In this document: piece by piece, positions 1 through 64,000 of the stretch
How positions within the stretch are numbered: position 1 is the first letter of the stretch
Layout of the letters: every line of letters begins with the position of its first letter
Source of the DNA: Candidatus Brocadiaceae bacterium S225
Lineage (GTDB): Bacteria > Planctomycetota > Brocadiia > Brocadiales > Scalinduaceae
Reading direction: 5' to 3'
NCBI GenBank assembly: GCA_007859995.1
Contig: SMSL01000007.1
Coordinates: 1 to 64,000, forward strand
Length of the DNA stretch: 64,000 bases
Notes under the pieces: generated by a model
The model's input: the letters and a program-made list of their open reading frames with translations, nothing else
Databases searched by the model: none
What the model was told of the DNA's origin: nothing
Translations under genes and position numbers: made by a program

Positions 1-131
1 TTCGTTCTATGCAAGGAGCAAGGATTTTCTGCCGTGTGCGTAGCTACCTTTCAACTTGCCGAAAGCAAGGGATAAAATCAAGCCAGGCTTTAGAAATATT
101 ATTTCGAGGTGAATTACCAGATTTTATTTAA
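1..131 (+). mobile_element. C-terminal end of an IS66-type transposase (cut by window edge)
   Basis: Reading from base 3, an open frame enters from the left edge and stops at 129-131. Its roughly 42 residues include RSYLSTCRKQG followed by LFRGELPDF, which resembles the C-terminal tail of IS66-family DDE transposases. No start is visible because the gene begins outside the window. The sequence GAATAGTTACC at about 162-172 could belong to the right inverted end, but the left end is not available for comparison. The family call rests on a short tail only. Confidence 0.6.
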
Positions 132-216
132 TAGCACTGGTAATGTTTTTAAATACACTGAATAGTTACCAAAATAGTACAATAAAAGTGTCATAGTAAT
201 GTGAGTAAATAAATGG

Positions 217-447
217 ATGGTCAAGGCGGACTTTATCATAAGAAAAAACGAGGACTACCGCAGAGAAGAATTCGCCCGGAGGCAGAAAGCTCGTAATTCA
301 GGAATACAAAATGGAAAGCAACAACTAAATTCCGCTCAATTACGTGGACAGCTTTTTCTGCGCATGTATGGAAATGATTTTACGGCTGCTGATAGAAAGA
401 GAATTATCAATAAAATCTCTGACATACAATTGTATGTAGATACATAA
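217..447 (+). CDS. small hypothetical basic protein
   Basis: A 76-residue frame beginning with ATG, charged and rich in Arg, Lys, Asn and Gln, with no signal peptide or membrane segment and no family I recognise. It sits just downstream of the transposase tail and may be a relic or passenger of that element. The ribosome binding site is poor (only GTGAG lies upstream). It could also be a chance frame, since nothing in the neighbourhood supports it. Confidence 0.35.
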   Translation: MVKADFIIRKNEDYRREEFARRQKARNSGIQNGKQQLNSAQLRGQLFLRMYGNDFTAADRKRIINKISDIQLYVDT

Positions 448-491
448 GCAGACGGCCATTACGGCCATGGATAGAGTATCAGTGGACGCTC

Positions 492-2195
492 TTAACTACC
501 CGACATAATCATGTCTGGCTGGATCTCATTTTGGGAGTCTTCGGTGTTTTCTTTGAAAAGATCCTGCATTCCACTGGAGGTTTTGGTGGATAATTTGGAG
601 TCAACATCTTCATAGATAATAATACCTTCAACATCCGGCAGCTTTTCTATGAGGGCCATACCCTTCTCCAATCCCAGAACAAAGACCCCGGTGGAAAGCG
701 CATCAGCTCTGGTCGCATTGTCTGTTACTATTGTTACACTGACGATGCCCTCAACGGGTTTGCCCGTTCTGGGATCGATTATGTGTGAGTATCGTTTTCC
801 TTCAACAGTAAAAAATTTCTCGTAGTCACCGGAAGTGGACACGGCTTTGTCCTTAATTTCAAACGTACCAAGGAGCCCCTCGCTCTCTCGTGGATGTTGA
901 AGCCCTATAACCCATGAATCTTTGCCGGGTGGAGTTCCAAATGTATAAATATTTCCTGCGAAGTTTATAAGCGCTGAGTTTATTCCGTTTTGTTTCAATA
1001 CTTTTGCTGCCATGTCAACCGCATAGCCCTTTCCGATCCCCCCCAGATCAATCTGTGTATCTGCATTCTTAAAGTGTACCGTCTTTACAGTTATCGGATC
1101 CTTCAAGAGTGATTTTATAGTTTTCTCTTCAATAATAATATTTTTGTAAGAAACTGATTCAAGTAAGGACGCCAATTCTTCTTTGTCGGGAATTCGCCCC
1201 TCCTTTTTAAAAAATCCCCACTTTTTCATGAGTGGGCCAATAGTAATATCAAAAGCGCCATCAGTTATTTCGCTATACTGTAAAGATTGTTCAATTACAT
1301 CAGCAAGCTCTTTATTACACTCGGCAGGTCCTGTATGGGCATCTTTGTTAAGTTCTGAAAGCACGCTCTCCTTTTTATAATTGCTCATCAGGTAATCAAG
1401 CCTGTTTGTTTCCTGGAAAACATCATTGAACGTTTTTTCGGCTATGTACTTATCAGCAGCATAGATAGTGAGCTCAAAGACGGTACCCATACTTAAGGCG
1501 GCCTTTTTAAAAAGCTTTAATTTCTGTTTCTGTCCTGTACCGTCTTCGTTGCCATACTTTATCTTTTCCAGGGAGGCAATTTTGTCAGCGCTTTTGCCGC
1601 TTAAATAAAACTCATCAATCACGGTGAGTACCTTCTTCACTCCCTTACACATGGTGACAACAGACATGGTCGCACCTGAGATATTGATGATGTCTTTATT
1701 AATTCGTATTTTGTTTTTAAGTGACTTGCCTTTAAACTGGTAAAGGAATCTCTTCTTCGCAATCTCCGAACCTCTGCTTTCCCTGTAAACGAGAACAGCT
1801 ATCTTGTCGATCTTGCCCTTCAGATCTACTGATACTACGAATGTATAAGGATGAAATTTGCCGATCTCTTCAGTGATTATTGCATATCCCGTTACCTCGC
1901 CTGATTTCATACCCATATAGACAACAAAAAAATCTTCATAGATTTTCCTTTTCAGCTTGTTTTGAAGTTGACTCTTTTCCTCTTTTGTAAGGGGTATTAC
2001 ATTGAAGACAATTTCATCACAATGGGGAAACACCTCACGTAATGCCTGTTCTTCTGTCAAATAAACCTGAGATATATAATTGCCTGTTTGCTTCTCGTCA
2101 GGAACTGCCTGTGCACAGCACGGGGGTACAATCTCAAATACCAGTGCCAGTATTAATACTATTGTTGAATAAGCGCTTGCATTTTTTATTTTCAT
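492..2195 (-). CDS. apbE: exported FMN-binding domain / ApbE flavin transferase fusion
   Basis: A 567-residue exported flavoprotein. Residues 1-30 form a signal peptide ending AQA. Residues about 45-195 are an FMN_bind domain as in NqrC/RnfG/NosR, with the flavinylation motif SGATMS at 173-178, where S178 is the expected FMN attachment residue. Residues about 229-520 are an ApbE FAD:protein FMN transferase domain, with MGT at 236-238, DLGGIGKGYA at 383-392, GDYEKFF at 456-462, HIIDPRTG at 471-478 and DNATRADAL at 492-500. ApbE enzymes move FMN from FAD onto a Ser/Thr of partner proteins using Mg2+. Here enzyme and acceptor are one chain, so it probably flavinylates itself or a sister copy in the periplasm. 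It follows the lipoprotein gene by a few bases and shares its promoter. The electron donor and acceptor are not visible; ferric or extracellular electron transfer is a guess. Confidence 0.9.
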   Translation of the reverse strand: MKIKNASAYSTIVLILALVFEIVPPCCAQAVPDEKQTGNYISQVYLTEEQALREVFPHCDEIVFNVIPLTKEEKSQLQNKLKRKIYEDFFVVYMGMKSGEVTGYAIITEEIGKFHPYTFVVSVDLKGKIDKIAVLVYRESRGSEIAKKRFLYQFKGKSLKNKIRINKDIINISGATMSVVTMCKGVKKVLTVIDEFYLSGKSADKIASLEKIKYGNEDGTGQKQKLKLFKKAALSMGTVFELTIYAADKYIAEKTFNDVFQETNRLDYLMSNYKKESVLSELNKDAHTGPAECNKELADVIEQSLQYSEITDGAFDITIGPLMKKWGFFKKEGRIPDKEELASLLESVSYKNIIIEEKTIKSLLKDPITVKTVHFKNADTQIDLGGIGKGYAVDMAAKVLKQNGINSALINFAGNIYTFGTPPGKDSWVIGLQHPRESEGLLGTFEIKDKAVSTSGDYEKFFTVEGKRYSHIIDPRTGKPVEGIVSVTIVTDNATRADALSTGVFVLGLEKGMALIEKLPDVEGIIIYEDVDSKLSTKTSSGMQDLFKENTEDSQNEIQPDMIMSGS

Positions 2196-2202
2196 GAGTT
2201 TC

Positions 2203-2697
2203 TTAGCCTTCTTCCAGGAGCTCTTCAGTTCTCCTTAATACCTCTTCTTCTATCTCTCCAGTAGATTTCACCCTCTCCCATCTGTATGCCGCACTGCCCC
2301 CCCTGGGTTTTTGCTGGAGTTGGCATCTTACCGTTACGGAACTTGCCATAATATTACCGGAAATAGTGATGGTAAGTTTATACCTTTCTTTCCAGTAATC
2401 TTCCAGAAATCGATCCGTTATTGCGCTCCTGGCTTTTCTTGTTTGTGAATAACCTTGAACCCAACCGGTTTTAATGATGCCCTTCTCCTTATCAATTTTG
2501 TCCAACGGCATATTTCCAAGCGCCATGATAACGGTTGCCCATACATGTTCAAAGTCATCATTGAAAGTCCTGGTATCTTTAGGTAATTGTGCATGGGTCA
2601 CGCCGTAATCAGACCGGTAGCTTGAAGAACAACCGAACAGAGAGCATCCAGTTAAAAAAGACAGCGAAATTATCAAAAATATTTTTGTATTAGACAT
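2203..2697 (-). CDS. outer-membrane lipoprotein, BamC-like fold
   Basis: A lipoprotein of about 164 residues. The lipobox LTGC puts the lipidated Cys at residue 18. The body has the pattern of BamC/NlpB-like helix-grip domains: FEHVWATVIMAL, then DKIDKEKGIIKTGW, then the strand RYKLTITISG. I use the ATG at 2697. A longer frame reaches a TTG at 2718, but that codon lies inside the operator palindrome at 2708-2718 and would be untranslated. It is the first gene of a two-gene operon with the FMN/ApbE fusion and may anchor that system at the outer membrane. The BamC resemblance is weak and no Bam role is implied. Confidence 0.7.
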   Translation of the reverse strand: MSNTKIFLIISLSFLTGCSLFGCSSSYRSDYGVTHAQLPKDTRTFNDDFEHVWATVIMALGNMPLDKIDKEKGIIKTGWVQGYSQTRKARSAITDRFLEDYWKERYKLTITISGNIMASSVTVRCQLQQKPRGGSAAYRWERVKSTGEIEEEVLRRTEELLEEG

Positions 2698-2707
2698 AGT
2701 GTTGCAA

Positions 2708-2761
2708 TTGAGTCTCAAGTTCTAATGGATTATAGTAACAAAGATTAACCGTTTTTGTCAA
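2708..2761 (-). promoter_or_regulatory. promoter and palindromic operator of the lipoprotein-apbE operon
   Basis: On the minus strand TTGACA (2756-2761) and TTACTA (2733-2738) are 17 bp apart. TATAAT also occurs at 2729-2734, but with a 21-bp spacer. The palindrome TTGAGACTCAA (2708-2718) lies about 15 bp past the -10. It contains one complete TTGAGACT half-site of the motif repeated upstream of the neighbouring operons. A protein bound here would block early elongation or initiation. Confidence 0.55.
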
Positions 2762-2829
2762 GCAATTATTGGGATTTGAGTGCAGTTAAAGGTTCGGCAG
2801 AATTGGATATACAAAATCAGATGGCGATA

Positions 2830-3033
2830 AAGAGGAATGGGTGCACTGTGAAAGGAGAAGGAGAAACATCAGTGCACCCATTGTGTAATTTATTTAAGAA
2901 TCATCAAACGTTGTAGTATTGTTAACATGCGGAATATTCAATTTGTTCCTATAATTTTTTTATTATTACCTAAATTGAACAATTCTATTTTTTAGATTAT
3001 GATAATCGCATACTTTAGTCTGCGTTTCTCAAC
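2830..3033. repeat. 204-bp direct repeat, copy 1
   Basis: Nearly identical to 3817-4020 and of the same length. It holds a perfect 10-bp inverted repeat, GGGTGCACTG (2839-2848) and CAGTGCACCC (2870-2879), whose loop contains the purine-rich, Shine-Dalgarno-like AAAGGAGAAGGAGAA. It fills most of the 381-bp gap 2719-3099 and ends about 65 bp before the stop of the DUF2325 gene. It may be an RNA structure or a small mobile repeat. No gene is visible in this copy. Confidence 0.75.
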
Positions 3034-3099
3034 ATCCGATGGGTGTATGTGAAGTTCTCGTAAGTTACCCAACATTAGGATGCGGCTACCGCGCTCAAT

Positions 3100-3387
3100 T
3101 TAATTATCTGTTAGACGAGTGGGTAATTTTTTGTATATCGATGACCATGATCGTTTTGCAAAGACAATGGGAATATTGCACTCCTTAGCCTGTTTCTTGG
3201 TTACATTTGCCAGATTGTGGTTAACATAATCATGCAGTACAATTATCAGATCCATTGTCATCGGCATGCCTCTCCTGATAACATTTCTATTCCTGCCGCT
3301 CATATGCCTGATATCGTCTACGCCGATTTTTTTAAGTTCCTTTGGTATACTGCCAAGGTGATCTCCACCAACTATCAATACTGACAT
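3100..3387 (-). CDS. DUF2325 protein, copy 1
   Basis: A 95-residue protein resembling the DUF2325 family: VLIVGGDHLGSIP at the N terminus, then DLIIVLHDYVNH, then IPIVFAKRSWSSIYKKL. The fold suggests a small alpha/beta nucleotide- or ligand-binding domain; the function is unknown. I start at the ATG at 3387, preceded by GGAGGGG at good spacing. A TTG 15 bases upstream overlaps that ribosome binding site. It is co-directional with and just downstream of the winged-helix gene. The pair is repeated at 5169-5707, and the copies differ mainly near residues 65-75 and at the C terminus. Confidence 0.75.
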   Translation of the reverse strand: MSVLIVGGDHLGSIPKELKKIGVDDIRHMSGRNRNVIRRGMPMTMDLIIVLHDYVNHNLANVTKKQAKECNIPIVFAKRSWSSIYKKLPTRLTDN

Positions 3388-3431
3388 TTTGTTCCCCTCC
3401 AATGTAAAGGTAAAAGGCTAACTACTGCTGA

Positions 3432-3638
3432 TTAATTGCAAAGCCTTATCTTTTTACTCCATCCCGATTTCGTTATGGATATTTTGCCATCTTTTGCCAG
3501 CTCGCCAATGCCCTGATAAAAGAGTGATTTTTCCATTCTCAGCAAAGATCTTAGTTTGCGAAGCATCATCTCTCCATTTGCATGAAGGCGAATCCAGATA
3601 ATATCTGCTGCTACCTCTACTTGTGATTCAAATTCCAT
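3432..3638 (-). CDS. small winged-helix protein (DUF2582-like), copy 1
   Basis: A 68-residue protein with the pattern of the DUF2582-type winged helix: DIIWIRLHANGEMMLRKL, then LFYQGIGELAKDGKI, then a wing ending KIRLCN. AGGAGG precedes the ATG by a good distance. Proteins of this family are small DNA-binding candidates of unknown target. It heads a two-gene unit with the DUF2325 gene and carries operator site B upstream. It could in principle be an autoregulator that reads that site, but this is untested. Confidence 0.7.
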   Translation of the reverse strand: MEFESQVEVAADIIWIRLHANGEMMLRKLRSLLRMEKSLFYQGIGELAKDGKISITKSGWSKKIRLCN

Positions 3639-3714
3639 ATGAAACCTCCTGCTTCATTCAAATTAGAAAATAGTTTTGTATGTTCATTAAATACAAATCC
3701 AACCAAGCCAGTAA

Positions 3715-3731
3715 TTCAGACTCAGTCTCGA
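3715..3731. promoter_or_regulatory. operator site B upstream of winged-helix/DUF2325 copy 1
   Basis: On the plus strand TTCAGACTCAGTCTCGA matches the TTGAGACTnAGTCTCAA consensus except at two outer bases. On the minus strand a run of eight T ends about 8 bp upstream, preceded by AACACTATA. The same arrangement precedes sites C, D and E. The rest of the 610-bp gap 3639-4248 holds repeat copy 2 and remnants of the duplicated cassette. Confidence 0.6.
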
Positions 3732-3816
3732 TATCAGTAAAAAAAATATAGTGTTATGCTAAAACACTATTCCTTCCTCCTTTTTGGTGCAGTTAGGCAC
3801 AAGAACAGGAGACAAT

Positions 3817-4020
3817 AAGAGGAATGGGTGCACTGTGAAAGGAGAAGGAGAAAATGTCAGTGCACCCATTGTGTAATTTATTTAAAAATCTTCAAACGTT
3901 GTAGTATTGTTAACATGCGAAATATTCAATTTGTTCCTATAATTTTTTATTATTATCTAAATTGAACGATTTTATTTTCTAGGTTATGGTAGCAGTAGAC
4001 CTTGGTCTGCGTTTCTCAAC
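3817..4020. repeat. 204-bp direct repeat, copy 2
   Basis: Second copy of the repeat at 2830-3033. The inverted repeat arms are at 3826-3835 and 3858-3867. One inserted base creates an ATG at 3854 after the loop GGAGAAGGAG, opening a 16-codon frame to 3904. In copy 1 the same place reads ATC, so the mini-frame is not conserved and the RNA or DNA structure is more likely the functional part. The two copies bracket the first winged-helix/DUF2325 pair. Confidence 0.75.
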
Positions 4021-4248
4021 CTGAAATCTCCTGGTTAATAAAAATATTAGTAAGTTTAAATTAAAAGTAATAAACAGCGATTGGCTAAAACCGGTGATTT
4101 TTTACAGGTCCTTTAAAGATACAATAGACTCCTTCTCCTTATTCAGGAATTAATAGAAACTTTCAATTATGTTTTCTGCCCAGCCCCGCACCGGACTTTT
4201 TTCAATAATAATCTGCAAATTACAAGCGAGGTTTATTTACAAACACAT
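4021..4248. repeat. remnant of duplicated cassette with internal deletion
   Basis: Bases about 4021-4123 match 5705-5807 (start of the second winged-helix gene's leader through the end of the 176-codon gene), and about 4142-4248 match the region just after the intact receiver gene (about 6315-6420). The intervening exported-protein gene present at 5776-6297 is missing here. This shows that the 3.1-4.5 kb block is a decayed copy of the 5.2-6.8 kb block. Confidence 0.7.
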
Positions 4249-4473
4249 TTAAAAAACTTTACTTTCACATACCTTGTCTTCCAGGCAGTATTTGATCAAT
4301 TCACAAAAATCACAATCATCAATAGTCTTTGCTATTACCGCGTTTACACCTAGAGGCTTTGTATCGTCAGACTCAACAGGCAGATAGTCAGAACTCATTA
4401 ATATAATAGGGACCTTAATAATACTATTTATCCTTTTTATTACTTCAAGGCCATTCATTTCAGGCATGTTCAA
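4249..4473 (-). pseudogene. 5'-truncated response-regulator receiver gene
   Basis: The frame encodes 74 residues matching the last 73 or so residues of the intact receiver protein at 6421-6801, from MPEMNG to the identical end CLEDKVCESKVF. The phospho-acceptor Asp and the whole first half of the receiver fold are absent. Homology to the intact gene stops at about 4471 and is replaced by the repeat element at about 4471-4567. It cannot work as a receiver. Confidence 0.8.
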
Positions 4474-4490
4474 TTTATTGTTTAAAAGCT

Positions 4491-4567
4491 GTCATTCCCG
4501 CATTCTTTTAGCGGGAATCTAGGATGAACAGGCCCTTAGATACCCGATAAAGGCGTTCGGGTATGAC
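4491..4567. repeat. MITE-like palindromic repeat, copy A
   Basis: Starts GTCATTCCCG and ends CGGGTATGAC, a 10-bp terminal inverted repeat with one mismatch, and contains the inner hairpin CCCGC...GCGGG. It is about 85% identical by eye to 49879-49956 in this window. Weaker homology extends left to about 4471, the exact point where the truncated receiver gene breaks off. Confidence 0.7.
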
Positions 4568-4577
4568 AAAAGCCGCA

Positions 4578-4943
4578 TTAGCCAATCTTTGCCTTAACCT
4601 CCTCCATTAGCGCTTCTGTGATAGAAGTTTTATCAAGAAATACTAGATTTGGATCAATCTCTCTTAAGCTTTTGTAAGGACGGAGAGAGATATCAGTCGT
4701 CAATATAAAAGGAATATCTTTGTATTCAGGCATACTCTTTAAGTGCAGGAAAAGTGTATCACCGGTCATCATGTTAAGGGTTATATCAGTAATAATTAGA
4801 TCGGGCCTCTTCTCATTCAATCTTGACAACGCTTCGTATCCGTCGTAGACATTGATCATGTCATAACTTGAACCCCTCAACATTTTCGCATAGAGATCAT
4901 GGAAATATTGTTCATCGTCTACGATCATTACTGTTTTCCTCAT
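4578..4943 (-). CDS. receiver-only response regulator
   Basis: A 121-residue CheY-like protein made of a single receiver domain: acidic pair D9-D10 in IVDDE, phospho-acceptor D53 in ITD, T82/T83 and K105. No output domain is present, so it probably acts by protein contact or in a phosphorelay. No histidine kinase is found in the window. It lies in the accessory block and has operator site C upstream. It is clearly divergent from the other receiver (6421-6801), so it is not part of the same duplication. Confidence 0.88.
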   Translation of the reverse strand: MRKTVMIVDDEQYFHDLYAKMLRGSSYDMINVYDGYEALSRLNEKRPDLIITDITLNMMTGDTLFLHLKSMPEYKDIPFILTTDISLRPYKSLREIDPNLVFLDKTSITEALMEEVKAKIG

Positions 4944-5028
4944 TATCGTATCTCCCGGTCCGCTTCAATTAGAAAATGATTTTGCGTTCCTATTAAATAC
5001 AAATTCAACCTGAAAATTTAGCAGGCGA

Positions 5029-5045
5029 ATGAGACCCAGTCTCAT
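5029..5045. promoter_or_regulatory. operator site C upstream of receiver gene
   Basis: ATGAGACCCAGTCTCAT is an almost perfect 7-1-7 palindrome. On the minus strand it is preceded by the block AACACTAGATTTTTTTAAC shared with site B. The start of the receiver gene is about 85 bp further on. The remaining bases to 5168 show nothing else recognisable. Confidence 0.6.
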
Positions 5046-5168
5046 GATTAAGTTAAAAAAATCTAGTGTTATGTTAAAATAATATTTCTTCTATTTGATA
5101 TTACCGTCATAAAAATATGGTCGGGGCCTGTTTTCAGTAGCCTCATGTTTCTTCAAAATAAATTCCGG

Positions 5169-5456
5169 TTAATTATTGGTTAAACTATCTGGTAATTTTT
5201 TGTATATCGATGACCATGATCGTTTTGCAAAGACAACGGGAATATTACATTCCTGCGCCTGTTTCTTGGTTACCTGCATGAGATTGTGGTTAACATAATC
5301 ATGCAATACAATTATCAGGTCCATTGTCATCGGCATGCCTCTCCTGATAACATTTCTATTCCTGCCGCTCATATGCCTGATATCGTCTACGCCGATTTTT
5401 TTTAGTTCCTTTGGTATACTGCCAAGGTGATCTCCGCCAACTATCAATACTGACAT
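5169..5456 (-). CDS. DUF2325 protein, copy 2
   Basis: Second copy of the 95-residue DUF2325 protein, about 90% identical to the one at 3100-3387, with VLIVGGDHLGSIP, MDLIIVLHDYVNHNL and FAKRSWSSIYKKL conserved. Most changes are conservative, which suggests that both copies are or recently were under selection. It starts at the ATG after GGAGGGG and follows the winged-helix gene copy 2. This block keeps the complete cassette order: receiver, exported protein, winged helix, DUF2325 (reading along the minus strand). Confidence 0.75.
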   Translation of the reverse strand: MSVLIVGGDHLGSIPKELKKIGVDDIRHMSGRNRNVIRRGMPMTMDLIIVLHDYVNHNLMQVTKKQAQECNIPVVFAKRSWSSIYKKLPDSLTNN

Positions 5457-5500
5457 TTTGTTCCCCTCCAATGTAAAGGTAAAAGGCTAACTACTGCTGA

Positions 5501-5707
5501 TTAATTGCAAAGCCTTATCTTTTTACTCCATCCCGATTTTGTTATGGATATCTTGCCATCTTTTACCAGCCAGCCAATGCCCTGATAAAAGAGTGATTTT
5601 TCCATTCTCAGCAAAGATCTTAGTTTGCGAAGCATCATCTCTCCATTTGCATGGAGGCGAATCCAGATAATATCTGCCGCTACTTCTACTTGTGTCGTAA
5701 ATTCCAT
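5501..5707 (-). CDS. small winged-helix protein (DUF2582-like), copy 2
   Basis: A 68-residue copy of the protein at 3432-3638, differing at only a few positions (for example ESQ to TTQ near the N terminus and GELA to GWLV). The recognition-helix region LRSLLRMEKSLFYQGIG is unchanged, so DNA specificity should be the same. CAGGAGG lies upstream of the start. Its leader is joined to the exported-protein gene rather than to an operator palindrome, so in this copy transcription probably comes from the receiver gene promoter. Confidence 0.7.
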   Translation of the reverse strand: MEFTTQVEVAADIIWIRLHANGEMMLRKLRSLLRMEKSLFYQGIGWLVKDGKISITKSGWSKKIRLCN

Positions 5708-5775
5708 CTGAAACCTCCTGGTTGATAAAAAAATTATATTGAAGTTTAAAATTAAAAGTAATAAACAGCGATTGG

Positions 5776-6297
5776 CTAAAGCCGCTGATTTTTTACAGGT
5801 CCTTTATATCCTGTTGGTGTACTATCGTGTCCATGTTGTGAACATATAAGGTTTAGGCGGCTGTTAATCAAGTTGAGCCTTTGGTTAAAGCCTGTCTCTA
5901 TCTCTCCCTGGCCGTATGTTTTTGCTCCTGAAACGGCATGCGCATTTGGGGACTGAGGATGTCTTTTTGCAAGACCATTAAAGAAGTTGATTGCCCGGCC
6001 AGCTTCTCCATATTGTCGTGTCAGGCCGATATATCTCTTGCAGATATCGCCGAAGGCCTTGTTGTCTAATTTCCGCTCCATGCATTTCTCAAGCATTGCA
6101 AGGTCTCCATTCAAGTGTTTATCTTTTGGAGAAGCCGCCTTTTTTGTAGAATTTTTTTCTGTGCATCCGCCAGAAAGGATTTTAACCGCCTCTTCCCCAT
6201 CTTCAGTTTTTCTCAACATCGGTTCATCTGCATGGGAAACGGATGTAAAAACGAATGAAAAGAGAAACAAAATAGCTATAAATATTTTTAAAGACAT
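5776..6297 (-). CDS. exported TPR-like protein of unknown function
   Basis: About 173 residues. A signal peptide (IFIAILFLFSFVF, cleavage after SHA) is followed by a Lys-rich linker and a helical part, FGDICKRYIGLTRQYGEAGR then FFNGLAKRHPQSPNAH, which looks like a tetratricopeptide pair. I use the ATG at 6297, eight bases after AAGGAGG; a GTG 9 bases upstream sits inside that site. The last 35 residues lack helix pattern and may reflect a frameshifted end. It is present in this cassette copy only and deleted from the other. Confidence 0.6.
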   Translation of the reverse strand: MSLKIFIAILFLFSFVFTSVSHADEPMLRKTEDGEEAVKILSGGCTEKNSTKKAASPKDKHLNGDLAMLEKCMERKLDNKAFGDICKRYIGLTRQYGEAGRAINFFNGLAKRHPQSPNAHAVSGAKTYGQGEIETGFNQRLNLINSRLNLICSQHGHDSTPTGYKGPVKNQRL

Positions 6298-6420
6298 ATA
6301 CTTCACCTCCTTACCCAGAAATTAATAGAAACTTTCAATTATGTTTTCTGCCCAGCCCCGCACCGGACTTTTTTCAATAATAATCTGCAAATTACAAGCG
6401 AGGTTTATTTACAAACACAT

Positions 6421-6801
6421 TTAAAAAACTTTACTTTCACATACCTTGTCTTCCAGGCAGTATTTGACTAATTCGCAAAAATCATAGTCACCAATTGTCT
6501 TTGAAATTACGGCATTTACACCCATAAGTTTTACATCGTCAGGCTTAACCGGCAGATAATCAGAGCTCATTAAAATAATAGGGACTTTTATAATATTATT
6601 TATCCTTTTGATTACATCAAGTCCGTTCATTTCAGGCATGTTGAGATCTGTTATTACAAGATCAAAATGTTTCCTCATGGATAATATTATGCCTATAGCA
6701 CCATTATTTGCGGTAGTTACACGATAACCTTCATCCATTAATAGCTGTTTAAATGTTTTAAGAATCTCTTCATTGTCATCTATGATCAGTACGTTTTTCA
6801 T
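6421..6801 (-). CDS. receiver-only response regulator (intact copy)
   Basis: A 126-residue CheY-like protein: D8-D9 in IIDDN, phospho-acceptor D52 in ITDLNMPEMNG, S79/S80 and K101. The frame is open 64 codons further upstream, but the ATG at 6801 is the right start because the receiver fold begins there, GGAAA precedes it, and operator site D lies between 6833 and 6849. It heads the duplicated cassette; its truncated sister is at 4249-4473. It has no output domain. Confidence 0.88.
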   Translation of the reverse strand: MKNVLIIDDNEEILKTFKQLLMDEGYRVTTANNGAIGIILSMRKHFDLVITDLNMPEMNGLDVIKRINNIIKVPIILMSSDYLPVKPDDVKLMGVNAVISKTIGDYDFCELVKYCLEDKVCESKVF

Positions 6802-6832
6802 CTTATAATTTCCTTTCTTATTATTTATGCAA

Positions 6833-6849
6833 TTAAGACTCAGTCTCAA
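6833..6849. promoter_or_regulatory. operator site D upstream of receiver cassette
   Basis: TTAAGACTCAGTCTCAA matches the shared consensus at all but one position. On the minus strand GATATTTTTTTAGGCTTATA precedes it, the same T-run layout as at sites B, C and E. A possible promoter TTGATA-17-TACTAA lies further upstream near 6930-6955. Confidence 0.6.
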
Positions 6850-6962
6850 TATAAGCCTAAAAAAATATCTTACTTCGTCTCTTGATTTCACGGTGAAAAA
6901 CACGGTTAGTTCTTCTGTAGTATTAGTATTGTGCGTATTATTGTATATCAATAACTGAGGCC

Positions 6963-7000
6963 GATGCGTTATACGGGGAGGTGTATAACGCATCTTTTTT
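6963..7000 (+). terminator. plus-strand intrinsic terminator hairpin
   Basis: A perfect 12-bp inverted repeat, GATGCGTTATAC (6963-6974) and GTATAACGCATC (6983-6994), is followed by six T on the plus strand only. No plus-strand gene lies to its left. On the minus strand, where the flanking genes lie, there is no T-run. It may end a short antisense RNA over the receiver leader, or be an RNA structure in the porin 3' region. Confidence 0.6.
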
Positions 7001-7074
7001 CGCCTCTGTCCGACACTTCAAACAAAATGGACTCTTTTGATACCTCAGTCATACTTACTTATACAAAATTCAGC

Positions 7075-8493
7075 TTAAAAATATGTGGCTACTGAGAAGA
7101 TTAAAGAATTATTGCTGACTTCAGCGTCATCTAATGATCGGTCTGACTCCCAGTTCATCTGATATTCGGCCTTGAATACTGTATCTTCGGTGTACCTGAA
7201 GTTAATACCGGGCGTTAAGCGTGTTTGTCTTAGATCAGCGGAGCCAGGAGTCGGTCGATTAATATCAATCCCTCCCAGCCTGACAACACCTGTAAAGGTG
7301 GAGTTATCCGTAAAAAAAGTAGGGGCAATGTCCTTAAGGAATTGTGGCATAAAATGATATCTCGGTTCAACGTAATATCCCCACATATCACCGTTATATT
7401 TATCACTATTGGGAGTAACAGCGTCAAAATTTCCATCTCTCTCTATTGATGCGTGCGCATACTCTCCAACCAGTTCAAATGCGCCGCGCTGATACGTCCA
7501 GTCAACCGCCTTGATTGTCATCCTGTTACTACTGTGCTCATCAATATTTCCCGTGTGAGCGGAAAGCCCTACCTCCAGTCCAAGAAAAGGGCTATACGCA
7601 ACACGCCCGACAATTGCCGGGTTCCTGTTGTTGTCATCCTGCTGGCTTCCCCTTGAATCCCTTATAAAGTTTAGTCCACCATCGGCGGCAGTGCCTGCAT
7701 CTTCGACAGAAAAACCATTTACCGCGTAGATCTCATAGTCAAGCTTTGATGTTTCTGAAGGATAAAATGTACCGAAGAAACCCATTCCCGACTCACTGAG
7801 GGTTGTAGGTATGATCCTTGTACTTACCATAGGCCTCTCTGTCAGGTCCTGGAGGGGCGAGTCGTGGACAAGGTTGAACTTGCCGAGAGGAGACAAGATT
7901 ATACCTCCACGGTAATTCAGCCAATCCGTCATGAGGAAATCGATTGTTGCAAATTCTATCTTTATTTCTCCACTTTTTTCTTGAATACCACCTGAGCCAT
8001 CAGGTCCCCCATGCTCAATCTCTATTTCCGTAGCAAACTTTACCCTGTCGGATACATCGGAATAGATGAAAGGTATGAGGCGGTGCTGGTCAAACGAGTG
8101 TTCGCCATTCTCTGTAAATACAAGCTCATGGTCCATATATCCACCTATATAGGTATTCCTTCCGAATCTGCGCAAAAATGATTTTCCATATTGGTTGCCA
8201 AATACCGGTGCAAGACCCTTATCTACAAGTTCCTGAGATTTTTTAGTCCAATAGAAATCATCAGACGGAGCATCTGGTGCAGAGATGTTTTTTATCTCAT
8301 CTCTCATGGCCTTGAGTTCATTGGTGGCTTTTGTCTGCTCTTTGAGTTGCCCTTTCAGCTCATTGAGCATCTTTTCCATCTTTTCAACCTTTGATTCCAG
8401 GTCGTCATTTGACCCTTGCCCGTATACGCCAGGGCATACGGCGGTGAAAAACAGGGCAACTAAACAGAGAAACATAATAGTATACTTCTTCAT
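7075..8493 (-). CDS. outer-membrane porin (OprO/OprP-like)
   Basis: 472 residues: signal peptide ending near VYGQ, then a coiled coil at about 30-70 (ESKVEKMEKMLNELKGQLKEQ), then a long beta-barrel with alternating polar/apolar strands ending in the typical C-terminal aromatic (SVATYF). The region IGGYMDHELVFTENG..FDQHRLIPFIYSD resembles porins of the phosphate-selective OprO/OprP or carbohydrate type. AAAGGAG precedes the ATG. Three copies of the regional operator lie in the 450-bp upstream gap. The substrate cannot be told from sequence. The coiled coil may tether the trimer to the cell wall. Confidence 0.8.
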   Translation of the reverse strand: MKKYTIMFLCLVALFFTAVCPGVYGQGSNDDLESKVEKMEKMLNELKGQLKEQTKATNELKAMRDEIKNISAPDAPSDDFYWTKKSQELVDKGLAPVFGNQYGKSFLRRFGRNTYIGGYMDHELVFTENGEHSFDQHRLIPFIYSDVSDRVKFATEIEIEHGGPDGSGGIQEKSGEIKIEFATIDFLMTDWLNYRGGIILSPLGKFNLVHDSPLQDLTERPMVSTRIIPTTLSESGMGFFGTFYPSETSKLDYEIYAVNGFSVEDAGTAADGGLNFIRDSRGSQQDDNNRNPAIVGRVAYSPFLGLEVGLSAHTGNIDEHSSNRMTIKAVDWTYQRGAFELVGEYAHASIERDGNFDAVTPNSDKYNGDMWGYYVEPRYHFMPQFLKDIAPTFFTDNSTFTGVVRLGGIDINRPTPGSADLRQTRLTPGINFRYTEDTVFKAEYQMNWESDRSLDDAEVSNNSLIFSVATYF

Positions 8494-8536
8494 AAAACAC
8501 TCCTTTCAAAGCACTTAAAATAATTATAAGCTTATA

Positions 8537-8553
8537 CTGAGTCTCATTCTCAG
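8537..8553. promoter_or_regulatory. operator site E, porin-proximal
   Basis: On the minus strand CTGAGAATGAGACTCAG, a weaker match (12 of 16 consensus positions) that is itself near-palindromic. It is again preceded at 10 bp by a run of seven T and CTATA, as at sites B-D. It lies 44 bp before the porin start. Confidence 0.5.
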
Positions 8554-8634
8554 CATAATGTTAAAAAAATATAGTTTTTTTGTCTTTATTGTTAGCAAAA
8601 AGACAAGTAATGCATTTTAAACCCACTCTATTAA

Positions 8635-8645
8635 TTGAGACTCAA
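8635..8645. promoter_or_regulatory. operator site F (half-overlapped palindrome)
   Basis: TTGAGACTCAA, the same shorter palindrome as at 2708-2718, located about 100 bp downstream of promoter G on the porin leader. The interval 8836-8900 further right holds a degenerate relative of the GTCAT...GCGGGAAT repeat and no gene. Confidence 0.5.
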
Positions 8646-8745
8646 GTTCAGTAGAATTCGAAAAAAATGGTGATTTTGTTTTAATCCTCATGGAAAAACT
8701 GAGTGTCGTGCGTCGTCAAGGATAACAAACACAAACCACCTTTTT

Positions 8746-8798
8746 TTGAGACTGAGTCTCAATTTAAAAGATTTTATCTGTTTAGTTTTAAATGTCAA
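8746..8798 (-). promoter_or_regulatory. porin promoter with perfect operator (site G)
   Basis: On the minus strand TTGACA (8793-8798) and TAAAAT (8771-8776) are separated by 16 bp. Eight bases after the -10 the perfect 17-bp palindrome TTGAGACTGAGTCTCAA (8746-8762) would cover about +2 to +18. The layout is the same as at 12950-13001 upstream of the heme-porin operon. It predicts repression by steric block. Confidence 0.7.
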
Positions 8799-8944
8799 TA
8801 ATTTTTTTGTGTTATATTAAAATTTTTTTTAAATGCTCCGCCGCTGTCATTTCTGCAGTCTGTAGAGCGGGAATTCAGGATGAATGGATTTCAGATTGAT
8901 ACGTCGAAATGTCATTCTGATTGAGGTGGGGCGGAATGAAGAAT

Positions 8945-9838
8945 CTAATTTATCGTTCTTATATTTGTTTCTCTGTCAAAAACGCGGCTAATCTCTCCCG
9001 TCTCTACAAAGAAGTCAGGTTCCATCTTTACGCTCCTGATCCAGGATGATTCGTGAGGTGGCTTCCAGTATAGCTTGTATCCTCCCGGAGTTACTCTATC
9101 AAACGAATAGTGCCCATTTTCATCGGTAACCGTTTCAAAATGAACTCCTTCTCGATGTGAACTAAACAATCCCCATTTCTCTAACAATGTTATTTTTACC
9201 TGACATCCCGGTAATGTTTTGCCCTTGTGCAGCATTCGGCCCGATACCTTGCCATAGTTCTTCGCTTCAAATATGTCCTCTTTTATCTGTTGTTTCTTCT
9301 CAAATTCGAGCGTTAAATTTTCTTTAATTTTTTCTTCAATTTGATACTCATCTTTCTCCTTTTTTCTTTCAAGTGCATACATTAATTCATCTTTTATCTG
9401 CTCTTTCAACTTCTCAGTGTCAACTGTAGCACTCCGACTCTCTTCCCTATGTAAATCAAAGTCATCTCTTCGTTTACTGCACATATCATGCTCACTATCA
9501 GGAAAGTCTATTTGTAATGCCGTGACCTTCTCTCTGGGAATCCGCAAGGTTATACTTGCGGGACTTTTAGTTATTTCTCCTATCTTACAAATTATACTTT
9601 TTTCTTTATCATTAACTCTTATGAAAACCGTATCCGGGTATTTGTTATCCCGCTTAGACTGAACATTTATTGATCCAATCAGCCTTTTTGGAAAGACAGC
9701 CTTAACATACTCATCGTTCATTTCAAGGATTTTTACACTAATCTTTTCTCCAAAATCTTCCACCGTCAAGGTATCAGCACATAACTTTGTAGATATTGTC
9801 AAAAGTAACATTATTAAAACACAAACGGTTTTATACAT
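8945..9838 (-). CDS. exported protein with carboxypeptidase-regulatory-like domain
   Basis: 297 residues. A signal peptide (VCVLIMLLLTIS, cleavage near LCA) is followed by a beta-rich domain at about 22-110, a charged coiled coil at about 130-190 (EKLKEQIKDELMYALERKKEKDEYQ), and a C-terminal CarboxypepD_reg-like beta-sandwich at about 196-280 with GKVSGRML, GCQVKITLLEKWG, TDENGHYSFDRVTPGGYKLYW. Such sandwich domains bind surfaces or partner proteins. It has no catalytic motif. AAAGGAGA precedes the ATG. It lies downstream of the cupredoxin gene, which carries the same type of C-terminal sandwich. Confidence 0.65.
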   Translation of the reverse strand: MYKTVCVLIMLLLTISTKLCADTLTVEDFGEKISVKILEMNDEYVKAVFPKRLIGSINVQSKRDNKYPDTVFIRVNDKEKSIICKIGEITKSPASITLRIPREKVTALQIDFPDSEHDMCSKRRDDFDLHREESRSATVDTEKLKEQIKDELMYALERKKEKDEYQIEEKIKENLTLEFEKKQQIKEDIFEAKNYGKVSGRMLHKGKTLPGCQVKITLLEKWGLFSSHREGVHFETVTDENGHYSFDRVTPGGYKLYWKPPHESSWIRSVKMEPDFFVETGEISRVFDRETNIRTIN

Positions 9839-9922
9839 CTTTTATTCTCCTTTTTATTAAATTGACAAGGCTTGGATTTTTCGGGTAAGTACATGCATAG
9901 GAAATTCAATATTGACATAAAT

Positions 9923-10005
9923 AAGGGTGGATTAAGCGGTAGCGAATCCACCTTTAATCGTGATATATTATTGGTGGATTCGTCCTTCGTCCTTAATCCA
10001 CCCTT
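9923..10005. repeat. imperfect inverted repeat (REP/MITE-like)
   Basis: Left arm 9923-9952 (AAGGGTGGATTAAG...CGAATCCACC) and right arm 9973-10005 are inverted copies with a small internal difference. Elements with GGTGGATTCG...TTAATCCACC arms are common dispersed palindromes in many genomes. It lies between two co-directional genes and could fold in the mRNA. Confidence 0.7.
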
Positions 10006-10081
10006 ACGCTAATATCAAAAAAATAGTCGATGGGTTTTTGTCTTTTAAAAACCTGCCTAACTTGGTATTTGTTAATTGCAT

Positions 10082-10777
10082 CTACTTTCGCTTCTTCATC
10101 AAAAAACTCACATCTACTGTCTTCCCACCTTCAACTTTCACTTCCTGTTCCACAGACCTCAGTTTCTCATGCCATGTCTTCAACCTATATGCACCGGGAG
10201 GAACATTTTCAATTCTGAAACTTCCATCCTTTTCTGTAACACCAAAATACGGGTTATCCAATACCACAACATATGCGGACATCTCAGCATGTACGTTGCA
10301 GAGAAGTGGTATTTCGCACGACTCGTTGAATGTTACAGGTTTTGAAGCTCCGATATCATACGTTCCCAGATTAAACTGAGTGCAACAGTCAGGAGTAGAA
10401 AACACATTATGCCTGACCAGATCACTGTTTGGGAAATCGATTGTTGTGCCTTTCTGAACGGCTATTACGTGTGGCAGAAAAACCAGGTTTAACTGGTCAA
10501 CTACTCCGTGTTCCGTTGGCGGGTCATAGTTGTTGTCTCCTACTTTTTCAATATAGACAATAGCATCACCTGAATGTCTTACTCTACTGCATTTTACTTT
10601 GCCGGTGATTATTCCGGGATTTTCTACTGTAACGTCTGGCCTTATCTCCCTCTTTAAATTCTGCATGGCCTTTCGCAACTTTTCCTGCATATTTTCAGAC
10701 CCATCCTGAGCTCTCAGATTTGTCGCAAGCAGAAACAGTGCTAAAAAAGCAAGTACTGTTAAACATAAATTTCGCAT
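10082..10777 (-). CDS. periplasmic cupredoxin with C-terminal carboxypeptidase-regulatory domain
   Basis: 231 residues. Signal peptide ending LRAQ, a short helical linker (28-45), then a plastocyanin-like domain at about 55-172 with the type-1 copper ligand pattern H123 (LVRHNVF) plus C160-x2-H163-x2-M166 (LLCNVHAEM). A small beta-sandwich follows at 175-228 (GVTEKDGSFRIENVPPGAYRLKTW). Proteins of this layout are often labelled methylamine utilization or plastocyanin-like. It probably carries electrons or copper in the periplasm. AAAGGAGA precedes the start. It is downstream of the heme-porin gene under the same operator-controlled promoter. Confidence 0.85.
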   Translation of the reverse strand: MRNLCLTVLAFLALFLLATNLRAQDGSENMQEKLRKAMQNLKREIRPDVTVENPGIITGKVKCSRVRHSGDAIVYIEKVGDNNYDPPTEHGVVDQLNLVFLPHVIAVQKGTTIDFPNSDLVRHNVFSTPDCCTQFNLGTYDIGASKPVTFNESCEIPLLCNVHAEMSAYVVVLDNPYFGVTEKDGSFRIENVPPGAYRLKTWHEKLRSVEQEVKVEGGKTVDVSFLMKKRK

Positions 10778-10865
10778 AATTTCAAATCTCCTTTTCCTGT
10801 CATATATAAGCTAAAAAACAGACATAATCCAAACCCCATATAATATAAACCTTCAGCAACAAATG

Positions 10866-10922
10866 GCAGAAACCCGGATCTTAATGCACCTGGGGAGGTT
10901 TAAGTTTGACCCGGGCTTCTGC
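10866..10922. terminator. inverted repeat between heme-porin and cupredoxin genes
   Basis: GCAGAAACCCGG (10866-10877) pairs with CCGGGCTTCTGC (10911-10922), one mismatch, with a loop of about 33 nt. On the minus strand it lies just after the heme-porin stop and is followed by only a weak T stretch. It could attenuate transcription or protect the 3' end between the two genes. Confidence 0.45.
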
Positions 10923-10973
10923 TCATCAACACGGTAATGCAATTTCATAATATGCACCACCTGTTACTGATAT

Positions 10974-12536
10974 TTAGAAAGCAATATCTACTCCAAGCCT
11001 GTACGTAGTATCCATAAAGCCTCCAAGATCAACTCTGCCTGCCTCCGCACCGTCAGTACCTGTTTCAGCATCTCCATAATCGGACCAGTGTGCACCGGCA
11101 AATACCTTGAAATTTGCCCTGGCTACGACTGTGGTATCAAAAGAGTATTTCGTAAATGAGGATATATCCCTTACATCATAGTCAGGGTTGACATTTTCAA
11201 CTCTGACGGCAGGTATAAGCCACGGCAGGACGATGCACTGCAACTCTGCTGTGTAAATAGATGTGTGAAATGATGAGCCTGACTCCTGGGCTAAATTAGA
11301 TCCAAATGTGCCTGCCCCGTAAGTTATCGTACCTTTAATATCGTCCTCCATAAAAGATGCGGCTCCTATAAAGTTAAAATTACGCCAGTTTGCATCAATA
11401 AGGACACCGAAACGTTCAAACCTGTTAGCTTCAGAATCAAAGGTACCACCGTCAACCGGGTTGCCAAAAGCGCCTGTAACCGGGTCATCAATAAATGCAC
11501 CTGTTACACCTCGATAATAATAACCTTTGATTCTGACCGAATCGTCACGCCAATTCTCTTTTGCTGCCAGCGAATCGTCTACAGACTCTTCACCAAGGAC
11601 ACCCATGCCCCATAACTTATATGAAACTGTTACATACCAGTCTTTACTCTTATTTATCTCACCTCCCCAAATAGCACCATTATTGTCTGTCACATTAGTC
11701 AGTATGGTGCCCATATCACCTGAGCCATCGAACAGTTCAAGACCTTCGCCCGTTTCGCCGTTTACGATGCCTGCTGCCCATTCAAGACCGCCTCTGCCTC
11801 CCGGACCATTCCAACTTCCCCAAATCTCTATACCATTCTGGCCCGGATGAAATCCAAAAAAATTACCGGCTGATACCGTAGGCATGACATCCATCATGTA
11901 GGTTGATAATGAAAGCTGTTTCCTGTGACTGGACATGGGAGTTCCACGCATATCCAACCTTCCAAATCTAAAATTAAAGTGCCCCTGCTCTCCAAACAGG
12001 AAAGGCGCATAATTCACATATGCCCTCTCCAGCTCATCTATCGAACCGGCGCCAAAGAATGATAAAGTTTCTCCAAATGTTCCTCCAATAAGTACCTCAA
12101 GAGACTCTATACCCGCAAAAGCAGTATCTTGTGATCTTTCCGGTCTTCCAGGATCTCCTCCCCTTGGGTTGTGCGGCCTTTCACTGGTAATCGAGAGATC
12201 AGACACCATCTTAAAGCCGATAGCCGGCAGGTGAGGTATTGATCCCGGCCATACAGCCTTCGGGAACAATTTTGACCATGCGGAGGCTCCCATTTTTACG
12301 GGCTCTTCCTTTACAAAGACCTCATCACCACCTCCCGGCATCCTTAGACCATTAGCGTAGAATGCCCTGCCAAATGCGTTGAGCTTGGGAAATGTCCCCC
12401 AGTGGCAGGTTGTACACGCTGTCTTATATTTCCTGGCAAATGGAGGGATCGCCTGTGAATCCGTTGGAAAAGCGGCAAACAACATTCCCACTAGAGAAAA
12501 GACTGCAAAACCCATTGATAAAAAACTCTTTTTCAT
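10974..12536 (-). CDS. one-heme outer-membrane beta-barrel protein
   Basis: 520 residues. Signal peptide (FSLVGMLFAAF, cleavage near SQA), then a c-type heme motif C41-x2-C44-H45 in ACTTCHWG, followed by PKLNAFGRAFYANGLRM, then about 430 residues of predicted beta-barrel ending in VDIAF. An N-terminal CxxCH plug joined to a barrel suggests a porin-cytochrome in one chain that could carry electrons across or at the outer membrane. Similar proteins occur in anammox and nitrite-oxidising bacteria. The methionine-type sixth heme ligand is not obvious. AAGGAG precedes the ATG. Its leader is about 430 nt from the promoter at 12974-13001. Confidence 0.8.
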   Translation of the reverse strand: MKKSFLSMGFAVFSLVGMLFAAFPTDSQAIPPFARKYKTACTTCHWGTFPKLNAFGRAFYANGLRMPGGGDEVFVKEEPVKMGASAWSKLFPKAVWPGSIPHLPAIGFKMVSDLSITSERPHNPRGGDPGRPERSQDTAFAGIESLEVLIGGTFGETLSFFGAGSIDELERAYVNYAPFLFGEQGHFNFRFGRLDMRGTPMSSHRKQLSLSTYMMDVMPTVSAGNFFGFHPGQNGIEIWGSWNGPGGRGGLEWAAGIVNGETGEGLELFDGSGDMGTILTNVTDNNGAIWGGEINKSKDWYVTVSYKLWGMGVLGEESVDDSLAAKENWRDDSVRIKGYYYRGVTGAFIDDPVTGAFGNPVDGGTFDSEANRFERFGVLIDANWRNFNFIGAASFMEDDIKGTITYGAGTFGSNLAQESGSSFHTSIYTAELQCIVLPWLIPAVRVENVNPDYDVRDISSFTKYSFDTTVVARANFKVFAGAHWSDYGDAETGTDGAEAGRVDLGGFMDTTYRLGVDIAF

Positions 12537-12746
12537 TTTTTACTGCTCCTTTCTTTTTTCAAAAATAGTCAACTCAACTTAGAGGCGTACTGTGGCGGTA
12601 GTGTGTACAAAGCCCGGTACGCCCACCCGTAAAATCTTTCTGAAACAGACAAGATTCATTAACAGCATTGAGGGCTCTCAGAATGGCCCCACGCAATGCA
12701 CTACTAACACGCGGTGATCGCATCTAAGCCTGATTGCTATTGCCAA

Positions 12747-12774
12747 TTGACTTGAAAAAAGCAGTCGTTATAAT
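12747..12774 (+). promoter_or_regulatory. promoter of candidate sRNA
   Basis: TTGACT (12747-12752) and TATAAT (12769-12774) with a 16-bp spacer on the plus strand. The predicted start near 12781 leads straight into a structured stretch and then the terminator at 12836-12880, with no open frame between. Confidence 0.6.
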
Positions 12775-12780
12775 GAAAAA

Positions 12781-12880
12781 AGGCCAAATGCGAAGAGGGG
12801 GGCGTATACGTCACCTCTCCCGCGTTTCCGTGCCGGGCTATCAGTTAGAGCTTGCCGAGCGAAGCTGATAGCCTTTTTTT
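12781..12880 (+). ncRNA. candidate 100-nt antisense/small RNA
   Basis: The transcript expected from the promoter at 12747-12774 has two stems. AAATGCG (12786-12792) can pair with CGCGTTT (12821-12827) around an inner AGAGG/CCTCT pair, and GGCTATCAG (12836-12844) pairs with CTGATAGCC (12865-12873) followed by seven T. No riboswitch or known sRNA family is recognised. It is transcribed opposite to the leader of the heme-porin mRNA and fully complementary to it, so a cis-antisense role is plausible. Confidence 0.55.
12836..12880 (+). terminator. intrinsic terminator of candidate sRNA
   Basis: A perfect 9-bp stem GGCTATCAG/CTGATAGCC, loop of 20 nt that can itself pair partly (GAGCTT/AAGC), then TTTTTTT. 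This is a strong Rho-independent terminator on the plus strand. Confidence 0.8.
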
Positions 12881-12894
12881 ATTGAAAAGAGCGA

Positions 12895-12911
12895 TTGAGA
12901 CTCTTTCTCAG
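12895..12911. promoter_or_regulatory. operator site H (secondary)
   Basis: TTGAGACTCTTTCTCAG matches the shared consensus at about 13 of 16 positions. It lies 39 bp inside the leader from site I, which suggests two-site binding or looping, similar to the multiple sites in front of the porin. Confidence 0.45.
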
Positions 12912-12949
12912 ATATTAAACAAAATTTTTTAAATCTCTGCCTGCGGTCA

Positions 12950-13001
12950 TTGAGACCAAGTCTCAACCGTCGCATTTTATGATACTTTTGATTAATGTCA
13001 A
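12950..13001 (-). promoter_or_regulatory. heme-porin operon promoter with operator (site I)
   Basis: On the minus strand TTGACA (12996-13001) and TAAAAT (12974-12979) are 16 bp apart, and seven bases later comes the palindrome TTGAGACTTGGTCTCAA (12950-12966). The same -35, -10, spacer and operator distance occur at 8746-8798, which strongly suggests shared control of the two porin operons. Confidence 0.7.
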
Positions 13002-13228
13002 ATACTTTTTTATTTTTTCTCTTATGATTGTTTCCGGGAATAGATGTTGGGCATCAGGATGGATATCCCACTCCTGAATGTGCCGATTGATAGAGAAGAG
13101 AAGCCAGACAAATGTGGCCAAAAGATAACGGATTTTTTTATGTTTGACGGAAGAGCCCCAGCCATTATACTTTCACCGTATTTGTTTTACGTGAGTTATA
13201 AAATTGCAGCATTAAGAGGAATTAAATT

Positions 13229-14275
13229 TTGTTACTTCAATCTATCTTATTTTTTGTTGGGATTACGGGTGTATACTTTGGCGCCGAATGGCTGGTAAAG
13301 GGTTCATCGAAACTATCACGTGATCTTGGGATAAAGCCCATAGTAATAGGCTTAACCGTTGTCGCATTTGGCACTTCCAGTCCTGAATTCGCGGTCAGTT
13401 TAACTGCGGCTATAAAAGGGTCTAATGACATTGCTATCGGGAATATTATCGGAAGTAACATCGCCAATATCGGTCTTATCCTTGGCATCGCCGCAATCGT
13501 TCTCCCCCTGGAGGTTGAAAAGGTCATAATGAAGCGCGAGCTGCCATTGATGATTGGGATCTCAGCCGGTCTTTATCTTATGGCAATCGATAGAAAGATT
13601 GGATTTATTGATGGTTTGCTTCTTTTTGCAGGGATTATACTTTATATAGGTTATCAGATTCATAATACGTTGAATTATAAGAAAGAAACAAGAAATTCAA
13701 CGGGTAACACGGAGGATGTCCCCGCTCGTGCCTCATCGGTAAACTCTTCCTGTCTGCAGGCAGATTCCAGTATTCCTGATGATAAAGCGGATAGGCCAGA
13801 GAGTACAAATGAAGAGGGCCAGACGAGGAGGCATTTACTGTTTAACATAGTTTATATTGTAATTGGATTAGCATGCCTCTTAGTCGGTTCGCATATATTA
13901 GTTAAATCTGCAATTTTTATAGCCGGCAGCTTCGGGATAAGTGAAATGGTTATCGGAATGACGGTAGTTGCTTTTGGTACCTCAGTACCGGAAATGGCGA
14001 CATCCGTTGTAAGCGCCCTCAGAAAAGAGGCAGATATTTGCGTGGGAAATGTGGTTGGCAGTAATATCTTCAACATCCTCATGGTACTGGGGCCTGTAGC
14101 ATTGGTAAGACCGTTAAATGTGGCGAGAGAGACTCTCTTTTTTGAGTTCCCTGTCATGCTCCTCTTTTCCATAGCCTTAATACCGATGATAAGAGGCAAC
14201 ATGAGGGTTAACAGGCTTGAAGGCATTGTGCTGGTTTCAGGATACTTTGCATTTATTTTTTTACTGTTTCGATAA
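13229..14275 (+). CDS. calcium/sodium (CaCA family) antiporter
   Basis: 348 residues, an inner-membrane exchanger of the YrbG/CaxA type. Two inverted halves each carry the signature alpha repeats: GTSSPEFAVSLTA with GNIIGSNIANIGLILG (about 49-95), and GTSVPEMATSVVSAL with GNVVGSNIFNILMVLG (about 248-290). The paired Glu residues in SPE and VPE bind the cation. A hydrophilic loop of about 50 residues links the halves. It starts at a TTG after AGAGGA, the only start compatible with the first helix. It exports Ca2+ or a related cation in exchange for Na+ or H+. It stands alone, not in an operon. Confidence 0.93.
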   Translation: MLLQSILFFVGITGVYFGAEWLVKGSSKLSRDLGIKPIVIGLTVVAFGTSSPEFAVSLTAAIKGSNDIAIGNIIGSNIANIGLILGIAAIVLPLEVEKVIMKRELPLMIGISAGLYLMAIDRKIGFIDGLLLFAGIILYIGYQIHNTLNYKKETRNSTGNTEDVPARASSVNSSCLQADSSIPDDKADRPESTNEEGQTRRHLLFNIVYIVIGLACLLVGSHILVKSAIFIAGSFGISEMVIGMTVVAFGTSVPEMATSVVSALRKEADICVGNVVGSNIFNILMVLGPVALVRPLNVARETLFFEFPVMLLFSIALIPMIRGNMRVNRLEGIVLVSGYFAFIFLLFR

Positions 14276-14353
14276 ATACTTGGCTCACGAAATACACGAA
14301 AAATCACGAAGAAAAAATAATGAATTCTGAATTTGATGTTAAATGTTCAAAAG

Positions 14354-14465
14354 ATTTATCACGCCAAGCCGCTAAGAACGCAAAGAGAAAAAAGAGAAAA
14401 AAGATCTTTGTTATTAAATTTTTTTTGTAATTTCTTGGCGATCTCTGCGGCTTTGCGTGATAAAT
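14354..14465. repeat. inverted repeat in intergenic DNA
   Basis: ATTTATCACGCCAAG...GCTAAGAACGCAAAGAG on the left is matched inversely by CTTGGCGATCTCTGCGGC...GCGTGATAAAT on the right, with a degenerate A-rich centre. Flanking CACGAAATACACGAA near 14285 is also partly inverted near 14490. It has the features of a common dispersed palindromic repeat in this genome. Confidence 0.55.
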
Positions 14466-14510
14466 GTAAATTTCTATAATTAAATAATTTCGTATATTTC
14501 GTGGGCGATA

Positions 14511-14849
14511 ATGACATTAATAATCTTATCCGTACTTTCACTACCATTAACAGCGACATGCTATTTTTATTCGAAGATTAAGCTGTCGGTTGTCTTTGCT
14601 TTAATATTTTATGTCTCTAATATAATCTTTGCGCATAGCCTTCTCTATGAAAATTATACGTTTTTCTTTTATCTTCTCATGGCGCCGTGTGTTGTGTTCC
14701 CTGTTTCATGCCTGATTGCGTTTGCCTTAGATGTGAAATATGGAATATTCTGTATTGATACCTCTTTTTCATCAATAATAGCATGGATCTTTTCTCCAAT
14801 ATTACTTCCCATAAATTTAATTATTTTATACCTTGGACACTATTACTAA
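14511..14849 (+). CDS. small integral membrane protein
   Basis: 112 residues with three or four hydrophobic helices (about 2-18, 24-45, 51-72, 86-110) and no recognised family. Its end overlaps the start of lpxB by 17 bases, so the two are probably translated together. A role in lipid A or envelope work is suggested only by that coupling. Confidence 0.6.
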   Translation: MTLIILSVLSLPLTATCYFYSKIKLSVVFALIFYVSNIIFAHSLLYENYTFFFYLLMAPCVVFPVSCLIAFALDVKYGIFCIDTSFSSIIAWIFSPILLPINLIILYLGHYY

Positions 14850-15987
14850 AAAGATATTTATAAGTGCGGGTGAAACGTCCGGTGATATGCACGGTTCAAA
14901 CCTGATGCGTGAGATACATAAGAAAAATCCATCAATCACGTTCTATGGTTTAGGGAGAAATAAAATGGCTGAGGCTGGCCTGCAATGTATTCGCGACATG
15001 AGTTCCCATTCCGTCATGTGGCTTCAGGCGTTAAAAAAGATTCCCGGATTATGGAATGTATTTAAAAACTGCACTCGTTTTTTTGATGAAGAGAGGCCCG
15101 AACTGGTCATCCTTATTGATTACGTGGGCTTTAATCTCTACCTGGCCAAGGCTGCAAAAAAAAGAAACATTCCGGTTATGTATTACATAAGCCCTCAACT
15201 CTGGGCCCATGGATCATGGAGGATCAAAAAAATTAAAAAATTTGTAGACAGAATGGTGGTCATCTACCCTTTCGAGGAGGCATTCTATACTAATGGAGGC
15301 GTCTCTGCAAAATACGTCGGACACCCGCTTTTTGATGAACTTAACGCGAGGGATATAGATGAAGCCCTCGTTGAAAAAATGAAAGACGGAGAAAATAAGA
15401 CGATTGTTTCATTATTACCCGGAAGCCGTAAACAGGAAATAAGGAAGCTGCTGCCTATTCTCCTGGAGGCAACAAACGCCATTCATGAAAAAGTCCCATC
15501 AGCCACGTTCCTCTTATCATGCAGCAATACAAGAAATTTAGAACTGATAGAAAGTATTACAAAGCGTTTTACATCTGCAAATAATAAAAGATTGTCGATT
15601 GAAATTATTACAGAAAAGGTTTCTGAAATAATCAAGGCTTCTTCGCTATGTATCTGTAATTCGGGAACGGTTACGCTGGAAATAGCAAATTATCAAATTC
15701 CAATGATAGCCTGCTATCGTGTCTCACCATTTGAGTATTTTGCTTCGAAACCACATATTGATACGCCTTACATATGCCTGGTCAACGCGATTGCGGCAAA
15801 AGAAGTTGTTCATGAGAAAATCATGTACAGGGATGACTATAAATGGCTGGTTTCACACGCAACCGAACTGTTATTAAATGAAGAAAAAAGAGAGGTGTGT
15901 ATTGCCGGGCTTAAAGAAGTAACATCTTTAATCGGCGCTCCAGGCGCATCTGAAAAGGCTGCGGAAGAAGCATTGAGCATGATATAG
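14833..15987 (+). CDS. lpxB: lipid-A-disaccharide synthase
   Basis: 384 residues; joins UDP-diacylglucosamine and lipid X to form the lipid A disaccharide at the inner face of the cytoplasmic membrane. Family motifs are in order: SAGETSGDMHG near the N terminus, LIDYVGFNL, YYISPQLWAHGSWRI, YVGHPLFDE, LLPGSRKQEI, and CNSGTVTLEIA in the nucleotide-binding half. Length is normal. It starts at TTG inside the previous gene. The presence of lpxB implies a lipopolysaccharide-bearing outer membrane, in line with the many porins here. Confidence 0.95.
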   Translation: MDTITKKIFISAGETSGDMHGSNLMREIHKKNPSITFYGLGRNKMAEAGLQCIRDMSSHSVMWLQALKKIPGLWNVFKNCTRFFDEERPELVILIDYVGFNLYLAKAAKKRNIPVMYYISPQLWAHGSWRIKKIKKFVDRMVVIYPFEEAFYTNGGVSAKYVGHPLFDELNARDIDEALVEKMKDGENKTIVSLLPGSRKQEIRKLLPILLEATNAIHEKVPSATFLLSCSNTRNLELIESITKRFTSANNKRLSIEIITEKVSEIIKASSLCICNSGTVTLEIANYQIPMIACYRVSPFEYFASKPHIDTPYICLVNAIAAKEVVHEKIMYRDDYKWLVSHATELLLNEEKREVCIAGLKEVTSLIGAPGASEKAAEEALSMI

Positions 15988-16041
15988 GCTAAATTCTTTG
16001 GTTAGTTTCGTATTGCAAAAGGCAGTAGCATCAGTTCTCTT

Positions 16042-16560
16042 TTATCTGTCACTCAACAGATCATAACCCCTCTTGTTTGCAAATCCCAGTTTGAATATCT
16101 TATCAACAAGTACGTCCTTCGTTTGTTTGGAATTAGCGGTAATGTTTAATCTTGAGGAGAGTTCCAGGAGTGTATTTTTCTTATGTTTTGAGAGCTCGCT
16201 CATAAGTTGGTCTGTGGGCAATGCTTCCAGATGTTTCAGCAGATCGTCTATATTAATGGAACCGGGTTTTGCTTTCACAACCTTTTTCACTTTAGGAAGG
16301 ATGGTATCAGCAAGATATGGTTTGCTATTTAATGAATCCAGAAAAGAGACCAGTGTATGGATAGAGTGAGACAGTTGCCGCTGCTCAGATTCGTCGGGAA
16401 GGTTATTAATGTTATTTCTCAATGTATCAAGTTCCGTAATCATGTCATGGATGTCCTGCCCAATCCTCTGTTTTTCATCCTCCCCGGGCAGGAGAGAAAT
16501 ACACTCTTTAATTTTTGACAATGCGTCATGTATATTCAGGCTCTTTTTTTTCTTTGCCAT
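16042..16560 (-). CDS. unknown helical partner of ParA-like ATPase
   Basis: About 172 residues, basic N terminus (AKKKK), almost wholly helical, with an internal repeat-like pair (LPGEDEKQRIGQDIHDMITELD and LPDESEQRQLSHSIHTLVSFLD) and a C-terminal SAP/Rho-N-like segment (LLELSSRLNITANSKQTKDVLVDKIFKLGF) that could bind DNA. I use the ATG at 16560, two bases after the parA stop; a TTG at 16566 would overlap it by 4 bases. It takes the place normally held by ParB but lacks ParB motifs. Confidence 0.6.
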   Translation of the reverse strand: MAKKKKSLNIHDALSKIKECISLLPGEDEKQRIGQDIHDMITELDTLRNNINNLPDESEQRQLSHSIHTLVSFLDSLNSKPYLADTILPKVKKVVKAKPGSINIDDLLKHLEALPTDQLMSELSKHKKNTLLELSSRLNITANSKQTKDVLVDKIFKLGFANKRGYDLLSDR

Positions 16561-16562
16561 AT

Positions 16563-17582
16563 TCAATCACTAACTTTATTCAAAAATTCTTCTGTTACCA
16601 GCTTGTATTGCTCAGCTACGCGTTTTGAGTTGTCATCTTTCAAGAGAAAAACGGGGACCGCCTGTGCCGCTGCCTCTGTATAGCCTGCACCCCATGAAAT
16701 AAAATCTTCAAAACACAGACCACCGTAATGCCTGCGAAGATCATTCATCTTATCTTTATGTGTGTTTACTACACCCTGCCCAAACGTACGTACCATGGTA
16801 AACAATATTCCCTTAAGTATAATGTCATGTGCTTCGGAACCGGCCAGATTGCACTTGTTATACATCGTGTCATTCAACTCCCTGATTTTTTTCATGAGTA
16901 TATTTATGCCGATTGTTGACATGTGATCCGGTATTGCTGTTATTACATAATAATCGCTAGAAGCAAGTGCATTTTGAGTAACAAGATAAAGATTTGGCGG
17001 ACAATCTATAAGGACATAATCGTAGTCATCTTTGACCCTGTTAATAAAATCTCTAAGGATACGGCGCTGGTCCACATAGAAAAGAGCATCTCTTATATCG
17101 TCCGACGTATCCATGCCAAAAATTTCTTTTACCTTTTTCAATGTGCGTTTAAGGACAAACATCTGTTCCTGCAAAATACCGGATTCTATTTTTCTCCAAA
17201 CCTTTGCGGCCAAGTCAATATCAATACTCAGCAGATCTACGTCTGACGGAATCAGGTCAAGACCCCTTACCACATCTTTTACAATCTTGCCACCGGAAAA
17301 CAGTTCAATGGGTGATTTCCATATAATATTTTTGGATTGAGGCTTTTCATCACTATCCTTTAGATAATGTTCAAAGAGTCTGGCAGTAGTCCCGTTTTTA
17401 CTTTTAGACACTTCCCATCGTTCGGGGACAACACACAGAAAAGTCAGATTAGTCTGAGGGTCAACATCAATAAGCAATACTTTTTTGTTATGATAAAGAG
17501 AGAGAGCGCAGCCGATATGGTAGGTAGTTGTTGTCTTTCCAACTCCTCCCTTATAGTTAATAAATGAAATAACCTTTCCCAT
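16563..17582 (-). CDS. ParA/Soj-type ATPase
   Basis: 339 residues with the deviant Walker A KGGVGKTT near residue 11, the switch DVDPQTNLT near 39, and the Walker B-like DYVLIDCPPNL near 200. It belongs to the MinD/ParA ATPases that position DNA, proteins or machines. It is longer than typical Soj (about 255), with an insert around residues 90-185. The gene downstream encodes an unusual small helical protein and no ParB, so it may position cellular cargo rather than a plasmid. No parS-like palindrome was seen nearby. Confidence 0.88.
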   Translation of the reverse strand: MGKVISFINYKGGVGKTTTTYHIGCALSLYHNKKVLLIDVDPQTNLTFLCVVPERWEVSKSKNGTTARLFEHYLKDSDEKPQSKNIIWKSPIELFSGGKIVKDVVRGLDLIPSDVDLLSIDIDLAAKVWRKIESGILQEQMFVLKRTLKKVKEIFGMDTSDDIRDALFYVDQRRILRDFINRVKDDYDYVLIDCPPNLYLVTQNALASSDYYVITAIPDHMSTIGINILMKKIRELNDTMYNKCNLAGSEAHDIILKGILFTMVRTFGQGVVNTHKDKMNDLRRHYGGLCFEDFISWGAGYTEAAAQAVPVFLLKDDNSKRVAEQYKLVTEEFLNKVSD

Positions 17583-17829
17583 CGCTATATTGCCTTTTAA
17601 TCAATTAATCTTATTTTATTGTTTCTATCCTTATTTTTCTACCTGGCAAGACTACCTGTATTGCACAAAGAATTCAAACTATTTATGATTTTGATCTAAA
17701 TATTTTGAATCATATGACAAAGTAGTGAATTTTGTATTATATTTATGTTATAATGTTGCAATAAAATGAAAGCTTTGTGTACTCTGTCTCAGACAACTTA
17801 TTCCGATTATACATAAGTATGGAGCAAAT

Positions 17830-18234
17830 ATGAATCTAGAGAGCGCAATCAAGATAGTAAGAGAATATGGAAATATTCTGAGTGAACAACCTATTAAAAA
17901 TGTTCAGGGCAGGTCTATATCACTATTGCCATATGACAAAGACACTATAAAAGAGGCAATTAAGGTTGAGCTGATGTATGTCGGCACAGCAGAGCCGAGA
18001 GATGATAAAATGTTCGGGACTCTTCAGCTGGGTTTCCTGCAGCTCGCCAGTTTTCTTCCTGATGGTGAAGTCGTGCCTACGTTTGACATTGGAAACGCCC
18101 TTGAATCAGACGATGTCTGTCACAACTATTTCCAATACCTTGACAGAAGTGAAAAGGTAAGCAACCATATCCTGGAACAGACGAGTATACTGGTAAATGA
18201 ACTTGACAAGTTTTGTCAGGACAACGGATTATAG
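17830..18234 (+). CDS. hypothetical protein
   Basis: 134 residues, soluble, acidic, starting MNLESAIKIVREYG. A mixed alpha/beta pattern has a C-terminal helix (ILEQTSILVNELDKFCQDNG). No family is recognised. An AT-rich stretch at about 17715-17755 with TATAAT-like boxes may hold its promoter. It is followed 45 bases later by another unknown gene in the same direction, so the two probably form an operon. Confidence 0.6.
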   Translation: MNLESAIKIVREYGNILSEQPIKNVQGRSISLLPYDKDTIKEAIKVELMYVGTAEPRDDKMFGTLQLGFLQLASFLPDGEVVPTFDIGNALESDDVCHNYFQYLDRSEKVSNHILEQTSILVNELDKFCQDNGL

Positions 18235-18279
18235 CAGAGGGCAGAAATTTTTATTCTTTTGTGTTAATATGAGTGAGTT

Positions 18280-18810
18280 ATGGATATTGAAAAAATCTGG
18301 GAAAGAGCTCTCAAATATACAGAAATAATCAGGCCGCGGGTAAAGCCTCTTGATACCTTTAAGACTACCCATTTGCCATACATCTTCTTGGCTGAATCCT
18401 CAGTCAATCTGGGAGATTGCGTGGTTCGTAAGGGAGAAATATTGGTGGAAAAGCCTTCGATCTTCCTTCCGCCGGGTTCACCTCAGCTTGATGGGTTTGA
18501 TTTCAGGGATGGTTCCAGGCAGCATCAGGAGATGATAACCAATTTTTTTCTTGTTCGTGGCATCGAGTTCCCATCCTATAAATATAATAATAAAACATAT
18601 TCACTTGATATTTTTGAAGGCAGGCTTAGCCGGGCAATTGAGAAATACACGCAGGAACTGCAAAAAGAAGAGAATGTTACTTCCGGTCTTATCATTGGTC
18701 CGGAGGATTGCTGGCAGTTTTCTGTTTTTATCTTTATCTGCACACAAATCTTACGCTCCGCAGATAATGATATGAAGAGCATCATGAATAGATGGAACAG
18801 ATACGGGTAA
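18280..18810 (+). CDS. hypothetical protein
   Basis: 176 residues, soluble. The central part (VVRKGEILVEKPSIFLPPGSPQLDGFDF) and a Trp-rich end (WQFSVFIFICTQIL) show no catalytic motif I know. It is likely co-transcribed with the preceding gene. No signal peptide. Confidence 0.6.
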   Translation: MDIEKIWERALKYTEIIRPRVKPLDTFKTTHLPYIFLAESSVNLGDCVVRKGEILVEKPSIFLPPGSPQLDGFDFRDGSRQHQEMITNFFLVRGIEFPSYKYNNKTYSLDIFEGRLSRAIEKYTQELQKEENVTSGLIIGPEDCWQFSVFIFICTQILRSADNDMKSIMNRWNRYG

Positions 18811-18857
18811 GAAAAAAGATAAAAGTGATAAAAGTTTGAAGTGAACCAATGATGGTG

Positions 18858-19217
18858 TCATCCTTCAATAATAAGAAGTAGTCCGCAGTCAGGACATTCC
18901 TTTGCGTCCTTACCGACATCGTGACCGCATGCGGGGCATTTGTCCTGATCAGCCCATTCCTGAGATTCTCTGAGTTCCGGGTGTACGGTCATGTAATATT
19001 CATCAATACTGTCATGTGCCGCCTGAACATCTTTTTCGGCAACCAGGAGAATGAATCGGCAACCACACGTTCCCGCACTGCATCCCGGGGCGAGTGTCAT
19101 GCCGAAAACAATACCATCCCCGGCCAGCATGTCAGCCAACTCCTTGATCCAGTCCTGATCACCCTCCTTGACTGCCACCCATTCAGCATGGCCTTCTTCC
19201 GGATTTGGTGTTTCCAT
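18858..19217 (-). CDS. DUF2007-like protein with C-terminal zinc ribbon
   Basis: 119 residues. The middle (about 50-75: CGCRFILLVAEKDVQAAHDSIDEYY) resembles the small ferredoxin-like DUF2007 fold seen in putative signal-transducing proteins. The C terminus has a zinc ribbon, CPACGHDVGKDAKECPDCG. Extra Cys residues occur at GCSAGTCGC. AAGGAGG precedes the ATG. It probably has a regulatory or protein-binding role. Confidence 0.65.
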   Translation of the reverse strand: METPNPEEGHAEWVAVKEGDQDWIKELADMLAGDGIVFGMTLAPGCSAGTCGCRFILLVAEKDVQAAHDSIDEYYMTVHPELRESQEWADQDKCPACGHDVGKDAKECPDCGLLLIIEG

Positions 19218-19316
19218 ATTTCGAGACCTCCTTATAATCTGAATAAAATTCTGTTTTTCAACCGATAATATATAAATTATTCTGCTTCATGAATCAATAT
19301 CTAATTTCCGTTTTAA

Positions 19317-19721
19317 TCATGGCAAGGGTTTCAATAGTCTCTTAATAACCTGCATAGCGAGCATGAGTAAATGGCCATCATGATTTTTAATTGATTCTAG
19401 CAAAGCGTCATCGCCGCCTCTGTTTCCTGCTATCATCTCCAGTTCGTTTTTTATCTCCTCATCAGATTCTCTGCTTTTAATTTTGTCCAGTATATTACAT
19501 ACTTCTGCTATATCAGAATCTTCCAGGGAATCCCTCAGTTTTGATATCAGTATCTGTATGTTATCATCCGCGACTGTACCCATTCGTTTGGCAAGGTTCC
19601 TGTCCACCAGCTTTCTCTTGATCATCTCATCTACCTCTTCAAGTTTGTCGAAGTGGATCCCCGCCTCTTTCTCCCATGACTCAAGCTGTTCGATTGATAA
19701 AGCCATTTCTATTTCTTCCAT
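19317..19721 (-). CDS. hypothetical helical protein
   Basis: 134 residues, acidic, nearly all helical, with no family recognised. An alternative ATG is at 19706. It lies 14 bases downstream of the NAD(P)HX dehydratase gene, so it is probably expressed from the same transcript. Confidence 0.55.
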   Translation of the reverse strand: MEEIEMALSIEQLESWEKEAGIHFDKLEEVDEMIKRKLVDRNLAKRMGTVADDNIQILISKLRDSLEDSDIAEVCNILDKIKSRESDEEIKNELEMIAGNRGGDDALLESIKNHDGHLLMLAMQVIKRLLKPLP

Positions 19722-19735
19722 CCTTTCATTTTATT

Positions 19736-20614
19736 CTATTTTATGAATGCGTCAGGTAAATATTCAATGATGTCGGAAGCGATCATTGATAGTTCTCCCT
19801 TTTTATTTGCTGCAATATCACCCGCCAGGCCATGGATGTATACGCCAAGCCGCGAGGCGTCAAACAGATCATATCCCTGGCCGATCAATGATGCGATGAT
19901 TCCTGTAAGGACGTCACCTGCGCCGGCTGTTGCCATTCCGGGATTACCCGTACGGTTTATGTATACTTTCCCACTGTCTGCAACTATCGTTTTATCACCC
20001 TTTAGCACCAGGATGACTCTTTTTTCGTCACTTAATTTTTTCCGGATTGATTGAACAAACTTCGTGGTCGTGTTCAACCTCTCTTTTTGCACATCCTTTG
20101 CCGAACTAAGACCTGTTAAGCGTGACATCTCCCCGGGATGGGGCGTTAATACAGCATGTTTTTTTATCTTGTGCAATATCTTCACATTATCCGAAAGTGC
20201 ATTAAGTCCGTCTGCGTCAATTACCATGTTTCGGTCTATATTTTTTATTAACCAGAGGATGAGTTCTCTCGTTTCAGGTTGTTGAGAAAGGCCCGGTCCT
20301 AAGGCGACTACATCATGCGACTCACATAACTTAATGATCTCTTTTCTCCCCTTATTGGATAACGTAGATGCCTTTGTTTCCGGTAGTGGACGTGTCATCA
20401 CGCAAGTCAGTTTCACCTCCATTACAGGGTTCAGGCTCTCAGGCACTCCCAGGGTTACTATACCTGATCCACTCCTCAATGCTGCTTTTGAGCAGAGGTA
20501 TGCGGCGCCTGTCATACCTGGTGAACCGGCAAGCACTAGCACACGACCATAGCTGCCTTTGTGTGTGTTGCTTTTCCTTGGATTAAACTTGGGCAGTTTT
20601 TTAACTCGTAGCAT
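19736..20614 (-). CDS. nnrD: ADP-dependent NAD(P)H-hydrate dehydratase
   Basis: 292 residues, the YjeF C-terminal (carbohydrate-kinase-like) domain alone. It repairs hydrated NAD(P)H using ADP or ATP. Motifs: GSYGRVLVLAGSPGMTGAAYL, VALGPGLSQ, VIDADGLNAL, LTPHPGEMSRL, and the catalytic NPGMATAGAGDVLTG. In many bacteria it is fused to the epimerase (NnrE); here the epimerase is a separate gene at 50022-50708. Length fits the stand-alone form. Confidence 0.93.
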   Translation of the reverse strand: MLRVKKLPKFNPRKSNTHKGSYGRVLVLAGSPGMTGAAYLCSKAALRSGSGIVTLGVPESLNPVMEVKLTCVMTRPLPETKASTLSNKGRKEIIKLCESHDVVALGPGLSQQPETRELILWLIKNIDRNMVIDADGLNALSDNVKILHKIKKHAVLTPHPGEMSRLTGLSSAKDVQKERLNTTTKFVQSIRKKLSDEKRVILVLKGDKTIVADSGKVYINRTGNPGMATAGAGDVLTGIIASLIGQGYDLFDASRLGVYIHGLAGDIAANKKGELSMIASDIIEYLPDAFIK

Positions 20615-20739
20615 AATTTCTCAATATAATCTTGATCAAAGCCAGCCTGATGGATTTAATTGTTTGACACTATTGAAATTTCTCCTGGACGGTCGCTGGC
20701 TCTTAACTGCCAGAGGTTTCACTTCTTAAATTAAACCTG

Positions 20740-21099
20740 TTATGCTGTTTTTAGTCTTCTGAATCGAAACTTTTCAGTATCGACAACAACAAAAGAGTCC
20801 TTCAATTTCTGACTTTGTGTTTGGATTAATTGTCTTAAGCGAAGTAACTTTAGATTTGTTTGTTGTACATCAAAGCGTAGTAAAACAATGCCTCTTGTTG
20901 GTTTTCTCAAGTGAAAAACAAGTTCTCCAAAGCCCTTATCCTCAGTTAAAAGAATTCTACTTTCATCAAATGCTTTTTTGAGCACTTCTTCATCAAGTAT
21001 TCCAGGCTTAGATTCCGTTATATAGAGGATATCATGGCCATCTTCCCTAAGTGACACTACCACTTCAGCATCACAGCACTCATCAGCAAGGAATTTCAT
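20740..21099 (-). CDS. DUF5615 PIN-like toxin
   Basis: 119 residues, MKFLADECCDAEVVVSLREDGHDI with acidic residues placed as in PIN-like ribonucleases, and LLTEDKGFGELVF in the centre, typical of DUF5615 proteins. This family is usually the toxin half of a toxin-antitoxin pair. It overlaps the antitoxin gene by 4 bases. Confidence 0.85.
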   Translation of the reverse strand: MKFLADECCDAEVVVSLREDGHDILYITESKPGILDEEVLKKAFDESRILLTEDKGFGELVFHLRKPTRGIVLLRFDVQQTNLKLLRLRQLIQTQSQKLKDSFVVVDTEKFRFRRLKTA

Positions 21100-21332
21100 A
21101 ATTTGGATCCTGAAGCAAAAACAATCTCTTCTTGTGCCAAATAGTCAGCCGCGAATCTCTCTGCTGCAAAAATATCTTCCGGTTTTAAGTGAGGATGATC
21201 TTTAATAATCTCGTCAGCCGTCATACCTCCTGCCAATTTCCTGAGAATATGTTCGACCGTAATTCTAGTTCCTTTAATAATTGGTTTTCCAAACATAATT
21301 CCCGGATTTACGTCAATCCTTTTATGCTCCAT
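21096..21332 (-). CDS. DUF433 antitoxin
   Basis: 78 residues: IDVNPGIMFGKPIIKGTRITVEHILRKLAGGMTADEII, the classic DUF433 helix-turn-helix pattern. It normally binds the DUF5615 toxin and represses the shared promoter. TAGGAGA lies upstream of the ATG. The 349-bp stretch to its right (21333-21681) holds no gene I can support. Confidence 0.87.
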   Translation of the reverse strand: MEHKRIDVNPGIMFGKPIIKGTRITVEHILRKLAGGMTADEIIKDHPHLKPEDIFAAERFAADYLAQEEIVFASGSKL

Positions 21333-21681
21333 TTTTTTCTCCTATCTTATTTTTAAAACAACTGATTATTTTTCTTAATGTACAAATAAAAGATAAACAA
21401 AGCAAGTGAAAGTTGTTAAGAGCAAATGTCAAGATGCGTCCCCACAAACCAGACCAAATCTTCTTATAAAAATAGGTTATATTATCAAATTTTCCAACTG
21501 TAACGCCTGTCGCTTGTTTAAGTCCAAAGTTCATTTCCTCAAGCTTTCCAATATTGCAGAATTTTTATGAAAACTCAGCACGCCCTGATACGGTAAAAAA
21601 AGGGGCAAAGACCATTAAACAATTTGTTAAAAGAATGCGCAATAGATTTGATCTTTGCTAGAAACTCTTTAAGATATTGCG

Positions 21682-21885
21682 CTAAAGTGTATCTTCACGA
21701 ATCTCATCTGTTTCTTCTTCCGATTCGATCTCAAGCAGTTTGATTTGAGGTAGAGATTTGCCAATAAATCCCTGTATATCCCCATACATGCCCGTTGTAT
21801 TATGTAAAACTCGTTCAATTTCTTTCTCTCTTTTTGACCAAGTCCTTATCATTGTTCTTTTTTCTTGTTCCAAATCCTCTTTCAT
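21682..21885 (-). pseudogene. C-terminal remnant of a DUF2130 gene
   Basis: The 67 codons match the C-terminal end of DUF2130 proteins (KEDLEQEKRTM, then WSKREKEIERV, then MYGDIQGFIGKSLPQI). Complete members are about 400 residues, so over 80% is missing and the frame is not open further upstream. It marks DNA loss at the left edge of the putative defence patch. Confidence 0.75.
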
Positions 21886-22164
21886 TGCAATTTAATTATT
21901 TTACGATGTTACGAATAGAGTTATAACAAAAGATATTTGCCAATTTTATGATATTGTGTTAAAAGTACTACATGTTCATATCTCACAAAAACTTATCTGC
22001 TATCAAGCCAAACTTATATTACACATTTCAGTCGTGAGATTACTTGGGCGAAGTATTCAAAACTATAGAAGATGTCCAGTTATTCAGAAAATCATATGTA
22101 ACATATGGACATATTTATAATCACATAATTACTGTCTTTTTCGAGACATGTAAAAAATATAATT

Positions 22165-22644
22165 ATGACAGGTAAATTAACTTTTTTCGGACATGAATCC
22201 TTTGTTTGTAAACAATTCTGGCTAAAAAAAGGATATGATTTTTTGAAAAAACAAAAAATTTTCAATACCGATGCTGCAGTAGTTGAATTAGGTGTTGGAA
22301 AGAATATGGTTAACGCTATTCGGTTTTGGCTCAAATCATTTGGCTTACTCAATGACAGTGATAATATAAACGATCTTGCAAAGTTTCTGTTTGGTGAAAA
22401 AGGCAGTGATCCATTTATAGAAGATTTCGGAACTGTTTGGCTTTTGCATTATTATCTAATAAAAACCAATAAGGCATCCATCTATAATATGATATTCAAT
22501 GAATTTAGAAAAGAACGTCTTGAATTTACAAGAAATCAATTACATAATTTTATAAAACGAAAGTGCGAAGAATACGATTTTAACTATAATGAAAACACCG
22601 TCAATTCTGATATTAAAATTTTTTTTAAAAGTTTCCTGACGTAA
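22165..22644 (+). CDS. DUF4007 protein, short form
   Basis: 159 residues resembling the N-terminal part of DUF4007 proteins: FFGHESFVCKQFWLKKGYDFL and AVVELGVGKNMVNAIRFWLKSFGLL. Family members are usually near 300 residues and occur beside DNA-phosphorothioation or PAPS-reductase-like genes in defence loci. No such sulfur genes are present here. The next gene starts 4 bases after the stop. The region is visibly more AT-rich than its surroundings, which fits recent transfer. Confidence 0.75.
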   Translation: MTGKLTFFGHESFVCKQFWLKKGYDFLKKQKIFNTDAAVVELGVGKNMVNAIRFWLKSFGLLNDSDNINDLAKFLFGEKGSDPFIEDFGTVWLLHYYLIKTNKASIYNMIFNEFRKERLEFTRNQLHNFIKRKCEEYDFNYNENTVNSDIKIFFKSFLT

Positions 22645-22648
22645 CATA

Positions 22649-23743
22649 ATGAAACTGCCATATTCAAATAAGTTGCCGATAGATCGCCTTGGTCGTTGTT
22701 TTGATGATACTACTAATGCTTATAAGTTTTATTGGTTCTTAGCAATACTTGATTCAATTCTTGAAAATAATACAACAGTAATTTCAACTAAAGAGCTTGC
22801 GGTAAGAATGATTGCTGATGCATGGTATCCTCTCGATTATTTTAAACTTTCTTTCGGAAAACAAGATGGTTTCAAAAGAATAGCTCAATCTATAAGCAAA
22901 AAACTTATAGTTGATAATTTACCAAATTCTTCTTCGTTGTTTAGTCAACTGCAAAGTAAGTTGAATCAAAAACAATTAGAAGAAATTTACAAGGCTGTTT
23001 ACAAACTTTTAAGGTGGGTACCTTACAGATTTATACGTCCGTTTTTTAAAAGCGAGTTGGTTGGTGTTTCTGATTCCCAGATTAACAATCACATTGTCCA
23101 TTTATCAAATTCAAATAGAGCTATTTCGCCTTATTGTTTTAATAGTGGTGAAATAATTTTGAGTAAGGACTGGCTTGAATATTTTCAAAGTAATCAAGTA
23201 ATACTCCGTGATTTTCTAAAGTGGAATCTTGTAAAGTATTTGCAAAAGCACAACCCTAATGTGGTTGGTTTGACTGAAAAACTTGAAAAACCTATTCAAA
23301 GGGATATGAAGCTAGCAAGACAGTTTTGGAAAATTTATTTGCAAAATAATTCCACAAAATGTGTTTACTCACATGAAGTTATTACACAATCAAGACTCAG
23401 CTTGGATCATTTTATACCATGGACTTATATTGCTCATGATCAAATTTGGAATTTAATACCAACTACAAAAAATGTTAATTCAATGAAAAGCGATTGGCTT
23501 CCTTCACTTGAAAAATACTTTGATGGCTTCGTAGCACTTCAATTTGAAGCTTTTCATTTTCACTATAGGGGAAAAAACAAACAATTACTTGAAGACTATT
23601 CATTAAATTTTTGTGCATCTTTAGACGATATATTTTCCATGAGCGTAAAAACGCTTAAGAACAGATTTAAGCAACAAATTTTACCAATTATGGAAACTGC
23701 AAAAAATTTAGGATTCAGCTATCCGTTTGTTTATAAAAAATGA
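22649..23743 (+). CDS. HNH endonuclease-domain protein
   Basis: 364 residues. The N-terminal two thirds are unfamiliar. An HNH-type nuclease core lies at about 245-285: CVYSHEVITQSRLSLDHFIPW, then HDQIWNLIP, then NVNSMKSD. The LDH-N-N/K spacing fits the beta-beta-alpha-metal fold. It is translated with the DUF4007 gene (4-base gap), so both probably serve one DNA-cutting system. Confidence 0.8.
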   Translation: MKLPYSNKLPIDRLGRCFDDTTNAYKFYWFLAILDSILENNTTVISTKELAVRMIADAWYPLDYFKLSFGKQDGFKRIAQSISKKLIVDNLPNSSSLFSQLQSKLNQKQLEEIYKAVYKLLRWVPYRFIRPFFKSELVGVSDSQINNHIVHLSNSNRAISPYCFNSGEIILSKDWLEYFQSNQVILRDFLKWNLVKYLQKHNPNVVGLTEKLEKPIQRDMKLARQFWKIYLQNNSTKCVYSHEVITQSRLSLDHFIPWTYIAHDQIWNLIPTTKNVNSMKSDWLPSLEKYFDGFVALQFEAFHFHYRGKNKQLLEDYSLNFCASLDDIFSMSVKTLKNRFKQQILPIMETAKNLGFSYPFVYKK

Positions 23744-23805
23744 TTTGAGAGAACGACAGGAAGGGGTTAGAAATATTTTACTTTTAAAGCAAATGATTTA
23801 AAGAA

Positions 23806-24177
23806 ATGAAAATTTTAAACCTTCTAAAATCTTTTTATTCAGAAATCGATGGAACAAAGAAAGCCATATTTCATTCCGCGATTGCTAAGGAAAATAAGAT
23901 TTTGATTAAATTTCTATTGCAAAGTGGTTTGGTCGAATCTCTAAGGATAGAGAAGAAAAAAGGATATATTCCAGTTTTTACAAAAGAAGAAATGAATAAA
24001 CTTGAATTTATTAACATTACAGACCTGAGGACTATTTCAATGGTTACAAAGAATGAACGTAAATATCAAACAGTTATTCATGCCGGAATACTAAAGGACT
24101 GGGTTGGATTCGGTTGGGCAGAACTAGGAAAACCAACCAAAGAAGATTTCGAAAAGTATCCAATTGCGTTGCTGTAA
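23806..24177 (+). CDS. hypothetical protein in defence patch
   Basis: 123 residues, soluble, with no family recognised. It starts MKILNLLKSFYSEI and ends WAELGKPTKEDFEKYPIALL. It follows the HNH gene by 62 bases in the same direction, and its stop lies 12 bases from the end of the convergent ATPase gene. It could be a small accessory or immunity protein. Confidence 0.5.
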   Translation: MKILNLLKSFYSEIDGTKKAIFHSAIAKENKILIKFLLQSGLVESLRIEKKKGYIPVFTKEEMNKLEFINITDLRTISMVTKNERKYQTVIHAGILKDWVGFGWAELGKPTKEDFEKYPIALL

Positions 24178-24188
24178 ACTTTGAGTAA

Positions 24189-25838
24189 TCATCCATTGAT
24201 ATCTCCCATACAGTGGTGTAATGAAAGCACGTTTATTCCACCTTTTTTTCGATTCAGTTTAAATAGCGAGGGAAAACGCTTCGGTTGAAAAGGTTTTTCA
24301 TCCGCTTTCTCTTTTAAACTTTTCTTTTCTTCTGTTTTCTTTTTATCCTTCAGGTCTTCAAGTTTGAGAGTATTTTGAAGTAGTTTAAACAATTCACTGT
24401 CTTTAGGAAGGTTTTTTGCGAAAGATTTTATTAGCTCAGAAGTGTCTTCACTTTCCAGGCCAATAGACTCCTTCCTTCTCCTATTAATTTCACCCAGTTG
24501 ACTTTTACGAAGTTTCTTACCCAGATAACTACGTAATGAATTTGCCTCATCACCATGTTTTAAACGCTCACGGTCGGACATAAATAACTCTTCCCTGAAA
24601 TCAGGCTTCATCCCTGTACAATCTATATGAATAAGTAGATAGTCTTTAAGTAGATTAAATTTCAGTGTCCTGGTAATAAACTCCGAAGTGTAGCTTCCAT
24701 GTACCTGGCCGTTTATCGAAAACATCACGGACATATTATTTTTGAAAAATCGGTCACGAATGATTTTCTTGGATTTTTTTACATCCTTGCCTTCCAACTT
24801 TGGTTTAAATACATAGCAGGTCACTTTTGCCTTCCTAAATAACCGGTCTTCATATTCTTCTGAAAAGAAGCTGTCGACATAGGCATTCTTATCTTCTTCC
24901 AGCCTTCTTTTTAAGCCGAATAAATCCAGTTCAAGTACTTTATTATTCGGATATCTCTCCTTTTTATCTACCGTAAAAAGAGGCAGAACCGGCTCAAAAA
25001 GGAACTCATTTAAACTTTGATTCAAATCCTGTGCAAATCCTGCATAGCCTGATGGAAATTGGTAGGAATAGAGTTTGATAACAGTTCCTGTTCTAAAATT
25101 CCTGTCACACAGATTCAAATCCATCTCTTCTGAATCAAAGGAGGGAATTTTACCGTCAATCTTGAGATATCTAAAATGGCTAAACCTTTTTGTTTCGACT
25201 GACTCTGTTATTTTATACTGGCGAACAAGGGTAAATCCAAAATTGCTTTTATTATCAAATCGTTTAGAACCAATTAGCTGATATCTTCTTTTCCCGCAGA
25301 ATACCAATGCTCCACTTCCGCCCATATTATATTTGCCCTGAACGAAATGAATATTGATTTTATTCCCACGTAACAGAGACAAAAATGTACTTTCAAAGTC
25401 TTCGGGCTTCTGCCCTTCACCATTGTCGTAAATGATAATGGAAGTATTTCTTGGAGGTCCGTCTGCCAGTACTCGTATTTCTTCTGCTTGCTTTCTTCGA
25501 AATGTTTGCAAAACCCATTGCTGATTTTCAGGAAAGAATTTTTTTATTGCATCATCTACTGATTTTGGAGCTTCAAAAGATTTAGGATCTATTCCGGCTT
25601 CGTAACATTTTTTTACCAATATAGCATCAATGGAGTTGGTAGCTTTCTCGACTATAGCAGCAATTGGATTAGATTGTTGATTTCGCACAACACCAAACAT
25701 ATTTTCATTGCCACCTAAAGGGAACCAATTTTCATCTTTGAATATGTCAGGATGTGATTGAATAACGGCATCCACCGCTTCTTCGGTAGGAGCAAAATAT
25801 AAATCCTCGAAAAGTTTTTTATATTCTGTAGGAATCAC
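24189..25838 (-). CDS. GHKL (Hsp90/MutL/MORC-like) ATPase, probably C-terminally truncated
   Basis: 549 residues. Bergerat ATP-binding motifs: N-box EKATNSIDAI (about 63-72), DNGEGQKPEDF (about 138-148), and the G-box GKYNMGGSGALVF (about 168-180). A transducer-like region and a Lys/Glu-rich segment follow. The last 20 residues are low in helix pattern and end abruptly beside the convergent gene, and homologues are longer as I recall them, so the natural end may be lost. MORC/MutL-like ATPases of this kind occur with nucleases in restriction or phage-defence loci. Confidence 0.78.
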   Translation of the reverse strand: MIPTEYKKLFEDLYFAPTEEAVDAVIQSHPDIFKDENWFPLGGNENMFGVVRNQQSNPIAAIVEKATNSIDAILVKKCYEAGIDPKSFEAPKSVDDAIKKFFPENQQWVLQTFRRKQAEEIRVLADGPPRNTSIIIYDNGEGQKPEDFESTFLSLLRGNKINIHFVQGKYNMGGSGALVFCGKRRYQLIGSKRFDNKSNFGFTLVRQYKITESVETKRFSHFRYLKIDGKIPSFDSEEMDLNLCDRNFRTGTVIKLYSYQFPSGYAGFAQDLNQSLNEFLFEPVLPLFTVDKKERYPNNKVLELDLFGLKRRLEEDKNAYVDSFFSEEYEDRLFRKAKVTCYVFKPKLEGKDVKKSKKIIRDRFFKNNMSVMFSINGQVHGSYTSEFITRTLKFNLLKDYLLIHIDCTGMKPDFREELFMSDRERLKHGDEANSLRSYLGKKLRKSQLGEINRRRKESIGLESEDTSELIKSFAKNLPKDSELFKLLQNTLKLEDLKDKKKTEEKKSLKEKADEKPFQPKRFPSLFKLNRKKGGINVLSLHHCMGDING

Positions 25839-26154
25839 TTTTATTTGCTTAAGATAAACTTATATGTAATCTCAAATGTATAAAAAGGAAAAGATATTCT
25901 CAAAAGACCTCAACAGCTTTTTATTTGAATAGATACAATATGATGTTAAGTAGATAATTTATTTACAATCATTACTTTTGGGTTATCCTACTAACGGAAA
26001 GAATAGGAGTCAATCTCTATTTTCCTCTAATCATTGTCTTAGTCCTGTAAACCTCGAACAACAAAGTGAGACATAATTTAAAATTTGACGATTTACGTAT
26101 CCTTTCTTCTCCGAACAGACGCCGAGGACTTTTCGAAAGGATTCCAGTACTTAT
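25839..26154. other. intergenic stretch, nothing recognised
   Basis: 316 bases, AT-rich on the left, without an open frame, clear terminator or promoter that I can support. It separates the defence patch from the housekeeping genes and could hold a junction of the inserted DNA, but I see no direct repeats. Confidence 0.5.
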
Positions 26155-26904
26155 TTATTTGGTACTATTGATCAGAGACGCGACGTAAGCAGCGCCAAAA
26201 CCGTTATCGATATTAACAACAGTAACATTTGCTGCACAACTGTTTAACATTGCTAAAAGCGCAGTAACACCGCCGAAACTGGTGCCATATCCTACGCTCG
26301 TTGGCACGCCTATAACAGGCCTGGCCACCATTCCTCCGACCACACTGGCAAGTGCCCCTTCCATGCCTGCCACCACAATGAGCACCTTGGCCGCTGTAAT
26401 ATCCTCCGTCTTGCTTAGCAGGCGATGTATGCCGGCGACTCCAACATCATAAAGTACCTTTACATTGTTTCCCATTATTTCAGCTGTCTCTTTCGCTTCC
26501 TCAGCGACAGGGATATCTGACGTGCCGGCAGTTACAATCAATATTAATCCCTTCTTTTTTTTTGAGCGTGAGTTTTTAATAACTATTGTCCGGGCTTTGT
26601 CGTTATATCTTGCGTTTTTGTATTGTTGAGAAACACATTTATATATCTCTTCGTTAGCACGTGTTGCTAATAGATCAGCGCCATGTTTAATGATCTGTCC
26701 GGAAATTTTGAGAACCTGTTCAGGGGTTTTCCCCTCGCAAAATATCACTTCCGGAAAACCGCAACGTATGGTCCGGTGATTATCAACCTTGGCAAATCCC
26801 AGGTCTTTATATGGTAATTCCCTAAAACTCTGTAAGGCATTTTCTATTGTAAGGTTGCCTTTTTTTACACTTGTTAATAGTTTCTTGATAGTGTTATCGT
26901 CCAT
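26155..26904 (-). CDS. larB: LarB-type nickel-pincer nucleotide synthesis carboxylase
   Basis: 249 residues from the ATG at 26904. LarB carboxylates and hydrolyses nicotinic acid adenine dinucleotide as the first step to the nickel-pincer cofactor of lactate racemase-type enzymes. The C-terminal half is AIR-carboxylase-like: VTAGTSDIPVAEEA, YDVGVAGIHRLL, VVAGMEGALASVVGG, PTSVGYGTSFGGV. LarC, LarE and LarA are not in the window. A GTG 54 bases upstream (26958) falls inside a palindromic repeat, so I reject it. Confidence 0.9.
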   Translation of the reverse strand: MDDNTIKKLLTSVKKGNLTIENALQSFRELPYKDLGFAKVDNHRTIRCGFPEVIFCEGKTPEQVLKISGQIIKHGADLLATRANEEIYKCVSQQYKNARYNDKARTIVIKNSRSKKKKGLILIVTAGTSDIPVAEEAKETAEIMGNNVKVLYDVGVAGIHRLLSKTEDITAAKVLIVVAGMEGALASVVGGMVARPVIGVPTSVGYGTSFGGVTALLAMLNSCAANVTVVNIDNGFGAAYVASLINSTK

Positions 26905-26954
26905 TGTTCGTATTATAATGCAGTGGTTTGATTTATCAAATCCTTGTTTGTGAG

Positions 26955-26980
26955 GCACGATAAATCGTGTCTCTACGCCT
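26955..26980. repeat. short palindromic repeat
   Basis: CACGAT (26956-26961) and ATCGTG (26964-26969) form a hairpin flanked by GTCTCTACGCC. This is a widespread type of small dispersed palindrome between genes. It separates larB from tsaD. Confidence 0.45.
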
Positions 26981-26994
26981 TACAAATATATTTA

Positions 26995-28005
26995 CTATGG
27001 CATTGCTTCGACTTCAAGACTGGAAAATTCCTTTTCTCCATACTTGTGGTATGCCAGTCCTGCTACCATCGCCGCATTATCCATACATAATTTCTTTGAT
27101 GGGTAAAACATTGGTATATCACGCCGCGTTGCCGCATCTGTAAGTTTCTGCCTTAGTCTTGAGTTGCAGGCAACACCACCACCAATAATTATACTTTTGG
27201 AAGTAAATTTATTCGCAGCAAAAATAGTTTTGTCTACCAGTACATCAACAACCGCTTCCTGAAAACTTGCAGCAATGTCTGCAATTTCCTGATCAGTTAG
27301 TTTTGGTATTTCACTGGCGTTCCTTGAGTCCTGACCCATACAGTGATACAAGACTGCTGTTTTTATACCGCTAAAACTAAAATCAAGAGAGCCTTTCTTC
27401 AGATAAGACCGTGGGAATTGTATTGCTTTTTCATTGCCTTTTAGTGAAATATTATCGATCTCCGGTCCGGCAGGGTAACCCAAGCCTAATATTTTGCCAA
27501 CTTTATCAAACGCTTCTCCTGCCGCATCATCTATGGTTCCGCCAATCGGCTCGTAATTTGTTTCACTATGTGTGAGGAAGAGAGATGTATGTCCTCCTGA
27601 TACTACAAGACTTATAGCCGGGTAATCAATATCTTCATTTTCTATCTTACTTGCATAAATATGTGCATGCAGATGATTGACAGTTATGAGAGGTTTTTTC
27701 AATATCCAGCTTAACGTTTTGGCTGCCGTAAGTCCAATTAATAGCGCACCGATAAGACCAGGTGTGTTTGCTATCGATATCGCATCTATGTTACTCATCT
27801 TTATGCTAGCTTCTGACACAGCTTTGTCAATTACCGTTATAATTGTATCTGTGTGCGCGCGACAAGCTATTTCTGGTACTACACCGCCAAATTTTGAATG
27901 AAGGTCTTGTTGAGATGCAACTATGTTTGAATGGACTTTATTACCATCTTCCACTACAGCAGCGGACGTTTCGTCACATGAGGTTTCAATACCGAGAATT
28001 ATCAT
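26995..28005 (-). CDS. tsaD: tRNA N6-threonylcarbamoyladenosine transferase
   Basis: 336 residues, the catalytic subunit that adds threonylcarbamoyl to A37 of ANN-decoding tRNAs, with TsaB and TsaE. Motifs: [23 protein letters not shown] (metal-binding His), [32 protein letters not shown]-like segment, [10 protein letters not shown], and [11 protein letters not shown]. Normal length. TsaE is encoded at 39953-40468; TsaB and TsaC were not seen. Confidence 0.96.
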   Translation of the reverse strand: [336 protein letters not shown]

Positions 28006-28081
28006 ATGTATTTTAACGGTGTTTGTTTTGGAGTGATTATTGTTTTCAGCGTTGTATGTGTTTATGCAGGGCTGTTAAGTA

Positions 28082-29365
28082 CTAGTTGTTTCTGGAATAA
28101 ATACTTATACCTTTCATAACATCAATTGCCCTGGAAAGCTGTGCATCAACAAATTTTTCTTCTTCTTCATTAGCTTCTAATGGCTCTTTTCCGTTTTTCG
28201 TTCGTATGTCTGCCGCATTAACCCTGGCCAGGTGCCTGTGTAAACCTCTTACTTCCTTTTGCGTGAGATCCACCTTTATGTCTGGCTCAATACCTATTCC
28301 ATGAATCATGGCTCCGGACGGTGTATAGTATTTAGCCGTTGTCAGCTTCAGTGCCGAATTTTTATTTTTTATTGGTATCAAACTCTGAACTGAGCCTTTA
28401 CCATAAGTCTTTGTTCCCAGTAAAAGTCCGCGTTGATGGTCTTTAACCGCTCCTGCAACAATTTCCGATGCGCTGGCGCTGCCATTATTAACTATTATGA
28501 TTAGTGGGAAATTTTTATACGTTTTTGATCTATGCGCTTTATATTCGTGTTGCTGTGATTTGTGTCTGCCTTTTGTAGACACAATTAAACCTTTTTTAAT
28601 AAACCTGTCCGCCATACCTACTGCAATATTTAAGAGGCCACCCGGATTAAATCGAAGGTCCAGAATCAGGGCTTCCATTCCTTGTTCCTCTAGTTCTTTA
28701 ACTGCGGCATCCAAATCATCTATTGTATTGTCTTGAAAGCTGGTAATTGCAATATAGCCGATCTTGCTCTCTTCATCAACGATCCTTGTGCCACGTATAC
28801 TGTTTAGATGGATTTTTGCGCGTTCAATAGTAATATCAACCGGCTCACTTTCTCCCTCATGTATAACCGTTATTGTAACTTCTGTATGAGTTTTACCGCG
28901 GAGCATTTCAATCGCTTCACGAATCGAAATATTCTTTGTTGATTTTCCATCGATCCTGATTATTACATCCCCAATATACACTCCCGCACGAAAGGCCGGT
29001 GAATCGACAATAGGTGTCAAAACCCTTAAAAATCCGTCCTTTAAAATGACTTCAATGCCCAGGCCATCGAATTCACCTTCTGTTTCAATCTTTAACTCCT
29101 CAAGACTTTTTGAATCAATGAATTGGCTATGCGAATCTAAACCGGCAAGCATTCCCCTATAGGCACTCATAAGTAATGCCCTCAACCCAACTTCGTCAAC
29201 GTATTTATCCTGTATTTCCTTTACAATGCTTATAAACTCTTCGAAATCTTGATAAAAAATATCCGGATCAAGTTTTTCCTCTTTTTGTGCATGCAAATAA
29301 CACGGATTCAAAGAGAAAAGAAAAATTACTATCCAAAGAATTTTAAAACTATTTATTCTTAACAC
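28082..29365 (-). CDS. ctpA: S41 carboxy-terminal processing protease
   Basis: 427 residues. Signal peptide ending LHAQ, an N-terminal helical region, a PDZ domain at about 95-175 (GEFDGLGIEVILKDGFLRV), then the S41 protease domain with catalytic S298 in GSASASE and K323 in TYGKGSVQ, the 25-residue spacing of the Ser/Lys dyad. It cleaves periplasmic proteins from their C termini. It is followed by tsaD with a 76-base gap. Confidence 0.94.
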   Translation of the reverse strand: MLRINSFKILWIVIFLFSLNPCYLHAQKEEKLDPDIFYQDFEEFISIVKEIQDKYVDEVGLRALLMSAYRGMLAGLDSHSQFIDSKSLEELKIETEGEFDGLGIEVILKDGFLRVLTPIVDSPAFRAGVYIGDVIIRIDGKSTKNISIREAIEMLRGKTHTEVTITVIHEGESEPVDITIERAKIHLNSIRGTRIVDEESKIGYIAITSFQDNTIDDLDAAVKELEEQGMEALILDLRFNPGGLLNIAVGMADRFIKKGLIVSTKGRHKSQQHEYKAHRSKTYKNFPLIIIVNNGSASASEIVAGAVKDHQRGLLLGTKTYGKGSVQSLIPIKNKNSALKLTTAKYYTPSGAMIHGIGIEPDIKVDLTQKEVRGLHRHLARVNAADIRTKNGKEPLEANEEEEKFVDAQLSRAIDVMKGISIYSRNN

Positions 29366-29390
29366 TAAAATAATTCCTTTAATCCTTCCA

Positions 29391-29421
29391 TAAAACTCTC
29401 CCTTAAAAAAGGAGGAGTTTT
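29391..29421 (-). terminator. hairpin downstream of tRNA-Phe
   Basis: AAAACTC (29392-29398) and GAGTTTT (29415-29421) with inner CCTT/AAGG pairs. On the minus strand it lies 40 bases after the tRNA 3' end and its right arm ends in TTTTATGG, so it may terminate the tRNA transcript. Confidence 0.45.
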
Positions 29422-29459
29422 ATGGGGAACAAAACAGGAAATACTACACTTTCCAAATG

Positions 29460-29535
29460 TGGTGGGCAGAGCCGGAATCGAACCGGCGACACCGGGATTT
29501 TCAATCCCGTGCTCTACCGACTGAGCTATCTGCCC
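29460..29535 (-). tRNA. tRNA-Phe (GAA)
   Basis: On the minus strand a complete cloverleaf: acceptor GGGCAGA/TCTGCCC, D arm with AGCTCAGTCGGTAGAGC, anticodon arm GGGATTGAAAATCCC with anticodon GAA, variable GTGTC, T arm GCCGGTTCGATTCCGGC. The 3' CCA is encoded (29462-29460). Confidence 0.97.
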
Positions 29536-29580
29536 ATAATAATTACTAATACTTAAGAAGGGCCAATTTTGAATTGCACC

Positions 29581-30528
29581 CTACTCTGCGAATACCTTCT
29601 CTGAAGGCTTGTTCATAAATCTCATCCTGTCTCGTTCTAATTGCAACTTCAATTCGTCTGCACTTTCAAACCTGGTTTCTTCTCTCAATTTATAAAGGAA
29701 TTGAACTTCCAGGTCTTTCCCGTAAATCGAATCATTAAAGTCAATTATGTGGACTTCTACTACAGGTTCATCGTCATCCGTGCTTTCTCCGAATGTAGGG
29801 CAGGTTCCTATATTGGTTATAGCGTTATATTCCCTTCCCTCCAGAAATGCCTTCGTCGCATATACTCCGGAAGGCGGTTTTATTTCATGGTGAAGATTAA
29901 GGTTGGCTGTGGGAAATCCTAAACCTTTTCCACGTCCTGAGCCTTTTACAACTGTGCCAAATACTGAAACACGTCTGCCCAGCATTCCTCTTGCCTTCTG
30001 TAAGTTACCTTGAATAATGTGCTTTCGTATTGTTGTGCTACTTGTTATTTCACCTTCGAATTCTAAAGGGTCGCATGCGACTACTTCAAATCCGTACTTT
30101 TCAGCATATTTACTGACCATTGATGCATTACCCCTTCTGTCCTTACCAAATGAACAGTTAAATCCGAGCACAATGACTTTAGCACCCAGCCACTCATACA
30201 ATATCTTGGTTATAAAATCTTCGGCACTGATTTCAGCAATTTCTTCAGTAAATTCCAACACCACTGAAATATCAACTCCAAGTTGCTCAAACAATACCAA
30301 TCTATGTTCCAGTGACGTAATACAAGACTGCCGTGCCTGTGAAAGAACGCTTTTAGGGTGGCGATCAAAAGTTAAAATTATTGATTCTCCATTTTTCCTG
30401 CTCGCCAGATCTATCGCCTTTTGAATAACCTTTTGATGGCCTGAGTGAACACCGTCAAACACTCCCAATGTAACAACAGGACAGGTAAGTTTTTTTTGTA
30501 TCTGTTTTATGCCAAAAATTGTATCCAA
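29581..30528 (-). CDS. ribF: riboflavin kinase / FAD synthetase
   Basis: 315 residues, bifunctional. The N-terminal nucleotidyltransferase half makes FAD (VTLGVFDGVHSGHQ, TFDRHPKSVL, VLGFNCSFGKDRRGN); the C-terminal half phosphorylates riboflavin (GRRVSVFGTVVKGSGRGKGLGFPTANL, SGVYATKAF, EVHIIDF). It supplies FMN and FAD for flavoproteins such as the ApbE fusion at the left of the window. It ends just before tRNA-Phe. Confidence 0.96.
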   Translation of the reverse strand: MDTIFGIKQIQKKLTCPVVTLGVFDGVHSGHQKVIQKAIDLASRKNGESIILTFDRHPKSVLSQARQSCITSLEHRLVLFEQLGVDISVVLEFTEEIAEISAEDFITKILYEWLGAKVIVLGFNCSFGKDRRGNASMVSKYAEKYGFEVVACDPLEFEGEITSSTTIRKHIIQGNLQKARGMLGRRVSVFGTVVKGSGRGKGLGFPTANLNLHHEIKPPSGVYATKAFLEGREYNAITNIGTCPTFGESTDDDEPVVEVHIIDFNDSIYGKDLEVQFLYKLREETRFESADELKLQLERDRMRFMNKPSEKVFAE

Positions 30529-30549
30529 ATTTGAACCTCTTATGTGTGT

Positions 30550-32235
30550 TTAGCTCTTGCTCTTACCTAATTGAGTTTTTGAGTCTATCCAGGATTCCCA
30601 TTCAGTTGAAAATACAAACTGTTTTTCCAAAAGATATTGTTCCATTATTAAATCTCTTTTTTCTTCGAAATCTTTTGGATCAACCTTTTTTCTCTCTACC
30701 AGTTTTACTACGTAACATGTTTTTTCGCCTCTGTTTTCGACTGCTATGGCTGACTCTCCAACTTTTAAACTAAAAGCCGTATCAGTAATTTTAACTCTAT
30801 CCGAACCCAATATTTCCGTATCATCATCTTCGCTAATGATACCCGGTCTACTGACATATTTCGTTTCAATTATTGCTAATTTACCGGCGTCATCTTTAAT
30901 GAACTTTATGCCCTCCTCCAGGGATGTTTGATTTATTTTTTCAAGACATTTTTCCGCAACCTTTTCCGCCTCTTCAAATGCTTTTGCGTAACGTAGATCT
31001 TCGGCAACCTTATCATGGACTGCTTCATAATGCGGTATATGCGATTCGATTTTTTCTATTACCCGAAAAATAAGCTTGCCTCCCGTCGAATCTATTGGTG
31101 TCGAAGGGTCATTTACTTCCCTTTCGAATACTTGCCGGGGGAATTGCGGAAGATCAATAATCACTTCCCTTAATTCGTCCTTTGTGAAATAGTTTGTCCC
31201 GTTATTCTGATTCGTTGGTATAACATACGAAAGATTATATTTCTCAGCGAGTTTAGCAAAACTGATAAAGCCTTCTTTGTCAATATTTTCATATATTTCA
31301 TTATCCGCATCAGCAATCATTTTGTTTACAATTGTTTCGCGTTCTCTGAAAAGCATATTTTTTTTAATTTGTGTTTTCACTTCATCAAAAGGTTTAAATT
31401 CTGACACAGATGTTTCATCCGGACTTTCACCTTCAGGTTTTGCCATATTATCTGTTCTAAACATAAGGTCCTTTTTTTCTTCGTAATATTCCTGCATTTT
31501 TTCATCACTGATATTAATCTGCTTTTCTATTACATCAGACCGTGCAATTATGTATTCTATTTTAACCTTTTCCGGTTCTTTATAGCCCCATATCCCCTCT
31601 TCAGCATCTGGATAATTTTCACAATATTTATCGTAAAAAGATTTAATCTCATCTTCTTTGATTTCAACTCGACTGATAAAATCCCTGGCCTTAATGGCTG
31701 CATATTTGATTTTTATCTTTTCGTTTTCTTTAATATACCGTTGGAACGCCTCGTTTCCGGTAACCTTCACAGAACTTTTTAAAAGGTATTGAAGCTTACG
31801 TGCTAAAAGATATTCTTTTATCGTTTGTTCAAACTGCGGTTCTGTCAAATGGAATACGTTTCCAAGCATAATTTTGAAACCTTCTTCGTCTTCAAAGATA
31901 CGCGGGTCAACAGGAAAAAAATTACGTATTTCCTGTGCAAGTTCATCTTTGGTAATAACTATTCCCATCTTCTCCGCCTGAGCAAAAAGCGCCATCTGTC
32001 TCCAGACTAGTTGGGCTACCGGCTCTTTGGCCTCCCTGAAAAAAATCCTTGCCCATCTGGTTGCAGTATCGCTAAACCGATCTTGCGTGATCTTACGACC
32101 AAGGATTTCTCCGACAGCAGGCTTTGGAATTATATATTCTGCCGCAGGACCGATTCCCCATATTACCATCAAAAATACAACCAGAATACCCAGGAGTTTT
32201 TTCTGATTTCTTCTAAACCAACTTGTTGCTGCCAT
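30550..32235 (-). CDS. PpiD/SurA-like membrane-anchored chaperone (peptidylprolyl isomerase family)
   Basis: 561 residues. One N-terminal membrane helix (about 13-32: LLGILVVFLMVIWGIGPAA), then a SurA_N-like helical region (KITQDRFSDTATRWA, ITKDELAQEIRNFF, EPQFEQTIKEYLLARKL) and a degenerate parvulin-like region at about 340-430. The layout matches PpiD, which helps secreted proteins fold at the periplasmic face. The parvulin catalytic residues are not clear, so isomerase activity is uncertain. Confidence 0.75.
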   Translation of the reverse strand: MAATSWFRRNQKKLLGILVVFLMVIWGIGPAAEYIIPKPAVGEILGRKITQDRFSDTATRWARIFFREAKEPVAQLVWRQMALFAQAEKMGIVITKDELAQEIRNFFPVDPRIFEDEEGFKIMLGNVFHLTEPQFEQTIKEYLLARKLQYLLKSSVKVTGNEAFQRYIKENEKIKIKYAAIKARDFISRVEIKEDEIKSFYDKYCENYPDAEEGIWGYKEPEKVKIEYIIARSDVIEKQINISDEKMQEYYEEKKDLMFRTDNMAKPEGESPDETSVSEFKPFDEVKTQIKKNMLFRERETIVNKMIADADNEIYENIDKEGFISFAKLAEKYNLSYVIPTNQNNGTNYFTKDELREVIIDLPQFPRQVFEREVNDPSTPIDSTGGKLIFRVIEKIESHIPHYEAVHDKVAEDLRYAKAFEEAEKVAEKCLEKINQTSLEEGIKFIKDDAGKLAIIETKYVSRPGIISEDDDTEILGSDRVKITDTAFSLKVGESAIAVENRGEKTCYVVKLVERKKVDPKDFEEKRDLIMEQYLLEKQFVFSTEWESWIDSKTQLGKSKS

Positions 32236-32538
32236 AAATACCTCTCATGTTATAGTTACTACACAGACTAAGCTATGCGTGGAAAGCACTTTATTATTAA
32301 AACGGCTCTTCAAATGCGGAATAAACCCGAACGTTGGATTATATAAAGCAACGTAGTAACTATCAACTGCTTTTTGTAAAAACTTATAACCCGATTCAAT
32401 ATATATAGTAAAAACGCACACAAAACCTTTTAAACTAGAAAACACTTGACACTAACAAACACCTTTGTTTTAATTTTCAACCTTGGACGAAGGATGCGTT
32501 CCACTTTGCGCTTTGAAAAAATTTAATAATATTCTTCT
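32236..32538. other. divergent promoter region before topA
   Basis: A 303-bp gap between divergent genes. On the plus strand TTGACA (32446-32451) and TTTAAT (32469-32474) have a 17-bp spacer and would start topA transcription near 32481. Nothing else is evident; no repeat or RNA structure is seen. Confidence 0.55.
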
Positions 32539-34899
32539 ATGGAAAAAAACCTTGTAATAGTAGAGTCACCGGCAAAAGCAAAAACAATTGAAGGTTACCT
32601 GGGAAAGGGCTTTTCGGTAAAATCATGTTTCGGTCATGTCCGGGATCTTCCCAAGACGAATAAAGCTATTGACATAAAAAACGGATTTCAACCTACATAT
32701 GAAATCCCTAAAGAGAAAAAAGACGTTATTAAGGAATTAAAAAAATCAGCAAAGAAAGCAGAAGTCGTATGGCTGGCGACTGACGATGATCGCGAAGGAG
32801 AAGCAATATCATGGCACTTGCAGGAGGCACTTAACTTAGATGAAAAAAATACCCGCAGAATTGTTTTCGGAGAAATCACCAAACAGGCGATACTTAATGC
32901 CATCGAATCGCCAAGGACTATTGATATAGATCTCGTCAATGCGCAGCAGGCCAGGCGGATTTTGGACAGGCTTGTAGGGTTTGAATTGTCCCCAATTTTA
33001 TGGAAAAAAATCCAACGCGGTCTTTCTGCAGGAAGGGTTCAGTCTGTCGCCGTAAGAATGGTGGTGGAACGAGAACGTGAAATTGAACAATTTGAAACTC
33101 AGTCATTCTTCAAAGTCAGTGCTGAGTTTCTGGTTGAGGGTAATAAAGTATTGAAGGCGGAGTTATCTGAAAGATTTTCCACTGAAAAAGAGGCGCTGGA
33201 ATTCTTAACCAAATGTATCGGGGCTACCTTCTCAATAGATAATTTAGAGAAAAAACCGGGACAGAAAAAACCGTCAGCTCCCTTTACCACTTCTACATTA
33301 CAACAGGAAGCCAGCCTTAAGCTCGGTTTTTCTGTAGCGCAGACTATGACCCTGGCTCAACGCTTGTATGAATCAGGCAAGATCACCTATATGAGGACAG
33401 ATTCTGTCAGTCTTTCACAATTAGCTTTAGACAATGCCGCAAAGGAAATAATTTCTGCATATGGTGCCGAATATTCAGAGACAAGACAATACACTACCAA
33501 GTCCAGTTCCGCTCAGGAGGCTCATGAAGCCATCAGGCCTACAGAATTTTCAGAGAAAAGCGCAGGCGCTGACAGGAACCAGACACGTCTTTATGAGTTG
33601 ATCTGGAAACGGTCAATTGCATCACAAATGGCTAATGCCCGTATAGAGAGAACCACTGCGACAATCGGTATTTCCACTGTTCCTCAAACCATGAAGGCTA
33701 CAGGTGAGGTCATCACATTTGAAGGATTTCTAAAGGTTTACCTTGAATCAACTGCTGAGGAAAGGGATGAAAAGGAAGAGGAGGAGAGCAAAGGGATTTT
33801 ACCACCGATAACTGTCGGGCAAGAACTCAACCTTGACAAAATGATAGCAGTTCAAAGGTTTACAAGATCCCCTGCAAGGTTTACGGAAGCAAGCCTCGTT
33901 AAGAAACTGGAGGAGCTGGGTATCGGCAGGCCGTCTACATATGCCCCTACCATTTCTACCATACAAAAAAGAGGGTATGTACTGAAAGAGCACAGAGATG
34001 GCAGGGAAAGGCAGTATCAGGAAATGATCCTGGCAAACAACGAGGTGAATTCCTTCACAAGAACGGAAATTACAGGTGCTGAAAAAGCCAAACTGTTTCC
34101 AACAGACGTTGCAAGAATAGTCAACGATTTTCTGGTTAAGCATTTTTCAAGAGTTACTGACTACTCATTTACTGCATCAATAGAGAAGGAGTTTGATGAT
34201 ATTGCCACTGGAAAGCTGGAATGGGATAAAATGATCGGCGCATTTTATGGAAGCTTTCACGAAAAGGTAGAGGCGACGGAGGCAATAGATCGATCTGAGG
34301 TAGACACCTCAAGAGAACTTGGCAAGGACCCCAAAACAGGGAGAACCCTATTGGTACGGTTGGGGCCATACGGACCTATGGCTCAAATTGGAACTGCTGA
34401 GGAACTTGAAGAAGAAGAGAAGCCTAAATACGCGAGTCTGCTTAAGGGGCAGTTGTTGGAATCCATCACTTTTGAAGAGGCCATTAATTTGTTTAAACTA
34501 CCGAGAGAAGTTGGTACGTATGAAGACAAAGTAATTACTGCTGCAATTGGCAGGTTTGGGCCATATATTCGGCATGACAGCAAATTTGTTTCGTTAACCG
34601 GTGATGACGATCCCTATACTGTTGAGCAAGAGAGGGCCATTGAATTAATAGAAGCCAAGCGCAAAGCTGATGCTGAAAAATTTATCAAATCATTTGACGA
34701 AAATCCTGAAGTGCAAGTGCTAAACGGCAGGTATGGGCCTTACATAAAAGTTGGGAAAAAGAATGTCAAGATACCCAAGGACCAGGAACCCAAAGACCTG
34801 ACTCTTAAAGAGTGTCTTGACCTTGCTGAAAAAGCTCCTGAAAAAAAGGCAAGGGGTGGGAAAAGAAAGCCAAAAACCGCCACTAAAAAGAAAAAGTAA
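32539..34899 (+). CDS. topA: DNA topoisomerase I
   Basis: 786 residues, type IA topoisomerase that relaxes negative supercoils. TOPRIM at the N terminus (NLVIVESPAKAKTIEGYL; metal-binding TDDDREGEA at 81-89), catalytic Y284 in ITYMRTDS, and IGRPSTYAPTISTIQKRGYV. The C-terminal region carries non-zinc repeats (GPYGPMAQIG, GRFGPYIRHDS, GRYGPYIKVGKKNV) and a Lys-rich tail; the Cys4 zinc fingers of E. coli TopA are absent. It stands alone behind a clear promoter. Confidence 0.97.
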   Translation: MEKNLVIVESPAKAKTIEGYLGKGFSVKSCFGHVRDLPKTNKAIDIKNGFQPTYEIPKEKKDVIKELKKSAKKAEVVWLATDDDREGEAISWHLQEALNLDEKNTRRIVFGEITKQAILNAIESPRTIDIDLVNAQQARRILDRLVGFELSPILWKKIQRGLSAGRVQSVAVRMVVEREREIEQFETQSFFKVSAEFLVEGNKVLKAELSERFSTEKEALEFLTKCIGATFSIDNLEKKPGQKKPSAPFTTSTLQQEASLKLGFSVAQTMTLAQRLYESGKITYMRTDSVSLSQLALDNAAKEIISAYGAEYSETRQYTTKSSSAQEAHEAIRPTEFSEKSAGADRNQTRLYELIWKRSIASQMANARIERTTATIGISTVPQTMKATGEVITFEGFLKVYLESTAEERDEKEEEESKGILPPITVGQELNLDKMIAVQRFTRSPARFTEASLVKKLEELGIGRPSTYAPTISTIQKRGYVLKEHRDGRERQYQEMILANNEVNSFTRTEITGAEKAKLFPTDVARIVNDFLVKHFSRVTDYSFTASIEKEFDDIATGKLEWDKMIGAFYGSFHEKVEATEAIDRSEVDTSRELGKDPKTGRTLLVRLGPYGPMAQIGTAEELEEEEKPKYASLLKGQLLESITFEEAINLFKLPREVGTYEDKVITAAIGRFGPYIRHDSKFVSLTGDDDPYTVEQERAIELIEAKRKADAEKFIKSFDENPEVQVLNGRYGPYIKVGKKNVKIPKDQEPKDLTLKECLDLAEKAPEKKARGGKRKPKTATKKKK

Positions 34900-34927
34900 G
34901 CAGTTTTCGGACGAGCGGAAAAAAGCA

Positions 34928-36451
34928 CTAGTACTTCAAGGTAACATAGCCCTTTGATTTGATAAGCAGGGAAACAGATACGCCTGTGTCAACAAACCCC
35001 TTCAATACAGACTGAAATTCACTGGCAGTTTTGACATCACTGGAACCAACTCTTAATATTATGTCACCGGGTAATATGCCCGCCCTTTCTGCCGGACTAT
35101 CACTGACAACGTGCCTTACAAGCACTCCATGTTCTTTCTCACCTCCCGGGGGCAGGGTCTCAACCGCTAAGCCCACGTTAAGGCTTGTTTGACCGAGAAT
35201 CGCTCTAACTGTTACATACATACGCCCGGACATGCTTCCCGGCTGTTCATCAATATTGATTGTCAGTAGTTTTTCTTTTTTGTTACGGATGACGGTCACC
35301 GTAACAGCACTGTCAACTTCCGAAACCCTTATGGCTTTCTGCAGATCGTCTATATTCATGATTTTGCGTCCATCAAACTCAACGATAACGTCACCGGGAA
35401 GAATGTTTCCTTTTGATGCGGGGGTATCCTGCCACACCTCGGATATGAAAGCGCCTTTATCTGACTCTATCTGAAATTCTCTCAACACATCGCTTTTACT
35501 TTTTAGATTTAAATATGCAGCCAGGCTGTCATTGATATCCTGAAGTCCTACTCCCAGGTAACCTCTAACTACTCTGCCTTTTTCAATAAGGTCTGATATA
35601 ACCTCGTTTGCAATTTCCATGGATATTGCAAACCCGACTCCCTGGAATCCTCCTGTGCGTGTTGCTATAGCAGAATTAACTCCGATTATCTCACCGCGCA
35701 GGTTTACCAGTGGGCCACCACTGTTACCCGGATTAATCGCGGCATCCGTCTGAATAAAATCTTCGTATGCAAAGGGTTTGGCAAATGGAGTGATGTGTGT
35801 TCTTCCTATCGCACTTACTATGCCCGTGGAAACAGTCTGGTTATATCCAAATGGATTACCAATGGCAATGACCCAGTCCCCAACATTCACGCTCTTTGGA
35901 TCTCCAAGAGTAGCTTCCCTGAGATCTTCGCATGCAATTTTCAAAATTGCCAGATCCGTGTTTGCATCCTGGCCAATTATCGCAGCGTCATGCTTGTCCC
36001 CGTTATGTAATGTGACCGTAATTTTTCCGTTTTCAAAACCACTTACAACATGAAAATTGGTAAGGATATACCCTGTTTTTTTTATTACTATTCCTGAACC
36101 GAAACGGGGCTTATTGGAATCCGGAGATTTGTTATTTCTACCATCAGGAGAGGGGAAAGGATGAGATTCTTCTTCGTGCGGATCGGAATATGTGCCGTAA
36201 GCATCATAAGCAACAATACTTACGACCGAAGGCGCCACCAGGCGTGATACTTTCTGGAAAATCCGTACAAACGGGTTTGCAATCTTTTCCAACTCTAAAA
36301 TATCTTTTCTCAATTCTTCAACTTCACCGCCAGGACATACTCCATGGCTGAGTAAAAGTGAAAAAATAAGGCAAATGATTATTTTAGAACTCAATAAATT
36401 TAAAGCCCTTAAATACCTCATAATACGGTAAATTGTATCAAAATAATCCAC
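34928..36451 (-). CDS. HtrA/DegP-type periplasmic serine protease
   Basis: 507 residues. N-terminal hydrophobic signal (about 23-38), a disordered linker at 88-115, a trypsin-like domain with catalytic H134 (TNFHVVSG), D166 (TDLAILKI) and S244 (NPGNSGGPL), then two PDZ domains (about 295-390 and 410-505). It acts in quality control of exported proteins. An alternative start at residue 11 would give a more typical signal peptide. Confidence 0.94.
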   Translation of the reverse strand: MDYFDTIYRIMRYLRALNLLSSKIIICLIFSLLLSHGVCPGGEVEELRKDILELEKIANPFVRIFQKVSRLVAPSVVSIVAYDAYGTYSDPHEEESHPFPSPDGRNNKSPDSNKPRFGSGIVIKKTGYILTNFHVVSGFENGKITVTLHNGDKHDAAIIGQDANTDLAILKIACEDLREATLGDPKSVNVGDWVIAIGNPFGYNQTVSTGIVSAIGRTHITPFAKPFAYEDFIQTDAAINPGNSGGPLVNLRGEIIGVNSAIATRTGGFQGVGFAISMEIANEVISDLIEKGRVVRGYLGVGLQDINDSLAAYLNLKSKSDVLREFQIESDKGAFISEVWQDTPASKGNILPGDVIVEFDGRKIMNIDDLQKAIRVSEVDSAVTVTVIRNKKEKLLTINIDEQPGSMSGRMYVTVRAILGQTSLNVGLAVETLPPGGEKEHGVLVRHVVSDSPAERAGILPGDIILRVGSSDVKTASEFQSVLKGFVDTGVSVSLLIKSKGYVTLKY

Positions 36452-36579
36452 CTTTTACAACAAATCATTTGATTTTCAAGCTGGCATTGATAGTATTATG
36501 AACGGTTTTGTCACGATGTCATTTAATGGTGGATCTGGCTACTTTTCATAACTCGCCAGGACGGACAGGATACTAAAAT

Positions 36580-37359
36580 ATGAAGAAAGGTAAACTTATT
36601 GTTGTTGAAGGGACCGACGGGAGCGGTAAAACCGTGCAAACCGGCCTCCTTGTGGAAAGGTTGTCGAAAGAAGGCTATCAGGTACAAATGACAGATTTTC
36701 CGCAATATGGTAAATCGTTCTTTGCAAATATGATAGAAAAATATTTGAAAGGCGAATTCGGTTGGCCGCAGGAATTGAGAGACCATCTTAAAAAGCATCC
36801 ACCTCTCATCGAAAAAAGTTCCACATCCGGCAGTGACAGTGCGGAATATGTTGAGTCACGACCCAATGAAGTTAATCCTTATCTTACCTCCATTCTTTAT
36901 GCGGGAGATAGATGGGAGGCAAAAAACCAGATGCGCAAATGGTTGGAGGAAGGAAACATTGTTATATCCAATCGTTATGTCTGCTCAAATATGGCTCATC
37001 AAGGAGCGAAGATCAGTGATGCTGTAGAACGGAAAATTTTTTATAAATGGATTGAGGTATTGGAACATGAAGTTTACTCTGTTCCGAAAGCAGACTTTAC
37101 TATTTATCTGCATGTTCCGGTAGAAATTTCCCGGGAGTTAATTACAACAAGATTAAGAGAATCAGAAGGTTTGAAATCAAAGATGGACTTACATGAAGGA
37201 GACACTGAATACCTGAAGAGAGTTCGGGACGCATATGTGGAACTTGCTGCCAGTGATAGTAACTGGTGTACTATAGAATGTGCAGAAAACAATAAAATAA
37301 AGTCTAAGGAAGGCATTTCAGAAGAGATTTGGCACGCAATAAGTAGGATTTTAAGCTAG
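36580..37359 (+). CDS. tmk: thymidylate kinase family protein
   Basis: 259 residues. P-loop VVEGTDGSGKT at the N terminus, FPQYGKSFFA, DRWEAKNQMRKWLEEGNIVISNRYVCSNMAHQGAKI, and a LID-like TRLRESEGLKSKMDLHE. It makes dTDP from dTMP. It is about 50 residues longer than E. coli Tmk, with an insert near 60-95; the long form occurs in archaea and some bacteria. A role as another deoxynucleotide kinase cannot be excluded. Confidence 0.85.
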   Translation: MKKGKLIVVEGTDGSGKTVQTGLLVERLSKEGYQVQMTDFPQYGKSFFANMIEKYLKGEFGWPQELRDHLKKHPPLIEKSSTSGSDSAEYVESRPNEVNPYLTSILYAGDRWEAKNQMRKWLEEGNIVISNRYVCSNMAHQGAKISDAVERKIFYKWIEVLEHEVYSVPKADFTIYLHVPVEISRELITTRLRESEGLKSKMDLHEGDTEYLKRVRDAYVELAASDSNWCTIECAENNKIKSKEGISEEIWHAISRILS

Positions 37360-37433
37360 AGCCTTCGGCAGACTTTGAAGATGTACGTGCCGCTTATTTA
37401 TTAACAAGTCTTAATACCCGGAAAAATCTATTC

Positions 37434-37463
37434 TTGACATATTATGTAGTAATCAACTAATAT
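37434..37463 (+). promoter_or_regulatory. promoter of hemerythrin operon
   Basis: TTGACA (37434-37439), 18 bp, TAATAT (37458-37463). The gene starts about 45 bases further on, after AAGGAGGG. Confidence 0.55.
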
Positions 37464-37515
37464 AACATGCTTATAGTTTCAATTACTAAAATCGATACGT
37501 ATAAGGAGGGAATTT

Positions 37516-38304
37516 TTGGAAAATATATTAAATACAGATATAAGGGCAGTTATAGATCAATGCCCTGAAGTCGGGCGTATTTTGGAAGAATATGGTATTG
37601 GTTGTGCTCCATGTTCTGTTGGAAGCTGCCTGGTTAGTGACGTTGTGGGGATTCATGGCCTGGACCCACAGACAGAAGCCACTTTAATGTATAAAATAGA
37701 AAAAGTGGTTTATCCGGATAGAGATGTTCCGGAACCAAAGGTGGATTTATCAAAAATTGTGCCGAAAGAGATAAATTATTCTCCAGCAGTAAAAAATCTT
37801 GTGGACGAGCATGTACTGATTAAACGACTTTTGGCCCTAATCCCTACCATTACGGATTTTGTCGAAAAGAGTGAAACGGTAGATAAAGATCTTGTTATGA
37901 GCTGTATTGATTTCATACGAGGTTATGCCGATAAGTTCCATCATATGAAGGAAGAGGATATCCTTTTTAAATATGTTGACGAACAGTCGGAGATAATTAA
38001 GATTATGTACGAGGATCATGTCACCGGAAGGAACCATGTCAAGAATGTTGTTGAAGGTGCAGAAAATGGAAACAAGGCTCAGATCAAAGAGCACTTGCAT
38101 GGATACAGAGATTTGCTGACCCAACATATAAAGAAGGAAGATGAAATCTTATATCCATGGATAGAACGACAAATGTCTGATCAGCAGATTGGAGAACTGT
38201 TTCAGAGGTGTAGTGCGGCGGATGCATCAGTAGGAGAAGAGCTGCCGAAGAAATATGAAAAATTTATAATTGAATTAGAAGAAAAATTTGCGAAGGAGAA
38301 TTAA
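37516..38304 (+). CDS. hemerythrin-domain protein with N-terminal Cys-rich domain
   Basis: 262 residues. Residues 1-65 form a DUF1858/ScdA-N-like domain with C16, C30, C33 and C38 (GCAPCSVGSC). Residues about 92-225 form a hemerythrin four-helix bundle with candidate di-iron ligands H99, H142/H143, E147, H168, H204 and E208 (KFHHMKEED, TQHIKKEDEILYPW). Such ScdA/Ric-like proteins repair iron-sulfur centres or sense O2 and NO. TTG start five bases after a perfect AAGGAGGG. A 3-base gap separates it from the next gene. Confidence 0.85.
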   Translation: MENILNTDIRAVIDQCPEVGRILEEYGIGCAPCSVGSCLVSDVVGIHGLDPQTEATLMYKIEKVVYPDRDVPEPKVDLSKIVPKEINYSPAVKNLVDEHVLIKRLLALIPTITDFVEKSETVDKDLVMSCIDFIRGYADKFHHMKEEDILFKYVDEQSEIIKIMYEDHVTGRNHVKNVVEGAENGNKAQIKEHLHGYRDLLTQHIKKEDEILYPWIERQMSDQQIGELFQRCSAADASVGEELPKKYEKFIIELEEKFAKEN

Positions 38305-38306
38305 TA

Positions 38307-38774
38307 ATGAGTGATTGCTGCCCAGGATCAAAGACAATGGATTTTAGTGAAAAAGACGAACAGGGAGATGACGAAACAGGTGCGCGCCAATCTCAACTGA
38401 AACAATGGCCGATCCAGTTGCATCTGGTTTCGCCACAGGCACCTTATTTTCAGGAGAAAGATATTTTACTCGCCGCAGACTGTGTGCCTTTTACCTTGGC
38501 TGATTTCCATAAGGATCATCTGAAAGGAAAAAGCCTGGCTATTGGCTGTCCAAAACTGGATTCAGATCAGGAAGTTTATGTGGACAAGATTGCTGCTTTG
38601 ATTGATGACTCAAAGATCAATACTTTAACCGTTATGATCATGCAGGTGCCATGCTGTATGGGATTGTCTCAGATTGCAAAATCCGGCGCAGAGAAGGCCA
38701 CACGTAAGATACCGGTTAAACAGGTTGTTGTAGGTGTAGAAGGTGGAAAAGTCTTATCCGAAGAATGGCTTTAA
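38307..38774 (+). CDS. Cys-containing protein coupled to hemerythrin
   Basis: 155 residues with Cys pairs at the N terminus (DCCPGS) and near the C terminus (VPCCMGL) plus single Cys in AADCVPF and AIGCPKLD. The pattern resembles the C-terminal part of small ferredoxin-like proteins of anaerobes whose 4Fe-4S part is replaced by a short tail. It is translated with the hemerythrin gene, so an electron-transfer or iron-sulfur role is likely but unproven. Confidence 0.65.
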   Translation: MSDCCPGSKTMDFSEKDEQGDDETGARQSQLKQWPIQLHLVSPQAPYFQEKDILLAADCVPFTLADFHKDHLKGKSLAIGCPKLDSDQEVYVDKIAALIDDSKINTLTVMIMQVPCCMGLSQIAKSGAEKATRKIPVKQVVVGVEGGKVLSEEWL

Positions 38775-38805
38775 AGGTTTGTACCAACTTTTAAATATAA
38801 AAAAT

Positions 38806-38839
38806 CCCTGGGAGGCCAAAAGCTTCTCAGGGTTTTTTT
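38806..38839 (+). terminator. intrinsic terminator of hemerythrin operon
   Basis: CCCTGGGAGGC (38806-38816) pairs with GCTTCTCAGGG (38822-38832), including G-U pairs, around a CAAAA loop, then TTTTTTT. Strong Rho-independent terminator 30 bases after the operon. Confidence 0.9.
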
Positions 38840-39042
38840 ATTCATTTTTTTCATATACAAAAGGGCAATACAAACAGTTACCAGTACATGCATGTACTCA
38901 AAACCCTTGCATTTGATCGTTACATGGTTTTAAAATAGCAGACAGGTGTTTCAATATTATTATTGTGTATATATCGAGTACAACCATTGTGTGGAGAGAC
39001 AGGACAATATATCTTGCCGGTTGCCAATAATATTTGCTGAAG

Positions 39043-39963
39043 ATGGATGAATTTTCTTTTATAAAATGGATAAGAAGTAATCAAAAAAAAGATAAGAATA
39101 TCATAATTGGTATCGGTGATGATTGTGCGTCTATCAGGATTAATGATGATAATGTGTTCCTGGTTACCACGGATATGCTGGTAGAAGGTACACACTTTAA
39201 CTTGAAAAAGAGTACGCCCGGAGAAATAGGGCGCAAGTCAATTGCCTGCAGTATCAGCGATATTGCCGCTATGGGTTGTTCCGCAAAATATGCGGTGATT
39301 TCAATTTGTTTCCCTCATGAGACTAAGACAAAATTTGCCAGAGATTTGTACCGTGGCATCCAGAAAATGGCTGATGCGTTTAATATTAGAATAATAGGTG
39401 GAGATATTGTCAGCAGTAAAAAAACACTGGTTATCAACGTAACGATGTATGGCAGAAACGAAGGGCTAAAAAGCATACCTCGCTCTGGCGCTAAGGCGAA
39501 TGATGTCATAATGATAACTGGTGCATTAGGCGGATCAATATTGGGAAAACATATCACATTTAAACCACGCTTGAAAGAAGGTCTTTTGCTAAATAAGAAA
39601 TTTAACATAAATTCTATGATAGATATTAGCGACGGCCTGGTGGCGGACCTGGGTCACATTCTTGAGGAGAGTGGGGTTGGCGCTGTTTTATATGAAGAGG
39701 AAGTGCCGGTATCTGCAGATGCAAGGAAACTGGCGCGTAAGACAGGGTTATCAGCACTCTATCATGCCCTTCATGATGGTGAGGATTACGAACTGCTTTT
39801 TACTCTTTCTGATAAAGAGTCAAAAAAACTTTTGGCTTTCAGGTCTTTTCCTGCACGGTTGTCAAAGATAGGCCACATCAACAAGTCCAAAGGAATCAAA
39901 ATGCAGGGCGCAGACGGTAAGTTAAAAAGAATAAAATCAATAGGGTATACACATTTTAAATAA
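39043..39963 (+). CDS. thiL: thiamine-monophosphate kinase
   Basis: 306 residues from the ATG at 39043 (a TTG lies 9 bases before). It phosphorylates TMP to the cofactor TPP. Motifs: IGDDCASI, TTDMLVEGTHF, SISDIAAMGCSAKYAVIS, IGGDIVSS, MIDISDGLVADLGHI, HDGEDYELLFTL. Normal length. Its end overlaps the likely start of tsaE, and mutL follows, so the three form one operon. Confidence 0.95.
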   Translation: MDEFSFIKWIRSNQKKDKNIIIGIGDDCASIRINDDNVFLVTTDMLVEGTHFNLKKSTPGEIGRKSIACSISDIAAMGCSAKYAVISICFPHETKTKFARDLYRGIQKMADAFNIRIIGGDIVSSKKTLVINVTMYGRNEGLKSIPRSGAKANDVIMITGALGGSILGKHITFKPRLKEGLLLNKKFNINSMIDISDGLVADLGHILEESGVGAVLYEEEVPVSADARKLARKTGLSALYHALHDGEDYELLFTLSDKESKKLLAFRSFPARLSKIGHINKSKGIKMQGADGKLKRIKSIGYTHFK

Positions 39964-40468
39964 AAAAAATTTTACTATTTCCGCTAATTCCGTCCACATT
40001 GAAACAGGAAAAATTGAGCAGACAATTGAGTTTGGCTGTTTAATAGGCTCTCTCCTTAAAGCAGGCGACGTTGTAGCCCTTACAGGTCAATTGGGTGCCG
40101 GCAAAACACATTTTACAAAGGGGATTGCAGATGGTCAGGGAGTGGAGGACAGAAAAGCAGTCACAAGCCCGAGCTATGTTATAGTTAAGCAATATATGGG
40201 CAGGTTGCCGATTTATCATTTTGATGCATACCGGTTGAACTCAGCGGATGAAATGTATGAAATCGACTGTGTGGGATTTTTCTGGGGTGATGGTATTTCA
40301 ATTATTGAATGGGCTGACAAGGTAATGGAATGCCTGCCAGACGAGTTTATAAAAATCACCATTAAGATAGAGGGAAAAACATCACGTGGTATCAATGTGT
40401 CTTATAATGGAGAAAGATACAGAAATTTTATGGAAGAGATTAAGGAGGCGGTTAAGTGTCTAAAATAA
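39953..40468 (+). CDS. tsaE: tRNA threonylcarbamoyladenosine synthesis ATPase, non-canonical start
   Basis: About 171 residues. P-loop LTGQLGAGKTHFTKG, SPSYVIVKQY, IYHFDAYRL, and IIEWADKV are those of TsaE, which partners TsaD (26995-28005) and TsaB. The only ATG/GTG/TTG in frame after the upstream stop at 39941 is the TTG at 40091, inside the P-loop, so it cannot be the true start. Homologous sequence (SVHIETGKIEQTIEFG) continues upstream to about 39960. An ATT at 39953, seven bases after AGGG, or an ATA at 39947 are the possible starts. The gene overlaps thiL by 11 bases and mutL by 13. Confidence 0.85.
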   Translation: MLNKKNFTISANSVHIETGKIEQTIEFGCLIGSLLKAGDVVALTGQLGAGKTHFTKGIADGQGVEDRKAVTSPSYVIVKQYMGRLPIYHFDAYRLNSADEMYEIDCVGFFWGDGISIIEWADKVMECLPDEFIKITIKIEGKTSRGINVSYNGERYRNFMEEIKEAVKCLK

Positions 40469-42288
40469 AGGTTTTACCACAAACAGTTGTTACCAAAATA
40501 GCTGCCGGTGAAGTCATAGAGCGTCCTGCCTCGGTTCTCAAAGAGCTGGTTGAAAATGCTATTGATGCCGGTGCAACGCATATAGAGATACAACTGGAGG
40601 AGGGTGGTAAAAAACTTATAAAGGTTTCTGACAACGGTACCGGAATGGACGGGGATGATGTAAAGATCGCGTTTTTAAGCCATGCGACAAGCAAGTTGCG
40701 CAGCGATGATGATCTTTTCTCTATTGATACACTGGGCTTTCGAGGAGAAGCCCTTCCAAGTATAGGATCAATTTCACAGACAAGGATTATATCCCGTACA
40801 AAGGATACATTAATTGGTTCAGAAATTCAGATTGAGGGAGGAAGCCTGGGCAAGATTAAAGAGAAGGGAGCACCAGAGGGCACGCAGATCGATGTACAAA
40901 ACTTATTTTATAATACTCCCGTTAGACGCAAATTTCTCAAAAGCACTCAAACTGAAATGGCCCATATATCAGAGATGGTTATAAGGTTTGCATTGTCGTA
41001 TCCAAACATCCATTTTACTACTATCCACAACGGGAAAAATGTTTTAGTCTTTCCAACTGCCAAAAATCTGAAGGAGAGAATAAACACCATTTTTGGAAAA
41101 GAGATAAGCGAGAATCTTCTTGAAATAAATTCAAAAGAGCCTGATATCTCTATATATGGTTATATTCTGCCTCCAACACATAATCGACCAAATACAAAGA
41201 TGCAGTTTATTTTTCTTAACGGAAGGTATATTCGAGACAATATAATTTTTCATGCTATAAATGCTGCTTATCGAAATCTTTTGATGTCCAGACGCTCACC
41301 CATTGTTTTTTTACTTCTTCAGATTGATAGCAGTGAAGTGGATGTTAATGTGCATCCTACAAAGATTGAAGTCAGGTTTAAAAATACGGGGCTTATCCAC
41401 GATCAGTTATATGCCACAATACGATCCACCCTTATGCAGACGGAAGCTCACTCTTCGTTTCAGGCTGCGAACCAGCATAATCATTCCAACGCAGAACCTT
41501 CTACTACGGCTGCCAATACATTTGTGGGAGGCGTTGACGCACAACACCGGCAGGATAAAGACGTTTCATTGGATGAAAAGAAAGAGTCTGTGATGAAGTC
41601 TATGTCAGACTTCTTTTCAGCTTCTCCGGGCAAGGAAACTCCTTATCGCAGGGACGAGCATAAACGGGACGTTTTGCCGTCTTCAGAGGAGAAATCTTTA
41701 TTCAAACAAGATAGCAGGTTTACTTCTCATATACAGATCCATAATTCGTACATAATTGAAGAAACAGCAGAAGGTTTAAATATAATTGACCAGCACGCTC
41801 TACACGAGGTTGTCCTTTACCACGAGATATGGGAACACATCAAATCGTCAAGACTTGCAATACAGAAACTGTTAATTCCTGCGTTAATAGAACTCGCGCC
41901 CCGTGATTTTGTTACAATTATGAGTCTCAGAGAGGAATTTTGTACTTTAGGTTTAGAAATAGAAGAATTTGGGAAAAGTACAATCGCAATTCGTACACAT
42001 CCACAAATTTTGAAAAATCTGGATTTTCATTCGCTTATTCAAAGCGTTTTGGAAGAGATTGATAGCGATGATGTTAAAAGTGAAACAGATAATATTTTAA
42101 GAAAAATCGTCCAGGTAATGGCCTGTAAAGGTGCCGTCAAGGCAGGCCAACGGCTGGCGCCACAAGAGATACGGTCGCTTTTAGAACAAAGGAGAGACAA
42201 TATTGTCACCAGTTTTTGCCCCCATGGCCGTCCGACTGCACTTGAATTTAAAATATCTGACCTTGAGAAACAATTTAAGAGAATCTAG
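40456..42288 (+). CDS. mutL: DNA mismatch repair protein MutL
   Basis: 610 residues. GHKL ATPase domain with VVTKIAAGEVIERPASVLKELVENAIDAGA, DNGTGMDGDDV and GFRGEALPSIGSIS, transducer with NVHPTKIEVRF, a poorly conserved linker (about 330-430), and a C-terminal dimer domain with IIDQHALHE and CPHGRPT. The Gln-His-Ala motif DQHALHE resembles DQHAxHE of MutL endonucleases, so nicking activity is likely. GTG start overlapping tsaE. Confidence 0.96.
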   Translation: MSKIKVLPQTVVTKIAAGEVIERPASVLKELVENAIDAGATHIEIQLEEGGKKLIKVSDNGTGMDGDDVKIAFLSHATSKLRSDDDLFSIDTLGFRGEALPSIGSISQTRIISRTKDTLIGSEIQIEGGSLGKIKEKGAPEGTQIDVQNLFYNTPVRRKFLKSTQTEMAHISEMVIRFALSYPNIHFTTIHNGKNVLVFPTAKNLKERINTIFGKEISENLLEINSKEPDISIYGYILPPTHNRPNTKMQFIFLNGRYIRDNIIFHAINAAYRNLLMSRRSPIVFLLLQIDSSEVDVNVHPTKIEVRFKNTGLIHDQLYATIRSTLMQTEAHSSFQAANQHNHSNAEPSTTAANTFVGGVDAQHRQDKDVSLDEKKESVMKSMSDFFSASPGKETPYRRDEHKRDVLPSSEEKSLFKQDSRFTSHIQIHNSYIIEETAEGLNIIDQHALHEVVLYHEIWEHIKSSRLAIQKLLIPALIELAPRDFVTIMSLREEFCTLGLEIEEFGKSTIAIRTHPQILKNLDFHSLIQSVLEEIDSDDVKSETDNILRKIVQVMACKGAVKAGQRLAPQEIRSLLEQRRDNIVTSFCPHGRPTALEFKISDLEKQFKRI

Positions 42289-42499
42289 ATAAAAATTTAT
42301 ATGATGATTAAACTATAATCTGCGATATATAGCGTTGTTTAAGTAGAAGTACTACAATATATCATAATTATAGAAGAATATTCATAAGGCGATAATAATC
42401 ATAATGTTAACTTTTTCCTTGACGGTTTATAGGTTTATCTATAACATATCCCGTTTGGCAATATTTTAACAATTTAATGGGAATGGAGTTTATTTTTTT

Positions 42500-42703
42500 A
42501 TGGCAAAGATTCAGATTTCTGAAAATGAGAGCTTGCGTGAGGCTGTTAGAAGATTTAAAAAAATGTGTGATAAAGAGGGTATAATAAATCAATCAAAACG
42601 TTATGCCTATTTTGAAAAACCGTCTGATAAGCGTCGACGTGAAGCGAGCAGGAGAATTAAAAACATAAAGAAGGCTCAGAATCCAAATGCAAATATTATT
42701 TAG
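42500..42703 (+). CDS. rpsU: 30S ribosomal protein S21
   Basis: 67 residues, highly basic: SENESLREAVRRFKKMCDKEGI then KRYAYFEKPSDKRRREASRR, the S21 signature. It helps 30S pick mRNAs. A weak promoter, TTGACG then TATAAC, lies about 60 bases upstream. The following 332 bases (42704-43035) hold no gene, repeat or RNA structure that I can support. Confidence 0.95.
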   Translation: MAKIQISENESLREAVRRFKKMCDKEGIINQSKRYAYFEKPSDKRRREASRRIKNIKKAQNPNANII

Positions 42704-43035
42704 CTCGTAATATTTGCAATTTACTAGTGATTCCAGGAAACGATCTTAAAGTCAGCTAAAGCGACACATCATATCGAGTGCTGCGAATCTATATAAAACA
42801 TTACCGTATAGATATCACTTCCATAATGACTTATCAATAATATAGACTCTCGTTACTCTTTTACGTCAGAATATATTTCAGGTCACATCCGTTTAGTAAC
42901 TTTTCATCTCGGACTTCCAAGCTGTTTAAAATCTACGGTATTGAGTCGGGTGATAAAAATTACAGCAATCTTGGGACTATAGAATGCTCTGCTTTTTTCT
43001 TTGACACTAAATTCCTACCTGATAGATTATATAGA

Positions 43036-44004
43036 ATGACTACCGTTTCAACTCAAAAAATATGGTTAGAATCACACAGATACTACCCCTTTAGTTCCTA
43101 TTTAAGGGAAAATTTCTCCGTAAAGATTCACAAAGTGTCAATTCATGCCGGTTTTACGTGTCCAAACAGGGATGGATTGGTGGGTGTTGGTGGGTGTACT
43201 TACTGTGCTAATGAAAGCTTCAGCCCAAATGTACGGGAAACCATCTCACCCATAAAAGAGCAGGTTGAAAAAGGTGTGGAGTATTTAAAAAGAAGATATG
43301 GTGCGGAAAAGTTCATTGCCTACTTTCAGGCCTTTACAAATACATATGCAGATGTTGATACGCTAAAGGCTCGATATGATGAAGCGTTGTTAAACAAAGA
43401 TGTCATTGGTCTTTCTATTGGGACGAGACCTGACTGTATTACGGATGAAATACTGGCTCTTATTTATACGTATACTAAAAAATACCACGTATGGGTTGAG
43501 TATGGCCTGCAATCGATTCACGACCGTACTTTGCAATTGGTAAATCGTGGGCACGATTACGACTCTTTCGAAGATGCCGTTATACGTACGAAAAACAGGG
43601 GCGGCATAAAAATATGTGTTCACGTAATCCTTGGTCTTCCCGGAGAAGACAGGAATGACATGATGGAAACAGCCCGAACAGTTTCTTCCATGGGTATTGA
43701 CGGAATAAAACTTCACCATCTGTACATTGCGAAGGACACGGCGATGGCCGAAGATTACGCCAATGGCAACATTAAGATATTGAAAGTGGAGGAGTATGTC
43801 TCACTTGCCTGCGATTTTTTAGAAAGAATTTCTCCGGACATAGTTGTGCAGAGACTAGTTGGTGATACACATGGCGACTCCTTAATTGCACCCGTCTGGA
43901 AAGCAACCAAGGGTGAAATATTTGCCGCAATTACCAATGAATTAAAACACCGCAATTCATATCAAGGCTCCAAATATACGCCATCATACCCTGCGTTACC
44001 GTGA
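43036..44004 (+). CDS. TIGR01212-type radical SAM protein (YhcC-like)
   Basis: 322 residues. The radical SAM cluster Cys are spaced C-x11-C-x2-C in GFTCPNRDGLVGVGGCTYC (about 41-56), as in YhcC-like proteins. Other family segments: YFQAFTNTYADVDTLKARY, GLSIGTRPDCI, WVEYGLQSIHDRTLQLVNRGHDY, HVILGLPGEDRNDMM, and GIKLHHLYIAKDT. The natural substrate of the family is not settled; tRNA or small-molecule modification has been proposed. Confidence 0.92.
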   Translation: MTTVSTQKIWLESHRYYPFSSYLRENFSVKIHKVSIHAGFTCPNRDGLVGVGGCTYCANESFSPNVRETISPIKEQVEKGVEYLKRRYGAEKFIAYFQAFTNTYADVDTLKARYDEALLNKDVIGLSIGTRPDCITDEILALIYTYTKKYHVWVEYGLQSIHDRTLQLVNRGHDYDSFEDAVIRTKNRGGIKICVHVILGLPGEDRNDMMETARTVSSMGIDGIKLHHLYIAKDTAMAEDYANGNIKILKVEEYVSLACDFLERISPDIVVQRLVGDTHGDSLIAPVWKATKGEIFAAITNELKHRNSYQGSKYTPSYPALP

Positions 44005-44106
44005 ATATAAGGGCTTTAGACCTAATCGTGCGAGAGCAATAATGCTTGACATGACAAAGTTTGGATAGATATAATTCTTAATCCTTGTTTACAACCTGAC
44101 TTGAAT

Positions 44107-44178
44107 GCGGGCGTAATTCAGTGGTAGAATACCAGCTTCCCAAGCTGGGTGTCGTGGGTTCGAATCCCATCGCCCGCT
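44107..44178 (+). tRNA. tRNA-Gly (CCC)
   Basis: Complete cloverleaf: acceptor GCGGGCG/CGCCCGC, D loop TTCAGTGGTAGAA, anticodon stem CCAGC/GCTGG with loop TTCCCAA (anticodon CCC), T arm GTGGGTTCGAATCCCAT. CCA is not encoded. It is the only feature in the 342-bp gap 44005-44346. Confidence 0.95.
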
Positions 44179-44346
44179 CTATGCAAACAATAATTTAGTA
44201 TTTGTGAATTTCAGTATTAAATCTTTTGCCGGATAGAAAATTCATCAACTTGTAGATTCTGTTTGTTATTGCTTGCCGGCAGACAGGTAAGCTTTGCATA
44301 TGAGAAGATTTATTGAATAATGTAAATTTGAAGGAGAGAGCGTAGG

Positions 44347-45090
44347 TTGAGAAATATTCCAGTTTCAAAAGTGTTTGGTAGCGCAGTTATGATGTTTCTG
44401 ATCATGATCTTCCTGACAGGATGTGCTACAAGTGACAGAACCGGTAAGTACCCTCCTCCAAAATTTAAAAAGGAATTAGATTCATTAAAATCTAATACAA
44501 TTACTCAAAAATCTACAAGATATACGATAAAAAAAGGTGATACTATTTGGAGGATTGCTAATAATCATGGTGTTTTGCCTGACGAAATTATTAAAGCTAA
44601 TAATATCAAAAATGTTGAGAATATAAAACCCGGACAACAATTGATTATACCAAGAGGTGTTACTGTTAGCAGCGACGCACCTGAACGGATGGCTCCGGTG
44701 TACAACAGGAATTTAAATGAGTCATTTCAATGGCCGATACGTGGTAAAATATTGTTCGGTTTTGATAAATGGATAGATGGGTATATGAACAAAGGAATCG
44801 ATATAGAGGCTGTTAACGGACAGCCTGTGAAGGCATCAAAAAGTGGAGTAGTCGCTTTGACCTCGGATACACCTGACGGATGGGGCAAGGTTGTCGTGCT
44901 TCAGCATGATGACGGTTCTTACACATGGTATGCCTATAATTCCAGGATACTTGTAAAAAAGGGAGAGTATGTTATTCAGGGACAGACCATTACAGAGGCA
45001 GGCGGTACCGGGAGGGCAAAACAAGACAAACTCCATTTTAAAATATTTTTAAGTGGAGTACCGGTAAATCCGATATCTCACTTACGGTAA
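44347..45090 (+). CDS. LysM/M23-like lipoprotein, degenerate active site (NlpD/EnvC type)
   Basis: 247 residues. Lipobox LTGC (C26), LysM domain at about 58-102 (YTIKKGDTIWRIANNHG), and a C-terminal M23/LytM domain. Two metal ligands are replaced: the usual HKGIDI is NKGIDI and the HxH histidines read YAYN and LHFKI, so only one His remains. It should therefore be an amidase activator such as NlpD rather than a peptidase. TTG start after AAGGAGAG. Confidence 0.85.
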   Translation: MRNIPVSKVFGSAVMMFLIMIFLTGCATSDRTGKYPPPKFKKELDSLKSNTITQKSTRYTIKKGDTIWRIANNHGVLPDEIIKANNIKNVENIKPGQQLIIPRGVTVSSDAPERMAPVYNRNLNESFQWPIRGKILFGFDKWIDGYMNKGIDIEAVNGQPVKASKSGVVALTSDTPDGWGKVVVLQHDDGSYTWYAYNSRILVKKGEYVIQGQTITEAGGTGRAKQDKLHFKIFLSGVPVNPISHLR

Positions 45091-45170
45091 TACCTCCGTG
45101 ATAATGCACTCCATATTTCTCTACTTTAATACAAAAGCATTGGCCCCCCCGAAGGAGTAAAAACAAATAG

Positions 45171-45189
45171 CCGTGGGTGAAGCCCACGG
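45171..45189. repeat. short REP-like hairpin
   Basis: CCGTGGG/CCCACGG with loop TGAAG, between the LysM lipoprotein and HIT genes. A common type of dispersed palindrome. Confidence 0.5.
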
Positions 45190-45241
45190 ACTTAGATAAA
45201 TAAAATTTATTTTAAACCTGAAAGGGTGAAAGAGTAAAGTT

Positions 45242-45715
45242 ATGAAAACCATTTGGGCGCCCTGGCGCAAGGAATTTATCTTGAGCAGAAAAGAGGAAAA
45301 TTGTTTTTTCTGTGATGCTATAAAAGACAATCAAGATCGTAAAAATCTGGTCTTGTACAGAGGCAAGGAGTGTTTTTGTATTCTAAACAAATATCCATAT
45401 AATAATGGCCATTTAATGATAACACCAAACCTGCATAAAGACGATTTGACAAAATTGAGTAATTCGGAAATGCTGGAATTCATGACATTAACCAGGGATG
45501 TAAAGGATGTCTTGAGTAATAAAATGAACCCCGATGGTTTTAATTTAGGGGTTAATCTTGGTAAGGATGCCGGAGCTGGTGTTGTAGGCCACATACACCT
45601 ACATATAGTTCCAAGATGGAAAGGTGATACAAACTTTATGCCCGTTATTTCCGATACTAAAGTAATTCCACAATCACTCGATGATTTATATGTCGAGCTG
45701 AAAAACTGTTTTTAA
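45242..45715 (+). CDS. HIT-family nucleotide hydrolase/transferase
   Basis: 157 residues: starts MKTIWAPWR, typical of this group; a CFFC pair near residue 21 may bind zinc; HIT motif HIHLHIVPRW near 117 holds the catalytic His triad. It is related to Ap4A phosphorylase-type or FHIT-type enzymes acting on dinucleoside polyphosphates or AMP derivatives. Single gene between short gaps. Confidence 0.9.
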   Translation: MKTIWAPWRKEFILSRKEENCFFCDAIKDNQDRKNLVLYRGKECFCILNKYPYNNGHLMITPNLHKDDLTKLSNSEMLEFMTLTRDVKDVLSNKMNPDGFNLGVNLGKDAGAGVVGHIHLHIVPRWKGDTNFMPVISDTKVIPQSLDDLYVELKNCF

Positions 45716-45890
45716 TCTTACAAAGTAATAATAAATTGCAATCATTGGAGATATAACTTTTGCCTGCCAAACCTCGGTTAAGATAAAAAAGTTGAACCTG
45801 GATGATTGTTGTAATAATATTGCAGAGGCGATAAAACATTATATAATTCACAGGAACATTAGTATAAAACTTAAAGAAAGGTATATTTTT

Positions 45891-46505
45891 ATGGTTAAGA
45901 TTGAAGACGGGTTCGAAAATAGTGAACAGATATGTAAGATGATTGAGGATGTTGTTGAAGAACTGGGTATTAATCAGAAGCTGGAAGAGATTACTATTAA
46001 ACACACTCCCGCAGAATCTCCTATAGACATGAACTATCTCAGCTCAGACAATGTCTCTCTGGTGTTGGAAATAGTGGATTCTTTAGAGAACCTTGAGGGT
46101 CGGGTCAGGCATGAGCTTATGCATGTGGCTGACCAGTTAAACGAGAAGTTTAAGCATAGAGACAGCCTTGTGCCTCCCGAAGGTACCGGGGCATTCAGGC
46201 GGTACAAATACCTGTGGAATGTGTATATTGACAGCCGTCTTGTAAAGAGTGGTAAGCCTTCCTATGATACTCATGAAGCCAGGGAAAAAGAGATGGAGGA
46301 GTGCTATCCGGAACTGAGTGCAGGCCTTCGGAAGAAGTGTTTTGCCTTTCTCTGGGGATTGGGACTTCTTGATTTCGAACAAATCTCTTCTATGAGCTAC
46401 GATCTCTTTTCGACGTTTGAGGAGCTACGGTTTCTAGCTGAATCACATGGTGAGAAGCAGGTTACGTTTGAAACAATGGAAGAGCTGAAGAACTATGGGA
46501 ATTAA
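45891..46505 (+). CDS. putative zinc metallopeptidase (HELMH)
   Basis: 204 residues from the ATG at 45891, which has AAGAAAGG upstream; a TTG at 45792 would add 33 residues. Residues about 92-96 read HELMH, the HExxH zinc signature, followed about 35 residues later by WNVYIDSRLVKSG and then DTHEAREKE, which could give the third ligand. No signal peptide is present. No named family is recognised. It may be a cytosolic metallopeptidase or an HExxH-bearing protein with no catalysis. Confidence 0.65.
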   Translation: MVKIEDGFENSEQICKMIEDVVEELGINQKLEEITIKHTPAESPIDMNYLSSDNVSLVLEIVDSLENLEGRVRHELMHVADQLNEKFKHRDSLVPPEGTGAFRRYKYLWNVYIDSRLVKSGKPSYDTHEAREKEMEECYPELSAGLRKKCFAFLWGLGLLDFEQISSMSYDLFSTFEELRFLAESHGEKQVTFETMEELKNYGN

Positions 46506-46511
46506 ATACAA

Positions 46512-46555
46512 AAACCCAAGTCAAAACTGGGGAGGAAATGTTTTGACCTGGGTTT
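46512..46555. terminator. bidirectional terminator between convergent genes
   Basis: AAACCCAAGTCAAAAC (46512-46527) pairs with GTTTTGACCTGGGTTT (46540-46555), one mismatch. On the minus strand it is followed by TTTTTG. It separates the HELMH gene and the convergent porin gene. Confidence 0.75.
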
Positions 46556-46678
46556 CTACACAAACTTTAAAATTTGTGCAGCGTAATAACTACAAACTTA
46601 ATTCTATATAATACTCCGCCTGCCAGCAGGTAAAGACCGTTATGATAGACGGATAATAAGAAAAACAATTAATTAGCA

Positions 46679-48187
46679 TTAGAAAACGTATTCAACACCT
46701 AAAGCAAGTATAGTTTCATCATCATTCGTTAACCTTTCACCATCGTCTTTTGTACGAAGTAGACCCATGCCAGCTTCCTCCTGACCTTGTGAAACATTAT
46801 ACTTATTGTACCTGACTTCAGGTCTGATCAAAAGATTTTCTGCAATTGTGATATTATGCGTGTACGTCAATGAATACATTGATATGCCGAATCCCTTTGC
46901 ACCGTCATCATCATCAAAATACTCGTATCTGAAGGCACCCTGTTGATTATCGGTGAAATCGTACATGGCATATACTACAGCTGCCCACCAGTGAGCGCTG
47001 CTATCTTGACTATTAGTGCCATTGGGATCAGTAGGACCAAGATTATTTTTAGCACGGCCATGGTCCCAATTAAATCCAAGGCTTAGCTTATCAACTTGTG
47101 GTAATGAATAGGTCATTACGATATCGTACATAAATACATTATCACTCTCGTGCTTACCACCAAAAGTGGCAACTGTACCTGTTTTAGATGTTTCTGCTCC
47201 GTTTATTGCGGCCAGAGAGATGAAGAAATCGTCATTCGGCTGGTATGAAAGGTAGGCTCCGTATGACTTCCCTTCGTTATTATCAATGTAGCTATCCCAT
47301 CCATTAACATAGTAGAGTTTCAAACCCCATTTGTCACTTGGGAGGAATTCAGATACATCGAAGCTAATACCCATGTGTGTGAATGGTATTGCATTATTGT
47401 AAACCATACCATGCGTGTAATTCGGGTTACCTATGTTTTCTACGAGCTCATAGCCAATCCATGTGTACATTTTACCCATGGTAATTGGAACATGCTTCCC
47501 GAATACCGGTGCATTCCAGGTAATATTTGCCGCCGCTATTGCAAATCTATTATTCGTGCTATCCCCAGTGTGCGTGTCGCCAGCACTGTCAGTAGTAATA
47601 CCGGTACCAATGGTATCATTACCTGGACCAAAGAAAGTAATTCTTTGAGCTTTTTCACCCCAGTATGTATGCATCTGCCAGCCGATTGGGTGTTCGTCGG
47701 TTGCTTGCTTATCTATGAACATTGCAAAGTTTTCAAGGGTAAATGTGTTGTCATCATTTTCGCCAATATAATTTACCTTTGCATTTCCATTTCTGTTTGC
47801 TTCTTCACCGGCGTTTCTCAGGTTATACATGAAATTGGTGTCGATAAAACCGGTAACAGTCGTACCTTTGAACAAACCACCCAAAATTGCAGAACCCGCC
47901 ATCGCTTCTTGTACTGCAGAAGAGATGTCTTCCTGCATTATTTCAGCTCTGATCTCATCTTTGAAATCAGCCTTCATGACATCTCTCAGGCCAAGTGTTG
48001 CTTCTTGAATGTCAGCCTTTGTTTCGCTTTTAAGTTCAGCCAGCAGTTCCTGCTTGAGTTCAGCCTTTAATTCCGCTCTAAGCTCTGCCTTAAGCGCTTC
48101 CATATCTGTGCTCTGCGCAAAAGATATACTGCCGAACACCAAAACAGCGATCATTGGTAACAACAAATAAAATTTCATTTTACCCAT
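46679..48187 (-). CDS. outer-membrane porin with N-terminal coiled coil
   Basis: 502 residues. Signal peptide (LLPMIAVLVFGSISFAQ), then a coiled coil at about 28-90 built on KAELRAELKAELKQELLAEL and related heptads, then a beta-barrel ending in GVEYVF. Abundant Asn, Gly and aromatic residues fit a major porin; similar proteins are prominent in anammox bacteria. Its size and coiled coil parallel the porin at 7075-8493, but the operator palindrome is absent from its upstream region. A good AGGTAA lies before the ATG. Confidence 0.8.
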   Translation of the reverse strand: MGKMKFYLLLPMIAVLVFGSISFAQSTDMEALKAELRAELKAELKQELLAELKSETKADIQEATLGLRDVMKADFKDEIRAEIMQEDISSAVQEAMAGSAILGGLFKGTTVTGFIDTNFMYNLRNAGEEANRNGNAKVNYIGENDDNTFTLENFAMFIDKQATDEHPIGWQMHTYWGEKAQRITFFGPGNDTIGTGITTDSAGDTHTGDSTNNRFAIAAANITWNAPVFGKHVPITMGKMYTWIGYELVENIGNPNYTHGMVYNNAIPFTHMGISFDVSEFLPSDKWGLKLYYVNGWDSYIDNNEGKSYGAYLSYQPNDDFFISLAAINGAETSKTGTVATFGGKHESDNVFMYDIVMTYSLPQVDKLSLGFNWDHGRAKNNLGPTDPNGTNSQDSSAHWWAAVVYAMYDFTDNQQGAFRYEYFDDDDGAKGFGISMYSLTYTHNITIAENLLIRPEVRYNKYNVSQGQEEAGMGLLRTKDDGERLTNDDETILALGVEYVF

Positions 48188-49217
48188 AATTTACCTCCCC
48201 ATAAAAAAATAAAAATCCTATAAAATAGTAGTGTGAACAATATATCACACTAAATACACATACTCTACAAGCATTTGAGCCAAGCTATAACGGCGAATAT
48301 CAACACAAAAAACATCTAACTGCCAATATTATGCCGCCAGTAACTAAAGCAAAAAACAAGAAAAGTCAAGAGAAAAATCATGCCACCGGCAAGTCCTATC
48401 AGACTTCCGGAGGGAAAATTATGGACTATCTAAGTGATTATTTATGCAAAAAGCATAAGTTGAATCAGTTTAAATTTGCCGATGGCCATGAATTTTAAAG
48501 TATCTATATATTTATATTTAAATAATGAATTTATAAATCGTAGTTAGGAGCCAGAATGACATCGCAATAGCAGAGCCAAAAGATATATATTTCTCATAAA
48601 AATATTAAGTAATACAGTTTCTGTATCTAAATCCTTATGTTTAGGAGGTCATCTGAGTTACAGAAGGTATGTATTATCAAGGACATACGATGGCGGTCTA
48701 TAACAAAGTTATCATAATCTATTGTCGTCAGAATATAATAATATCATCTCTGTTGTTTTAGATTTTAAAAGAGTGACACATGATAGAAAAGTGTCAAGCA
48801 TGCGCCAATTAGGTGTGGATTTGCTACTAACGGTAGAATATTTAGAAATTACTGATATAAACAGGAATATTATAAGTATAGGAAACAACAGAAGTTGTGG
48901 CGTTCTCAGTGTATTTAATAATTGCTTTATTAAATTATCAGATTTTGTCGCATCAGATTGTTGACAAAAAAACCATAAACTGGGAACTGGCAAATATCAG
49001 CCTATATTGAGTTGCTGCTAAACAAACCATAAATCGTATGTGCTAAAATCAGGCTGATAGGTGGTTATAATGAGATAGGTGATCACAATGAGATGGGTGA
49101 AGAAGCTGGCTGCTATTCACATCTTGCAGTACAGGATAAGGTTGCAGGGCAGTGCTCAGGACAAAGAAAAACGTTAAGCCTGTCTGTTTTGTGAAGTATT
49201 ACTAATGGAAAAGCCTG
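48188..49217. other. large gap with no convincing gene
   Basis: About 1,030 bases. Two overlapping frames near 48712-48993 lack codon pattern and family resemblance. A 29-codon frame, ATG 49088 to stop 49177 (MRWVKKLAAIHILQYRIRLQ...), has AGGTGATC upstream and could be a small protein. The left part, next to the porin start, is the likely porin promoter region. No known RNA was recognised. Confidence 0.45.
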
Positions 49218-49583
49218 TCAGCTGTCTTTCTCTTTTTCTTTCTTAAATCCCTCTTTTACCTGAGCGCAGTTTTTATCTTTTTCTTTCTTGATTTTTTCTG
49301 CAACCTGAGCGACGAATTCAGGATTACCCTCCGCTGCCGCTTTTTTCTTTGCGTCTTCTTTCAGTTTTTTAACATCAAAAATATCACCCAGGCACTCTTC
49401 TGCAGCGCTGCACCATACCACACATGTAGGAGCCGCGTCTTTAAATACGGTTTCGCCACATTTACAGTCGGCTTTTTCCTCGTCGCTCCAGATTTCAATC
49501 ATGCTACCGCATTTTGGGCACTTTCTTTCAAGTGGTTCGGGTACCATGGTCTTCATGCTGCCTGGACATCTGACTTTTGCCAT
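49218..49583 (-). CDS. Cys-rich zinc-ribbon-like protein
   Basis: 121 residues. Nine Cys residues in the first 65 (KVRCPGS, KCPKCGS, DCKCGE, TCVVWCSAAEEC) suggest a metal-binding region. A Lys/Glu-rich helical tail (KKEKDKNCAQVKEGFKKEKEK) follows. The role is unknown; it has no operon partner. Confidence 0.65.
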   Translation of the reverse strand: MAKVRCPGSMKTMVPEPLERKCPKCGSMIEIWSDEEKADCKCGETVFKDAAPTCVVWCSAAEECLGDIFDVKKLKEDAKKKAAAEGNPEFVAQVAEKIKKEKDKNCAQVKEGFKKEKEKDS

Positions 49584-49834
49584 TTTAACTACCGCCTATT
49601 TCTTATAATCGCAATAATTTAAAATAATTACACAATACTAAAAAAAAAATATTAAATCGTCAAGTAGTTTTTATAGAGAACCTATTGTACACCTGTAAAA
49701 TGGTGCGATTCAATCTATTTTTTTGTATGCTTTAAATATTTAAAAAGAATTGACAACTAAAGAAATATGTGCGAAAAAAGGATCGATAATTCCAATAGCG
49801 TAGTATTGTTAAATTATGGTTTTTATCAGCAGTG

Positions 49835-49986
49835 TCCGGTTAGGTTTTTGCGTAAGCTGCATTTATTGTCCCAAACCTGTCATTCCCGCATTCTTTTAGC
49901 GGGAATCTAGTTTGAACCGACCTTTTAGATACCCGATAAAGGCATTCGGGTATGACAAAAACAGCATAAGCAAAAACCTAACCGGA
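49835..49986. mobile_element. MITE-like element with 25-bp terminal inverted repeats
   Basis: The left arm 49835-49859 starts TCCGGTTAGGTTTTTGC and the right arm 49962-49986 is its inverse with two mismatches. Inside, 49879-49956 is copy B of the GTCATTCCCG...CGGGTATGAC repeat of 4491-4567. It has no gene inside and lies directly against the nnrE region. The longer upstream ATG for nnrE at 49986 lies at its right end and is rejected. Confidence 0.7.
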
Positions 49987-50021
49987 TGGCGCTGGGTTTT
50001 TATACACTTAAAGGTTGTTTC

Positions 50022-50708
50022 ATGAGTATTATTAAAAGTGCATTAGGGAGGGATGAAATAAGAGAGATTGACCGGAAAGCAATAGAAGAGTATGAAATTC
50101 CCGGAATTATATTAATGGAAAATGCAGGTAGAAATGTCGCAGAAGAGGTTTTGAAGATGCTGCCGGAGACCGATAAGGCTAGAGTGGCAATTTTTTGTGG
50201 AAAAGGGAATAATGGTGGTGACGGTTTTGTTATTGCCCGCCACCTTTATAATAAAGGAGTGGGCGTTTCTGTGTACTTAACAACTGCGGTATCAAGTGTT
50301 CTTTCTGACGGTGATGCCTCGACAAACTTGAAAATTTTGCTGAATATGAATCTTGAAATAAAAGAATTACAGGAAGGGCATATCGGGGAAATTGGGAAGG
50401 CACTTCATGGTTATAATGTAATTGTTGATGCAATCTTCGGGACAGGTTTAAGAGGCGAGGTAAAAGAACCGGTAAGGACACTATTAGCAAAAATTAATGA
50501 GACCGACATACCTGTCGTATCTGTTGACATACCTTCCGGGTTGAGTTGTGATGATGGTGTTGTACTTGGAACTGCAGTTAAAGCAACTAAAACAATCACA
50601 TTCGTTGCTGCAAAAACAGGCTTTTTTAAGGAATGCGGCAAAGAATATACCGGAGAACTGATAGTGTCAGACATAAGTGTACCTAAGGAGCTGATTAAAT
50701 TTACTTAA
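50022..50708 (+). CDS. nnrE: NAD(P)H-hydrate epimerase
   Basis: 228 residues from the ATG at 50022 (AAAGG upstream). YjeF N-terminal domain: EYEIPGIILMENAGRNVAEEVL, GKGNNGGDGFVIARHL, DAIFGTGLRGEV, VSVDIPSGL. It interconverts the R and S forms of hydrated NAD(P)H so that NnrD (19736-20614) can repair both. It is a separate gene from NnrD. Confidence 0.93.
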   Translation: MSIIKSALGRDEIREIDRKAIEEYEIPGIILMENAGRNVAEEVLKMLPETDKARVAIFCGKGNNGGDGFVIARHLYNKGVGVSVYLTTAVSSVLSDGDASTNLKILLNMNLEIKELQEGHIGEIGKALHGYNVIVDAIFGTGLRGEVKEPVRTLLAKINETDIPVVSVDIPSGLSCDDGVVLGTAVKATKTITFVAAKTGFFKECGKEYTGELIVSDISVPKELIKFT

Positions 50709-50743
50709 TGAAACCTTAGTTCCTTTTACATAATTTTTAATTG

Positions 50744-51058
50744 CTATTGTTTTAGAAGTACTTTTTCTTCAAGTACCGCCATTCGGTGCAGTATATCTGC
50801 CGTTACCGCGTCTTCCCGTTTCAAACGTTCCATCTCCTTTTTGATATCTCCAATTTCAACATAAATCAGATCGATTCTTCTGTTTGTGTCATCAATTCGC
50901 CTGCTATTGCCAAGAACATTTTCATTAATCATTACCATCTGTTTTTCCAGGGACTCTTGACGAATACGTATTTCATTTATCCCTTCCTGCAGTTTACTGA
51001 GCTCAGGTAAAATCAGGGTTTTGATACTGTTTACAATGTTTTCTTTAATATCAGACAT
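50744..51058 (-). CDS. small coiled-coil protein
   Basis: 104 residues, nearly all heptad-like helix (KTLILPELSKLQEGINEIRIRQESLEKQ; RRIDDTNRRIDLIYVEIGDI). No family is recognised. It is 30 bases downstream of the sulfur-carrier gene and may be in that operon. GAAGG precedes the ATG. Confidence 0.6.
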   Translation of the reverse strand: MSDIKENIVNSIKTLILPELSKLQEGINEIRIRQESLEKQMVMINENVLGNSRRIDDTNRRIDLIYVEIGDIKKEMERLKREDAVTADILHRMAVLEEKVLLKQ

Positions 51059-51088
51059 TTTGTACCTTCTCGAATAATCCTGAAAAAA

Positions 51089-51391
51089 TTACCCTTTCTG
51101 TTCACCGGTTACCATGCGTCCACCTGCAATTGCCGGGACTATTGAAATTTGATCTCCATCATTGACCTGAGTTTCCTGATTATCTTTAAATCTTATATCT
51201 TCATCATTAAGGTAGAAATTAATAAACCGTCTGATTTGTCCGTTTTCATCGCAGAGACGTTCCTTAAACCCTTTGTGATTAATTTCAAGATTATCAATCA
51301 CCTCTTTAATAGAATTACCTTCTACAATAACCTCTTCTGATCCGTTTGTTAACGACCTTAATGGTGTTGGAATCCTTACTTTAACCGGCAT
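51089..51391 (-). CDS. ThiS/MoaD-like sulfur-carrier protein with C-terminal extension
   Basis: 100 residues, beta-grasp fold: VKVRIPTPLRSLTNGSEEVIVEG, then FINFYLNDEDIR, then DGDQISIVPAIAGG at 78-91. ThiS, MoaD, CysO and HcyS end in Gly-Gly, which is activated to a thiocarboxylate. Here nine residues (RMVTGEQKG) follow G91 and must be cut off before activation, as known for HcyS and some CysO-like proteins. Same strand and 112 bases downstream of the threonine-synthase-like gene, thus under the SAM riboswitch. Confidence 0.88.
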   Translation of the reverse strand: MPVKVRIPTPLRSLTNGSEEVIVEGNSIKEVIDNLEINHKGFKERLCDENGQIRRFINFYLNDEDIRFKDNQETQVNDGDQISIVPAIAGGRMVTGEQKG

Positions 51392-51503
51392 GATGAATCC
51401 TCTTTCTTTTTAATAATATAGGTTACTTTTGGAATATTACTCTTTTTTCCCTACTGATCGAAGCACTGCATTTTATGCAATCTTATGTATTTTGTCAAAA
51501 AGT

Positions 51504-52748
51504 TTAAGCAGTACAAACTTCCCTTTTTTCCATAAAAGCGTTAAAACTCTCTATGTTTGCATCAATAACGCACGGTTTGTCTACTTTGCCTATTACTGCT
51601 TCTAGTGTTTTCAGGCCGTTTCCGGTGATACAGATTACGATAGACTCATCTCGCGGTAACTTACCCTGCTCTATAAGCTTTTTTGTTACAGCCACCGTTA
51701 CGCCTCCTGCAGTCTCTGTGAAAATGCCCTCTGTTGATGCCAGGAGCTTTATCCCTTCAACCAGCTCATCGTCAGAAACATCTTCGGCGCACCCGCCACT
51801 ATCATTAATAGCCTGCACTGAATAAAATCCATCTGCCGGATTTCCAATTGCAATGGAATGTGCTATCGTATCTGGTATAACAGGAGCGATAACATCACTG
51901 CCTTTCTTTATGGCAGTAGAAATTGGTGAAGACCCGGACGCCTGAGCGCCATAGAGTGCTGTATTAGATTTTTCAATCAATCCCAATTCTGTCATTTCCT
52001 TTATCGCTTTGCCTATCTTAATGATCAGAGAGCCGCCAGCCATCGGCACAACTACGTGTTTGGGGGCTTTCCATCCGAGCTGTTCTACAATTTCGTAGCC
52101 GTATGTCTTTGAGCCTTCAGCATAATATGGTCGGATGTTGATGTTTGCAAATGCCCAACCGTATTTATCTGCAATCTCTGAACACATTCTGTTCACTCCA
52201 TCGTAATTACCGTCGATGCTAATTACGTTTGTTCCATAAATTGAGGTGCCTATAACCTTTCCCTGTTCTAAATTTGAGGGCATAAAGATATAGCTTTCAA
52301 GGTTACCCTGAACTGCCTGCGCGGCAACAGAGTTTCCCAGGTTGCCGGTTGTGGCACAGGCAACTGTTTTAAAGCCGAGTTCCTTTGCCTTGGAAAGAGC
52401 AGCGGAAACGACTCTATCTTTAAAAGAATATGTGGGAAAATTTACTGCATCATTTTTTACATATAGTTCCGATACGCCAAGTTTTCTGGCTAAATTATCA
52501 GCCTTTATCAATGGAGTATACCCGACTTGAGTTCCCACAGTCGGTTCGCCATCAAGGGGTAAAAGCTCCTTGTACCTCCACATGTTTTTTCCTCGTGATT
52601 CAATCAGTTCTCTGCTTATTACTTTTTTAATTTCTTCGTATTTATAATCTACTTCCAACGGACCAAAACAGAAACTGCAAACATGAAGAGCCTCTTTAGG
52701 GTAACCTTTCCCGCATTCTCTGCATTTAAGACCTTTAACAAAACTCAT
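51504..52748 (-). CDS. thrC: threonine synthase family PLP enzyme with N-terminal zinc ribbon
   Basis: About 414 residues from the ATG at 52748, six bases after GGAG; two upstream ATGs (52754, 52760) have poor spacing. A rubredoxin-like CRECGKG...CSFC ribbon is followed by the fold-type II PLP domain: TPLIKADNLARKLG, NFPTYSFKDRVV with the PLP Lys, ATTGNLGNSVAAQA, VPMAGGSL, and GNGLKTLE. It normally converts O-phosphohomoserine to threonine. A SAM-I riboswitch upstream and a sulfur carrier downstream suggest that this copy makes a methionine precursor instead. Confidence 0.85.
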   Translation of the reverse strand: MSFVKGLKCRECGKGYPKEALHVCSFCFGPLEVDYKYEEIKKVISRELIESRGKNMWRYKELLPLDGEPTVGTQVGYTPLIKADNLARKLGVSELYVKNDAVNFPTYSFKDRVVSAALSKAKELGFKTVACATTGNLGNSVAAQAVQGNLESYIFMPSNLEQGKVIGTSIYGTNVISIDGNYDGVNRMCSEIADKYGWAFANINIRPYYAEGSKTYGYEIVEQLGWKAPKHVVVPMAGGSLIIKIGKAIKEMTELGLIEKSNTALYGAQASGSSPISTAIKKGSDVIAPVIPDTIAHSIAIGNPADGFYSVQAINDSGGCAEDVSDDELVEGIKLLASTEGIFTETAGGVTVAVTKKLIEQGKLPRDESIVICITGNGLKTLEAVIGKVDKPCVIDANIESFNAFMEKREVCTA

Positions 52749-52769
52749 ATTCATCTCCATACATTAAAT

Positions 52770-52928
52770 AAAAAAAGCCTCTTCTTAATCACAAGATAAG
52801 AAGGGGCTCCGCGACATTCTTATCTTATCTTCCCCTAGCAGGTAGGAGTTAGCACCGATATCCTGACATTCCGCCAGGATCGGTTGCTGTGGTTTCTCAG
52901 GGCCATTCCCTCCACCACTCTTGATAAG
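52770..52928 (-). promoter_or_regulatory. SAM-I (S-box) riboswitch with terminator
   Basis: Minus-strand aptamer at about 52824-52928: P1 CTTATCAAGAG...GGGGAAGATAAG, with the conserved GGTGGAGGGAATGGCCC, GAAACCACAGCAACC and GGTGCTAACTCC segments of the SAM-I family. Downstream the terminator AGCCCCTTCTTA...TAAGAAGAGGCT followed by TTTTTTT (52770-52808) competes with an anti-terminator using AGATAAGAA. High SAM should stop transcription before the threonine-synthase-like gene. SAM riboswitches control methionine and SAM genes. Confidence 0.95.
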
Positions 52929-53010
52929 CTACAATTTTCGAGCAGGTATTCTAGTTAAAATTTAGTTTAAAGTCAATAAATATTATGTAATAAGGGACTA
53001 TTATCAACTC

Positions 53011-54357
53011 TTAATGGCATGAGGAAATATGCCTTACAACCATTCCAGTCATAAGTTTAGGGTAGAAATATGTTGCCTTGGGAGGCATCTTATGTCTCTT
53101 GGTTGCCATGTCTTTTATCTGACCTATTTTTGTCGGGTTGAGGAAAAAGGCGATCTGGTATTCTCCTTCGTTTACTTTTGTAACTGAGTCTTCTACGCCT
53201 TGAATGTATTTGACGCTTTCAGACTTGGAAATGTTTTTTGCCTGGATGCCCAGTACTCTGTCAAATATGACTCCATGTAATATCCCGGTATCAATAGACT
53301 TCCATTCCGTATATTCACCTGTTAAAATCGGGTCGAGAAGTTTTTCATCACGCAGTGTCAGGATATAGAATTTCTTGTCACTCTCACCTATGTACATGGC
53401 AATTTTATGTTTATGAGCATCTTCACTGAGTTTTTGTGTTAACGTTTCTGTCTTGCAATCACTTCCCAGGTCACTGATATCAAAGATCTCACTCAATGAA
53501 CTCTTTATCTTTTCTGGATCAAGGTCTTTTACATTCCTGGCCAGTCTGTGTGTTGGCAGGATCTGAAGCCCCGGGTCTTCCATAGAGACGCACATCATCA
53601 TGATATAGTCGGCCGGAGAATCTTCGTTACCGTTCTGCCCTTTTCCCCTGTCTTTTATAAAGTCTCTGTAGAACAGCGCAGTTTCATAGCGATGATGCCC
53701 GTCTGCTATAAACAGTGCCCTGTCCTTCATTTGTACAATTAACTTTTCAATAACCGTTTTGTCTTTTATGGCCCAGAGCGAATTTTTGACACCGTAAATG
53801 TCTGTAAAATCGATATCCGGGATTACACCGGTTCCCGGGTCTCCTTGAGACACTTTATATAGAAAGTTTGATATTTTAGCATCTTCGTCTTCGAAGAATG
53901 TAAATACCTGGCTCAAGTTTGCGTTACAGGCTTTCATCAAATTCATCCGGTCTTCTTTTGGCTTTGCAAGTGTATGTTCGTGTGGGTAAATTTCTCCAGT
54001 TTGAAAATCTTCCAGCTTTACTAAAGAAATGAACCCTCTTCGTGTGTATTTCTTACCGGACAATGTGAACTCTTGTGCATAAATATATATAGCAGGCTCG
54101 GTCTCTTCTTTCAGGATTTCTTCTTTTCTCCATGTATCGAAGAGTTCTGCGGATCTTGTATATTTATTGTTGGACTGATCATCTCCGGGAAGCTCTTTAC
54201 TCAGGATCAGTCGTATTATGTTGTCTGGGTGGAGTTGATAATAGTCATCTCTCTCCTTTTCAGAGATAACGTCATAAGGAGGTGTTATTACCTTTGAAAT
54301 ATCTTTTATTTTTTCAGGATTATATCGTAATCCTTTGAACGGTAATATAGTTGCCAT
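53011..54357 (-). CDS. DUF1015 family protein
   Basis: 448 residues: ILPFKGLRYNP, VITPPYDVISEKERDDYYQLHPDNIIRL, and IADGHHRYETALFYRD are the diagnostic DUF1015 segments. Function unproven; the gene is widespread in anaerobes, often near central carbon genes. Here it lies downstream of pta in the same direction with an 89-base gap. No signal peptide. Confidence 0.9.
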   Translation of the reverse strand: MATILPFKGLRYNPEKIKDISKVITPPYDVISEKERDDYYQLHPDNIIRLILSKELPGDDQSNNKYTRSAELFDTWRKEEILKEETEPAIYIYAQEFTLSGKKYTRRGFISLVKLEDFQTGEIYPHEHTLAKPKEDRMNLMKACNANLSQVFTFFEDEDAKISNFLYKVSQGDPGTGVIPDIDFTDIYGVKNSLWAIKDKTVIEKLIVQMKDRALFIADGHHRYETALFYRDFIKDRGKGQNGNEDSPADYIMMMCVSMEDPGLQILPTHRLARNVKDLDPEKIKSSLSEIFDISDLGSDCKTETLTQKLSEDAHKHKIAMYIGESDKKFYILTLRDEKLLDPILTGEYTEWKSIDTGILHGVIFDRVLGIQAKNISKSESVKYIQGVEDSVTKVNEGEYQIAFFLNPTKIGQIKDMATKRHKMPPKATYFYPKLMTGMVVRHISSCH

Positions 54358-54446
54358 TATTCGTCCTAAAAAGTGCTCATGATTTATAGTAGAAAAAAGA
54401 TTCTAACATATAAATCTTTTTTTGAGAATTGCAAAAATAATAATGC

Positions 54447-56549
54447 CTATTTCGACTGTGCCTGTATTGCCGTTATGGCTATCGTATAAACGATGTCTTC
54501 CACAAGGCACCCCCTGCTGAGATCGTTTACGGGCATCTTTAAACCCTGTATTATCGGTCCTATCGCGACCGCCCCGGAAGACCTCTGTACCGCTTTATAA
54601 GTGTTGTTACCGGTATTCAGGTCAGGGAAGATAAAGACGGTCGCTTTACCCGCAACCTTGCTGTCCGGAAGTTTGATCCGTGCGACAATCGGATCAATAG
54701 CGGCATCGTATTGTATCGGTCCCTCAATGAGCAGATCCGGCCTCTTGCTCCTTGCAATCTCAGTGGCTTCTCTCACCTTGACTACTTCCGGTCCCTTTCC
54801 TGATTTGCCGGTTGAATATGAAAGCATGGCAATATACGGATCTATACCAAACTTTACCGCGGTATCCGCACTTGTGATAGCAATCTCAGAGAGCTGTTCC
54901 GTAGTTGGAATCGGGATTATTGCGCAGTCTCCATATACCAGTACCCTGTCTTTCAGGCACATGAAGAAAATACTTGAAGCGCTTGTTATTCCGGGCTTTG
55001 TCTTGATTATTTCAAACGCAGGCCTGATTGTGTGCTGTGTTGTATGAATGGCTCCGGATACCAGTCCATCTGCTTCTCCTTTGTATACCATCATGGTTCC
55101 AAAATAAATTGCATCCTGCATTCGATCCCGTGCAACATCCATTTCGTAAAGTTTGTGTTTTCTCAGCTCATAATAGGTATTAACATAATCCTCAAGTTTT
55201 TCTGATTTCACAGGGTTTATGATCTCGGTCTTACTGCCAAGTTTTATTCCCAACATAGCTGCTTTTTTGGTGATCAGCTCTTCGTCGCCGAGGAGTATTA
55301 AATCTGCAATCTCTCTGTCTTGTATCCATTCAGCGGCTTTAAGTGTTCGGTCATCCTCTCCTTCAGGAAGAACTATACGCTTCTTTTCAGAACGTGCCAT
55401 CTCCAGTATTTCATATTTGAATATCTCGGGAGTTCGTTTTCTGGTCTTTTCCAGTTTCAGTTTATCGTTTATCTTTTCGTAATCAACATACCTGTAGACC
55501 ATGGATTTTGCGATATCGATCTTCTGAGTATCATTTGAAGATATGTGAACAACAAGAGAGTTGATTGTATTCACCGCTTCTATCGTGCTGCATTTAACAC
55601 TGAAAATAGGAAACGGTAATTCATATAATGTTCCAATCAGATTCATTATATTATCATTAGGGATGAGACCCCCTGTTAAAACGATACCCGATATGTTCGG
55701 GCAGGCAGGTGAGATTAATGATGCCATACATCCAATTATTATCCCGGTTCTGTCTCCTCCCGTAACAATGAGAGCTCCGTCATGTATATACTTTATGGCG
55801 TTATCAAAGCGCATAGAGGCGATTATTGTTTCTACTGCGATGTTTGAAAGATGGTCCTTGCCAAACAAGATTTCAGCGTCAAGGCTTCTGGCTATGTCAT
55901 ATAAGCGGGGTTTTGGCAGAACCGGATCATAGGGGAGCGTGCCTAAATAATCTATTTTCCTTTTCTTAAGTATTTTTCTCAGAGCTTGATCAACCTCCGA
56001 AAATCTTTCAACCTCTACTTTATTGATAATAACACCCAGAAAATCACAGGACTGCTCATCAAAGGAATCTTTGCCTGTTAACACATCTGACAATATTTCG
56101 TCTATAGATTTTCCATATCCGTCTTCAATAAGAATTATTCCGGCATTCAGATTATTCGCAATGTCAGCATTGATATCAAACTCAAAAGCCGACTTCATTC
56201 CTAAATAATCAGTACCTTCAATAATAACCATGTCTTTATCCTTTTCCACTTTCCTGTATGATTCCCGCACTTTATGAAAAAATGTTTCTTGATCATTACT
56301 GGTGATGTAATGGTTTAATTCTTTTATGGATACAGGGTTTATGTGCTGCAACTTGTCTTCAATGCCGTATATTTCCTTAATCATTATTGATTCTTTATCG
56401 TGATCTTCATTTTTCCTGTATTTCTGACCTATGGGCTTAAAATAACCGACGTTTGTAACCATGCCCCTGAAGGCATTGATTAAGCCAAGACAGATTACGC
56501 CCTTCCCGGATTCTGGACCGGTGGAAGCGAGATAGATATTTTTTATCAT
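54447..56549 (-). CDS. pta: phosphate acetyltransferase
   Basis: 700 residues, long form. N-terminal P-loop-like/BioD-like domain (NIYLASTGPESGKGVICLGL) and DRTGG-type regulatory region (VTGGDRTGIIIGCM), then the catalytic PTA_PTB domain (about 380-695: VLPEGEDDRTLKAAEW, LVSGAIHTTQHTIRPAFEIIKT, IQYDAAIDPIVA, TVFIFPDLNTGNNTYKAVQR). It interconverts acetyl-CoA and acetyl phosphate. It is followed downstream by DUF1015 and preceded by ackA, 69 bases away. Confidence 0.95.
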   Translation of the reverse strand: MIKNIYLASTGPESGKGVICLGLINAFRGMVTNVGYFKPIGQKYRKNEDHDKESIMIKEIYGIEDKLQHINPVSIKELNHYITSNDQETFFHKVRESYRKVEKDKDMVIIEGTDYLGMKSAFEFDINADIANNLNAGIILIEDGYGKSIDEILSDVLTGKDSFDEQSCDFLGVIINKVEVERFSEVDQALRKILKKRKIDYLGTLPYDPVLPKPRLYDIARSLDAEILFGKDHLSNIAVETIIASMRFDNAIKYIHDGALIVTGGDRTGIIIGCMASLISPACPNISGIVLTGGLIPNDNIMNLIGTLYELPFPIFSVKCSTIEAVNTINSLVVHISSNDTQKIDIAKSMVYRYVDYEKINDKLKLEKTRKRTPEIFKYEILEMARSEKKRIVLPEGEDDRTLKAAEWIQDREIADLILLGDEELITKKAAMLGIKLGSKTEIINPVKSEKLEDYVNTYYELRKHKLYEMDVARDRMQDAIYFGTMMVYKGEADGLVSGAIHTTQHTIRPAFEIIKTKPGITSASSIFFMCLKDRVLVYGDCAIIPIPTTEQLSEIAITSADTAVKFGIDPYIAMLSYSTGKSGKGPEVVKVREATEIARSKRPDLLIEGPIQYDAAIDPIVARIKLPDSKVAGKATVFIFPDLNTGNNTYKAVQRSSGAVAIGPIIQGLKMPVNDLSRGCLVEDIVYTIAITAIQAQSK

Positions 56550-56618
56550 ATTCTGTTCGTTTCCTTAAAAGTTAAGTTTTTCGGAGAACTATAATTTAAG
56601 TGATAGCAAGGAGATATT

Positions 56619-57836
56619 TTATTTTCCATTAACTATTCGTACCGTGTCTCTGGCGATTACCAGTTCTTCATTTGTTGGAACGCACAGCACTCTGACTTTA
56701 GAATTCTGAGCGGTTAGCTCCCCTTCTGTTCCGATGGTCATCCTGTTTTTCTCTTCATCAAAATCAATGCCAAGATATTTCATGTCAGCACAACACATAT
56801 TCCTGATAAGTGCTGCATTTTCTCCGATTCCACCGGTAAAAACTATTACGTCGACACCGTTCATTGATGCTGAATACATACCAATATATTTCCTGATCCG
56901 ATATGAGTACATCTGTAAAGCAAGCCTTGCCCGGTCATTTCCTTCTTTATACGCTTTAATAAGGTCCCGCATGTCTGAGCTAATACCTGAAATTCCTATC
57001 AGGCCGCATTCATGGTTCATCAGCATATCGCATCCATGCGGACTAAGCCCCTCCTTTTCCATTATGAATAGAGCCATTGCGGGATCAACATCTCCACACC
57101 TGGTTCCCATTATCAGGCCTTCGAGAGGTGTGAACCCCATAGATGTATCTATAGATTTACCGTACTTAACCGCCGCAATGCTTGCTCCGTTTCCAAGATG
57201 ACACGTGATAATCTTTAACTTATGTATATCATTCCCAACAATTTCTGCCGCCTTGTTCGCTACGAAGAAATGGCTGGTTCCGTGAAACCCATATCGTCTG
57301 AATCGGTATTTTTCATAAAATCTATAGGCAAGGGCATATGTATAAACATAATCTTCCATTGTTTGATGAAAGGCGGTGTCAAATACAGCTACCTGTGGGA
57401 TACCTGTTAGAAGTTTTCTACATACAAGTATTCCCTTCAAATTATGAGGGTTGTGAAGTGGAGCGAGTTCAATGCAGGCTTCGATCTGTTTGATAGTATC
57501 ATCGGTTATAAGCACCGATTCCGTGAAGTGCTCTGCTCCGTGAACAACCCTGTGTCCTACTGCGGAAATTTCACTCTTATCGTCAATGACTCCGAGCTGG
57601 CTGTGCGTGACGGCATCAAGAATTTCTGAGATTGCAGAGCTGTGATCAAGGGTGTCGAACTCTTTAGTAAAGCCTTTGTTGCCAAATTTAAATTTTATAA
57701 GCGACTGAGGCAGTCCAAGCCTTTCAACTATGCCACTGGTAAGGACATTTTCATCAGCCATATTGAGAAGTTGAAATTTAACCGAAGAGCTGCCACAGTT
57801 AATCACCAGAACTTTTAAATCACTTTTTCTATTCAT
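56619..57836 (-). CDS. ackA: acetate kinase
   Basis: 405 residues: VINCGSSSVKFQLL, GHRVVHGAEHF, VFDTAFHQTM, RYGFHGTSHFFV, CHLGNGASIAAV, and FTGGIGENAALIR are the acetate/sugar kinase motifs. It makes ATP and acetate from acetyl phosphate, or the reverse. Together with pta it forms an acetate node; in anammox-type metabolism it may serve acetate uptake and carbon entry. The phosphofructokinase gene lies 152 bases upstream. Confidence 0.96.
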   Translation of the reverse strand: MNRKSDLKVLVINCGSSSVKFQLLNMADENVLTSGIVERLGLPQSLIKFKFGNKGFTKEFDTLDHSSAISEILDAVTHSQLGVIDDKSEISAVGHRVVHGAEHFTESVLITDDTIKQIEACIELAPLHNPHNLKGILVCRKLLTGIPQVAVFDTAFHQTMEDYVYTYALAYRFYEKYRFRRYGFHGTSHFFVANKAAEIVGNDIHKLKIITCHLGNGASIAAVKYGKSIDTSMGFTPLEGLIMGTRCGDVDPAMALFIMEKEGLSPHGCDMLMNHECGLIGISGISSDMRDLIKAYKEGNDRARLALQMYSYRIRKYIGMYSASMNGVDVIVFTGGIGENAALIRNMCCADMKYLGIDFDEEKNRMTIGTEGELTAQNSKVRVLCVPTNEELVIARDTVRIVNGK

Positions 57837-57987
57837 GCCTTATGCACCACCGGTTATCAAATTATGGCAATTATCGATCATTGACTTAATAATATCCGGT
57901 TTATTGCTGGAAGGGCCGAGTGTTGCGATTATTCTGGTCTTTATCATTTTGAGTAATTTTCGTAATTATTTGTCGGTTTTTAACGTT

Positions 57988-59331
57988 TTAATTTCTTGTG
58001 CGGGGCTTTATCCTGCGTTCCTGTAAAAGTAGCGGTTGGCCCGTTGCCTCAATTACGTCACGCCAGAGCTCCTGGTGTGGGTCGATGTGTTTTCTGCCTG
58101 AAACCGCCAGGTGAATGGGAACATGAACAAAGTGAGAATGAATAAGGCTCACGATCATTCCTGTCTTTCCTGCCATTGCCGCATGTACCGCATAAGAGCC
58201 GAGTTTGGCGCAGTAAACGGAATCATTAGAATTCGCGGGAGCGCTTCTGATCATGTAACTTGGATCGATATATTTCAGGTTAATGTCTATTCCCCTTGTT
58301 TTAAAATATTTACCAATTCGTTCTTTGAGAAAAACGCCTATATCGTTGAGCTTCACATTGCCTGATGCATCTGTTGCCCTGGAATCTTTCATATACTCCT
58401 GCCCTGCACCTTCTGCTACCAGAATTACAGCATGATTCCGTTGCTTAAGCCTCCTTTCCAGGCTGGCGAATAACCCATTTTCACCTTCAAGATCAAAACG
58501 TACTTCCGGAATAAGTACATAATTCACATCATTGATAGCCATGGCTGTATCAGCAGCGATAAATCCCGATTCACGCCCCATCACTTTAACAATTCCAATT
58601 CCGTTTACTCCATCATGTGCCTCCACATGTGCGCAAGAGACTGCATCTACCGCGCGTGAAACTGCGGTCTCAAATCCGAATGATCTTTGTACAAAGCTTA
58701 AATCATTGTCAATGGTCTTGGGTATTCCTACTATAGAAATTTTCAAGCCACGTTTCTTTACCTCTTCAGAAATATCAAGGGCACCTTTTTGCGTACCGTC
58801 GCCACCTATGGTAAAAAGCATGTTAATGTTCATCTGTACGAGGGAATCAACGATCTCTTCAACACAATCACCGTAGCCTCGTGAAGCGCCCAGGATAGTA
58901 CCTCCAAGGCGATGAATATTAGATACGACCTCGGGCTTCAACTCCATAACCGGCAGGTTAAATTTCGAAAGGAAGCCTCGGTATCCGTACATGATGCCGG
59001 ATATCCGTTTTGTACCGTAACGATACCACAGGGTCATAACGATTGCCCGTATCACATCGTTGAGCCCGGGGCAAAGTCCGCCACAGGTGACTATCCCTGC
59101 GTGTACCCTGGATGGGTCAAAATAAATATTTTCCCTTGGACCGGCCTTTTCTATCAGGTTATGCGGGGTACTATCGAGGTTCGATGGATCCCCGGAAAGA
59201 GAGATATCGTAAAGTATATATTGATCGTCCCCCATATAGCTTGTCCGCCAGATATCCTGTTTTCTGGAAATTGAAGATAGCCTGAACGTTGGTTTGCCCA
59301 GAACGGGAATGGTGAAATCCGGTTTTTTCAT
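57988..59331 (-). CDS. 6-phosphofructokinase, PPi-PFK/plant-like clade
   Basis: 447 residues. Motifs: HAGIVTCGGLCPGLNDVIRA, GYRGFL, LGASRGYGD, TIGGDGTQKGA, GIPKTIDND, GRESGFIA, and EGAGQEYM. The pair GGDG and PKTIDND (Lys where bacterial ATP-PFK has Gly) matches the TP0108/plant-like clade, which uses ATP despite the PPi-like Lys. The exact donor is uncertain. It commits carbon to glycolysis, or reverses in gluconeogenesis if PPi-linked. Confidence 0.88.
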   Translation of the reverse strand: MKKPDFTIPVLGKPTFRLSSISRKQDIWRTSYMGDDQYILYDISLSGDPSNLDSTPHNLIEKAGPRENIYFDPSRVHAGIVTCGGLCPGLNDVIRAIVMTLWYRYGTKRISGIMYGYRGFLSKFNLPVMELKPEVVSNIHRLGGTILGASRGYGDCVEEIVDSLVQMNINMLFTIGGDGTQKGALDISEEVKKRGLKISIVGIPKTIDNDLSFVQRSFGFETAVSRAVDAVSCAHVEAHDGVNGIGIVKVMGRESGFIAADTAMAINDVNYVLIPEVRFDLEGENGLFASLERRLKQRNHAVILVAEGAGQEYMKDSRATDASGNVKLNDIGVFLKERIGKYFKTRGIDINLKYIDPSYMIRSAPANSNDSVYCAKLGSYAVHAAMAGKTGMIVSLIHSHFVHVPIHLAVSGRKHIDPHQELWRDVIEATGQPLLLQERRIKPRTRN

Positions 59332-59990
59332 TTTGATTGTTTTAGATATTAGTTATCTGGGTTCCAGCCAGACAACATCATAAAAAAGCTGTGCAGACAT
59401 ATTTTTCTCCATAGACGGTATGGCCTTTGATGTTTGTTCATCGTATTAAGAAGGAAAGCCTGGTTAAGATCTTTTCGCGAAAGCCGCACGGTATCTCTAA
59501 ATGGTTTTTTTGATAATCAGGCTCTCTGCTATGAATAAGCCTAAATCCATCATATCTCCTTTTTCCGATTAGAGTGTCTGTCATTCTCAATTTCCCATTT
59601 GCAGGTTAAGAAGGCGCACTTTTCAATTTAATCTGTCAAAATACATGCCATAATCAGGAACCGTTATTAAAAATTAAAAATAAACAGCCTAATGCCGCCT
59701 ACACTTAAGTACATATAACAATTTGCCTTATGGCTATTCCCAAATTGTATTATTATACTGATATTATTAGACGCGTCCATATTAAATCGAAAAAAATGTT
59801 TAATATCTCTACATCTAAACTTATGTTTAGGAATTTCAAAATTGACATAAATATTGTAGGATTAGAGTTAAGAGAAAAAAGAATGATTACCGGGAAAGAA
59901 AAAGTTAGAATGAATGGAAAAGAATGTGAAAAAACGTTAAAGGGCAGTTTCGATATAATGTCCATGTCATTTTCATGTCAGGCTTGGTAG
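59332..59990. other. long gap without convincing gene
   Basis: About 660 bases. A plus-strand frame (59730-59990) of 86 codons ends one base before the next gene but has no recognisable domain or strong ribosome binding site. No structured RNA or repeat stood out. It contains the divergent promoter region for pfk and the release-factor-like gene. Confidence 0.45.
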
Positions 59991-60344
59991 ATGAAAAAAT
60001 ACTCAATTGATCTGAAAAATTTGAAAAAGGAAGTACGGTTAGATTATTACAAAAACTCTGGGCCCGGTGGCCAGCACAAGAATAAGACAATGTCTTGTGT
60101 GCGATTATATCACAAGGCTACAGGCATAAGGGTGATTGCAACGGAATCGCGATCGCAAATAAAGAATAGAGAGCTTGCCTTTAAAAGACTCCAGGTAAAG
60201 TTAATGGAGTTAAACATCAAAGAAAAAGAGCGCATCCTTACGAAAAAACCCCATTATGTAAAGGTACAAATCCTGCAAAATAAAAAGAGACGATCTGAAA
60301 AAAAACAATCCAGAAAAAGAGTTTCCGGAGAAGGAGCAGAGTAA
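59991..60344 (+). CDS. small class-I release-factor-like protein (GGQ)
   Basis: 117 residues. The GGQ catalytic loop GPGGQHKNKT lies near residue 24, followed by VRLYHKATGIRVIATESRSQIKNRELAFKRL, the RF domain-3 signature, and a Lys/Arg-rich tail (KKRRSEKKQSRKR). It lacks the stop-codon recognition domain, so it probably rescues stalled ribosomes as ArfB/YaeJ does. ArfB has about 140 residues with a similar basic tail that enters the mRNA channel. Confidence 0.88.
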   Translation: MKKYSIDLKNLKKEVRLDYYKNSGPGGQHKNKTMSCVRLYHKATGIRVIATESRSQIKNRELAFKRLQVKLMELNIKEKERILTKKPHYVKVQILQNKKRRSEKKQSRKRVSGEGAE

Positions 60345-60493
60345 TAAATCCGGGATTTTCTACAAAGAGTGGTGTTTAAAGGCATTGACAGTTGCATTTT
60401 ATTTAAATAGAATGGGGTGTCGTGTTTACAAGACGACGGATAGCACATTTATTATGTCTCTGTCCATATATTTTTTAGCATATTTCAATACCA

Positions 60494-61528
60494 ATGATTG
60501 CAATTAATAAGCAAATGAAAATATCTATCTCTTTCCGAAACATAGCTAAAAGTTTAGTTGTTTTGGCTCTTATTGCAATATCTACTACTGGGTGTTTTTC
60601 TCGCAACAACGATCGAAGAACCACAGGGGAAGAGCCTTTCTTTCAGAACGAAGAAGGGCTTGCTGATCATGGCAAGAAAACGACATTTGACAGAATTTAC
60701 CAGCTCGATCCTGGAGATAAGGAATTTAATATTTCTGACAAGTTTTATACAGATCCGCCCAGGAAGATCGCAATTTTACCGTTTGATAATCTTATAGGCG
60801 GTAAATATATTCTGAACTCAGTCCCTCTCCCAAGGTTTAGCACAGAAAAGACGGATGGCTGGAACTGGACTTACGCGAATAGATTGAGAAGATTTTTCTT
60901 TGGCCATTTTGCATCCAGGGAATTTAATGATATAGAGCTAATGTCTATCGATAAGACGCTACAGGAACTTGGGGTTTTATCACCCAATGACCTGTATAAA
61001 ATACCGGCTCAAGAGTTGGGCAGGATGCTTGATGCGGATGCATTGATTTATGGTAGGGTTACAGAATACAAAAACTCATATTATGCGCTATACAAACAGA
61101 TCCGGATTGGCTTGAGTATCAAATGCGTTTCCACGAAGGATGGCACGGTCTTTTTTGAAGGTGAGCAGGTAAGGCACGACAATGACATCCGCGTAGCAAC
61201 AAATCCTTTTGATTTTATAATAGCTTCTTTCCAGAACTATATGAGCCTGAGGGACGTTTACGCTGCAAGGGCGAGTGAGGAAGTCGTCCGTGAGTTAGTT
61301 CTAAGAATTCCTATTGTAAACTCATTCATTAAAGAGGAAGAACAACTTATTAGAGAAAGAATCAAAGAGAAGCTTTCATTTCTGCCGGCTATGGACGAGA
61401 AGGTGATTGATAAAGGTAACGATGGCGATACTGCTTCTCCGCCTATTTCGGACAGAGCTGAAACACGGGCACAGGCTGGCCATCCTGATCCTGTTACTCT
61501 AACAGAGGATTTTCCTGTAGGCTCCTGA
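60494..61528 (+). CDS. GNA1162/DUF799-like lipoprotein
   Basis: 344 residues. Lipobox STTGC (C34) after a hydrophobic signal; a start seven codons later (60515) is equally possible. The domain at about 80-280 has KIAILPFDNL, IDKTLQELGVL, ARMLDADALIYGRVTEY-like segment and KQIRIGLSIKCVSTKDG, as in the GNA1162/DUF799 proteins that fold like TolB N-terminal domains. The C terminus is polar and disordered. Probably a periplasm-facing lipoprotein. Confidence 0.8.
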   Translation: MIAINKQMKISISFRNIAKSLVVLALIAISTTGCFSRNNDRRTTGEEPFFQNEEGLADHGKKTTFDRIYQLDPGDKEFNISDKFYTDPPRKIAILPFDNLIGGKYILNSVPLPRFSTEKTDGWNWTYANRLRRFFFGHFASREFNDIELMSIDKTLQELGVLSPNDLYKIPAQELGRMLDADALIYGRVTEYKNSYYALYKQIRIGLSIKCVSTKDGTVFFEGEQVRHDNDIRVATNPFDFIIASFQNYMSLRDVYAARASEEVVRELVLRIPIVNSFIKEEEQLIRERIKEKLSFLPAMDEKVIDKGNDGDTASPPISDRAETRAQAGHPDPVTLTEDFPVGS

Positions 61529-61814
61529 ACCGGTTAACAGGAATCATGGCCAGACCCTGAAAGCAGAAGATGCTATCTCATCTAATTTCCTTCTAAAGCT
61601 TTCCTTGTTTTACTTTGCGTATTTATGCGTAATGCTGCTTTGTTTACTTCACCTATACTTACTCTAAATATCTCTCCTATTGCTTTATTTTTTTAACCCG
61701 GTACGCTATTTTGGTTATCTAGTCCTTATACAAGAGTGGTTTTATAATCACTGATTTTCATTCAGATAATGCCTGTAAGGAGGAGCTTGTGACTATAGAG
61801 TGATATTGTTTTTG

Positions 61815-63125
61815 TCAGATGATATATTCCTTAAACATCATTGCAAAGCTCAAAAACGCAAAAAATCCTACTATATCAGTAATCGTTGTTAAGATAATAC
61901 TTGATGACTGAGCGGGATCTGCTCCAAGTTTTTTCATTATGATTGGAATTGCGGCTCCGGCAAAGCCTGCGACAATCAGATTTACTATCATCCCTAAACC
62001 AACTACTATTCCAAGAAACGGATTTGCCTGCCATAGCCAGGCAATCACGGCGGTTACCAGGCCAATAATAACACCATTAAGCGCGCCCAGACTAGCTTCT
62101 TTGATAAGCAAACTTTTAAATCTGCCCCTGGGAATCTCCCGCATTACTAATCCTCTCATAACAACAGCAAGGGTTTGTGCGCCCGCATTACCTCCCTGTC
62201 CGGCAACTACCGGCAAAAAAATTGCCAGCGCAGTTATCTGGTGAATGAGGTCTTCAAAGATGGCGATGACACCCGCAGCGGCAAATGCAGTTGCCAGGTT
62301 GATATGAAGCCATGGCAAACGTCTGCTGAGAGAAAACCATATAGACGAAAACGTGCGTTCCTCAGGCGCAACTCCAACCATCATTTGAATATCCTGGGCA
62401 ACATCTTCCTGGGCCTCCATGATCAGCTTTTCTGCCCGCACAATACCGAGAAGGCGGCCCTGGGAATCAACAACAGGCGCGGCGGAGTATTTGTGCACTT
62501 TTAAATCATTGGCAACATGCTCTCTATCGGAAAAGCTATCGATAGTATAAACCTCCTCTTTCATAATTGATCTCAGGGTAACTTCTCTTGATGCCGCAAT
62601 CAGGTCAAACATACGCAATACCCCGACCAACCGGTTGTCGCTATCTACTACATAGGCATAAGAGAATGACGTTCTCCTGCGAGCCATAGCCTTAATTTTA
62701 TTAGCAGCATCCTTTACCTTTAAATCTACATGGAATGCCAGATAATCCCTACTCATAATACGCCCGACACTGTCTTCCGGGAAGGTAAGCATTTCTCTGA
62801 TAAGTTTTTTTTTCTTTTGAGGAGTTTTCTCCAGCAAATCACTTCTCAGCTCCTCCGGCAAGCTCAGGATAATATCACTGATTTTTTCAGGGTCCAGATC
62901 ACCAATAATCTTTTCAAGAAATTCAGTCGGCAGTTGTATCAAAAGAGTTGCAACAAGATTTTGAGGCAGGACAGAGAGGACTTTTGCGGATAAAGCATGG
63001 GGAAGTATTTTCATTATATTCAATACTTCGGCTTCATCCAATCCCTCCATTATTCTGGCCAGTGTTTCATAATCATCCTCAACCATCTTTCTGACAACCG
63101 ATAATAATAACTCACGATCTGACAT
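61815..63125 (-). CDS. mgtE: magnesium transporter MgtE
   Basis: 436 residues. N-terminal superhelical domain (about 1-130, including LARIMEGLDEAEVLNIM), tandem CBS domains (about 135-250: VGRIMSRDYLAF, VYTIDSF), and five membrane helices (from about 270) with LPVVAGQGGNAGAQTLAVVMRG, the pore signature. Mg2+ bound to the N and CBS parts closes the channel. Normal length. The divergent gap to the left (61529-61814) shows nothing recognisable. Confidence 0.95.
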   Translation of the reverse strand: MSDRELLLSVVRKMVEDDYETLARIMEGLDEAEVLNIMKILPHALSAKVLSVLPQNLVATLLIQLPTEFLEKIIGDLDPEKISDIILSLPEELRSDLLEKTPQKKKKLIREMLTFPEDSVGRIMSRDYLAFHVDLKVKDAANKIKAMARRRTSFSYAYVVDSDNRLVGVLRMFDLIAASREVTLRSIMKEEVYTIDSFSDREHVANDLKVHKYSAAPVVDSQGRLLGIVRAEKLIMEAQEDVAQDIQMMVGVAPEERTFSSIWFSLSRRLPWLHINLATAFAAAGVIAIFEDLIHQITALAIFLPVVAGQGGNAGAQTLAVVMRGLVMREIPRGRFKSLLIKEASLGALNGVIIGLVTAVIAWLWQANPFLGIVVGLGMIVNLIVAGFAGAAIPIIMKKLGADPAQSSSIILTTITDIVGFFAFLSFAMMFKEYII

Positions 63126-63236
63126 TGACTATCCTTTCCATCTCCAGACAAAATGCTGCAAACAAGAAATAAACGTTAAAACACCTGTAATATCATAGTA
63201 TCTTTACCTTTAATCAATATGACTCTCACGCACTAT

Positions 63237-64000
63237 TCATTTATCACGGAATAGTTGATCTTCAGGTTCTTTTGCAGAGTTATCAGAACTTCTTACATGA
63301 ATATCACGTTGAGGGAACGCGATTTCGATACCCGCCTCTTTAAATCGACTGTGGATTGCGGTTTGGATTTCATGAATTGTTGCAAGACGTTTATCAAGGT
63401 TGGGCAGGTAGCAACGTAACGCCATGTGCAATGTACTATCATTAAATTTCTGAAACAATGCAAAAGGAGCAGGGTCTTTCATGACCTCAGGGTGTTCACT
63501 CGCAATCTGCAAAAGCAGTTCCCGCGCTCGCTCCACGTCAGAGCCATAGGCGATACCGACATCAACGGTGAATCTATTCGTGCTGTTAGAGAGAGTCCAG
63601 TTAAGAATACGCCCGGTAATGAACTCCTTATTCGGCACTACGAATTCCTGACGATCCCAGTTGGTGATAGTTGTAGCACGAATCTGGATTTTTGTGACAG
63701 TACCTGACACATCCGAGACGGTTACAATATCACCCACACGTATAGGGCGTTCTATAAACAGAACAATACCACACACAAAGTTTGCCACTATTTCCTGTAA
63801 ACCAAATCCGATACCGACACTGAGGGCCGCAAATAGCCAACCGAATTGAGACCAGTTTACTCCCAGAATTTTAGTAATCGTGATTAAGCCTATTGTGACG
63901 AGGATGTATTGGCTGATTGATGTAATAGCGTAGCGGCTTCCCGTCTGAATGGGCAGGTTCTGGAGAATTGCGATTTCGAGAACGCCAGGGAGGTTTTTCG
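63237..64000 (-). CDS. MscS-family mechanosensitive channel (N terminus beyond window)
   Basis: The open frame continues to the window edge. Visible are two membrane helices (AITSISQYILVTIGLITITKIL; FGWLFAALSVGIGFGLQEIVANFVCGIVLF), the pore-lining TM3 with Gly/Ala packing, then the MscS beta-domain (RPIRVGDIVTVSDVSGTVTKI, TTITNWDRQEFVVPNKEF) and the C-terminal alpha/beta domain. The upstream part (LPGVLEIAILQNLPIQTGSRYA) is typical of long MscK/KefA-type proteins. It opens under hypo-osmotic stress. Confidence 0.93.
   Translation of the reverse strand, partial: KNLPGVLEIAILQNLPIQTGSRYAITSISQYILVTIGLITITKILGVNWSQFGWLFAALSVGIGFGLQEIVANFVCGIVLFIERPIRVGDIVTVSDVSGTVTKIQIRATTITNWDRQEFVVPNKEFITGRILNWTLSNSTNRFTVDVGIAYGSDVERARELLLQIASEHPEVMKDPAPFALFQKFNDSTLHMALRCYLPNLDKRLATIHEIQTAIHSRFKEAGIEIAFPQRDIHVRSSDNSAKEPEDQLFRDK

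Follow-up and report, generated by a model that had tools for sequence, protein, structure and literature searches.

What reads the 7-1-7 palindromes that recur among surface and redox genes of Candidatus Scalindua (Brocadiales), a marine anammox bacterium, and what are the genes behind them for? The window analysed here is a stretch of 64,000 nucleotides from this organism's draft genome. The pattern TTGAGACTNAGTCTCAA, with up to 3 mismatches, is matched 7 times in the 64-kb window, all within 2702–12966, where 0.35 matches are expected; none of 100 shuffles gave 7 matches. A matrix trained solely on feoB sites from other genomes scored all nine boxes at 14.6 bits or more, including the two weaker ones at 8537–8553 and 8635–8651, and the next best score was 10.2 bits at 59510. 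The nine related palindromes claimed by the sequence-only reading are real and far above chance, and the claim that the rest of the window lacks them holds. Two of the spans it gave needed extension, 2708–2718 and 8635–8645 being half-sites of 2702–2718 and 8635–8651. The boxes, named for the regulator proposed below, are as follows.

2702–2718: putative Fur box 1, TTGCAATTGAGTCTCAA; 18.4 bits
3715–3731: putative Fur box 2, upstream of the winged-helix/DUF2325 genes; 16.3 bits
5029–5045: putative Fur box 3, upstream of receiver gene 1; 17.6 bits
6833–6849: putative Fur box 4, upstream of receiver gene 2; 21.6 bits
8537–8553: putative Fur box 5, 44 bp upstream of the porin start codon (ATG); 15.7 bits
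8635–8651: putative Fur box 6, imperfect, with a single good half; 14.6 bits
8746–8762: putative Fur box 7, a perfect palindrome; 27.1 bits
12895–12911: putative Fur box 8, within the cyc2-like leader; 16.4 bits
12950–12966: putative Fur box 9; 19.0 bits

Random placement across the genome, which would weaken the case for a regulon, was not observed. Sites with at most 2 mismatches number 4 genome-wide (0 in the reversed-pattern control) and are confined to the cluster. With 3 mismatches, the remainder of the 2.96 Mb draft yields 5 more sites, compared to 9 in the control. Other box-like matches in the same genome, on contigs C1, C2, C3, C4, C6, C15 and C18 and on C7 past the window, are mostly intragenic; just two, C4:82163 (15.2 bits) and C2:172322 (16.0 bits), lie between genes and are plausible, and their neighbours have no clear iron role. 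No box lies within 400 bp upstream of the main fur gene, and autoregulation of that gene is rejected.

The position of the boxes relative to predicted promoters suggests how they would act. In a promoter scan, the two strongest minus-strand promoters end 7–8 bp short of boxes 9 and 7, on their 5′ side. Both are of the form TTGACA-16-TAAAAT with 11/12 matches, at 13001–12974 (−10 hexamer 7 bp 5′ of box 9) and 8798–8771 (8 bp 5′ of box 7). Box 1 follows a predicted −10 (promoter at 2761–2732, minus strand) at a distance of 13 bp and precedes the lipoprotein ATG (2697) by 4 bp. At the feoB sites of relatives, −10-like hexamers likewise stand immediately 5′ of the box. As expected of a Fur regulon, the boxes thus overlap core promoters, here predicted ones. 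A box directly 3′ of the −10 hexamer points to a repressor operator.

The identity of the repressor is best approached through relatives. With up to 3 mismatches, the box directly precedes feoB in 40 of 54 Brocadiales upstream regions (0.2 expected; no more than 1 in any of 40 shuffles), which places it before an iron-uptake gene. This link is drawn from relatives because feoB is missing from the window's own assembly, which is 79% complete and also lacks the DtxR-family gene discussed below. On the box matrix, a canonical Fur site scores 18.4 bits, a value reached by 0.0004 of random palindromes. The footprinted MgFur core at Magnetospirillum feoAB1, TCGCAACTCATTCGCAA (PMC4506495), scores 11.1 bits (reached by 0.0025 of random palindromes) and is identical to TTGAGACTCATTATCAA at 12/17 positions, including the central ACTCATT. 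PerR, with its TTATAATnATTATAA-type repeat, was rejected as the binder at 1.7 bits. A Fur-family protein is present in 36/37 near-complete genomes; it went undetected in five draft genomes, about the number predicted from incompleteness. The closest structures to the Fur of the window genome are those of Campylobacter, Magnetospirillum and Helicobacter Fur. It retains the Lys, Tyr and Arg that read DNA, and the Arg is kept in 31/31 loci.

In Brocadiales the box takes the form TTGAGACT-N-AKTNTCAA. The 7-1-7 Fur-like layout described earlier stands, and its base content is not foreign to Fur boxes: the canonical ATTATCA is found inside the half-site AKTNTCAA. The boxes share with those of E. coli, Pseudomonas and Magnetospirillum feoAB1 the 7-1-7 inverted repeat and a half-site compatible with ATTATCA. 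With these regulons they also share the feoB target, an operator over the promoter, and the Lys/Tyr/Arg readers in Fur. Unlike in the E. coli box, the left half is usually TTGAGACT, in which G and C stand in place of T and A. From these comparisons we conclude that the box represents a lineage-specific Fur box variant and a predicted repressor operator. Fur binding, repression, an iron response and the roles of the proteins are what we infer; copper or oxygen control of the boxes found no support.

A competing candidate for the boxes is a DtxR-family regulator (Fe_dep_repr_C and FeoA domains) encoded beside feoB. Its gene is present in 37/37 near-complete genomes and in most Brocadiales relatives immediately follows feoB, an arrangement that differs from known Fur regulons and is also compatible with an autoregulated operon. 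Four drafts of one family (f2) have the box at feoB and no Fur match. We consider this regulator improbable nonetheless. With the box matrix, the TTAGGTTAGSCTAACCTAA-type repeat of DtxR/IdeR comes to −25.2 bits, and the DtxR proteins of the closest relative have no Pfam match to the usual DNA-binding domain. In one genome (G057) the DtxR gene and feoB are on separate contigs, yet the box is retained at feoB. In an outgroup (L337) the box precedes a fur-feoB operon with no DtxR match nearby. A very different explanation, that the palindromes are repeated DNA from duplication of the locus and carry no regulatory meaning, draws on the diverged tandem duplications found there (300-nt copies, 89–93% identity). 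It is hardly credible: the boxes fall outside the 300-nt copies, and genomes that have diverged retain the box ahead of various unrelated genes. We therefore regard the nine sites, on comparative sequence grounds, as very probably Fur operators in the Brocadiales box form, with a regulon most likely for iron supply.

The genes behind the boxes, all on the minus strand, are the following.

492–2195, minus: FMN_bind-ApbE fusion protein (flavin transferase); Pfam ApbE 6e-91, FMN_bind 5e-7
2203–2697, minus: lipoprotein, DUF3576 (Pfam 4e-8)
3100–3387, minus: DUF2325 protein (Pfam 2.5e-16), with a second copy at 5169–5456
3432–3638, minus: small winged-helix protein, DUF2582-like (Pfam 9e-5, slightly below the curated cut-off)
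4578–4943, minus: single-domain response-regulator receiver (Pfam 7e-13)
6421–6801, minus: single-domain response-regulator receiver 2 (from its translation; orthologs via tblastn)
7075–8493, minus: OprP/OprO-type porin with an N-terminal coiled coil (AlphaFold model pTM 0.60; best Foldseek matches OprP and OprO)
8945–9838, minus: secreted carboxypeptidase-regulatory-like protein (weak Pfam matches)
10082–10777, minus: cupredoxin-like protein with a CarboxypepD_reg domain (Pfam; Copper-bind 8e-4, slightly below the cut-off)
10974–12536, minus: Cyc2-like fused monoheme cytochrome-porin, previously termed heme-porin (AIPPFARKY..CTTCH..PKL)

Absence of the box before orthologs, a further way in which the regulon idea could have failed, was not borne out. 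The box precedes the porin in 27/28 orthologs (0.2 expected), is kept before DUF2325 orthologs in three genomes (G038, G039, G040), and box 4 has counterparts upstream of the receiver orthologs of G004 and G014. Together with the feoB boxes, the fur-feoB outgroup and the Fur-type score, this conservation supports the Fur-like regulon first proposed. Its gene list fares less evenly, as not all members are core: the boxes of the cyc2-like and lipoprotein-apbE genes are limited to part of the order (6/24 cyc2-like homologs; 7/24 apbE homologs, including the orthologs in G006, G007 and G012). Judged by its upstream regions, the porin is a core regulon member and the order-wide partner of feoB. In E. 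coli, the outer-membrane porin OmpC and FeoB act jointly in iron supply and are linked via EnvZ/OmpR (PMC7315122). The same pairing is proposed here, with the difference that the porin and feoB promoters both carry a putative Fur box. The predicted targets also depart from known Fur regulons in including a Cyc2-like protein and the receiver and DUF2325 genes.

The published Cyc2 signature consists of AXPXFAR[QK][TY] before CXXCH, with PXL four residues after (PMC8406198). It is present in the 10974–12536 product as AIPPFARKYKTACTTCHWGTFPKL and is nearly invariant among 26 homologs. The protein has 520 aa and 16 predicted strands, in line with the size of at least 365 aa and the 16-strand OprP/OprO-like porin of Cyc2. 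The confidence of its structure model is moderate (mean pLDDT 66); 2o4v and 4rjw/4rjx (OprP/OprO-like) are among the best Foldseek matches. A PDB sequence search with the protein gave no match, and tblastn against the Mariprofundus PV-1 record matched the N-terminal 132 residues only (34%). We infer that the protein is related to the iron oxidase Cyc2, with a putative role in iron redox. It shares with Cyc2 of Mariprofundus, Gallionellaceae and Acidithiobacillus the AXPXFAR[QK][TY] motif, a single CXXCH, PXL, the 16-strand OprP/OprO-like barrel and a length of >365 aa, and differs in occurring in an anammox planctomycete, beneath a putative Fur box.

The complete Cyc2 signature raises another reading, in which Fur binds the boxes and the cluster serves energy-yielding electron transfer at the surface (Fe(II) oxidation or metal respiration), tuned by iron and not built for uptake. 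The operon of relatives retains a multiheme cytochrome and a diheme-cytochrome/EB_dh protein, and nitrate-dependent iron oxidation in Scalindua enrichments is reported in work cited within PMC10732223. The window lacks the multiheme gene, with just 243 bp between 9838 and 10082, and the partners shared across the order are feoB and the porin rather than cytochromes. Induction under iron shortage also fits uptake better than growth on iron. This energy role is possible, and we think it somewhat less plausible than not.

The cyc2-like promoter region faces a conserved, structured element.

12747–12774, plus: sigma-70 promoter of the RNA candidate, TTGACT-16-TATAAT (11/12 match; conserved in 8 sequences)
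12775–12880, plus: candidate small RNA with intrinsic terminator (z −4.56; covariation; 8 Scalinduaceae genomes)

In all eight of these Scalinduaceae genomes the element lies within a Fur-box locus. Box 8 is ~25 bp from its terminator, a spacing conserved in relatives. A minus-strand leader or riboswitch is disfavoured because the element has 33 wobble pairs on the plus strand versus 4 on the minus strand. Rfam covariance models gave no match to the element or leader region up to E = 1. RyhB and PrrF are Fur-linked small RNAs; the candidate shares with them a structured RNA, an intrinsic terminator and a locus with predicted iron regulation. Unlike in RyhB and PrrF, the putative Fur boxes are 3′ of the RNA gene and its terminator, over the opposite promoter, with none at 12747–12774, and the candidate has no Rfam counterpart.

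Taken as Fur operators, the boxes suggest a simple scheme. Iron-loaded Fur dimers would sit over the start points of the minus-strand units and prevent their transcription. In low iron Fur would depart, and the OprP/OprO-type porin, receiver and DUF2325 proteins would be made, as would the flavin-binding ApbE lipoprotein unit and the Cyc2-family cytochrome-porin with its cupredoxin. Since the box precedes the ferrous importer feoB in relatives, the most likely job of the set would be iron supply, with iron entering via the porin and then being imported by FeoB. Where recruited, the Cyc2-like protein could give electrons to surface iron or take them from it. A more speculative proposal, and on balance an unlikely one, is that in Scalindua a Cyc2-family cytochrome-porin, elsewhere known to oxidise iron for energy, has come under Fur and serves iron acquisition. 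In this view it would shift the redox state of surface iron for FeoB uptake, assisted by the cupredoxin, the porin and the ApbE protein with its flavin, and the conserved small RNA convergent with a Fur-controlled promoter would form a second layer of iron control.

Our literature search found nothing on point for an anammox Fur box, TGAGACT in Fur binding or FeoB in Scalindua, and no account of iron-uptake regulation in anammox bacteria. These bacteria have a high iron need through their heme proteins. The analysis provides a usable Fur box matrix for Brocadiales and adds a small-RNA candidate beyond Rfam. It also ties a Cyc2-like protein, often taken to indicate energy metabolism by iron oxidation, to a predicted iron-regulation signal; metagenomic claims of iron oxidation based on cyc2 alone would then need care.

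Seven matches to TTGAGACTNAGTCTCAA with at most three mismatches occur in the window, all within 2702-12966 (0.35 expected), and the remaining two of the nine palindromes described in the sequence-only reading were picked up by an independently trained matrix, which confirms the family. The box matrix, which is symmetric and was built on feoB-upstream sites of relatives with no contribution from the window genome, gave every cluster site 14.6-27.1 bits and nothing above 10.2 bits in the rest of the 64 kb; the earlier statement that such sites are confined to this cluster thus holds for the window. At a threshold of at least 10 bits it found 11 matches, against none in the reversed window and a mean of 2.4 (maximum 7) for column-permuted matrices, part of which are still similar to the original. 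At two mismatches in the window's own genome (G000), the cluster gave four matches and the reversed-pattern control none. The region 2830-6600 is a diverged segmental duplication, in which the DUF2325/winged-helix and receiver genes, along with the non-coding segments beside them, are present in two copies (83-100% identity); 4249-4473 resembles a truncated receiver copy. An ordinary SAM riboswitch lies at 52822-52930 on the minus strand.

Many relatives have pattern matches roughly 1.9 kb upstream of the FeoB_C domain, a position that corresponds to the feoB start. The box was present at no more than three mismatches in 40 of 54 feoB upstream regions (40 shuffled sets: mean 0.2, maximum 1). 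Gene-anchored alignment of feoB regions gave the consensus TTGAGACTCAKTWTCAA, whose near-invariant half-site letters, A.T.TCA, match the corresponding ones in ATTATCA, the canonical half-site for Fur. An outgroup of the same class (G293, locus L337) has the box directly 5′ of fur-feoB, and boxes lie upstream of both divergent fur paralogs termed furC (genomes G014 and G002). Other Planctomycetota are enriched too: family f28 (20 genomes) gave 151 hand-summed strand-matches versus 17 for the reversed-pattern control. The DtxR-family gene after feoB has a FeoA domain at L172 3878-4537 and most relatives' feoB loci, and no Pfam match to the usual N-terminal DNA-binding domain was found in these proteins. 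No match to FeoB or a DtxR-family regulator was found in the window genome, which is 79% complete.

The canonical Fur site of E. coli reached 18.4 bits on the box matrix, and the generally known consensus sequences of PerR and DtxR/IdeR 1.7 and -25.2 bits. The last value argues against binding of the boxes by the DtxR-family regulator instead of Fur, a reading favoured by the location of its gene, which in most genomes immediately follows feoB; in G057, however, that gene is on a different contig and the box before feoB is still kept. A Fur-family protein is encoded in 36 of 37 near-complete relatives. The main Fur protein of the window genome, FurA, has iron Fur as its nearest structures and retains the Lys/Tyr/Arg with which Fur reads DNA (PMC4506495), the Arg being present in 31 of 31 FurA loci. 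The footprinted Magnetospirillum feoAB1 operator core scored 11.1 bits. The Magnetospirillum Fur footprint includes TCGCAACTCATTCGCAA (PMC4506495), which agrees with TTGAGACTCATTATCAA in 12 of 17 bases, and already holds an ACT half-site; Fur is thus known to accept it, and the base content that had seemed foreign to Fur boxes is not. The Fur-like regulon first proposed is borne out by the canonical Fur score, the feoB boxes and the outgroup arrangement: the palindrome family is, as judged from sequence, a Fur regulon with a lineage-variant box and predicted Fur binding.

A promoter scan of 2.4-13.2 kb gave 32 promoter-like matches, the number given by chance alone. The top two minus-strand matches (13001-12974 and 8798-8771) each agree at 11 of 12 positions and end 7 bp 5′ of box 9 (12950-12966) and 8 bp 5′ of box 7 (8746-8762), respectively. 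Boxes at feoB in relatives have -10-like hexamers about 7-10 bp 5′. Since an operator over the predicted start site implies repression, we infer that the boxes are repressor operators.

Across the order, 27 of 28 orthologs of the porin gene (7075-8493, minus strand) carry a box (0.2 expected), and the window's porin is predicted with moderate confidence to fold like OprP/OprO. Boxes also occur at DUF2325 and receiver orthologs in distant genera. Of 24 homologs in each case, 6 have the cyc2-like box and 7 the lipoprotein-apbE box, consistent with later recruitment or losses. A single contig of G008 carries, in order, a VIT1-like gene, box, cyc2-like, cupredoxin, multiheme cytochrome, OprB porin, box, feoB and DtxR. 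Large multiheme cytochrome genes lie between the cupredoxin and the 8945-type (secreted carboxypeptidase-regulatory-like) gene in close relatives (L172 9751-12747, L194 3002-7455), where the window has just 243 bp.

The heme-porin encoded by the cyc2-like gene (10974-12536, minus strand) carries AIPPFARKY, CTTCH and, four residues on, PKL, motifs of the type published as Cyc2 identifiers (PMC8406198). Its predicted structure has 16 strands, with OprP/OprO among the top structural matches, a likeness shared with the barrel reported for Cyc2. A tblastn search from the family reached a Mariprofundus ferrooxydans PV-1 record (L310). By signature, the heme-porin is a predicted member of the Cyc2 family. 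Brocadiales-like contigs with cyc2-like genes (L242, L243, L244, L249) turn up in MAGs that carry an Alphaproteobacteria or Dehalococcoidia label, a probable result of binning contamination.

The intergenic DNA that separates box 8 (12895-12911) from the cyc2-like gene shares 89-90% identity with G008 and G012 over about 340 bp, above the mere 64% identity of the cyc2-like protein to that of G012. An RNA candidate was located here:

12747-12882, plus strand: RNA candidate with conserved structure, including promoter and intrinsic terminator
12747-12774, plus strand: sigma-70 promoter of the RNA candidate, from the promoter scan

The candidate is roughly 100 nt long (-47 kcal/mol, z -4.56), ends 3′ in a hairpin and U-run, and has no match in Rfam. 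Its promoter is conserved in the set of sequences compared for it, furC-adjacent copies included. Two-sided changes at five pairs were reached by 3 of 500 shuffles, and pairing was lost when the partners were slid against each other; with 8 sequences only, and the structure derived from the same alignment, covariation gives the structure moderate support. The excess of G.U over A.C cells (33 versus 4) points to the plus strand as the likely RNA strand.

A covariance model search detected the element once per genome in 8 genomes, all Scalinduaceae and every copy at a Fur-box locus, next to cyc2-like (n=5), furC (n=2) or a CETCH-protein gene (n=1, G006). The start of a box lies 24-26 bp 3′ of the terminator core in G000, G008, G012, G010 and G002; the distance is similar in G006, the box there is weak in G004, and in G014 it is degraded, with a strong box 193 bp off. 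In G006 (L408 1470-1649), box and RNA element stand 5′ of the CETCH heme-motif gene in the cyc2-like gene's stead, adjoining DUF2325, and the RNA promoter is lost. The candidate is convergent with the predicted Fur-controlled promoter, and our best guess is that it acts antisense on the leader. These results add to the order a porin partner of feoB found order-wide, a Cyc2-like protein under predicted Fur control in part of it, and a small-RNA candidate linked to the Fur-box regulon.
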